A stretch of DNA of 29,070 bases from positions 1 through 29,070 of the IMG/VR virus record IMGVR_UViG_3300024518_001259; one strand, written 5' to 3'. The DNA is from a virus. This document shows, piece by piece, positions 1 through 29,070 of the stretch. Position numbers and translations under genes: made by a program. Below the pieces are notes generated by a model. The model did not search any database and had not been told where the DNA came from. It saw only the letters and a list, made by a program, of their open reading frames with translations. The first letter of the stretch is position 1. Each line of letters starts with the position of its first letter.

Positions 1-134
1 AAGGAGTCCAAGAAATCGAAAAGTCTTGAGCAAAAGGTTTTCAGGATTTCGTAAGAAACGACTTATAATGTCTTATACTTCTCAAAAAGTTTAAAAAGTA
101 TTTATTTCTAGATCAAGTCTCAATCCTTGCTACT

Positions 135-259
135 GATTATCAACGACTTAAGACCTTGAGCTCAAGAATTCTTTCTTATTTCTTTTCGCTTTTAAATTCA
201 TTAACGATTGATTACTAATGACTTAACCTTGAGCTCAACAATTCTTTTACCTATTTCCT
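135..259. repeat. Imperfect ~48-bp direct repeat with palindromes
   Basis: Copy A (135-182) and copy B (210-259) align across GATTA, GACTTAA, CCTTGAGCTCAA, AATTCTTT and TATTTC, with a 2-base gap and scattered substitutions. The conserved core of each copy is the perfect palindrome TTGAGCTCAA; copy A extends to CTTGAGCTCAAG. Palindrome spacing is 73 bp, about seven helical turns, which would place both on one face of DNA. It resembles an operator pair or iteron-like element. Confidence 0.65.
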
Positions 260-286
260 TGTTTCCTGTTTCGATTGCTGTATATT
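259..286 (+). promoter_or_regulatory. Putative sigma70-type promoter
   Basis: A -35-like TTGTTT (259-264), a 16-bp spacer and a -10-like TATATT (281-286) predict transcription from about position 293, with a ~23-nt leader to the GTG at 316. The -35 match is weak. The inverted repeat at 284-303 covers the end of the -10 and the start point, so a repressor there would block initiation. Confidence 0.4.
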
Positions 287-303
287 GAGACTGTGATCTC
301 AAT
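284..303. promoter_or_regulatory. Inverted repeat, candidate operator
   Basis: ATTGAGA (284-290) and TCTCAAT (297-303) form a perfect 7-bp inverted repeat around a CTGTGA spacer. It uses the same TTGAG/CTCAA half-sites as the upstream palindromes, but spaced apart. It lies between a -10-like element and the start of the helix-turn-helix gene, a classic position for autoregulation. Confidence 0.5.
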
Positions 304-315
304 AAGATAATATTT

Positions 316-843
316 GTGGCAAGTAAGAGACGAATTAAGAAAGTTGTAACATCAGACCCCATACTTGTTGAGACCGACGTTGACGTTAGCTACGTCACTT
401 GCGACAACTTAAGGGATAAGTCCCCTGAAAAGTATGAAGCTATTGTAGAGCATCTCATAGCTGGCCAGCCTCAAAATAAGATTGCTGCTAATTTCAAAGT
501 CTCGTCAGTAATTGTTAGAGCAGTTGCTAGGACTGAAGAGAAAGTTATTACGGCACTTAAGAAGGAGATTAGAGGAGAATTGATACTCAGCTCACTTGAC
601 GGCATCAAGTCTTATGGTGACGCATTGCGCAATGGTGAGATCAAGCTGGAAAACATCCCACTGCATGTTTGCATGATGATGGACAAAGCTTTATTGTTGG
701 AAGGAAGTGCAACCAGTATTATCGAGACCAGGTCGTCAGACAATAGCATTGAGGGATTCCTGAACCAATGGCAAGAGACTGGAGTAATAGAGACTAAGAC
801 CAAAGCTATTAAGACTGTTACAGAGCAGTCTGACAGTGCCTAG
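316..843 (+). CDS. Helix-turn-helix protein; possible small terminase or regulator
   Basis: A 175-residue protein starting at GTG; no clear Shine-Dalgarno sequence precedes it. Residues about 41-73 (IVEHLIAGQPQNKIAANF followed by KVSSVIVRAV) look like a homeodomain-type helix-turn-helix, preceded by a basic N-terminus (KRRIKK). The rest is predicted helical, with an IPLHVCMMMDKALLLEG segment similar in style to phage DNA-binding proteins encoded upstream of terminases. Two roles are plausible: the small terminase subunit that recognises the packaging site, or a transcription regulator of the palindromes in front of it. It is separated from the large terminase gene by two other small genes and has its own promoter, which slightly favours a regulator. 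The HTH call is fair; the exact role is undecided. Confidence 0.6.
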   Translation: MASKRRIKKVVTSDPILVETDVDVSYVTCDNLRDKSPEKYEAIVEHLIAGQPQNKIAANFKVSSVIVRAVARTEEKVITALKKEIRGELILSSLDGIKSYGDALRNGEIKLENIPLHVCMMMDKALLLEGSATSIIETRSSDNSIEGFLNQWQETGVIETKTKAIKTVTEQSDSA

Positions 844-859
844 ATCTATTGTATATAAT
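830..859 (+). promoter_or_regulatory. Putative sigma70 promoter for the packaging operon
   Basis: CTGACA (830-835, five of six to the TTGACA consensus), an 18-bp spacer and a perfect TATAAT (854-859) form the best canonical promoter in the window. The -35 lies in the last codons of the helix-turn-helix gene. Transcription would begin near 866, leaving a ~300-nt untranslated leader before 1167. Confidence 0.6.
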
Positions 860-1166
860 CGGCGTGACCATTCTCAACATATAAATAAAAGAGTAACTAC
901 ACTTAATCAGCGCACAATCAACATTATGTCTAATCTTTTACCCTTTGAACCAGGCACTATAAGTCGTAAGTCTCTTATAATCAACGAGATATCTCAATTA
1001 TCTAATACAATCATATACACAGAAGGGGGGAGGGGGTCAGCTCATATGCACGCTTCACAAAATACCGCCGATTGTGCCATCAAAAAAAAATTTCACAAAA
1101 AGGGACCCTGATTGACTTCAGAACCCAGTATCTAAAAAGCCAACACCAGAATTACCACCCAAGACC
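844..1166 (+). other. Long intergenic leader, no convincing gene
   Basis: About 320 bp without a supportable gene. After the promoter at its left edge it holds an inverted repeat TATAAG (958-963) / CTTATA (974-979), two CTCAA half-sites (873-877 and 993-997), a G-rich purine run near 1023-1037 and a nine-A run near 1082-1090. An ATG at 926 opens a 62-codon frame to 1111 that has no ribosome binding site and no recognisable domain. The stretch is probably a 5' leader with regulatory structure. Confidence 0.4.
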
Positions 1167-1556
1167 ATGAAAGACCTGACCATAAAGGAGTTACGAACTA
1201 AATTCAAAGTCCCAGACTCTGATATCCGAGACATAGTTAAAGCAAAACTGCTCAATACGGAGCATGTTTACAAGAAAAAGGCAGCCTATTGCATCACCCC
1301 AAGCGGAGCCGATATTATACAAAAGGAGCTAGGAATCGTAGCAGATGAAGTCCCGCTACCAATCGATTCCCCTAGCAGGTTCGAGGTAAAGGTGCATCAA
1401 CTGCCACCTAATCAACGACTTGTGCTCATATGGGTAGGTGATGACCGTTGTAGGGCTATTGTAAAACCCCACGTTCGTAAGACCTTAGCACCTGGAAACG
1501 CCATCTTTGTCGAACATATGGAGGGAGATCTCTACCAAGTAGTGCCTACATTATGA
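1167..1556 (+). CDS. Hypothetical protein, possibly DNA-binding
   Basis: A 129-residue protein I do not recognise by family. The N-terminal half (LTIKELRTKFKVPDSDIRDI, then ITPSGADIIQKELG) has the helix pattern of a small winged-helix or HTH module. The C-terminal half (about 70-129) is rich in alternating hydrophobics (RLVLIWVGDD, GNAIFVEHMEGDLYQVV) and reads as a small beta-barrel. It starts at the first ATG after the long leader, without a good Shine-Dalgarno sequence, and its TGA overlaps the next ATG (ATGA at 1553), so the two are translationally coupled. Its place just upstream of the sigma-like protein and the large terminase suggests a packaging or late-regulation role; this is inference. 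Confidence 0.6.
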   Translation: MKDLTIKELRTKFKVPDSDIRDIVKAKLLNTEHVYKKKAAYCITPSGADIIQKELGIVADEVPLPIDSPSRFEVKVHQLPPNQRLVLIWVGDDRCRAIVKPHVRKTLAPGNAIFVEHMEGDLYQVVPTL

Positions 1557-1753
1557 GTGAATTCAAAGAATCCAAAGCAGAGATTGCAGATCGTATACTA
1601 GCTGGCTTACGCTACTTAGGTAAGAAGGAGTTACGTCCATATTCGCACCAAGAGATCGGTGAGATCTGCGGCGTGGATGGCATGACTATCCACCGTATTG
1701 AGAAGCAGGCTCTCAAGAAACTCCAGTTTTTGATAAAAGATGGCATTTCATAA
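1553..1753 (+). CDS. Small HTH protein resembling sigma factor region 4
   Basis: A 66-residue protein. Residues 31-58 (SHQEIGEICGVDGMTIHRIE, then KQALKKLQ) follow the pattern of sigma70 region 4.2, the -35-binding helix-turn-helix: E-(V/I)-G, a turn, then I-x-x-I-E-x-x-A-L-x-K-L. Regions 2 and 3, needed for core binding and promoter melting, are absent, so it cannot be a complete sigma factor. It could be a late-gene co-activator or anti-sigma-like factor, or a DNA-recognition small terminase, since it overlaps the large terminase start by 14 bases. It overlaps the upstream gene by ATGA. The fold assignment is strong; the role is not known. Confidence 0.7.
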   Translation: MSEFKESKAEIADRILAGLRYLGKKELRPYSHQEIGEICGVDGMTIHRIEKQALKKLQFLIKDGIS

Positions 1754-3464
1754 CGAGAAGGACGCTCGGCAGGCTATTGATGAAGCCTGGGACCCACATC
1801 CGATATTACCGATCCCTGAAAAGGCTGATTTCGCAAAGCTGACCAAAAAGGATCAACTTCGCTTTTTCAAAGACCGGCGTGAGCTGATCAGGAATGAGAA
1901 GGAGGAGCCATACGAATATGGATTTGAATTACCACCTTGGAAACGTGCTGATGAGATCTTAGATAACCCAGACCTATCAGAATTGTTAATAATGGGCGGG
2001 AACAGAAGTAGTAAAAGTGAATACTGCGCTAAGCGTGTTGTAGAGGCATTGGTCCACAATCCGAATGCGGTGATTTGGTGTTTTAGTATGAATCACGACA
2101 ATTCTGTTCAGATGCAGCAGAGATATATTTACAAATACTTGCCAGACACGTATAAGAAGGTGGGCAAGGGGAAGGTAGCATATGTTAAATTTAATTATAA
2201 GAATGGCTTTACGGACAATCGCTTTATCCTGCCTAACGGCAGTGAATGTGTATTCAGGAATTACTCACAGGAACTGCGGACTATTGAGGGTGGTGAAACG
2301 GGGTCGAAATTCTTCGATCGTGATCATCATCGTGTTTCTGATCGCAAGCGTAGTCATGTGCATAATATAGGGGTCTGGGCAGATGAGTTGATCCCTTTGG
2401 ACTTTGTAGAGACGCTCCGGTATCGTATATTAGACAGATCTGCCACATTGATCATATCATTTACAGCTGTGGACGGGTATTCCCCTACAGTAAAGGAATA
2501 CCTGACGGGGGCGAAGACGGAGGTGTATGCAGAAGCACCCTTGCTGAACGATCGGCATTTACCCTTGGTGCAGCAGTGTAAACGTGCGAGTGCGAAGATT
2601 GTATATTTCCACACATCTGAGAATCCCTACGCTGGGTATAAGCAGATGAAGCAGACTTTAACTGGAGCACCGGAGGATGAGATCCTCTGCCGTGCATATG
2701 GGGTCCCTACTAAACCCGTCAAATCTAAGTTCCCGAAGTTCAAGGAATCCGTGAATGTAATTAAGATGAAGGATATCCCATTCCTGATGGAGCATCCAGA
2801 CCAGGAGGGGCGATATATAATTGATACTGAGAGTCCAGTCTCAATATATCACGGTATTGATCCAGCTGGGGCGAAACCTTGGTCCATGCTCTGGATAGGG
2901 GTAACTCCCCAAGCGTCGTATATATTCCATGAATACCCTGATATTGGGTATGGAAAGTGGGCAGACGTGACAAAAGGGAAGCGTGGCGTTCCTGGTGAGG
3001 CGTGTAAACCTAACGGATACGGGATTTTGGACTATATAGAATTGATTAATGAGACTGAGTCTCATTACCAGATCACAAATGTATTTGAACGTGTAATAGA
3101 TCCCAGATTCGGAGCAGCTAGGATTCAAGCAGCACAGGCAGCAACTACTATCATTGATGACATGTCAGCACATGGCATGGAGGTATTACCAGCCACAGCG
3201 AAGACTATCGATGATGGAATCCAGGATATTAACGACATGTTGGCCTATAATGATACTAAACCTATCGATTCCATGAATCACCCGCATCTCTACATAGCTG
3301 AAACCTGTGAGAACTTTATCTACTGTATGCAGGAGTATACGGGAGAGTATGGGAAGGATGAGGTTACGAAGGACCCTATTGATACCTGTAGGTATATAGT
3401 GGGAGAGAATGCTGTATATATCGATGAGGACGCTCACGAGGATAAGTTGATTCGTAGGTATTAA
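1740..3464 (+). CDS. terL: Terminase large subunit (packaging ATPase-nuclease)
   Basis: A 574-residue motor that would pump DNA into the prohead and cut it. ATPase motifs: a Walker A-type GGNRSSKS at 86-93, a Walker B-type VWADE at 212-216 with E216 as catalytic acid, and a coupling-type SFTAVDG at 240-246. The C-terminal RNase H-like nuclease has acidic residues in the expected order: D374 (HGIDPAG), D454 (VIDPR) and D548 (DPIDTCRY). Walker A has a second Ser where many relatives have Gly (GGNRSGKS). The segment 190-208 is unusually rich in D, H, R and K. Length is normal for the family. The start overlaps the sigma-like gene by 14 bases, so translation is probably coupled. Portal follows after a 163-bp gap. 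Confidence 0.93.
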   Translation: MAFHNEKDARQAIDEAWDPHPILPIPEKADFAKLTKKDQLRFFKDRRELIRNEKEEPYEYGFELPPWKRADEILDNPDLSELLIMGGNRSSKSEYCAKRVVEALVHNPNAVIWCFSMNHDNSVQMQQRYIYKYLPDTYKKVGKGKVAYVKFNYKNGFTDNRFILPNGSECVFRNYSQELRTIEGGETGSKFFDRDHHRVSDRKRSHVHNIGVWADELIPLDFVETLRYRILDRSATLIISFTAVDGYSPTVKEYLTGAKTEVYAEAPLLNDRHLPLVQQCKRASAKIVYFHTSENPYAGYKQMKQTLTGAPEDEILCRAYGVPTKPVKSKFPKFKESVNVIKMKDIPFLMEHPDQEGRYIIDTESPVSIYHGIDPAGAKPWSMLWIGVTPQASYIFHEYPDIGYGKWADVTKGKRGVPGEACKPNGYGILDYIELINETESHYQITNVFERVIDPRFGAARIQAAQAATTIIDDMSAHGMEVLPATAKTIDDGIQDINDMLAYNDTKPIDSMNHPHLYIAETCENFIYCMQEYTGEYGKDEVTKDPIDTCRYIVGENAVYIDEDAHEDKLIRRY

Positions 3465-3490
3465 AAAAGAGCAGGGTAACTACTCCCTGC
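3464..3490 (-). terminator. Intrinsic terminator hairpin, minus-strand polarity
   Basis: GCAGGG (3471-3476) pairs with CCCTGC (3485-3490) around an 8-nt loop. On the plus strand no T-run follows, but on the minus strand the hairpin is followed by TCTTTTTT (complement of the A-run 3463-3468). It would therefore stop transcripts running leftward into the terminase gene, although no minus-strand gene lies nearby. It may also weakly attenuate plus-strand transcription. Confidence 0.55.
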
Positions 3491-3607
3491 CCTCACTACT
3501 TAGATAAACAACTAACAACTGAGTTATCCCTCATCTGTTAGCCTTCGACCTTAAATACATATAAATACGTGTCAAATAAATAGTTAGTCTAGTTGAAACT
3601 AATTTTA

Positions 3608-3616
3608 TGATATAAT
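3608..3616 (+). promoter_or_regulatory. Extended -10 promoter for portal
   Basis: TGATATAAT (3608-3616) is a perfect extended -10 element (TGnTATAAT). A TTGAAA at 3593-3598 is only 12 bp upstream, too close for a normal -35. A 5-bp inverted repeat TTAGT (3584-3588)/ACTAA (3598-3602) overlaps this area. Initiation would fall near 3623, about five bases before the portal ATG, giving a nearly leaderless message; there is no ribosome binding site. Confidence 0.5.
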
Positions 3617-3627
3617 CCCCCGCTTTT

Positions 3628-5733
3628 ATGCCAGCAGTAGACGAAGAAAATTTTATCTCGACCAGCCAACGAGAACCAGATGTCGCAGCCTTGTCCAGTG
3701 CATTGCGTGACACATTAAACGACCTCGGTGGGTGGATTGATCAGCAGAAGGAGAACTTTGACGTTCGCCATAATATCTGGACGGGTCAAACGAAGGACGG
3801 TCGAAAGCAGGGCAGTCCAAACTCACCAGCATTTCCTTGGGAGGGAGCTAGTGACTTAAAACCTTTTATAGTGGATGAGTTCTGCAACAACGATGTAGAT
3901 TTACTTACCACTTCGCTTTACCAGGCAAACTATTCTGCAGTCCCTGTAGAATCAGGAGATTTACGCAGAGCTCGTATGGTATCATCCTTCATGCGTTGGA
4001 TGGTCCAGAGTCAGGTAAAAGAGATTCGTCGTGAAACTGAAATCCTTGCAAATTACTTTGTAGAAAAAGGGATTGGTATCATGGGCGTATTCTGGGAACG
4101 CCAGACTAATGTTAAGTCTGTGGATATCAAGTTAAGCGATATTGCAAAGCACTCTCCAGAATTTATTCAATTTATCCACGATCCAGAATTGGACGAGCAG
4201 ACAGCTGAAATGTTCCAAATGAAGATCCCTGATCTTTCCACAGCAGATGCTAAGAAGGTTGTAAAAGGATTACGTGAAGATGGACTTGGTAAATTTCCTA
4301 AGAAAGTCCAAACAGTAAACCGTCCTCGTGTAAAAGCATATACAGTAGACGAAGATTTCTTCTTCCCTGTAAACACATATGATTTACAAACAGCCCCCTT
4401 CGTCTTCACCTCAGAATACTTCACACCTCAAGAATTGCGTAATAAGATCTTAAACGATGGATGGGACGAAAAATGGGTTGAGGAAGTAATTGAGAAGACT
4501 ATCGGATCTGATTTTTCTGTTACTACTTCTATCCAGGATCGTAGAACAATCGGTCGTGATAATACTTTTGGTTTTGATAAGACAACAAATTTAGTTCGTA
4601 TAGCGACTGCATGGGAATGGGCGACGGACGACGAGGGTGTTCCTGGCGTTTGGCTGACGGTGTTTCACCCTGACCTTGACGGGTTTGGTAAGTTTGAATT
4701 ATTCAACTATGACCCTGTCCGTTTCCCATTCGTCGCCTTTGCACGTGAGCGTAGGACCCGCAGGCTTCTGGATACACGGGGAGTTCCTGAAATAGGAAAA
4801 CCTTTTCAGGATGAAATAAAAGTGCAACGTGACAGCCGAGTAGATAGAACTGCGATGGCTACGTGTCCTCCCCGACGTTATCCAGTTGGACGTGCTCCGA
4901 AGAACTGGGGACCTGGGACACTATTAGCTACCCGCAGGGATAATGAATATGGATTCGTAGAGATTCCAAAGTTCGATCAGGGTAGTATTGAGATTGAGGG
5001 AGTCATACGTGATAGTATGGATGAATATTTCGGTCGTAATAACCCAAACAACGATCCAGTAGCAGCCCAGACTAAACGTCAGGCTATGGTAAACCGATTT
5101 TTAGAGTCATACGCTCAAGTATTGAACCAGATGTTCTCTTTGCATACTCAATTCGGTCCTGAAGAGGAATTTTTTCGTGTTGTTGGTGAAGTTCCTGAAG
5201 AAGAGCAGATGGATCGGTATATAAAATCGAACAATGCTGAAAAATATGACTTTTATTTAGATTTTAACGTCTTGAATCAGGATTCTGAAGTAATGCTGAA
5301 GAGAATCGAGACAATTGGCCAAATGATCCTTTCATATGATCAGACAGGCCAGACTGACATGGGTAAGTTCCTACAGAAAGCAATTTCTGCCATCGATCCT
5401 ACATTAGGTGATGCGATTACGATCCCACAACAGTCAGCACAGATGAAGGAAATAGAAAAGACGCAGGAGGATATGACAAAGATCTTTGCAGGATTTGATG
5501 TTGATCCACCAGAAAACGCTAACGTTGAATTGCGTCAGCAGGTTGCCCAGAGTTGGTTACAGGGTAGCGAGGAAGTTCCAGCGACGGACATCCAAGAGAG
5601 ATTACAAAGTGATGAGTTATTTGCAGGTAGGATAGAAAATTACATGAAGAAGTTAAATTTTCAATCTCAGCAGCGACAAAATGCCGAAATAGGACGCCGT
5701 GGTGGCAAGCCTGGCAACGCTGTTCCTAGCTAA
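3628..5733 (+). CDS. Portal protein
   Basis: A 701-residue protein that should form the dodecameric portal ring at the capsid vertex, through which DNA enters and leaves. The N-terminal FPWEGASDLKPFIVDEF segment (about 70-86) is typical of a large podovirus portal family; the mid-part has repeated beta-strand/helix elements, and the C-terminal ~150 residues are polar and helical (many Q, E, K), as expected for the barrel/crown region. Its position between large terminase and scaffold/capsid matches. The start is the ATG at 3628, with no Shine-Dalgarno sequence; a promoter-like extended -10 lies 11 bases upstream. The TAA stop overlaps the next ATG (TAATG at 5731). Confidence 0.88.
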   Translation: MPAVDEENFISTSQREPDVAALSSALRDTLNDLGGWIDQQKENFDVRHNIWTGQTKDGRKQGSPNSPAFPWEGASDLKPFIVDEFCNNDVDLLTTSLYQANYSAVPVESGDLRRARMVSSFMRWMVQSQVKEIRRETEILANYFVEKGIGIMGVFWERQTNVKSVDIKLSDIAKHSPEFIQFIHDPELDEQTAEMFQMKIPDLSTADAKKVVKGLREDGLGKFPKKVQTVNRPRVKAYTVDEDFFFPVNTYDLQTAPFVFTSEYFTPQELRNKILNDGWDEKWVEEVIEKTIGSDFSVTTSIQDRRTIGRDNTFGFDKTTNLVRIATAWEWATDDEGVPGVWLTVFHPDLDGFGKFELFNYDPVRFPFVAFARERRTRRLLDTRGVPEIGKPFQDEIKVQRDSRVDRTAMATCPPRRYPVGRAPKNWGPGTLLATRRDNEYGFVEIPKFDQGSIEIEGVIRDSMDEYFGRNNPNNDPVAAQTKRQAMVNRFLESYAQVLNQMFSLHTQFGPEEEFFRVVGEVPEEEQMDRYIKSNNAEKYDFYLDFNVLNQDSEVMLKRIETIGQMILSYDQTGQTDMGKFLQKAISAIDPTLGDAITIPQQSAQMKEIEKTQEDMTKIFAGFDVDPPENANVELRQQVAQSWLQGSEEVPATDIQERLQSDELFAGRIENYMKKLNFQSQQRQNAEIGRRGGKPGNAVPS

Positions 5734-5972
5734 TGAAGTATAATCAAGAACTAATCGAAAAATTAAAAGAATCCATCATCCTATTGCAGGGAAATCCCCA
5801 TGCAGAGGTGTTGTTTAATAATCTAGTAGCAATCCGAGAGGATAGTGTAAAAAGGGCGTATAGTCCTGAGTCTATAAAGGACCCATCCATCATGAGCTAT
5901 TACGTAGCGCAGTTGGATTTACTAGATGAGATATTAGACCCGATTCGGGAGATATACGCTGAGAAGTTTTAG
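5733..5972 (+). CDS. Small hypothetical protein between portal and scaffold
   Basis: A 79-residue, largely helical protein with no recognised domain, membrane segment or signal peptide. It starts inside the portal stop codon (TAATG) and so depends on portal translation. A small gene at this position is common between portal and scaffold in phages, and it may be an assembly or head-completion factor; that is only inference from place. The gene downstream starts after a 72-bp regulatory gap. Confidence 0.65.
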   Translation: MKYNQELIEKLKESIILLQGNPHAEVLFNNLVAIREDSVKRAYSPESIKDPSIMSYYVAQLDLLDEILDPIREIYAEKF

Positions 5973-5974
5973 TC

Positions 5975-6001
5975 TATAATACACACTCTGTGTGTTATAA
6001 T
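5975..6001 (+). promoter_or_regulatory. Palindrome flanked by two TATAAT boxes
   Basis: The perfect inverted repeat ACACAC-TCT-GTGTGT (5981-5995) is flanked directly on each side by TATAAT (5975-5980 and 5996-6001). The right copy is an extended -10 (TGTTATAAT, 5993-6001). Neither copy has a good -35 at normal spacing. A start near 6008 would give a ~37-nt leader to the scaffold gene. The palindrome abuts both -10 boxes and could be an operator. Confidence 0.55.
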
Positions 6002-6044
6002 ATAAACCCGACCTCTAGTATGTCGCAAAAAGGCTTGTAAGATT

Positions 6045-7073
6045 ATGAGTGAAAACAATGAAGGTGATGCTGCAACCTTAACCGCAGTAAGTCCACAGAA
6101 TATTACCGGAGATCAATTGGCAGCGATGCTGGTGCAAAAGGAGTCAGATGCAATGCAAGCAGATGAACCAGTTGCCGAAGAATCGCAAGAAGTTGAAAAT
6201 CCAATTCAGGAAGAAGTTACTGAAACACCTGTAGAAGAGGAAGCGCAAGCTGAGCCGGAAGCAGCCGAGGAAGAGAGCGAAGAAAACGCAGAAGAAGAAT
6301 CGGACCCCGTTCTTTCAAAAGATGACAAAGCTATAGAGCGAATGCAGAAACGCATCGATAAGGTTACCGCTGAGAAGCATGACCTACTCGGACGTTTGGA
6401 ATCCATTGAGTCTCAGATGCTCGAAAAGACAAAAACTACTGACAATAAAGGTAAGAAACTTATCGATATTGTTTCAGAAGCGAACACTTATGAGGATCTG
6501 ATTAAATACGAAAAAGAAGCACGAGACGCAAAACGTTTTGCACTTCAGCACGTAGGAAAAGACGAGATAGAATTTCAGGGCAACATCTACTCTGACGATC
6601 AAATTCGGGAGATTTTATTAAACTCCGAAGATGTTCTGGAAAAGATCCCTAAACAAAAGGAACTAATCCATCAACAACAAGAAAATGAGAAGTTAGCATT
6701 AGATACCTGGCCTGATTTTAATGATCCGGAATCTGACATGAGAACTTGGTATGATAATGTTTTAGCTGACCCTTCTGTCAGTGATGCATTTAAAACATTA
6801 CCAAATTCCCGATTCGTAATGGGTTTGATCTATGAGGGTCAGACTTCTTTAGCAGCGAAGCAACAAGCTCAAACTAAAGCACCAAAGAAAGCACCAGTAG
6901 CGGAAGTAAAAAAACCGAAACCAGTGCCAACCTCAGTGCCAGGAATGAACGCATCTGCTCCGCCTCCAAAGAGGAAATCTTCTGATTCTTTTGCGGACGA
7001 ACGCCAGAAACTAACTTCCGGTAACATGACAGGCTCCCAGCTTGCCTCGTTGTTGGATCTTCAAAACAAATAA
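6045..7073 (+). CDS. Capsid scaffolding protein
   Basis: A 342-residue, strongly acidic protein. Residues about 38-100 are dominated by E, D, A and V (EEEAQAEPEAAEEESEENA), followed by a charged coiled-coil stretch (ERMQKRIDKVTAEKHDLLGR) and a basic, Pro/Ala/Lys-rich tail. This composition and its location between portal and major capsid gene are typical of phage scaffolds, which template prohead assembly and then leave. The N-terminal ITGDQLAAMLVQK motif is echoed near the C-terminus (MTGSQLASLLDLQNK). AAAAAGG (6027-6033) lies 11 nt before the ATG as a distant Shine-Dalgarno sequence. The call rests on composition and position rather than a catalytic motif. Confidence 0.8.
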   Translation: MSENNEGDAATLTAVSPQNITGDQLAAMLVQKESDAMQADEPVAEESQEVENPIQEEVTETPVEEEAQAEPEAAEEESEENAEEESDPVLSKDDKAIERMQKRIDKVTAEKHDLLGRLESIESQMLEKTKTTDNKGKKLIDIVSEANTYEDLIKYEKEARDAKRFALQHVGKDEIEFQGNIYSDDQIREILLNSEDVLEKIPKQKELIHQQQENEKLALDTWPDFNDPESDMRTWYDNVLADPSVSDAFKTLPNSRFVMGLIYEGQTSLAAKQQAQTKAPKKAPVAEVKKPKPVPTSVPGMNASAPPPKRKSSDSFADERQKLTSGNMTGSQLASLLDLQNK

Positions 7074-7094
7074 TAATCTTAAACACATTTAATT

Positions 7095-8069
7095 ATGCCC
7101 AGTGCAACTTCATACAATACCGTAGGTAATAGAGAAGACATTTTGGATATAGTAGCTACAGTTGATCCTGAAGCCACTCCAATGTTTTCATCTCTTGCAA
7201 AAACACGCAGTCCTAAAGCTCTTAACCTAGAGTGGCAAGCTGACGTTCTTGATAATCCAACCTTTGCTGGTGTAGTAGACGGAACTGATGTTTCGACTTT
7301 CGACAATAAGGCTTCAGGTCGTGTCCGTTTAGGCAATCGTGTCCAGACTTTCCGCCGTCCTTACCAGGTAACACGCCTGCAGGAAATGGTTGAAACAGCT
7401 GGTGTTCCAAGTGAATACGGTCGTTCAAAAGGAAAAGCAATCACTGAACTGAAGATAGACATCGAGTCTGCTTTAGGTTCCGACAACGAATCTCAGATCG
7501 GATCTGGCGCACAGCCTGACCTTCTCCGCGGACTCGGTAAGTGGATTGATTCTTCTAACGCTAACATCGACAGCTCTATTCGGACTCCATCCGGATCTGA
7601 AGGAACTACTTCTACTCTTACAGAAGCTCTTTATAATACGGCTATCCAGTCTACGTATGAAGCAAGTGGTAAGACAGCAAGTTTCCGTCAGTTCAGTGGA
7701 CCTGATCTCCAGAACAAGATTACTAACTTCGCTCGTTTCGAAGGTGCATCTCGTACATCTGCTTTGCAGGTAGTTACTGATAGCACTACTAAAGAGCTAG
7801 TATTCTCAATTACTCGTTATGTTTCCGATTTCGGAACAATCGACGTAATTCCGGATCTATTCTTAGCTCGGACCGAAGGTGCTGCTCTTGCAACTGCAGG
7901 AAAACAGCGTGGTTATCTTATCAATTCAGATATGGTTTCCGTATCTCTTATGGAAAATCCTAATACTTTCGAACTTGAAGATCAAGGCGCAGGTAGACGT
8001 GGATTCGCTGAAGCGGTTTTGACACTTTGTGTTAAGAATCCTAAAGCACTCGGTAAGTTCTCTGGATAA
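7095..8069 (+). CDS. Major capsid protein, SU10 type (HK97 fold)
   Basis: A 324-residue protein building the icosahedral shell. The N-terminus (TVGNREDILDIVATVDPEATPMFSS) is characteristic of the capsid family first seen in phage SU10 and relatives, in which a VGNREDL-type motif is followed by a TP-F/M stretch. Further support comes from the RPYQVTRLQEMVETAG segment and the C-terminal LARTEGAALATAGKQRGYLI region. No N-terminal cleavage domain is evident, consistent with a separate scaffold protein encoded just upstream. The upstream 21 bp are A/T-rich without a clear Shine-Dalgarno sequence. The next gene, separated by 29 bp, has a strong ribosome binding site and probably makes a second abundant head protein. 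Confidence 0.9.
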   Translation: MPSATSYNTVGNREDILDIVATVDPEATPMFSSLAKTRSPKALNLEWQADVLDNPTFAGVVDGTDVSTFDNKASGRVRLGNRVQTFRRPYQVTRLQEMVETAGVPSEYGRSKGKAITELKIDIESALGSDNESQIGSGAQPDLLRGLGKWIDSSNANIDSSIRTPSGSEGTTSTLTEALYNTAIQSTYEASGKTASFRQFSGPDLQNKITNFARFEGASRTSALQVVTDSTTKELVFSITRYVSDFGTIDVIPDLFLARTEGAALATAGKQRGYLINSDMVSVSLMENPNTFELEDQGAGRRGFAEAVLTLCVKNPKALGKFSG

Positions 8070-8080
8070 TCTAATTTAAC

Positions 8081-8101
8081 AAAAGGAGATAAAATATCAT
8101 G
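8081..8101 (+). promoter_or_regulatory. Strong ribosome binding site
   Basis: AAAAGGAGATAA (8081-8092) is placed for efficient initiation at the ATG at 8099. The same 12 bases, again following a TAATTTAA stretch, precede the gene at 19105, so this appears to be a re-used strong initiation element. Confidence 0.8.
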
Positions 8102-8569
8102 GCAACAGTATATAAATTAACAGCCCAAGAAAAAGCTGACAGTGGTTACACACACTCAGTTAAATTCACTCACGCTGATTTGACAGAAACAGTAGCTGAC
8201 ACAGATCAGACTATTGAATTGTTGAACGCAGTAGAAGGAACAGCAGTTCTTTCATGTGGGATGAAACTCGTAACAGCATTTGAAGATGCATCTGATTCAG
8301 GTGCCGCTACAGTAGCAATCCAGCTTGGTGATGGAGTAGACCCTAATAGGTATATGACTTCAACAGAGCTTTGTGTCCACGGCACAGAGATCCTTGCGAA
8401 GGTTACAGCTAATGCAGTTGATTCACTTCCATATGCTTATGTAGCAGCAGACACAATTGACGTTCTCGTTGATGGTGGAGCTACTGGAGATATTCTAAAC
8501 AATATCGACACTGGTGAAGCATGGTTCTACTTCAAAGTAGTAGAGCTTGCTGATCTTACAAACGGCTAA
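8099..8569 (+). CDS. Probable head decoration or minor capsid protein
   Basis: A 156-residue protein with no cysteine-rich, membrane or catalytic features. It has an alternating hydrophobic beta-pattern and many Ala, Val, Thr and Asp residues. A strong ribosome binding site implies high expression, and its location straight after the major capsid gene and before a strong terminator fits a decoration protein that stabilises the expanded shell. I do not recognise a named family; another virion structural role is possible. Confidence 0.6.
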   Translation: MATVYKLTAQEKADSGYTHSVKFTHADLTETVADTDQTIELLNAVEGTAVLSCGMKLVTAFEDASDSGAATVAIQLGDGVDPNRYMTSTELCVHGTEILAKVTANAVDSLPYAYVAADTIDVLVDGGATGDILNNIDTGEAWFYFKVVELADLTNG

Positions 8570-8583
8570 ATCATTTCGAAAGA

Positions 8584-8620
8584 GAGGGAGGGGCAAAGGT
8601 GCTTCTCCCTCCTTTCTTTT
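8584..8620 (+). terminator. Strong intrinsic terminator ending the head operon
   Basis: An 11-bp stem pairs GAGGGAGGGGC (8584-8594) with GCTTCTCCCTC (8601-8611), including two G-U pairs, around a 6-nt loop, followed by CCTTTCTTTT. It closes the packaging/head module. Directly after it is TATAAT (8622-8627), a possible -10 for the next module. Confidence 0.85.
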
Positions 8621-8632
8621 ATATAATAAATT

Positions 8633-8944
8633 ATGAGCGAAATATTTATACCTGACTTTCCCTCCGGCAACGGATCTGCATACATGGACAAACTTGAACA
8701 AGGTTTACGTAGAGGAATTGAACAAGAGAAAGTCACGTATAAATTACGCCAACAAGCTGCTGCCGGAGTGTGGGACGGTGCAGAAATAAACAAGAAGGCT
8801 TCTTTTCGACCTACGATGGTTTTTGATGCACGGACCTATTTCAGGTGGGACCAGCAGGAGCCAGGGTGTTGGGAAGACAAAGGTTTTGAAAAAGAATATG
8901 CGAAAAAGAACCCCGAAGCGGTAGTGAAAAACTGGTTAAAATAG
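8633..8944 (+). CDS. Small hypothetical virion-region protein
   Basis: A 103-residue soluble protein rich in aromatic and charged residues (FRPTMVFDARTYFRW, then GCWEDKGFEKEYAKKNP). I do not recognise a family. It lies right after the head-operon terminator, six bases beyond a TATAAT, so transcription starting there would give a leaderless message; otherwise it is read through from upstream. Its TAG stop is immediately followed by the ATG of the adaptor gene, indicating coupling. A minor role at the head-tail joint is plausible from position only. Confidence 0.6.
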   Translation: MSEIFIPDFPSGNGSAYMDKLEQGLRRGIEQEKVTYKLRQQAAAGVWDGAEINKKASFRPTMVFDARTYFRWDQQEPGCWEDKGFEKEYAKKNPEAVVKNWLK

Positions 8945-9772
8945 ATGCCCCTAATAAGAACATGCACTTTTGAAGATGTCCGTAAGCAGTGGGCATCTTT
9001 ATGTGGTTTAGACCACACATCAATAGGAACAGATGATGCAAACGTATTCATCGAATTGATGAACACTGCATACGTATCAGCATGGGTCGCTTCAGAGTGG
9101 AACTTTGCTGTAGATGTAACTGGATTTACTTTAGACTCACGTTCAGCAATAGACCTTTCTTCTAATTCATCTGTGAGAGATGTATTAGATGCATACGACG
9201 CCAACCCTTACTACAATTCTAATGCACGAGTGATGGATTATCAAATCACTCAGAACAATGTTTACGTTCCTGCATTGACTGCAACATCTGCATTAACATC
9301 TCCAGTCCTCACTAATTCAACAACAACAGCAACCTGCACAACAAGTGCAGAACACGGTTACTCTACTAATGATACCGTTGTCGTAAGTGGATTAAATGAA
9401 TCAGCTTATAACGGAACCTTTGTTATAACAGTATCTTCTACCACAGTATTTACATATACAATGGCGAGCGATCCTGGAGGAAGTGGAACAGGAACCCCAG
9501 TAGTTACGCAAGCAAACGTATTCTTATCATACCGGACCCAGGAGACAGACTTCGACGGAACATTGACTACTACTTTAGAATACGAATTGAAAAACTTTTT
9601 AGCCTTCCAGACATCAGCCGATTGGCTAGCAGCAGAAGGACAGGAAAATAAATCTTTAGCCAGACAAACGAAAGCAGCTGGACATCTTATCCAGGCAATC
9701 GACAACCACGAACGCCAACAACAACAAGTTTTACCGAATAGAGTCGGTGTAAGAACAGTAGGAATTAAATAA
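8945..9772 (+). CDS. Head-tail adaptor/neck protein with inserted beta-domain
   Basis: A 275-residue protein. The N-terminal helical part (TFEDVRKQWASLCGLD, IELMNTAYVSAWVASEWNF) and the C-terminal helical part (FLAFQTSADWLAAEGQ to QAIDNHERQQQQV) together look like a podovirus gatekeeper/adaptor that binds beneath the portal. Inserted at about residues 122-190 is a small beta-domain (HGYSTNDTVVVSGLNESAYN, then TTVFTYTMAS) that also occurs three times in the nozzle-like protein at 14015. Without the insert the core is about 200 residues, near the usual size for such adaptors. The start directly abuts the previous stop codon. The adaptor role is inferred from architecture and position; the shared domain is seen directly. 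Confidence 0.65.
   Translation: MPLIRTCTFEDVRKQWASLCGLDHTSIGTDDANVFIELMNTAYVSAWVASEWNFAVDVTGFTLDSRSAIDLSSNSSVRDVLDAYDANPYYNSNARVMDYQITQNNVYVPALTATSALTSPVLTNSTTTATCTTSAEHGYSTNDTVVVSGLNESAYNGTFVITVSSTTVFTYTMASDPGGSGTGTPVVTQANVFLSYRTQETDFDGTLTTTLEYELKNFLAFQTSADWLAAEGQENKSLARQTKAAGHLIQAIDNHERQQQQVLPNRVGVRTVGIK
9308..9514 (+). repeat. Shared beta-domain copy 1 (in adaptor)
   Basis: Encodes residues about 122-190 of the adaptor. The pattern HGYSTNDTVVVSGLNESAYN, GTFVITVSSTTVFTYT matches the three copies in the 14015 protein, implying domain transfer between the two virion genes. Confidence 0.75.
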
Positions 9773-9773
9773 T

Positions 9774-10115
9774 ATGGGAAATGTAATTCAAAACAATTCA
9801 GCAAGCGCACTCGTCCCCAGCAAGGACGCAACAGGAACATCAATCGCTGACCAATCTTTAACAGTAGCAGGAACAGCAGTAGCTATGATGGCAACTGCAG
9901 CGGCTTCTGGAACAAATCAAGTTCATTGGACTTTAACAGGAGCTAATGCTTATTATACTTTAGATGGCTCAGATCCCGTAGGTGGATCTAATGGTCATTA
10001 CGTGCCTGAGAATAGTTCAGCCGTATGGTCAAAAGAGACAGCGGCAGCAGCTATCTGGATTCGAGAAGGGGCTACATCAGCTCGCATTCATATCAGTGAA
10101 CTTCAATCTAGGTAA
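9774..10115 (+). CDS. Small virion-type protein, unknown role
   Basis: A 113-residue Ala/Ser/Thr-rich protein. It reads as an all-beta module: TVAGTAVAMMATAA, then VHWTLTGANAYYTLDGSDPV, then IWIREGATSARIHISELQ. This pattern is common in small phage virion proteins encoded beside capsid or fibre genes. It begins one base after the adaptor stop and ends three bases before the YadA-like fibre gene, with no Shine-Dalgarno sequence, so it belongs to the same transcript. It may be a fibre-anchoring or capsid-decorating subunit; this is inference. Confidence 0.6.
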   Translation: MGNVIQNNSASALVPSKDATGTSIADQSLTVAGTAVAMMATAAASGTNQVHWTLTGANAYYTLDGSDPVGGSNGHYVPENSSAVWSKETAAAAIWIREGATSARIHISELQSR

Positions 10116-10118
10116 GTC

Positions 10119-11279
10119 ATGGGATTAGGAGAAGATTTCGTAAGTTTCGCACCACCAAAAGCCACAGACGGAGATGGTTCAGGATTGCCTGACGGTGGAG
10201 AGTTTACAACAGACTCTAGCGCAGGACAGACAGCATTAATCGTAGGAGCTAAGAGTGTAGCTAAGGATGGTTCCACAGCATTCAACCCCCTAGGTGGAGT
10301 TGATTCTGTAAGTATTTTATCAGACGCATCAGCGTCAACTATGCTGGCTACAGGAGCAAGAGCAATTGCAATTGGACATGACGCTACGGCTTCCGATACC
10401 GCATGTATCGCAATAGGAGACAGTGCAGTAGCATCCGAATCTGAAGCTATCGCAATCGGTGCTTATACGCTTTCAACAGACGGCACAGCGACATCAGGAA
10501 CTATAGCAATTGGTTCAGGCACAAGTGGAGTAGATGGAGCAAAAGCAACTGACTCAGAGTGTATCGCAATCGGTGGTTCTGGTAATGGTGGAGCTGCTGC
10601 AATAGCATCCGCTTTTGGGGATGTTGCTATTGGCAATAGATCAGTAGCGTCAGGGACAGGAACATGTGTAGCGATAGGATATTCAGCGACAGCGACAGTT
10701 AATGGTGCAATCGCAATTGGTAACACAGTCGCCTGCGCAGGATCAAAGGCTATTTGTATTGGTCAGGAAACTGACGCATCTTCAAACGCTGTTAGTGGCA
10801 TAGCGATAGGCGGGCATAACTCTGCAAATCAAGGTGCATCAGTAACAGGGGATAACGCAATAGCGATCGGTGCAAACACTGATAATGCAGGGGCGAATGC
10901 CATTGCAATCGGTGGATCGACAACTAGTGCGGCAGGCGCACAGGTAACTGCTGGAGCGAGAGCAGTTGCTTTTGGGGCAGGCGCATCAGCAGGAGCCGCA
11001 GACGCATGGCAGTTTGGTGTAGGGACTAATTCAACTGCGAATAGTTTCCAGTTCAGTGATCTTGGTGGTAAAATCACAAATACCACAGTAGCTCAACCTG
11101 TATTAATACTAGACCAAGATGATGTATCAGAAGAAATGATGGAGTTTGATTGTGCGACAATAGGCACTGGTAATGCAATTGAGGCAATCGCCGCTAAATC
11201 ATTAACAACGACTCACTTTATTAAAGTAACAATCACAGGCGTAGGAACACGATACATTCCAGTAGGAACAATCGCATAA
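10119..11279 (+). CDS. Fibre with YadA/Hep_Hag-like trimeric repeats
   Basis: A 386-residue Gly/Ala/Ser-rich protein. Residues about 82-300 contain thirteen repeats of the pattern A-I-A-I-G-x(n)-A-x-A (for example AIAIGHDATAS, CIAIGDSAVAS, AIAIGANTDNA). This matches the head repeats of trimeric autotransporter adhesins such as YadA, which fold into a left-handed parallel beta-roll trimer. The first ~65 residues probably attach it to the virion, and the C-terminal ~55 (340-386, ending RYIPVGTIA) form a non-repeat cap. There is no signal peptide or autotransporter anchor, as expected for a cytoplasmically assembled phage fibre. It likely binds the host surface or decorates the particle. Repeat assignment is strong; the receptor-binding role is inferred. 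Confidence 0.8.
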   Translation: MGLGEDFVSFAPPKATDGDGSGLPDGGEFTTDSSAGQTALIVGAKSVAKDGSTAFNPLGGVDSVSILSDASASTMLATGARAIAIGHDATASDTACIAIGDSAVASESEAIAIGAYTLSTDGTATSGTIAIGSGTSGVDGAKATDSECIAIGGSGNGGAAAIASAFGDVAIGNRSVASGTGTCVAIGYSATATVNGAIAIGNTVACAGSKAICIGQETDASSNAVSGIAIGGHNSANQGASVTGDNAIAIGANTDNAGANAIAIGGSTTSAAGAQVTAGARAVAFGAGASAGAADAWQFGVGTNSTANSFQFSDLGGKITNTTVAQPVLILDQDDVSEEMMEFDCATIGTGNAIEAIAAKSLTTTHFIKVTITGVGTRYIPVGTIA

Positions 11280-11302
11280 TTTAAATATTAAATAAAAATA
11301 TC

Positions 11303-11575
11303 ATGGCATTAAGCAAATCAGTAATTGAACCATCAAATGGTGCAGTAGCACTATACCATAAATTATCAGACATTCATGTAACTCAGAACGATGTTTCTTA
11401 CATTCTATTGAGTTTTGTATCAGAAGATGAACGCAACGGGCAGGCAAGATTCATGTCTCGCAGGTCTTATAGTAAGAGCATAACATCAAGCGAGTATGAT
11501 GCCGGTATTACACCAGCAAGTCTCTACACTGATATTAAAGCTACTGACGAGTTTGACGGTGCTTCTGATGCATAA
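11303..11575 (+). CDS. Small virion-region protein
   Basis: A 90-residue protein with a beta-pattern (NGAVALYHKLSDIHVTQND, then VSYILLSFVSEDERNGQARF) and no known domain. It is preceded by an A/T-rich leader without a Shine-Dalgarno sequence. Its TAA overlaps the next ATG (TAATG at 11573), so it is coupled to the repeat protein downstream. It sits inside a run of small genes between the YadA-like fibre and the holin candidates; a minor structural role in the fibre or tail is a reasonable guess. Confidence 0.6.
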   Translation: MALSKSVIEPSNGAVALYHKLSDIHVTQNDVSYILLSFVSEDERNGQARFMSRRSYSKSITSSEYDAGITPASLYTDIKATDEFDGASDA

Positions 11576-11991
11576 TGGCGTATCTTACCCAAGGTGATGA
11601 CAGCACAGATCCTTCTACCATAGAGATAGAAGCTCAGACAGTAGTCCTAGAGGAGATACGAGATGAGCAACTAGCCCAAGGTCAGGTTCAGGATTCTGAG
11701 TTATCAGCAGCACAGTCAACAGCCACTAATACGGCAACGACAGCTACAAACGTAGCAACGGGTAACACATTACAAACAGCAAATAACACATTACAAACAG
11801 CAAATAACACAGAGCAATTAGCACAAGGCGTAGTTCAGGATAGCGAGTTAGCAGAGCAATTAGCACAGGGTATTGTTCAGGACACATTAGAGGATTTACT
11901 TACACAAATATTAATACAATTAAAAATACTAACGGTGCATCAAGAGAAGGCATCAGATGAAATTTTCACAGAAGAGGATATAACATTATGA
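11575..11991 (+). CDS. Repeat-rich coiled-coil protein
   Basis: A 138-residue Gln/Thr/Asn-rich protein made of internal repeats. The EQLAQGxVQDSEL-type motif occurs three times (one with a diverged end) and LQTANNT twice in tandem, encoded by a perfect 21-bp DNA duplication. The C-terminal end (LEDLLTQILIQLKILTVHQE, then EEDITL) has heptad spacing of Leu and Ile. The whole is likely an elongated coiled coil, perhaps a fibre stalk or adaptor. It is coupled at both ends: TAATG upstream and ATGA with the gene at 11988. The number of repeats may vary among related phages. Confidence 0.65.
   Translation: MAYLTQGDDSTDPSTIEIEAQTVVLEEIRDEQLAQGQVQDSELSAAQSTATNTATTATNVATGNTLQTANNTLQTANNTEQLAQGVVQDSELAEQLAQGIVQDTLEDLLTQILIQLKILTVHQEKASDEIFTEEDITL
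11764..11805 (+). repeat. Perfect 21-bp tandem duplication in a coding region
   Basis: Two identical adjacent 21-bp copies (11764-11784 and 11785-11805), followed by the first six bases of a third (11806-11811). The length keeps the reading frame and adds one LQTANNT unit per copy. It is a candidate site for slipped-strand copy change. Confidence 0.9.
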
Positions 11992-12548
11992 GTAAAATAG
12001 AAGACGGAAAAGGCAAGAATGGAGACATGTCAGTATCGGCATCACAGCGTGGTAACGTATCTGCTAAAACAAGAGATAGATTATTCTATGTTAGTAGAGA
12101 TGATGAGCAGGCGTATAATGCAGTCATGCCTACATTTAATGCAACAGCAGGTAATTATGTTTTCTATATAAAGAACTCATCTAGCTCTAAGAATATGTTT
12201 GTGCATACAATAGAGTATCATTCTGTTGAAGCAGTCCATTGGAAGGTGTGGCAGGTTACAGGGACAGCCGCAGGAGGAACTGTACTTACTCCATCTAATC
12301 TTAACTTAGGCAGTGGAAGAACAGCAGAGGCAACCGTCATGGGCGGTAGTGCTACAATCACAGGCTTGACTTTAGGTGCTCAAATAGGCACTCACAGAAC
12401 TCAAGCATTAGGCGAAGCGGGCATGGATTGGGGAGAAGGTTTAATACTAGCTCCTAATACAGCAATCATGGTAGAGTATGATACAGGGACTACTGGCTTA
12501 TGCGAGATTGACTGTATCTTTCATTTTGAAGATGTAGATTTTAGTTAA
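11988..12548 (+). CDS. Beta-rich virion-type protein
   Basis: A 186-residue protein without a named family. After a polar N-terminus it has alternating beta-strands (YVFYIKNSSSSKNMFVHTIE, HWKVWQVTG, ATITGLTLGAQIG, AIMVEYDTGTTGLCEIDCIF), suggesting a beta-sandwich. It overlaps its neighbours by ATGA at the start and TAATG at the end. The next gene product opens in a similar way (FDGKGKKHGASV here compared with EDGKGKNGDMSVS), hinting that the two are distant partners or paralogues in one virion structure. Confidence 0.6.
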   Translation: MSKIEDGKGKNGDMSVSASQRGNVSAKTRDRLFYVSRDDEQAYNAVMPTFNATAGNYVFYIKNSSSSKNMFVHTIEYHSVEAVHWKVWQVTGTAAGGTVLTPSNLNLGSGRTAEATVMGGSATITGLTLGAQIGTHRTQALGEAGMDWGEGLILAPNTAIMVEYDTGTTGLCEIDCIFHFEDVDFS

Positions 12549-13174
12549 TGCTTAACTTCCGTATATTTGACGGCAAGGGCAAGAAACACGGAGCTTCTGT
12601 TACGAAGGACAATGAGCTTTTAACTATTGCTTCGCCATATCCACCGCTAGAGCCATCTAAGACTAGACCGTTTCGTCAGTATTTTACTGTCGATGGGACA
12701 AGTTCAGGATCTAATGACATGGGCATAGACGGGAGTGTTACTCCTGTAGATTTCTACATTCGTGCTAATGGAGACATGGATAGGTATGTCACAGCTATTA
12801 ACATATTAGTGGGTTACGGAACCACAGGACAGCCCAATGAATGGGCAGACGGAACCGCACTAACTAACGGGATGCGATTAGCATGGCTTTCGGAGTTAGG
12901 AGAAATCGAGATACACGATGGCATTAAGTCTAATCAGGATATGTTTAGATTGAGCTTCGATTTAATCCCTACCAATTGGGAAGTTCGACATGTGAACGCA
13001 AGTAATGACTTCGGTTATATGTTCTCTATGGATTTAACGAAAATGGGATTACCTTATGGAATAAAATTAGATAGCGGAACAAGCCAGAAGTTAGTCATGT
13101 GTGTGAGAGATAATGCAGGGACAGATGCTGATAGTTTCAATATAATAGGATATGGATTTGAGCGATTTGTATGA
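12548..13174 (+). CDS. Beta-rich virion-type protein
   Basis: A 208-residue protein of unknown family. It carries a DGKGKKHGASVT opening similar to the previous gene product, then a beta-rich body (FRQYFTVDGT, VDFYIRANGDMDRYVTAINI, DMFRLSFDLIP, YGIKLDSGTSQKLVMCVRDN). It is probably a virion or baseplate component. It begins at the TAATG overlap and ends in an ATGA overlap with the membrane protein downstream. No catalytic motif or membrane segment is visible. Confidence 0.6.
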   Translation: MLNFRIFDGKGKKHGASVTKDNELLTIASPYPPLEPSKTRPFRQYFTVDGTSSGSNDMGIDGSVTPVDFYIRANGDMDRYVTAINILVGYGTTGQPNEWADGTALTNGMRLAWLSELGEIEIHDGIKSNQDMFRLSFDLIPTNWEVRHVNASNDFGYMFSMDLTKMGLPYGIKLDSGTSQKLVMCVRDNAGTDADSFNIIGYGFERFV

Positions 13175-13743
13175 GCGCAATACTGGACAGCATCTTACCC
13201 CTAGCTTCTACCCTTGGTGGTGGAGGTCTTGGTGTATTGACGGCGAAGTCATCTCAGTTCATGGAAATACAAGCTCGGGAGAAAGCAGACGAACGAGCAC
13301 AAACATTAGAAATGATGCGCATGGCGCATGGAAAAGAAAGAGAGCAAAGTGAGATTAATATACAGCCAACCTACAAAAATAAATTTCTTGGAATCAGATA
13401 CAATAAGATCAAAATCGGTCTGGAGTATAGTTCTAAGGCCGAGGCTCTTCTCATGTCTCCTGTTAATATCTGCAAGTTCGCTATTGCTGGCTTGTTCAGT
13501 TACGCATACTGCGACATCTGGCTATACAATGCCGTCCACAACCAGCAAATTGTCAGAACAGTATTACCCGACTCAGACGGATGGGGAATTAAACTCCTCG
13601 GACTCGAATTTACCAGTGCAGAGCAAATCATCGCAGAACTCAACTTGGGTGGACTCTCTGCCACTACCATGGCTCAGCCTGCTATTGCCATAATTTCTTA
13701 CGTAGTTTGCAATTTAACCTACAAACAACTTTCCAGAACATGA
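13171..13743 (+). CDS. Membrane protein, holin candidate
   Basis: A 190-residue protein with three hydrophobic segments: a Gly-rich N-terminal one (3-24, LPLASTLGGGGLGVL), one at about 98-119 (VNICKFAIAGLFSYAYCDIW) and one at about 166-183 (MAQPAIAIISYVVCN). A charged helical region (30-62) separates the first two. Phage proteins with this layout are often holins or holin-like, and its position directly before another small membrane protein supports a lysis cassette. It is coupled to both neighbours by ATGA overlaps. No sequence motif proves lysis function, and an internal virion membrane-interacting role is an alternative. Confidence 0.55.
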   Translation: MSAILDSILPLASTLGGGGLGVLTAKSSQFMEIQAREKADERAQTLEMMRMAHGKEREQSEINIQPTYKNKFLGIRYNKIKIGLEYSSKAEALLMSPVNICKFAIAGLFSYAYCDIWLYNAVHNQQIVRTVLPDSDGWGIKLLGLEFTSAEQIIAELNLGGLSATTMAQPAIAIISYVVCNLTYKQLSRT

Positions 13744-14018
13744 ACCTTGAACTTATCCCGATCTTCTTAGGAGTCCTCGCAGTATTTGCAGGCATCATTA
13801 ATATCTTTATAGTATTTATACTTAAGATTCTTTGGAGTGAGATTAAGGATAATCAGTCACATTTAGATAAAGAGATTAACGGAGTGTATAAAGAGATGAG
13901 GAAGAATCAGGATGCACGTGATGCTGACAGAGCTAGTGTTGATGAGCAGCTCCACCAAATCAAGACACAGTTAATCCAAATAGGTTTACATTTAAAAATA
14001 GATTTTAAAAGCACATGA
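13740..14018 (+). CDS. Single-pass membrane coiled-coil protein
   Basis: Starting at the ATG in the ATGA overlap (13740) gives 92 residues; an upstream ATG at 13707 is possible but would overlap the previous gene by 37 bases. Residues 5-32 form one hydrophobic membrane span (LIPIFLGVLAVFAGIINIF), followed by a charged, heptad-like helix (SEIKDNQSHLDKEINGVYKE onward). This is the topology of inner-membrane spanins and of some small holins or antiholins. It is shorter than typical Rz-type spanins, and no partner lipoprotein was seen. Stop overlaps the next start (ATGA at 14015). Confidence 0.6.
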   Translation: MNLELIPIFLGVLAVFAGIINIFIVFILKILWSEIKDNQSHLDKEINGVYKEMRKNQDARDADRASVDEQLHQIKTQLIQIGLHLKIDFKST

Positions 14019-16363
14019 GTAGATTTAGAAGTAGAGTCGAGTTAGACGATAAGATTATCACTAATGGTGATGGTGGCTTTATCGGTTTCGAGACTCGTAG
14101 ACATCCCACTCAATTAGAGCAGGGTGTTGCAAGGTTCATGTTGAATCGTAGGTGTGACACTAATGTCTCAACAGTCCGTAAAGGGATTGACCGCATCACT
14201 GCGGATACTATGTCTACTGCTACAGCCTTCGTTCTGCCTTCAGGGCTAGGCACAGAGCTGTCAGTGGCCTCTATCACTAGGGTTAGCACAACTGCCACAT
14301 TAACTTTCACAACAGCACCTGACGAAGATTACAGCACTGGAGATGAGTTTGAGATCCAAGGAGCTGATCAGACTGATTACAATGGGTCCTTCACAGTCAC
14401 TAAGGTTTCTACAACAGTATTTACTTATACTGTAGCGAACTCGCCTGTAACACCAGCAACAGGCACGATCACCACTTCACCGATATTAGGAACAGACGTA
14501 GACGGAGCAATTGCTTCTTGCCTATTCTCTGATGTTGATACTGACACTGAGTATATTGCTCAGGCAGGATTAGACGCATGTATTATTACTGAACCTGGCG
14601 ACACTTCAAATACCTTTACTATCCAATACGCTGAAGGAGACGCTCCTATAGAGCAGTTTGAGCAGAGTGACAACGGATCAATCCAGCAGGTAGGTAACGG
14701 ATTACTTATTAATCGTGGTAAGCGTAAAAAGGCGTTAATCTGGGATGGTAACGTATATAACGCATCTGCTTATAGCCTTGATGGTATCACACGAGCTAGC
14801 ACTACGGCAACTGTCACGGTATCTGAGCCACATAATTACAACACAGGTGATGTTATCACAATAGCAGGATCAGACCAGAGTGATTATAACGGCAACTTCT
14901 CGATTACAGTAGTTACTGAATTAACTTTTACATACACCGTAGCGAACTCACCTACGACTCCAGCTACAGGAACGATGACTTCGTCTAAAGTTCCGCAGTT
15001 CATCCCAGTTCCTGACACTAATGTTAACGGGTTCTTATCTATGCCTAAAGCTGAGTTTAGCGAGTATCACCCATTCGCAAGGCTAGTTATCCCCGTTAGA
15101 GTGTTAGAGTATGAATTGAAAACACTAGCATCATCTGGTAACATCGCCACAGCAACAACAAGTGTAGCACATGGGCTACAAGTGGGAGACAGAGTCACCC
15201 TATCAGGTGCTTCTGATGCTGTATTTAATGGCGTGTATCCGATAACAAGTGTAACTACCACTACTTTCTCTTACCTAATAAGTGGAACAACAGACGGCAC
15301 GACAGGCGGATCTAATAAGAAAGCAGTCTTAGATGTTAGGGATATGTTTATCTTCTCTGACATATATGATCACAGCACATATGACCCTGTAACGAACCTT
15401 TTTCGCATTAACCGAGGTAAGGCAGATAGCTTAGTAGCCCTCAAGACCTGGCAGAATGATAACTTAATAGCTCTTTACGAGAAGAGCGTCCATGTCATCA
15501 CAGGCGTATCTCTACCTGATCTTAACCTTTCAACAGTAACATTGATTACTGATGAGGTAGGATGCTTAGCCCGTAAGACAGTCGAGATCATAGGAGAGAA
15601 TATAGTATTCTTATCTGATAACGGCGTTTATATGTTAGGAATTACCCCAGAGTTAAACCTAAAAGGTCGGGAGATACCATTAAGTATCGACATTAAGGAC
15701 CAGTTCAGCGACACAAACCTGAACTACGCAGCCATAACAGGTGCAGTAGCTAAGTATTTTAACAATAGATACTACATAGCACTGCCAGCATCAGGACAAA
15801 CACGTAACACAATAGTTTATGTTTACAATTTTATTAATAGAAAGTGGGAGAGTAAAGACACGTTTGCGTCTAATAATTACATTGATAACTGGGTGGTTTG
15901 CAAAAAGAGTGGAAAAGACCGCCTCTTCGCAACGTCGCTAGAAGGATCTATTCAGCTCTACGAAGAGCTCGATCACGATGAGTTAGGATCTAGTCCCACG
16001 AACACAGAGATCGTTGGACAGCTCATTACCCGGCGTTATACGATGGGCAATGCGTCCAACCTAAACACAGTAACACCTTTCTCTCCACTTGAGTCTAATA
16101 GATTCATGCGGGGATCAGCTAACTTGAACGTCTTAAATGGAGATGTAGTAACGATTACTGCAAATACGCAAGATCCAGACTCGACAGTTCAATTAGCTTC
16201 ATATACATTTACTGCTGACGAAGATCATCATAAAAGGTTCCGCATCAACAAAAGAGGCACTGGATGTGAACTTCAAATAGATAGCACAGTAGGCCGTCCA
16301 GAGATTAGATCAGTCTCAATAGATGGAACAGAATTTCAACGATCAAATACAAGCACTTCATAA
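14015..16363 (+). CDS. Large tail nozzle-like protein with three beta-domains
   Basis: A 782-residue beta-rich protein. Its N-terminus (FETRRHPTQLEQGVARFMLN) and later segments (QNDNLIALYEKSVHVITG, ENIVFLSDNGVYMLGI) resemble the beta-propeller tail hubs of podoviruses (P22 gp10 or T7 gp12-like nozzles), which plug and extend the tail. Three copies of a ~65-residue beta-domain are inserted at about residues 85-155, 255-323 and 374-432, each with a pattern like YSTGDEFEIQGADQTDYNG followed by TTVFTYTVA; a fourth lies in the adaptor at 8945. Copies one and two are similar at DNA level around the VANSP coding stretch, suggesting recent duplication. Nozzle identity is inferred; the repeats are direct observation. 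Confidence 0.7.
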   Translation: MSRFRSRVELDDKIITNGDGGFIGFETRRHPTQLEQGVARFMLNRRCDTNVSTVRKGIDRITADTMSTATAFVLPSGLGTELSVASITRVSTTATLTFTTAPDEDYSTGDEFEIQGADQTDYNGSFTVTKVSTTVFTYTVANSPVTPATGTITTSPILGTDVDGAIASCLFSDVDTDTEYIAQAGLDACIITEPGDTSNTFTIQYAEGDAPIEQFEQSDNGSIQQVGNGLLINRGKRKKALIWDGNVYNASAYSLDGITRASTTATVTVSEPHNYNTGDVITIAGSDQSDYNGNFSITVVTELTFTYTVANSPTTPATGTMTSSKVPQFIPVPDTNVNGFLSMPKAEFSEYHPFARLVIPVRVLEYELKTLASSGNIATATTSVAHGLQVGDRVTLSGASDAVFNGVYPITSVTTTTFSYLISGTTDGTTGGSNKKAVLDVRDMFIFSDIYDHSTYDPVTNLFRINRGKADSLVALKTWQNDNLIALYEKSVHVITGVSLPDLNLSTVTLITDEVGCLARKTVEIIGENIVFLSDNGVYMLGITPELNLKGREIPLSIDIKDQFSDTNLNYAAITGAVAKYFNNRYYIALPASGQTRNTIVYVYNFINRKWESKDTFASNNYIDNWVVCKKSGKDRLFATSLEGSIQLYEELDHDELGSSPTNTEIVGQLITRRYTMGNASNLNTVTPFSPLESNRFMRGSANLNVLNGDVVTITANTQDPDSTVQLASYTFTADEDHHKRFRINKRGTGCELQIDSTVGRPEIRSVSIDGTEFQRSNTSTS
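14267..15310 (+). repeat. Shared beta-domain copies 2-4 (in nozzle-like protein)
   Basis: Copies at about 14267-14479, 14777-14983 and 15134-15310. Each encodes a [H/D]xYxTGDxxxIxGxDQxDYNGxF-type segment followed by TxFTYT. The first two share near-identical DNA around GTAGCGAACTC, pointing to recent duplication; the third (HGLQVGDRVTLSGASDAVFN) is more diverged. Confidence 0.75.
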
Positions 16364-16365
16364 TT

Positions 16366-16758
16366 ATGGGCGTAACAATCACACCAGGACGGACGTGGGT
16401 AACAGGAGAGACTGTAACTGCGACAAAACTTAACACCTTTATGACATCGGCATCGACCGACCAAGGCGCATATCAAGATGGAGGGTCAGGTACATTTAAT
16501 GCAACGAGTGGAGACTTTGTATGGGCTGAAGAGGGAACGAATGTAGTCCTACCTACGTCACCGTCTGACAATGATATTGTTACAGTAGCTCAGGTTAGCG
16601 GAGATTTCTCCACTACGTCAGCGCAAGTGACATCAACGCAAAACATGAATTTCAACGGAATAGATACCGCAGGAACTACATTGACGTTAGACGCAAACTT
16701 CGTTGGCAATTTAACATTCATCTTTAATACTTCCGCAAATGTGTGGAAAATAGCATAA
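16366..16758 (+). CDS. Short tail fibre-like protein
   Basis: A 130-residue protein. Its start (ITPGRTWVTGETVTATKLNT) matches a motif common at the N-termini of small phage fibre proteins, where WxxGExVTAxKLN precedes a beta-rich trimeric domain. The C-terminal half (NFNGIDTAGTTLTLDANFVG, then FIFNTSANVWKIA) reads as a compact beta cap. It begins two bases after the nozzle-like gene. It is probably a short fibre or tip subunit; identification is by motif style rather than a known receptor-binding domain. Confidence 0.65.
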   Translation: MGVTITPGRTWVTGETVTATKLNTFMTSASTDQGAYQDGGSGTFNATSGDFVWAEEGTNVVLPTSPSDNDIVTVAQVSGDFSTTSAQVTSTQNMNFNGIDTAGTTLTLDANFVGNLTFIFNTSANVWKIA

Positions 16759-16770
16759 CCAAATATTATT

Positions 16771-17073
16771 ATGGCATTATTATCAACACTAACAGGTGGC
16801 GGTGGAGTCAAGAGTGTGACACGTTACACTTTTGAGGCAGCAGCATTAACGAATAGCACGACAGATTGGTCACAGACAGTCACGATTACAGCAGTCGCTG
16901 ATATGGCTAAGACTAGCGTCAACCTTACAATGGGTGGCACAGCTCACGAAGGTGGCACAGCTAATTATGGCACAATAGGAGTTAGACTCGAATCAACCAC
17001 ATCTGTAGCTTACGTCTTAGGTGCTGTTGGCGGAGTTGAAACATTGGCATTTGAAGTAATAGAATATAATTAA
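16771..17073 (+). CDS. Small fibre-tip-like protein
   Basis: A 100-residue beta-rich protein with a Gly-rich N-terminus (TLTGGGGVKSV) and repeated Thr/Val strands (VTITAVADMAKTSVNLTMGG, IGVRLESTTSVAYVLGAVGG). Its end (LAFEVIEYN) is typical of small phage structural proteins encoded next to fibre genes. It starts without a Shine-Dalgarno sequence and its TAA overlaps the cupin ATG (TAATG). Probably a trimeric tip or fibre accessory; unproven. Confidence 0.55.
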   Translation: MALLSTLTGGGGVKSVTRYTFEAAALTNSTTDWSQTVTITAVADMAKTSVNLTMGGTAHEGGTANYGTIGVRLESTTSVAYVLGAVGGVETLAFEVIEYN

Positions 17074-17531
17074 TGGGTGAAGTAGCCACAGCATTTGATC
17101 AAAAAGATCATAATACGAAGATTGAGGAAGTTGAGAATCAGCTCCTCGACCTACCGCAAGTGGAAGCACCTGTGCGTAATATGTTTGCTCCTGGTGTTTA
17201 TATCAGGGAGATTACAATGTATGCTGGCTCAGTCGTAATAGGACATGAACATAAGACAGAACACTTCAACATCATCCTCACAGGAAAAGCTAAAGTCGTA
17301 CAAGATGATAAGACTTCGATTATTCAGGCTCCAGACATCTTTGTTTCTAAACCAGGTGTCAGGAAAGTTCTTCACATCATTGAAGATATGGTGTGGGCGA
17401 CTGTCCACCCTACTAAAGAAACGGACTTAACTAAGCTCGAAGAAGAGATAATCCAAAAGAGTGATGTATGGTTATACCACGAGAATAATTTAGAGTATAA
17501 TGCTAATAAGGAGCTTACCAATGAATTATAA
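17073..17531 (+). CDS. Cupin-fold protein
   Basis: A 152-residue protein with a cupin barrel. Motif 1 is G57-H-E-H-K-T-E-H-F-N-I-I-L-T-G71, supplying potential metal ligands H58, H60, E63 or H64; motif 2 includes PGVRKVLHIIED and WATVHPT, with H101 or H112 as a possible fourth ligand. Small cupins of this type occur in phage structural regions but their substrate is unknown; they could be metal enzymes or sugar-binding virion parts. It is coupled to the fibre-like gene before it, and its end overlaps the SET-domain gene by 11 bases. The cupin call is strong, the activity is not. Confidence 0.75.
   Translation: MGEVATAFDQKDHNTKIEEVENQLLDLPQVEAPVRNMFAPGVYIREITMYAGSVVIGHEHKTEHFNIILTGKAKVVQDDKTSIIQAPDIFVSKPGVRKVLHIIEDMVWATVHPTKETDLTKLEEEIIQKSDVWLYHENNLEYNANKELTNEL
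17508..17513 (+). promoter_or_regulatory. Ribosome binding site fixing the SET-gene start
   Basis: AAGGAG lies seven bases before the ATG at 17521. It shows that 17521, not the in-frame ATG at 17500, is the likely start. It lies within the 3' end of the cupin gene. Confidence 0.8.
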
Positions 17532-17919
17532 AGATTTCCTAAAGAACAATGGGATGACTGAGAATAAAGTCGTCCAATTCATGAGTATTCTTCCTGAGCC
17601 CGAACTTCCTGCTGAGGGAGATCACGTGTATCCTATCTTTTCTAAGATACAGGGAATAGGATTAGCTTCTAAGTTAGCCTTCAATGAAGGTGATACAGTT
17701 CTTACTTTATTAGATAACACAAAAAGGCAAGTAGGTGCTAGGTATTTAAACCACACACACAAACCAAACACTAAAGCAGTGATCTCTGAGAAAAATTTAC
17801 TAGCAATAGCAACCCGACCTATTTCAGTCGGAGAAGAGATCACCATATGCTACAATGAAAACGTCGTAGCATCTAGGGAATACACAAAAATATTTTTAAA
17901 TAAACAAAACAAGGATTAA
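17521..17919 (+). CDS. SET-domain protein, putative lysine methyltransferase
   Basis: A 132-residue protein covering a minimal SET domain. N-terminal SET motif: FSKIQGIGLASKLAFNEGD (about 40-58), like the usual GxGxxAxxxIxxGE. Central motif: RYLNHTHKPNTKA (74-86), matching the RxxNHSxxPN consensus with N77 and H78. C-terminal motif: AIATRPISVGEEITICYNE (95-113), matching A(T)R-I-x-x-GEE(L/I)TxxY with Y111 as the catalytic-type tyrosine. SET enzymes transfer methyl groups from S-adenosylmethionine to protein lysines. No long substrate-binding insert is present. The target is unknown; a virion protein or host factor is possible. The strong ribosome binding site supports real expression. Confidence 0.8.
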   Translation: MNYKDFLKNNGMTENKVVQFMSILPEPELPAEGDHVYPIFSKIQGIGLASKLAFNEGDTVLTLLDNTKRQVGARYLNHTHKPNTKAVISEKNLLAIATRPISVGEEITICYNENVVASREYTKIFLNKQNKD

Positions 17920-17921
17920 TT

Positions 17922-19085
17922 ATGAGTTGGGCAGCAGTAGCAGTAGTAGGTGTAGCAGCAGTAGCAGGAACATCAGCGTATCTTGCAAGTGAAGCGGAAG
18001 AAGAAGGTCGTGAGGATGCCACTAAAAAGACAGAGAACTTTGGATTCGCTGAAGAGGTATCGACACGAGGTATTAATCTTAGACGTTACGAAGCTTTCCC
18101 ACGTATCCTTGAAACACATAGAGATTTTGATAAACAGTTCTTCGCACAAAAAGCAGCACAAGTTGAGAGAGCAGATTCATTCCGTAGACGTGTTACTGAA
18201 GAAGACATCATCCCAGGCATCATGCGTGATCGTGAACAAATGTTCGCAGGAGATGTTAAACAATTTAACCAGCAGTTAAACCAGCAGGGAGGAGCATTCC
18301 GTGAGGGGCTCCTTAATATGTCCCCAGAGCTACGTTCTGCAGGGTATGGAGTTCAGGCTCAAGATGCTTTACTAGCTAAACTTTATGGACAAGCTCAAGA
18401 TGACCTAGATCGTGGAGGAAATCTTTCAGCTGAAGGAAATAGGGCAGTAGAGCAGGGAACTGCATCTGCAGTAGGACAAAGAGGTCGTGGAGCAGGAGCA
18501 TTTGGCGTAGGTCAACTAGCTCTCAATAGAGAATCAGCTCGTCAAGGTAGGGAAGATCGTTCTCGACAGTTTGCAGGACAAGTATTTGGTATGGGAGGAG
18601 AGTCACAGAGACGTAACCTTTTACAAGCTTCTCAGTTCACTAGCCCATTCTTGAACATGCTTTCACAATCACAGGCAGCAAATAGGCAGGCAGCAGGAAC
18701 ACCTTCACAGGCATTCACTCAGAACGCACAGTTCGCTGCTCATGCTACACCTGATGTTCCAGTATTTGATCCTAACGTAATGAACCTCGAACAGATGCGT
18801 TTAGGTATCGCTACTAACAATGCTAATGCAGCAATCCAAGGTGGTGTCAATCGTGGTCAATATATAGAAGGAGCTGGAGCAGCAATCTCATCAGCCTTCA
18901 CAGGTGGGATGAGTGGCCCAATCGCAGGGTATGGATCAGCAGCAGCAGGTTCAGGTGGTAATTCAGCTGCATTTTCAGATCCATCAACAGGTGGAGTGAT
19001 GGGACCAACAGGTCAACCTTTAATGCAAGGACCAGCCAACGCAAACTGGGGCGGATACCAAGGCGGAGCAAGTGTATTAGTTTAA
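17922..19085 (+). CDS. Internal virion (ejection) protein with N-terminal hydrophobic helix
   Basis: A 387-residue protein. Residues 3-22 (WAAVAVVGVAAVAGTSAYLA) form a strongly hydrophobic helix, followed by charged helices and a Gln/Ala/Gly-rich C-terminal half (GQRGRGAGAFGVGQLAL, GGMSGPIAGYGSAAAGSGG). This layout is common among podovirus internal proteins ejected with the DNA to form a conduit through the envelope. It is the first of three successive large genes of that type. It has an acceptable AAGGA six bases upstream of its ATG. No enzyme motif was recognised. Confidence 0.65.
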   Translation: MSWAAVAVVGVAAVAGTSAYLASEAEEEGREDATKKTENFGFAEEVSTRGINLRRYEAFPRILETHRDFDKQFFAQKAAQVERADSFRRRVTEEDIIPGIMRDREQMFAGDVKQFNQQLNQQGGAFREGLLNMSPELRSAGYGVQAQDALLAKLYGQAQDDLDRGGNLSAEGNRAVEQGTASAVGQRGRGAGAFGVGQLALNRESARQGREDRSRQFAGQVFGMGGESQRRNLLQASQFTSPFLNMLSQSQAANRQAAGTPSQAFTQNAQFAAHATPDVPVFDPNVMNLEQMRLGIATNNANAAIQGGVNRGQYIEGAGAAISSAFTGGMSGPIAGYGSAAAGSGGNSAAFSDPSTGGVMGPTGQPLMQGPANANWGGYQGGASVLV

Positions 19086-19088
19086 TTT

Positions 19089-19107
19089 AAAAGGAGATAA
19101 TATTATG
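19089..19107 (+). promoter_or_regulatory. Strong ribosome binding site
   Basis: AAAAGGAGATAA begins at 19089, 16 bases before the ATG at 19105; its first 12 bases are identical to the element before the decoration gene at 8099. Confidence 0.8.
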
Positions 19108-20982
19108 GCAGGACAATATTTAGCAGCAGCCGGAAGGCAAGCAGGACAACAGATCGCAGCAGCACAGCAGGAGCGTCACAATCGTCGTATCCAGCAAAGA
19201 GCCTTTGAAGTAAAGAAAGAGAAGGAACAATACAATCGCCTGATCCAGCAAAGAGATCTTGAAATGAAAGACAAGCAGCTCGACTTCGAACGGCGTCGAG
19301 TTAAGGTCCAAGAAGACACTTTGGCGTATAACGAGAGGCTTGCAGAGAATGTGTTATTAAAAAAAGCGCAAGACCAACGAAACTTCGCTTCGATGATAAA
19401 CAAGATCCACGGTAAAACAGGAGGAGCTGAAGCAGTATCGCCAACCTACCAGTTAGATTCCCAACCACTTGAACAACCTTCTGAGCTAAGTTTCCAAAAC
19501 ACTCCTGGAGTAGACCTCACAAGTGTTTTAGGAACACCTCGTGATGAAAACCAATTTGATCCAAAAACAGGAGAGTTTCTAGGAGAGGTCCCAACCACTC
19601 CCACTAAAGAAACAACCCTTGTAGGAGGGATAGATGACGCACCTCAAGAAGTGTTAGCAGCAGGAGAGCTTTTAAGAAGCCACCTAGCTGAATCAGGAGA
19701 GTTAGCAGGTAACGTTGATTTATATTCAACAAGTATCCCTGAACTATTTGAAAATGTCGGTAAGAAGATCTCTGAAGAGAAGAAAGGAGTCCGAGGCAGA
19801 GGGGGAGCAGTCGCTGTCTTAGAAAGATACGCCGCACAAATGGCTTCAGAAAAGACATCAGACCCTGAAGAACAAGTTAAAATTGCAAAAGAAATTATCG
19901 AAGGGATTAAAGAAGGTAAGCTTCCTAAAAGGACTCTCCAATTCCAAGAATTCACTTCCCCTATAGGTCCTGAAAAAGAACCTATTCCTAGTTTAGATAG
20001 ATTCATGTCGGACGATGCCCTCATACAAACTGACGGGAGCTTACTTGAAGGCGTTGGTCCTGATGGATTACCTTACTCTGATTCGACAGCTTTCCCGAAA
20101 GGAACCGACCAAGTAGTTAATCGCACAATGCTTACTCCAGGATCTCCAGCCGTAGAACCTACAAGCCTAGCCGACCGAGTAGGAGGGATGGAGTCTCTAG
20201 CAATGTTAGAAGAAGATTTTGCGGAACTCCCTAAAGATATGCAGGAGAGCCTGGTTAAAAAAGCTATTGAACATGATGAAAAGAATTCAATCGACGCTTC
20301 ACTTAAACGCAGAGCTTTAATAGCTAATACTAAGACCGCAGTCGCTAACGCTGCTCGCACGGAGAGGAAAAACTACATCGAAGCTCAGAATATGGGTTCT
20401 CTATCTGAGGCAGACCAGAAGAGAGTTGTCCCGATATTTGATGGACAGATGGCCACGAATAGCACTGAAGCTACGAATGTGAATGAATCGGCGGTATCCG
20501 TCCTCACCGCTGTCCCGAAGATTAACGAGCTACTGCATATAGTAGAAACTTTTGACATGGCAGATTATGCAGACCCTGCTAAACTATCAGAACTACGTGG
20601 ACGTATTGGAACACTGAAAGGATTCTTGATCGGAGATTTACGCCTACCTTTAGTAGGACCAGGAGCACTGTCTCAGGCTGAGTTAGATATTCTTAATAGT
20701 ATTGTGAGAGATCCTACTCAATTCCTTTCAATGAAGGAAGGTAACAGGTCTTCATTACAATCACTTAAAGCTAAGATTGCTGATAGTTTCTTAGTCAAAG
20801 CTAAGGTTGCGGGGATTAAAGATCTTAATAAGATGGACCCTGAACTCAAGAAGTTAGTTGAAACATCTAAGAACTACGTGAGATATTATGACTCCGCAGA
20901 ACAGGCGGCACAAGCTGGGTTAGAAGACGGAACTCGTGTCCACATTCCTGGTAAAGGAGTCGGAATCTACAAAAAGAGATAG
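19105..20982 (+). CDS. Internal virion (ejection) protein, coiled-coil N-terminus
   Basis: A 625-residue protein. The first ~85 residues are a Gln/Arg/Lys/Glu-rich coiled coil (RIQQRAFEVKKEKEQYNRL, LQDFERRRVK-like spacing). The middle is acidic and Pro-rich, and the C-terminal third has conserved-looking helices (LRGRIGTLKGFLIGDLRL, then LSQAELDILNSIVRDPTQFL) of a kind found in internal proteins of other podovirus-like phages. It probably forms part of the ejected DNA conduit or the internal core. There is no signal peptide or obvious catalytic site. It carries the strong ribosome binding site shared with the decoration gene. The next gene starts seven bases after its stop. Confidence 0.65.
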   Translation: MAGQYLAAAGRQAGQQIAAAQQERHNRRIQQRAFEVKKEKEQYNRLIQQRDLEMKDKQLDFERRRVKVQEDTLAYNERLAENVLLKKAQDQRNFASMINKIHGKTGGAEAVSPTYQLDSQPLEQPSELSFQNTPGVDLTSVLGTPRDENQFDPKTGEFLGEVPTTPTKETTLVGGIDDAPQEVLAAGELLRSHLAESGELAGNVDLYSTSIPELFENVGKKISEEKKGVRGRGGAVAVLERYAAQMASEKTSDPEEQVKIAKEIIEGIKEGKLPKRTLQFQEFTSPIGPEKEPIPSLDRFMSDDALIQTDGSLLEGVGPDGLPYSDSTAFPKGTDQVVNRTMLTPGSPAVEPTSLADRVGGMESLAMLEEDFAELPKDMQESLVKKAIEHDEKNSIDASLKRRALIANTKTAVANAARTERKNYIEAQNMGSLSEADQKRVVPIFDGQMATNSTEATNVNESAVSVLTAVPKINELLHIVETFDMADYADPAKLSELRGRIGTLKGFLIGDLRLPLVGPGALSQAELDILNSIVRDPTQFLSMKEGNRSSLQSLKAKIADSFLVKAKVAGIKDLNKMDPELKKLVETSKNYVRYYDSAEQAAQAGLEDGTRVHIPGKGVGIYKKR

Positions 20983-20989
20983 TAATAGT

Positions 20990-23900
20990 ATGCCTATAGA
21001 ATACGCTGACCAGAAATCTGTTCATTCTCTAGGAGGAGGATACATTGAATTCGATGATGACGCTACTGGAGAAGGTGGAGGTTATATCGAATTTGAGAAT
21101 CAAGTTATGGACCGTAGGTTTGAAACTCCTGACCCACGGAAGCAGTCATTCACTGAATTTAAGTTGATGAAGTCTCGTGAGGCAGATACGTCCCTATATG
21201 AAGATGCTACTGAGTTTATGAACGGGGTAGCAACAGGGATAGGGCAACTATTCCGGATGGGAATGAACGCTACAGAGGAGGGGTATGAAGCTATCCAGCG
21301 TGGTGAATATGATAAACTAGCTATGTCTGGAGTAGAAGGAGTAGCTAAAGGAATCTTTGATACAACAAACTTAGCAGAATCTATTGCGGGGAACGTAGGA
21401 GACTATTTTGTAGATGATGAAACTGCTTTGTTCAGACAGTTCTCTCGTGCTAAAGAAGAGAGGGATGATTTTGAAACTCGTGAAGCAGGTTTAGTATTTG
21501 ATCAAGAGCAGACATTTAAGAATTTAACAGAGGTAGGAAGTGTTGTATTAGATCCACTTAATTTAATAGGGTTAGGACTAACTTCAAAAGTAGCTAAAGC
21601 TTCTAAACTTGGACAGACAGCAATCAAAGCGGGGAACCTTTTAGACATGCCAGCTAACCTGACACGTAAAGCATTACGAGGAAGTCTTAAAGGAGGAGCT
21701 AAAGGAGCAGCTATCTTAGCATCAGCTTCTGCAAAACCTCTCCGTGTTTTATCAAAAGGAGCCGAGAAAGCTGAGAACATTATAGGTATCCCTAATGATG
21801 CTATCACTGGAGTTGTATCTAAAACTCTTGGCATCTCTCCTTCAGATGCAGGACTTTTAAGACACGCAACTCCTGTAGGACAGTTAGCTACACCGCTAGC
21901 ACCACTTGCTACAGCTGAACTTGGAGCGAAAGCTGCAAAGATAGGACTTGGTGGAGCAGCAAACTTAGCTGACGACGCTGCAGCATTATTTAATGCGTTA
22001 GGAGACCCATCTAGGCAACTACGTTTTATCGAAAAAGCTATCCAAGATAAATCAATTTCACCTGCTACTAGAAAAGCGTTATCAATTGCTGGTTCAGGTG
22101 GAACTAAAGCAATGGATCTAGCATTCAACTCTCTTTCCAATGGTGCATCCGCAGCATCCCTTCAGGGAATCTTCGCTGCAATGGCTGGACAGAATCCTAA
22201 TGAAGTAGGTCAAGCAGTTGGGACAGGTTTAGCATTTGGTGGAGTCATGCCATTTGGTCCTAAAGGAGGAGCTGATCAAGCTGCACGGGACAAAGGAAGT
22301 ATCTCATATCTCCAAGCTAAGTTTAGTAAAGACCAGATGGATAACTTTAACAAGCTCCCTGATAACTCTCAGAAGTTAGTAGCATCTTTACTAGAATCTG
22401 GGATTGAAGCTAATGTCATTCTCCAGGATAAGAAAACTTTTACTGATACATACAACAGGGAGTCTGGGCAGAGCGTCAAGAGTCTCGACACCGCGGGGTT
22501 TATCGCTGAGAACGGTAGCATCTTCGTAAACAGTGACGCTAAGAGTGTAGACATTGACTCAGTTGTGCTACATGAAGTAGGACACAGAGTAGCTAGGGAA
22601 ATGGTATTAGAAAACCGTGGAGGTTCTATTGTAGGACTCCGTAATGAGATCCTTAAAGACTTTCAAAGCCCCACTGGAACTGAACTCACTACCACATCTG
22701 GAGCTAAAGTAAAAGTAGGTGGAGTTTTAGAGAAATTTTACAAAGACTATAACAGCCAAGTCGCCGATCAACATAAGATAAAAGATGCTGATACTCTAGT
22801 TGATGAGTATTTAGCAGACAGCCTGGGTGTTCTGTTTGACGAAACTGATTTCAATGCGGTCGAAGCTATGCGAAAGACCCCTGGAACGCTCGAAATGTTA
22901 AGCAGAACATCCCATGCTATGCTCTCAAAGTTGGGGTTGGTTGATCCAGAGACAGGAGGGAAGATGAAAAACTTCACACCTATCTCGAAGTCACTGGTTA
23001 AGAATCCAATGATCCAAAGAGCATTGAAGAATCATGCATCTTTAGATAAAGCAATTGAACTCCATGCAGGAGATCGTGCTAAATCGGTCAAGAGGAGGTC
23101 TGGTCAGTCTGATGAATCTGTTATAAGAGGTCAAGATGTAGATCCAGGAGAAGTATTTATAGCCAGTGATCTTGATATCTCTCAACCTGGTGTGAAGAAG
23201 ATCGTAGGTAATTATTTTAATAACACAATTGTCGAACCACGTCAAGCTGCTCCAGGTAAAACAGGAGAGAACATTGGATCTGTTATCGCTGACAGCTACT
23301 TTGACGCAGTCGGAGCAACTCCCACAATGAGGAGAGTCGCTACGGGATTTGAGAAAGCTATTGCTGAAGTAGGTTCTGTTAAGTTCTGGAAGAAGAAAGG
23401 CAAGAATGACTTCCAAGTTAAAGAAGGTGTCCCATTTGGTTTCATTATCAATCAGAGTAATGGTAACATATCTGTTAAGTATTGGAACCAATTAAACCTG
23501 AACAAATTACTTTCTGATCTGAAATCAAAAGGGTTAATAGATTCTGTTAAGAGTATGCAGACCCAGATTGAAGCAGCACGTCAACGTAATGCACAAGGTC
23601 AGAACATATCAAATGAAAAGATTGCTGCTCTATTCGGAGCATTACCTGATACCCTATCTACGAAAGATGCTAAGTCGATTGCGATGTTAGCTCAGAAGCG
23701 TGGAGGAGTATTCGAGCAGGTGTCTATTAAAGATATTAGAGCATTCAAGGACCACAATACACCAGGCATGGGAGTGAGACACTACAATGCACTGATGAAT
23801 ATGCGTCCTGATGGAGGGGTTCCTGTTAATGGTGGCGATAAGACTCACTCTGCAATCAACGAAGGACTTAATGTTTCTTCTGTAAATGAAGGGGGACACT

Positions 23901-24835
23901 TGATAGAAATGGAAGTCCAGACACCAGATGGGAGAGGAAATCTGCGAGCAGGGGCTGCAGACGATAACAAATCTGTCTTAATATCCGACTCATACCTTCC
24001 TGATGACCTCCAGGATACTGGACTCGGAACTAAAATGTATTCTGAGTTGATCGATCAATCTTTTAAAGAAGGGTTTGACGTTGTGTATTCAGACTCAACC
24101 GTTTCTCCAAGTGCAGACCGTGTGTATCAATCCCTTAAAAAACAAGGGTATTCTGTCATACCTGATCCATCAGTAACGACGAAGGGGACTGACAAAGTAT
24201 CTAAGAAAGCCGTCTACGCAGTGGTGGCGGATAAAGAGACTAACCCTAACTTCGTGAATAAGGAAGTATCTACTAAAGCAACTTCCTCAATCGCAGATGG
24301 CCTCTTAGCAGATAGGACTCAAGTGGTTGATAATATCAAACAGTCACTCGACTCAAGGGAGAACACCTTGTTTGACTTATCGATGGAAGACCTACGCTCT
24401 GATATAAGTAAATCAGGATTTTTTACTCACGGTGGAGGGATCGGTGTTAAAAAGAACAAAGCTAAATTTTCTAAAAGAGTTAAAAAAGCTGTCCCCGACA
24501 TCACGGTAGGGCAAGTGAACGACATCTACAATATGGTTTCTATAGCAGTCCGTGACGGGAGGACTCATTTTAAAAAGAATAACTTAGTAGAAAACAAAGT
24601 CACTCAACTCAGGAAAAAGATCAATGCGAGGGGGGATAAACCTGATGGGATCGTGTGGTCTAACTTTGATGAGAGTGATGTAGAAATTTTTAAAGTAGGG
24701 GATAAGGATATAAAAGACGTTCTACAAAGCATAGAAAAAGTAGGGGTAGATAAATTTCGAATCTACGAAGATTCTTTTAACAGAATTGTAATCAAAGAGA
24801 AAGAAAAAATACCAAACCCCTACCACCTAATCTAA
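20990..24835 (+). CDS. Giant internal virion protein with zincin and GNAT-like domains
   Basis: 1281 residues from the ATG at 20990; a GTG at 20936 would overlap the previous gene. Two GGGYIEF repeats lie at 15-21 and 29-35. Residues about 180-440 are Ala/Gly-rich amphipathic helices, as in membrane-penetrating ejection proteins. A zinc-peptidase motif HEVGH is at 528-532 (after IDSVVL), with DEYLAD at 605-610 offering E606 as a possible third ligand. Around residues 970-1080, LQDTGLGTKMYSELIDQSF and SDSTVSPSADRVYQSLKKQG fit the acetyl-CoA-binding motif of GNAT acetyltransferases. The likely role is a multi-domain protein ejected into the host at infection, locally degrading or modifying targets. 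Domain motifs are seen; activities are not proven. No lysozyme or transglycosylase motif was seen. Confidence 0.75.
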   Translation: MPIEYADQKSVHSLGGGYIEFDDDATGEGGGYIEFENQVMDRRFETPDPRKQSFTEFKLMKSREADTSLYEDATEFMNGVATGIGQLFRMGMNATEEGYEAIQRGEYDKLAMSGVEGVAKGIFDTTNLAESIAGNVGDYFVDDETALFRQFSRAKEERDDFETREAGLVFDQEQTFKNLTEVGSVVLDPLNLIGLGLTSKVAKASKLGQTAIKAGNLLDMPANLTRKALRGSLKGGAKGAAILASASAKPLRVLSKGAEKAENIIGIPNDAITGVVSKTLGISPSDAGLLRHATPVGQLATPLAPLATAELGAKAAKIGLGGAANLADDAAALFNALGDPSRQLRFIEKAIQDKSISPATRKALSIAGSGGTKAMDLAFNSLSNGASAASLQGIFAAMAGQNPNEVGQAVGTGLAFGGVMPFGPKGGADQAARDKGSISYLQAKFSKDQMDNFNKLPDNSQKLVASLLESGIEANVILQDKKTFTDTYNRESGQSVKSLDTAGFIAENGSIFVNSDAKSVDIDSVVLHEVGHRVAREMVLENRGGSIVGLRNEILKDFQSPTGTELTTTSGAKVKVGGVLEKFYKDYNSQVADQHKIKDADTLVDEYLADSLGVLFDETDFNAVEAMRKTPGTLEMLSRTSHAMLSKLGLVDPETGGKMKNFTPISKSLVKNPMIQRALKNHASLDKAIELHAGDRAKSVKRRSGQSDESVIRGQDVDPGEVFIASDLDISQPGVKKIVGNYFNNTIVEPRQAAPGKTGENIGSVIADSYFDAVGATPTMRRVATGFEKAIAEVGSVKFWKKKGKNDFQVKEGVPFGFIINQSNGNISVKYWNQLNLNKLLSDLKSKGLIDSVKSMQTQIEAARQRNAQGQNISNEKIAALFGALPDTLSTKDAKSIAMLAQKRGGVFEQVSIKDIRAFKDHNTPGMGVRHYNALMNMRPDGGVPVNGGDKTHSAINEGLNVSSVNEGGHLIEMEVQTPDGRGNLRAGAADDNKSVLISDSYLPDDLQDTGLGTKMYSELIDQSFKEGFDVVYSDSTVSPSADRVYQSLKKQGYSVIPDPSVTTKGTDKVSKKAVYAVVADKETNPNFVNKEVSTKATSSIADGLLADRTQVVDNIKQSLDSRENTLFDLSMEDLRSDISKSGFFTHGGGIGVKKNKAKFSKRVKKAVPDITVGQVNDIYNMVSIAVRDGRTHFKKNNLVENKVTQLRKKINARGDKPDGIVWSNFDESDVEIFKVGDKDIKDVLQSIEKVGVDKFRIYEDSFNRIVIKEKEKIPNPYHLI

Positions 24836-24836
24836 T

Positions 24837-27002
24837 CTAATCCGTAATCTTCCACAGTCGGAATCCCTTCCGTCCTTTTACTGTTACGTTACGGTCTATC
24901 CAATCAGCTCCCTGACTTTCCAGTCTCTTGATAGCATTACCTAAGCTTCGATTGTTCACACCTTCTAGGACCTTCTTACCACCACCGTCACCAGTGAATA
25001 GCTGCTCGATGTTATGCATCAGCTCTATCAAACTACCATGCCAGAAGTCCTCCTTCGTCTCGTATAGGAAATACTCTCTCCTCCACTTATCGATGATCTC
25101 TTCTATTGGAGCATACTCTGACATAGAACGAGCTTCTTCCATTAGGGAAGGTTCGATGAATGCTTTAACTGTGAACCGTGAAGCTCCTATCACTTCCTTA
25201 TTAGGAACGTAGTCATACAACCAACGTGCGAAGTATTGCAACTCCTTCTCGATAACATCTTCTACATTTGCAGGGAACGTAAAGTTCTCCAACTCATCAG
25301 CGCACTTTAATATCAGCACCTTATCAACATTGGACATATCCATATTGGGTAGAGTTGCCATACTCTCAGCGTCAGTGTTACACGTCACAATGATCTTCCC
25401 TAACCATAGTAATTCCATCGGTCCTTTATACATCTTCCGGTATGAGATAGAGTGGTTCGCTATTACTTTCTTAAGGATAGCAGCAAACTTATTCCTCTGC
25501 TGTTGAGATGTTGTGTTCTCTTGGTCGTCAATTGTAGCCAGACCTGTAGTGATAATGTTCTCATTAAATGGTTCTGTCCCCATGAAGTAACCACTCGCCA
25601 CTGAATGACCTCCCAATAGTTTAGACATCAGGAATGTGCTGAACAATGTCTTACCAATCCCAGTGCCTCCCACTAAGAATAGGCATGGAAGCTTAATAGG
25701 CTTCCCCAACTTAGCACTGCGGAAAGCATGATGCATCCAAGCGAATAGGTAATCCTTCTGCTGAGGCGTAGACTTATGCAGTATACACAACAACCAAGCA
25801 GCAATGAATGGGAAGTTCTCTCCCCATTTCTGCGGTTCCTCTGCCATAGCATGAGCGAAGCATGTATTAGTGTTCAGGTATATTTTACCATCCCTCCTTA
25901 CAATGGGTTGATCACTATACAAGGTCGGCATCAACCCATTCACTCGGTTATGTGTCTCGATGTGGGTCAATGCACACTTAACTTCACTGGGTATCCCATT
26001 GATCGAACGGCTTGAGAGGTTAAAATTCACTTCCAGGAATCTTTTAATCACCTCTGTGCCATCGTCAAGCCACTCATTATGCTCAGTCCCATCCTTCTTT
26101 CGGTAGTAACTCTTCCCATCAAAGTATAATCCTGCTACAGATCCCCCGATACGATTAGCTTGATGCCTCCGAACAAAAGAAGATCCGAGCATACGCTCAT
26201 CACTCCAAGGTAAGAACCCTCCACCGTCAGCAAAGAATTGTATCCCCTGTGGATGAAGCACTGCAGAGTTAGGAACACTCTTAGCATCCCTACCGTCCAA
26301 CATCCAGAAGCATGGACCACGAGAGCCGAAGCTGAAGTTCGTCCACATCCCAGGATAGGTTTCATCCATCCCAGTTTGTATAGCTTCTATTGGTAATGAT
26401 GGATGACCATCTGAGAAGCCGGAGGTAGATGCCGATACTTCATACTGTATATGGTGAAGTAAGTTTGCTTCTACAGGTTGGACCGCTTCAAAGGCTTTCC
26501 AATTAGTTCCTAGTTCATAGTATTGTGATTCCTCACTGATGCATTTATCCAATCCAGGTAGAAGCTTATCTATCTTTGCAACTTTCTTAAAATATGCAAT
26601 GAATTTCTTGAACAATGTCTTGGTAAAGAAGGAGATCGGCTCCTCGAATACCCAGATTAATCTAATACCACCGCTGAACGTAGATGATATGTATGATGGT
26701 TTGTAATCAATCGCCCAACGTTTCTTTATCCCTGCAATCGCTTCGTCGATGTCCATCTCTGCATCGTAATCCGCTACGATCCCGTGCAGCTTTATCGCAT
26801 CGTTCGATTTCGATACTCTGACATGGGGGTTTAGCCCTTCGATTGCCGAGAAAAATACGTGGTCCGTGTCGTCGCATGATGCCCAGTTAAGATATTCCTT
26901 CTTGGAAGGAAAGTCTGGTCGTGGTGTTCGGTTGACGAGGTCTGTTACACATATCTCTGTTGTTTTTGATGATTTAAGGTTGGCAATATAATATAGTTTC
27001 AT
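24837..27002 (-). CDS. Primase-helicase (AEP-type primase plus SF3/D5-like helicase)
   Basis: 721 residues from the ATG overlapping the polymerase stop (ATGA at 27002-26999). The N-terminal part has features of archaeo-eukaryotic primases: an acidic pair in LHGIVADYDAEM (D78 and D80) and STFSGGIRLIWVFEE (107-121). The C-terminal ATPase has Walker A GGTGIGKT (445-452), Walker B ATIDDQEN (489-496) and a sensor-like KIIVTCNTD (536-544), as in virus D5/superfamily 3 helicases. It would synthesise primers and unwind DNA at the phage fork next to the polymerase. A longer in-frame start upstream adds 19 residues inside the polymerase gene and is less likely. Helicase assignment is strong, primase assignment moderate. 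Confidence 0.8.
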   Translation of the reverse strand: MKLYYIANLKSSKTTEICVTDLVNRTPRPDFPSKKEYLNWASCDDTDHVFFSAIEGLNPHVRVSKSNDAIKLHGIVADYDAEMDIDEAIAGIKKRWAIDYKPSYISSTFSGGIRLIWVFEEPISFFTKTLFKKFIAYFKKVAKIDKLLPGLDKCISEESQYYELGTNWKAFEAVQPVEANLLHHIQYEVSASTSGFSDGHPSLPIEAIQTGMDETYPGMWTNFSFGSRGPCFWMLDGRDAKSVPNSAVLHPQGIQFFADGGGFLPWSDERMLGSSFVRRHQANRIGGSVAGLYFDGKSYYRKKDGTEHNEWLDDGTEVIKRFLEVNFNLSSRSINGIPSEVKCALTHIETHNRVNGLMPTLYSDQPIVRRDGKIYLNTNTCFAHAMAEEPQKWGENFPFIAAWLLCILHKSTPQQKDYLFAWMHHAFRSAKLGKPIKLPCLFLVGGTGIGKTLFSTFLMSKLLGGHSVASGYFMGTEPFNENIITTGLATIDDQENTTSQQQRNKFAAILKKVIANHSISYRKMYKGPMELLWLGKIIVTCNTDAESMATLPNMDMSNVDKVLILKCADELENFTFPANVEDVIEKELQYFARWLYDYVPNKEVIGASRFTVKAFIEPSLMEEARSMSEYAPIEEIIDKWRREYFLYETKEDFWHGSLIELMHNIEQLFTGDGGGKKVLEGVNNRSLGNAIKRLESQGADWIDRNVTVKGRKGFRLWKITD

Positions 27003-28960
27003 TTGCAATAGTGGTCGGTTTCTATTATGTCGACATCGAGGGGCATGTCTGTAGCCCACTCAGGAGAGGTCATTATTATATTACGTATCTCTACAGCCGA
27101 TACACTTTTGTCTACTTCTATTATGTATTCATCGTATACATGCCAGATTACTGGGTGTCCAGCTTTTTCTAAAGCGAGTAATCGATCAGCGAATACTTCA
27201 CGAGCATTTGCTTGGCACTCATTCTCCACAAGTTTCCCACCGTATAGACGTTCTTGCCTACTTGGAAGAGAAACGATCCCTTTTTGGAAGCCCGCAGAAA
27301 CATCGAAATATTTATATGTCCGTCCGGACATAAGCTTCACAATCATATCACTGTCGTCAGCTAATTTCATCTGCTTCTCCCTGTCTGCCCACAGTTTAAT
27401 GATGTGGAGATTGGTAGCACGGAACTTTTTAACCTGGAGCCACGAGTTCACCCATATGTTTTTCTTCTTACGGTCAAATGAGTCAAAAGCTTTAGCCTTC
27501 TCATCATTACCACGTCCATATCGTAAAGCAGATTTGAATTTCTTCTCCTCCTCTTCTTTAACATCAGCTGTGAAGATTAGATCGAAGTCACTCTGTGGTA
27601 TATACATAGGGGCCATATATATGAACTTCTCCCATCCTGCACCGTAACCTAATGCTAGAACACGAGCTTTAGCAAATGCATACATCGTAGGGTTTTCACT
27701 CTTTAGGACACCTCCTGTCCAACCCATTGTGATTCGAGCATGAGCTTCGTATGGTGACATCCCTTCTCTCATCAGGTCCAGCATCTTGAAGTCGCCAGCC
27801 ATATGTGCCATGCAGCGAGGTTCAATCTGTGCCAAGTCAGCAATGATATACTTCTTACCTTTCGTAGGGGTGAACAGAGATCTGAATGACATCTCTTCTC
27901 CCTGAAAAGTGTAAGGAGCTTTGATTAAGTTCAGCATGTTGACACCCTTTGGAGTCTCATCATCAGAAGTGTATCCACGTTTACCTGCCCAACGTCCTGT
28001 GTGAGCTCCAAAGTAAAGGAGCTCGTGTTCCATTCTACCATCAGGTCTAAGCCGTTGTTCAATAGCCTGAGATAATCTAAACAACCTATTCACTTTACGT
28101 AGCTCTTGGATGATCTTAATCAATGGGAATGATTCTCCATGCTCAGCTTCCCATGCTTGGAACTCAGGTGATTTGACATCCGTAGACTCAGGCATTGGAA
28201 CACCTGCATCACGAGCAGCTTTAGCTAACTCACTTGGTGATGTCAATGGTTTCAATCTTGGCTCTCCCCCCTTCATCCTAACTCTACCTGTCGGCGTGAG
28301 TTCAGTCTCTCCAGACCAAGGGATCTCAGACTCAAGTTCCCATACACGTTTGCCTAAGTTTTTAATCCATCTGTGCAGCTTGTCGGTATCGATACCAACT
28401 CCACGCTCAGTGATCAGGGTTGTGTGCTGAGATAGTTCTCTCTCATGCTCAGGCCATTTCTCTTGGAACTTTTTCCAGAACTTCAGAGCCAACCGAGCAT
28501 CATCCATCGCATACTTTTGCAATCCTCTCTTCTTCTCGTCATTCAGCTCATGATATTGGACCCCACACATATCAGATCGCACCGTCTTATCCATAGTGTG
28601 ATCCATGAATTGTTTAGTAGCACCAGCTAATGATCTGGGTCCCTGAATGTATACAGCCAGGTCAGCAGTGTTCATCCAGCATAGTGGGCGTGCTTTGATG
28701 TTGTGGATCTCAGCGATACGTTCAAACACGAACTTATCAAATGTCACATTATGTGCTACCCATATGTGACCGTCAATCTGTTCCCAGGGAAATGTGACAG
28801 GGTCGCTATATATACAGAAATTATTAGTAGCAATGGCCACCAGGTAGGGATCAAATTTCTCATGATTTACATAGTGGTAGTAGCTCATGTTAGCTACGGA
28901 ATATTCTTTGTCGTAGTATGTCTCGAAGTCGATACATACAGCAGGAGTATCTAAGTTCAT
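26999..28960 (-). CDS. Family A DNA polymerase with 3'-5' exonuclease
   Basis: 653 residues from the ATG at 28960; AAAGG seven bases upstream supports it over an in-frame TTG two codons earlier. The exonuclease has Exo I D11/E13 (CIDFETYY), Exo II D75 (AHNVTFDKF) and Exo III Y150/D154 (YAMDDARL). The polymerase has TGRWAGKRG (about 321-329), motif A DLAQIEPR (375-382; the usual form is DYSQIELR), motif B FAKARVLALGYGAG (429-442) and motif C VYDEY (608-612; D610, E611). The position matching E. coli Pol I Phe762 is Leu435. There is no 5'-3' exonuclease domain, as usual for phage enzymes. It replicates phage DNA with proofreading, coupled to the primase-helicase downstream. Confidence 0.92.
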   Translation of the reverse strand: MNLDTPAVCIDFETYYDKEYSVANMSYYHYVNHEKFDPYLVAIATNNFCIYSDPVTFPWEQIDGHIWVAHNVTFDKFVFERIAEIHNIKARPLCWMNTADLAVYIQGPRSLAGATKQFMDHTMDKTVRSDMCGVQYHELNDEKKRGLQKYAMDDARLALKFWKKFQEKWPEHERELSQHTTLITERGVGIDTDKLHRWIKNLGKRVWELESEIPWSGETELTPTGRVRMKGGEPRLKPLTSPSELAKAARDAGVPMPESTDVKSPEFQAWEAEHGESFPLIKIIQELRKVNRLFRLSQAIEQRLRPDGRMEHELLYFGAHTGRWAGKRGYTSDDETPKGVNMLNLIKAPYTFQGEEMSFRSLFTPTKGKKYIIADLAQIEPRCMAHMAGDFKMLDLMREGMSPYEAHARITMGWTGGVLKSENPTMYAFAKARVLALGYGAGWEKFIYMAPMYIPQSDFDLIFTADVKEEEEKKFKSALRYGRGNDEKAKAFDSFDRKKKNIWVNSWLQVKKFRATNLHIIKLWADREKQMKLADDSDMIVKLMSGRTYKYFDVSAGFQKGIVSLPSRQERLYGGKLVENECQANAREVFADRLLALEKAGHPVIWHVYDEYIIEVDKSVSAVEIRNIIMTSPEWATDMPLDVDIIETDHYCK

Positions 28961-28978
28961 CTCCAAACCTTTCTATAG

Positions 28979-29014
28979 AAAAAAGAATCGGAGGTAGGAA
29001 TAAACCTACCCCCG
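28979..29014 (-). terminator. Intrinsic terminator or attenuator upstream of polymerase
   Basis: On the minus strand a stem of nine pairs plus one mismatch (arms 28989-28998 and 29005-29014) encloses a 6-nt loop and is followed by a run of six T (28984-28979). Only 18 nt separate the run from the polymerase ATG at 28960. It either ends a gene beyond the window or acts as an attenuator in the polymerase leader. Confidence 0.75.
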
Positions 29015-29070
29015 AAGCTGTGATCTGGGTTATTTTTTCAGGTTTGGAAAAAGTGATTCTATTTCACTCT
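28989..29070. other. Right-end intergenic sequence
   Basis: Apart from the terminator hairpin, this stretch has a T6 run at 29033-29038 and a short AGTGA/TCACT inverted repeat near 29054-29068. No gene is visible before the window ends. Confidence 0.4.

What the first reader, a model, noticed from the sequence alone, without database searches (positions are those of the whole stretch)
17073..17919. Cupin and SET-domain methyltransferase pair in the virion gene block
Seen: a minimal SET domain with RYLNHTHKPN and GEEITICY motifs, overlapping an upstream cupin with GHEHKTEH. Known: SET enzymes methylate lysines, and cupins can be Fe-dependent oxygenases. Inference: the pair may write and read, or reverse, a modification on virion or host proteins; being among fibre and ejection genes, virion proteins are plausible targets.
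Basis: partly seen in the sequence, partly recalled or inferred. Interest (0 to 1): 0.75.

Follow-up and report, generated by a model that had tools for sequence, protein, structure and literature searches.

The report
Phage cupin–SET methyltransferase partner genes
This short-tailed-phage-like genome fragment carries, just before a gene for a DNA-ejection-type protein, a cupin-fold gene paired with a small SET-type protein methyltransferase; hundreds of other phage sequences carry the same two parts fused into one protein, so they almost certainly work together, probably during virus assembly, but what they methylate is unknown.

Summary
Window 17073-17531 is a cupin-fold protein. Window 17521-17919 (true start 17521, 132 aa, own AAGGAG Shine-Dalgarno) is a SET domain with all core motifs. 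The pairing is not chance. The cupin matches the N-terminal half and the SET the C-terminal half of one phage family, phrog_34170. Of 80 viral loci found with SET-derived patterns alone, 79 have SET in one reading frame with this cupin. The last has both genes about 25 kb apart in one contig. A few loci have the reverse order. The window's adjacent separate genes are a rare arrangement, and its SET is the most divergent member found. The cupin alone is more widespread and sits directly before the first ejection/internal-core gene, the slot of T7 gene 13 and P22 gene 14. Both domains are under strong purifying selection in fused relatives (dN/dS about 0.07). The SET SAM/catalytic residues are invariant or nearly so. 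The cupin metal ligands are not conserved and there is no HX(D/E)...H triad, so the proposed 'write and reverse' chemistry is not supported. Best reading: an assembly-slot cupin that docks an accessory lysine methyltransferase acting during virion morphogenesis. The substrate is unknown.

The parts
17073..17531 (+). cupin-fold protein (152 aa); relative of phrog_12032/phrog_24280 ('short tail fiber'/'tail fiber adhesin') and of the N-terminal half of phrog_34170
   Evidence: four His H58, H60, H64, H101 in TM1459-like register
17508..17513 (+). Shine-Dalgarno AAGGAG for the SET gene, inside the cupin reading frame, 7 nt before ATG 17521
   Evidence: the only AAGGAG-N7-ATG in the window; 0.28 expected on both strands of 29 kb
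17521..17919 (+). SET-domain methyltransferase (132 aa), overlapping the cupin stop by 11 bases; pre-SET helices (about residues 2-22), GxG 45-47, NH 77-78, PN 82-83, E106, catalytic-type Tyr111
17922..19085 (+). protein with the small hydrophobic Ala/Gly-rich N-terminus typical of the ejection/internal-core (P22 gp7 / T7 gp14-like) genes that follow the cupin gene in relatives
   Evidence: sequence and position; no Pfam or PHROG match of its own and no BLAST link to the main downstream cluster
16771..17073 (+). small upstream gene of the tail region, stop overlapping the cupin start (TAATG)
   Evidence: no family match

Best explanation
The pair is a two-part late-gene protein module. The cupin is a podovirus-type assembly factor whose gene sits just upstream of the first ejection/core protein gene, the slot of T7 gene 13 and P22 gene 14. 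The SET protein is a translationally coupled, S-adenosylmethionine-dependent lysine methyltransferase that works with the cupin. In most relatives the two are one polypeptide, so the cupin most likely acts as the docking/oligomerising half that brings the SET enzyme to its substrate during head and ejection-module assembly. Shown: fold, intact SET motifs, co-occurrence in several gene arrangements, purifying selection in fused relatives, genomic slot. Inferred: catalytic activity, late/assembly function, and a phage-encoded protein (virion/ejection protein, or the cupin itself) as substrate.
For: The cupin and SET match the two halves of phrog_34170. All 8 phage records with this SET have it in one protein with this cupin (5 distinct phages). 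SET-pattern scan: 79 of 80 loci in one frame with the cupin, the 80th has both genes in one contig. 20 of 20 checked SET records carry both halves. All four genome-collection loci holding the full SET family are fused to the cupin. Five loci have SET before cupin, so the tie survived rearrangement. N77, H78 and E106 are invariant; Y111 is Tyr in all rows that reach it, also in rows lacking the search pattern. dN/dS medians 0.067 (cupin) and 0.077 (SET) in 44 pairs of fused relatives. In 249 loci an ORF follows the gene at once, most often overlapping by 4 nt; 168 of 199 distinct downstream proteins form one homology cluster. T7 gene 13 and P22 gene 14 occupy the same slot, and the T7 gp13 homologue of phage phiPsa17 was not among its 11 detected particle proteins (PMC4517105), which fits an assembly helper rather than a virion part.
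Against: No experiment is known. No SET-specific conserved lysine in the neighbouring ejection protein: no column with more than 45% Lys, and Lys is even rarer in the SET group. The slot argument is positional only; no homology between the cupin and T7 gp13 or P22 gp14 was found. Most cupin-only phages checked lack the SET altogether, so the methyltransferase is not essential to the module. The window SET has lost several otherwise near-invariant family residues (for example R64L, T70Q, D110C, R112N) and is a very long branch.
Confidence: 0.5

Rival explanations
1. The SET enzyme is active but its targets are host proteins (for example translation or nucleoid proteins, or a defence component) modified late in infection or after ejection; the cupin is the targeting or dimerising part.
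For: In record G007 the SET gene lies far from the cupin gene, beside ParB-like and DNA-methylase genes. SET is an optional, repeatedly gained or lost add-on (8-10 changes on the cupin tree), as host-interaction genes often are. No lysine signature in the ejection protein.
Against: Nearly all members are physically joined to a late assembly-slot protein placed directly before the ejection gene. No match in the PADLOC defence library.
Confidence: 0.25
2. The SET half is a structural, non-catalytic domain; the cupin-SET protein is a minor virion component such as a short tail fibre, as PHROG labels suggest.
For: PHROG names for the cupin are 'short tail fiber protein' and 'tail fiber adhesin'.
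Against: The motifs that bind SAM and do catalysis are the most conserved positions across 78 sequences, the pattern of an enzyme. For the label itself, the one paper checked (phage X14) gives no mass-spectrometry evidence.
Confidence: 0.13
3. One reading: the SET enzyme methylates lysine and the cupin is an Fe-dependent oxygenase that reads or removes the mark.
For: The cupin fold is shared with oxygenases. The window copy has four His in the TM1459 arrangement, and cupin dioxygenases appear among fold matches.
Against: No HX(D/E)...H triad in the family. Ligand positions 58, 60 and 101 vary widely, including Q/A/K and Y, in the SET-fused majority.
Confidence: 0.06
4. The separate genes in the window are an artefact: a single-base error or recent frameshift in an ordinary fused cupin-SET gene.
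For: The frames differ by +1 and the junction falls where fused proteins have their linker; almost all relatives are fused.
Against: A consensus AAGGAG with 7-nt spacing precedes the SET ATG, while only 7 of 170 fused genes show any SD-like site plus start codon in the linker. The cupin groups with cupin-only relatives (SH-aLRT 89, not starred), and the SET is far diverged from fused ones.
Confidence: 0.08

Closest known systems
phrog_34170 (e.g. Pseudoalteromonas phage PH1 gp49, Rhodoferax phage P26218 gp30)
   Same: the same two domains, the same place before the ejection-protein gene; the window genes match its two halves
   Different: one fused gene there, two overlapping genes here; family annotated 'unknown function'; about 32-42% identity to members per domain
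phrog_12032 / phrog_24280 / PHA00672 cupin proteins of podoviruses (Vibrio VvAW1, VPMS1, Thalassomonas BA3, Shewanella X14)
   Same: the cupin half and its genomic slot
   Different: no SET partner in these phages
vSET (PBCV-1 A612L) and SET domains of MLL1, SETD8, SMYD3
   Same: SET fold, GxG, NHxxxPN, GEExTxxY motifs; vSET is a similarly small, stand-alone viral SET
   Different: histone/eukaryotic-protein targets; no cupin partner; here short pre-SET helices and a C-terminal helix in place of pre/post-SET zinc domains
TM1459 (4-His Mn cupin) and CENP-C/Mif2 cupin domains
   Same: cupin fold; HxHxxxH...H in the window copy; CENP-C/Mif2 cupins show a non-enzymatic dimerisation use of the fold
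   Different: the His set is not conserved in the phage family; extra N- and C-terminal helices
T7 gp13 (PF11090, 'probable scaffold protein Gp13') and P22 gp14 (PF11039)
   Same: small protein encoded directly upstream of the first ejection/core protein
   Different: no sequence homology found; neither family was found in the window or in the cupin-carrying phage records searched

Membership tests
SET-domain protein lysine methyltransferases | SET fold | tested here: met
   Pfam PF00856 35.9 bits; model pLDDT 89; Foldseek vSET E 5e-7; VIA Z 10.3, 2.4 A over 84 residues (SETD8)
SET-domain protein lysine methyltransferases | GxG, NHxxxPN and GEExxxxY cofactor/catalytic motifs | tested here: met
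   G45/G47, N77 H78 P82 N83, E106, Y111 present; invariant or nearly so in 78 sequences
SET-domain protein lysine methyltransferases | SAM-dependent lysine methylation | not testable with these tools
   needs an assay
phage cupin-SET family (phrog_34170) | homologous cupin N-half and SET C-half including the pre-SET segment | tested here: met
   phrog_34170 E 2e-27 (cupin) and 6.5e-10 (SET, profile 158-279); SET HMM without the window 62.5 bits over 2-127
phage cupin-SET family (phrog_34170) | single fused polypeptide | tested here: not met
   two overlapping genes in different frames with an own SD site
cupin superfamily | double-stranded beta-helix barrel | tested here: met
   model pLDDT 96; Foldseek best E 5e-7; VIA Z 10.3, 2.2 A over 86 residues (HP0902); TM1459 variant Z 9.2
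Fe(II)/2-oxoglutarate oxygenases (JmjC type) | HX(D/E)...H facial triad | tested here: not met
   window H58-E59-H60; position 60 is H 55, Q 37 of 96 and never D/E
TM1459-type 4-His cupins | HxHxxxH...H metal site | tested here: inconclusive
   all four His in the window copy but in no other of 93 non-redundant relatives; metal content not testable here
T7 gp13 / P22 gp14 assembly proteins | sequence homology to PF11090 or PF11039 | tested here: not met
   no match of either family in the window record or in the cupin-carrying phage records; only position is shared

The most novel reading that the evidence does not exclude
Many short-tailed phages use a dedicated protein-lysine methyltransferase, tethered to a cupin assembly factor encoded beside the ejection-protein genes, to methylate a virion or ejection protein as a maturation step. 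This would be a SET-type post-translational modification built into bacteriophage assembly.
Probability: 0.3. Interest if true: 0.78.

Novelty: new variant of a known kind. Interest (0 to 1): 0.55.

Why it matters
SET enzymes are best known from eukaryotic chromatin. Here a small SET enzyme is tied, in some hundreds of viral contigs (405 candidate relatives), to an uncharacterised but widespread phage protein encoded at the T7 gene 13 / P22 gene 14 position. No paper on the combination was found in the held library. If active, it would make lysine methylation a testable part of phage assembly or takeover. Isolated phages that carry it (Pseudoalteromonas PH1, Rhodoferax P26218) exist for direct tests.

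Tried and rejected
Single-protein scan with the window SET in viral contigs found nothing, because the window SET is too divergent; profile scans worked. Lysine signature in the downstream ejection protein: none. Possible fused extra domains in cupin-only loci looked like GC-rich read-through rather than real domains. Second stand-alone SET candidate L353: its record has no phrog_34170 match and no SET ORF at the site; rejected as a pattern match inside an unrelated protein. GNAT nature of T7 gp13 and P22 gp14: not established; T7 gp13 gives only weak GNAT hits at E 0.39. Defence-system role: no PADLOC match. Rfam and the sigma-70 promoter scan were not run. The tree method was the quick one, so branch placements, above all of the long SET branch, are uncertain. 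A few calls failed for wrong coordinates or a short search term; those that mattered were repeated.

Full report
WHAT IS THERE. The window holds a cupin ORF at 17073-17531 (152 aa) and a SET ORF whose listed start is 17500 but whose likely start is ATG 17521: AAGGAG lies at 17508-17513 with 7 nt spacing, and this is the only such site in the window. The SET start overlaps the cupin stop by 11 bases, typical of translational coupling. Pfam SET scores 35.9 bits against a cut-off of 22.4; the cupin is below Pfam's cut-off (20.7 vs 27.2) but matches phrog_12032 at E 3e-38. AlphaFold models are confident (SET pLDDT 89, cupin 96). The SET model's best Foldseek match is the small viral vSET (E 5e-7), and VIA-align gives Z 10.3 to SETD8 and 9.6 to vSET. 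The cupin matches many cupins, including TM1459 (also profile E 0.005-0.008).

THE PAIRING IS REAL. The window cupin hits the N-terminal half and the window SET the C-terminal half of one PHROG family, phrog_34170. In the phage record collection every record with this SET (8 records, 5 distinct phages) has it in one protein with the cupin. A profile scan of IMG/VR found 405 stretches encoding relatives of the fused protein (these were matched by cupin or SET patterns). A second scan, with patterns from the SET alone, kept 80 loci: 79 have SET in one reading frame with the cupin. The remaining one (L195, record G007) has a stand-alone SET and, about 25 kb away, a separate cupin of the same family. 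Twenty of 20 checked SET-bearing records contain both halves. In the bacterial/archaeal genome collection, only the four loci with the full SET family, including its pre-SET segment, were fused to the cupin; the other bacterial SET proteins score lower, align in broken pieces where checked, and have no cupin. The order is reversed (SET then cupin) in five loci (L126, L140, L276, L280, L281; in L276 the SET reading frame is broken). So the association has survived fusion, reversed order, adjacency (window) and separation (G007).

WHERE THE WINDOW SITS. On a tree of 93 cupins the window falls with nine cupin-only relatives (SH-aLRT 89, not starred), away from the main fused clade of 43; presence of SET needs about 10 changes on the tree. 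The window SET is the most divergent member (end branch 5.7; best identity 33%), with family residues such as R64, T70, D110 and R112 replaced by L, Q, C and N (numbering of the 132-aa protein). This suggests, but does not prove, that the adjacent arrangement arose independently of the common fusion. A frameshift artefact in a fused gene cannot be fully excluded, but only 7 of 170 fused genes show any SD-like site plus start codon in the linker.

ENZYME STATUS. Over 78 non-redundant SET sequences N77, H78, E106 and G47 are invariant, G45, R74 and N83 nearly so, and Y111 is Tyr in all 77 that reach it; among 23 sequences that lack the search pattern covering this region, Y111 is Tyr in all 22 that reach it. 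In 44 pairs of fused relatives dN/dS is about 0.07 for both halves. This is the signature of a working enzyme; activity itself is not shown, and for the window copy no close relative was available for such a test.

THE CUPIN IS PROBABLY NOT A DEMETHYLASE. The HX(D/E)...H triad is absent. The positions equivalent to TM1459's ligands are H58 (58/96), H60 (55/96, otherwise mostly Q), H64 (80/96) and residue 101 (mostly Tyr). Only the window copy among 93 has His at all four, so metal binding is possible here but is not what the family conserves. The most conserved cupin residues are R45, G71, G95, W108, Y43 and F38.

WHERE IT ACTS. The cupin or cupin-SET gene is followed at once, most often with a 4-nt overlap, by a gene for a protein with a small hydrophobic N-terminus; 168 of 199 distinct downstream proteins form one homology cluster, annotated 'DNA ejection' or 'internal virion protein' in named phages. 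The window's own downstream protein shares the position and N-terminal style but is too diverged to join that cluster. T7 gene 13 and P22 gene 14 hold the same place, and neither family was found in the window or the cupin-carrying phage records searched. In the T7-like phage phiPsa17 the gp13 homologue was not among the 11 proteins found in particles (PMC4517105), which suggests that products of this slot help assembly rather than stay in the virion. This is an argument by position, not homology. A search for a conserved substrate lysine in the ejection protein was negative.

CONCLUSION. Observation confirmed. Functional coupling of cupin and SET: very likely (about 0.93). Active SET methyltransferase: likely for the family (about 0.85), somewhat less for the divergent window copy. 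Role in virion assembly with a phage protein as substrate: the best single reading, about 0.5, inferred. The reverse-the-mark role for the cupin: unlikely (about 0.06). No paper describing the combination was found in the held library; it exists so far only as an unannotated PHROG and as scattered database labels.

Noticed in passing
window 20936-24835 (+): 1299-aa ORF with no Pfam, PHROG or PDB match; contains HEVGHRVAREMV, a zinc-metalloprotease-like motif, and a stretch (DLQDTGLGTKMYSELIDQSFKEGFDVVYSD...VYQSLKKQGYSVIP) that reads like a GNAT acetyltransferase core; probably a large ejected virion protein (motif reading by eye).
   Followed up: partly
window 7095-8069 (+): Major capsid protein of the SU10 type (PF17236, E 3e-48), although the neighbourhood of the pair resembles P22/T7-like podoviruses.
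   Followed up: no
window 10119-11279 (+): Protein rich in repeated AIAIG motifs, matching YadA head repeats (PF05658): an adhesin-like fibre.
   Followed up: no
window 24837-28966 (-): Two overlapping reverse-strand replication genes: a DUF5906 protein with a Walker-A-like motif and a family A DNA polymerase.
   Followed up: no
L276 2646-3423: SET-cupin gene in reversed order with a frame break inside the SET part; decayed gene or sequencing error.
   Followed up: partly
L006 137-574 (Sphaerotilus phage vB_SnaP-R1): A GNAT acetyltransferase gene (PF00583, 34.1 bits) close to the head-tail connector gene of a cupin-only phage; the virion block carries another possible protein-modifying enzyme.
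   Followed up: no

Follow-up and report, generated by a model that had tools for sequence, protein, structure and literature searches.

A putative ejection protein of an environmental podovirus-like virus combines a zincin-type domain with a predicted GNAT fold

Introduction

Polyvalent proteins, described by Iyer et al. in 2017 (PMC5512222), are large, multidomain proteins encoded beside late virion genes, and packaged zincin and GNAT domains have been known in this form since then. Their zincin-like MPTase members carry HExxH and a Glu on a later helix, with further effector domains, including GNATs and ARTs, in the same chain. The zincins, which were linked to the structure of anthrax lethal factor, were suggested either to process the chain itself, as in DdrB of phage P1, or to have effector activity, and the RimI-like GNATs were proposed to modify proteins (PMC5512222). 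A giant ejected protein with a zincin-type domain is also known from coliphage N4, whose virion RNA polymerase contains HExxH in its C1 domain; the sections of the source cited here describe no GNAT for it (PMC12633501). In Drulisvirus phages, the internal core protein that ends the structural block (KpV48 gp48, SFN6B gp40) contains a GNAT segment; the KpV48 protein is T7 gp16-like and belongs to PHROG 342, "internal virion protein with endolysin domain", and the SFN6B record annotates an N-acyltransferase domain. The Rac acetyltransferase of phiKMV-like phages is a GNAT proposed to modify host proteins during infection, made in the cell as a free-standing product (PMC7552054).

Here we analysed a 29,070-base metagenomic, podovirus-like IMG/VR virus record (the window), which encodes a large protein of the polyvalent kind, with at least two distinct domains (GNAT and zincin-like) and a location beside late virion genes. 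In this protein a HExxH motif and a Glu on a later helix are followed by a GNAT, a domain not described for the N4 polymerase in the sections cited and, unlike Rac, part of a giant chain. Unlike the polyvalent MPTase proteins, it has two homologues with an altered or lost zinc site.

Gene layout and the probable ejection block

The + strand of the window carries a terminase-like ORF, portal, major head protein and tail genes, and finally three ORFs of 387, 625 and 1281 aa that directly follow the structural genes; the − strand beyond this block encodes a DUF5906 protein and a family A DNA polymerase. The terminase-like ORF, so named from a Walker-like GGNRSSKS read by eye, is related to one in Phage C75C1. 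The block consists of the following ORFs:

17922..19085, + strand: first ejection-block ORF, 387 aa, at the gp14 position; hydrophobic N terminus by hydropathy; matches a 331-aa ORF of G001 (E=2.7e-29)
19105..20982, + strand: second ejection-block ORF, 625 aa, at the gp15 position; matches a 519-aa ORF of G001 (E=2.5e-10)
20990..24835, + strand: giant ORF, 1281 aa, identified by translation, gene order and homologues in G001 (1010 aa) and G002 (1363 aa)

The counterpart block in G001 reads 331-519-1010 aa, and the block ORF sizes are within the range of T7 gp14, gp15 and gp16 (PMC8954989). By sequence, the 1281-aa protein matched neither PHROG 342 nor any other gp16 family; since its full length matched no PHROG, we place it at the gp16 position and do not call it a gp16 homologue. 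The original prediction had called it an ejection-type protein, which agrees with its gp16-like place: because it comes third in a block that is also present in G001, with sizes like those of gp14-gp15-gp16, we infer that it is likely ejected with the DNA. It could instead stay unpackaged and have a late role, such as the maturation of heads or tails, as the case for packaging is one of gene position only. Its third place in a gp14-gp15-gp16-like block and the GNAT relative in an internal virion protein family make this very unlikely.

Several neighbouring ORFs were also recorded. Downstream of the tail genes and ahead of the ejection block, a 139-aa ORF (17500-17919, +) matches the SET domain model PF00856 (35.9 bits; cut-off 22.4) and has a relative in Pseudoalteromonas phage PH1 (tblastn, E 8e-9), adjoined by a cupin-like 152-aa ORF (17073-17531, +; Cupin_2 E 3e-4, under cut-off). 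A 179-aa ORF just ahead of the G001 block looked sulfotransferase-like by eye. YadA head repeats (PF05658, above cut-off) occur in a 386-aa ORF (10119-11279, +), probably a fibre or tail protein. A 121-aa ORF (13328-13693, +) containing the lipobox-like LLISASSLLLAC overlaps a 190-aa ORF (13171-13743) in a different frame; it may encode a spanin nested in the longer ORF or be open by chance, and no relative of it was found among the related loci examined.

The giant ORF and its nearest homologues

The frame 20990-24835 is open throughout and encodes 1281 aa with no internal stop. The stop-to-stop ORF offers an alternative GTG start at 20936; the ATG at 20990 comes after the upstream stop at 20982 and is the natural start. 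We divided the protein as follows:

21116..22300, + strand: N-terminal module, residues 43-437, family-specific, Gly/Ala-rich; homology to G001 and G002
22307..22969, + strand: zincin-like domain, residues 440-660; homology to G001 and G002, AlphaFold topology (pLDDT 66)
22571..22585, + strand: HEVGH, residues 528-532, with two candidate zinc-ligand His and a candidate general-base Glu
22802..22819, + strand: DEYLAD, residues 605-610, with E606 as candidate third zinc ligand; DEIFAE at the matching place in related phages
23261..23749, + strand: middle domain, residues 758-920, common to G002 by alignment
23852..24244, + strand: predicted GNAT acetyltransferase domain, residues 955-1085; AlphaFold and Foldseek against PDB, Drulisvirus core-protein homology
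24008..24064, + strand: GNAT motif A, Q1008-x-x-G-x-G acetyl-CoA loop and next helix
24089..24148, + strand: GNAT motif B, residues 1034-1053, containing Y1046
24287..24832, + strand: C-terminal region, residues 1100-1281, no match found

At full length the protein had no match in Pfam, PHROGs, NCBIfam, PDB sequences or GenBank phages, and an RNA polymerase was not found in it. Just two true homologues of it were found, the giant ORFs of G001 and G002, both from IMG/VR. Identity to G001 was 42% across residues 43-428 and 27% across 427-704, and the N-terminal module of G002 was homologous to that of the window (E=3e-16). The three proteins have the N-terminal module and zincin domain in common, and window and G002 also the middle domain (alignment score 74; 300 shuffles reach at most 64). 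Scanning of genome contigs with the N-terminal alignment gave no match, and a further scan with its best-conserved block returned G001 and G002 again and nothing else.

The GNAT domain

The order and spacing of GNAT motifs A and B, read in the original prediction, were confirmed in the translation, where the block at residues 1007-1053 contains LQDTGLGTKMYSELIDQSF at 1007 and SDSTVSPSADRVYQSLKKQG at 1034. Its acetyl-CoA loop, Q1008-D-T-G-L-G, aligned with RGKGVG of KpV48, and the block scored 112 against the KpV48 GNAT segment (shuffles 29.8 ± 4.8). An AlphaFold model of residues 920-1112, built from a four-sequence alignment, had GNAT topology with a mean pLDDT of 57 overall and 67-81 across most of the core. 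Foldseek against PDB returned a probability of 1.00, a best E of 3.4e-5 and 133 matches at E≤1e-3, and the matches listed were acetyltransferases or known GNAT relatives, with RimI one of them. PHROG 37402 matched the segment (E 2.7e-5); with Pfam Acetyltransf_1 the window segment gave 14.4 bits, under the cut-off of 20.7, and the homologous KpV48 segment passed with 30.4 bits. Sequence and model together argue strongly for a GNAT fold at residues 955-1085, as originally proposed. A DNA scan for GLGTKMY gave chance matches only.

The homology to Drulisvirus was seen for the GNAT segment only, which sits at about 307-384 in a chain of 1420 aa, towards its N-terminal end. Y1046 of the window occupies what we take to be the usual general-acid position of GNATs; the Drulisvirus homologues have W at this place. 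Besides its GNAT, the KpV48 core protein (L008 4020-8282) contains a candidate zincin motif, HELIH, near residue 561 in the numbering of the annotated protein.

The zincin-like domain

HEVGH and DEYLAD were found where the original prediction had placed them, with 72 residues between the two. In 20,000 shuffles of the 1281-aa protein, HExxH occurred in 0.9%, HE-hydrophobic-[G/A]-H in 0.07%, and HExxH followed after 60-110 residues by [DEQ]ExxA[DE] in 0.01%. An AlphaFold model of residues 422-709 (three-sequence alignment, mean pLDDT 66) placed HEVGH inside helix 101-120 of the model and DEYLAD inside a later helix, 180-197, at moderate model confidence. Searched against PDB with Foldseek, this model had no significant match: lethal factor was best (E 0.28, probability 0.18) and filled most of the top matches, with IrrE/PprI also listed, all below significance. 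Two viral proteins did match, A0A1B1IV98 (E 1.9e-8) and A0A1B1IPB7 (E 6.3e-4). No zincin model of Pfam, PHROG or NCBIfam scored above cut-off for the protein.

A terminase-based scan yielded 80 related loci, and 46 contigs were then searched in full. Ten contigs besides the window contained a giant ORF with HExxH followed, 76-89 residues on, by DEIFAE or QELYAE, and the motif took the form HE[F/I/L]GH ... DEIFAE in about ten related giant ORFs; HEAGH appeared in another set (L020, L022, L026). The joint signature was present in 13 of the 681 ORFs of at least 300 aa, every one such a giant ORF or a piece of one. Because many of the zincin-bearing ORFs are near-identical, they represent about three independent lineages. 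The window zincin segment was more similar to those of L097, L134 and L026 than all 300 shuffles were, and its similarity to L112 and L121 did not exceed all 300. Profile-profile comparison with the HEFGH group reached probabilities of up to 54%, which is suggestive only, and the window N terminus did not match the N termini of the zincin-bearing giant ORFs in related phages. HEYLH, a candidate zincin motif, was also seen in G036.

The C-terminal contents of these giant ORFs vary: ART-PolyVal (PF18760, 44.8 bits; cut-off 31.2) and an E3-binding-like stretch in L026 (446-5590), DUF7178 in L097, and the GNAT in the window.

The original zincin assignment thus held for motif recurrence and helix topology and went without a significant match to a solved structure; the evidence that residues 440-660 form a zincin-type domain is good but indirect. 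HEVGH might be a chance match in a domain unrelated to zincins, a view that draws on the missing motif in G001 and the non-significant PDB matches. The joint motif in 0.01% of shuffles, its recurrence in related giant ORFs and its placement on model helices make this extremely unlikely.

The candidate zinc site in the nearest relatives

All candidate ligands are kept in the window. The corresponding sequence of G002 is TEELGHH (EELGH), where the first His is substituted and the counterparts of E529, H532 and E606 are kept. G001 has FTNRVG in the motif region and lacks HExxH in the whole protein; its third-ligand position is Arg by alignment, the exact register being alignment-dependent. The GNAT was not found in either homologue. 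The original prediction had named non-conservation of the two motifs in homologues as grounds for its refutation, and by this measure it failed for the two true homologues; more distant giant ORFs do keep the zinc site. Since the zinc site is altered in one homologue and lost in the other, zincin catalysis is not general or essential to the family.

The ejection core could use the zincin and GNAT folds for structure and not for catalysis, the zincin slot being a scaffold with dispensable activity and the GNAT fold aiding assembly, as suggested for T7 gp13. Besides the missing HExxH and Glu of G001 and the EELGH of G002, the Drulisvirus W in place of Y1046 favours such a role, as does Cobavirus, where a GNAT gene next to those of the internal virion proteins has been equated with T7 gp13, itself suggested to act in virion morphogenesis (PMC6775973). 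We consider it unlikely, because the zincin ligands and acetyl-CoA loop are intact in the window and about ten related contigs retain HExGH...DE, which argues for catalysis there. Alternatively, as the original prediction proposed, the ejected zincin might cleave host proteins as an effector in the first minutes of infection, with the acetyltransferase acting beside it. Iyer et al. also considered an effector role for polyvalent zincins (PMC5512222), and the nearest listed solved folds, below significance, are lethal factor and IrrE-type proteases; site loss in relatives fits an accessory better than a core takeover function, although effectors can also be lost, and we rate this reading as quite unlikely.

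Discussion

We favour, with a probability of roughly 0.55, a third ejection protein of the polyvalent kind, consisting of a packaged body, an optional zincin that is probably self-processing and an exchangeable C-terminal GNAT effector. The N-terminal module and zincin-fold domain would form the body, packed within the capsid and leaving together with the DNA, and the C-terminal part would be an exchangeable effector cassette, in the window a GNAT. The window zincin (HEVGH and E606) may bind zinc and cut its own chain, during assembly or after entry; this cleavage would free the GNAT, which may then acetylate a host protein early in infection. For the zincin, we judge self-processing at least as likely as cleavage of host proteins. 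The N4 virion RNA polymerase, which also has a HExxH domain, is packaged unprocessed, and this counts against self-processing (PMC5512222). A further caution is that an intact zinc site is missing from the closest homologues.

The interesting part of this locus is the series of intact, altered and dead zincins among nearest relatives. We tentatively suggest, as a doubtful but possible extension, that the family has a single zincin slot, intact in the window, altered in G002 and dead in G001, with a swapped C-terminal effector, so that a protease fold became structural and its catalysis optional.

With these results, the range of probably packaged zincin and acetyltransferase domains reaches a group of environmental, podovirus-like viruses without an isolate, whose last giant structural ORF differs among relatives at its effector end, with GNAT, ART or DUF7178. 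Homologues with and without the zinc site provide material on the role of the zincins that are common, and poorly understood, in virion proteins.
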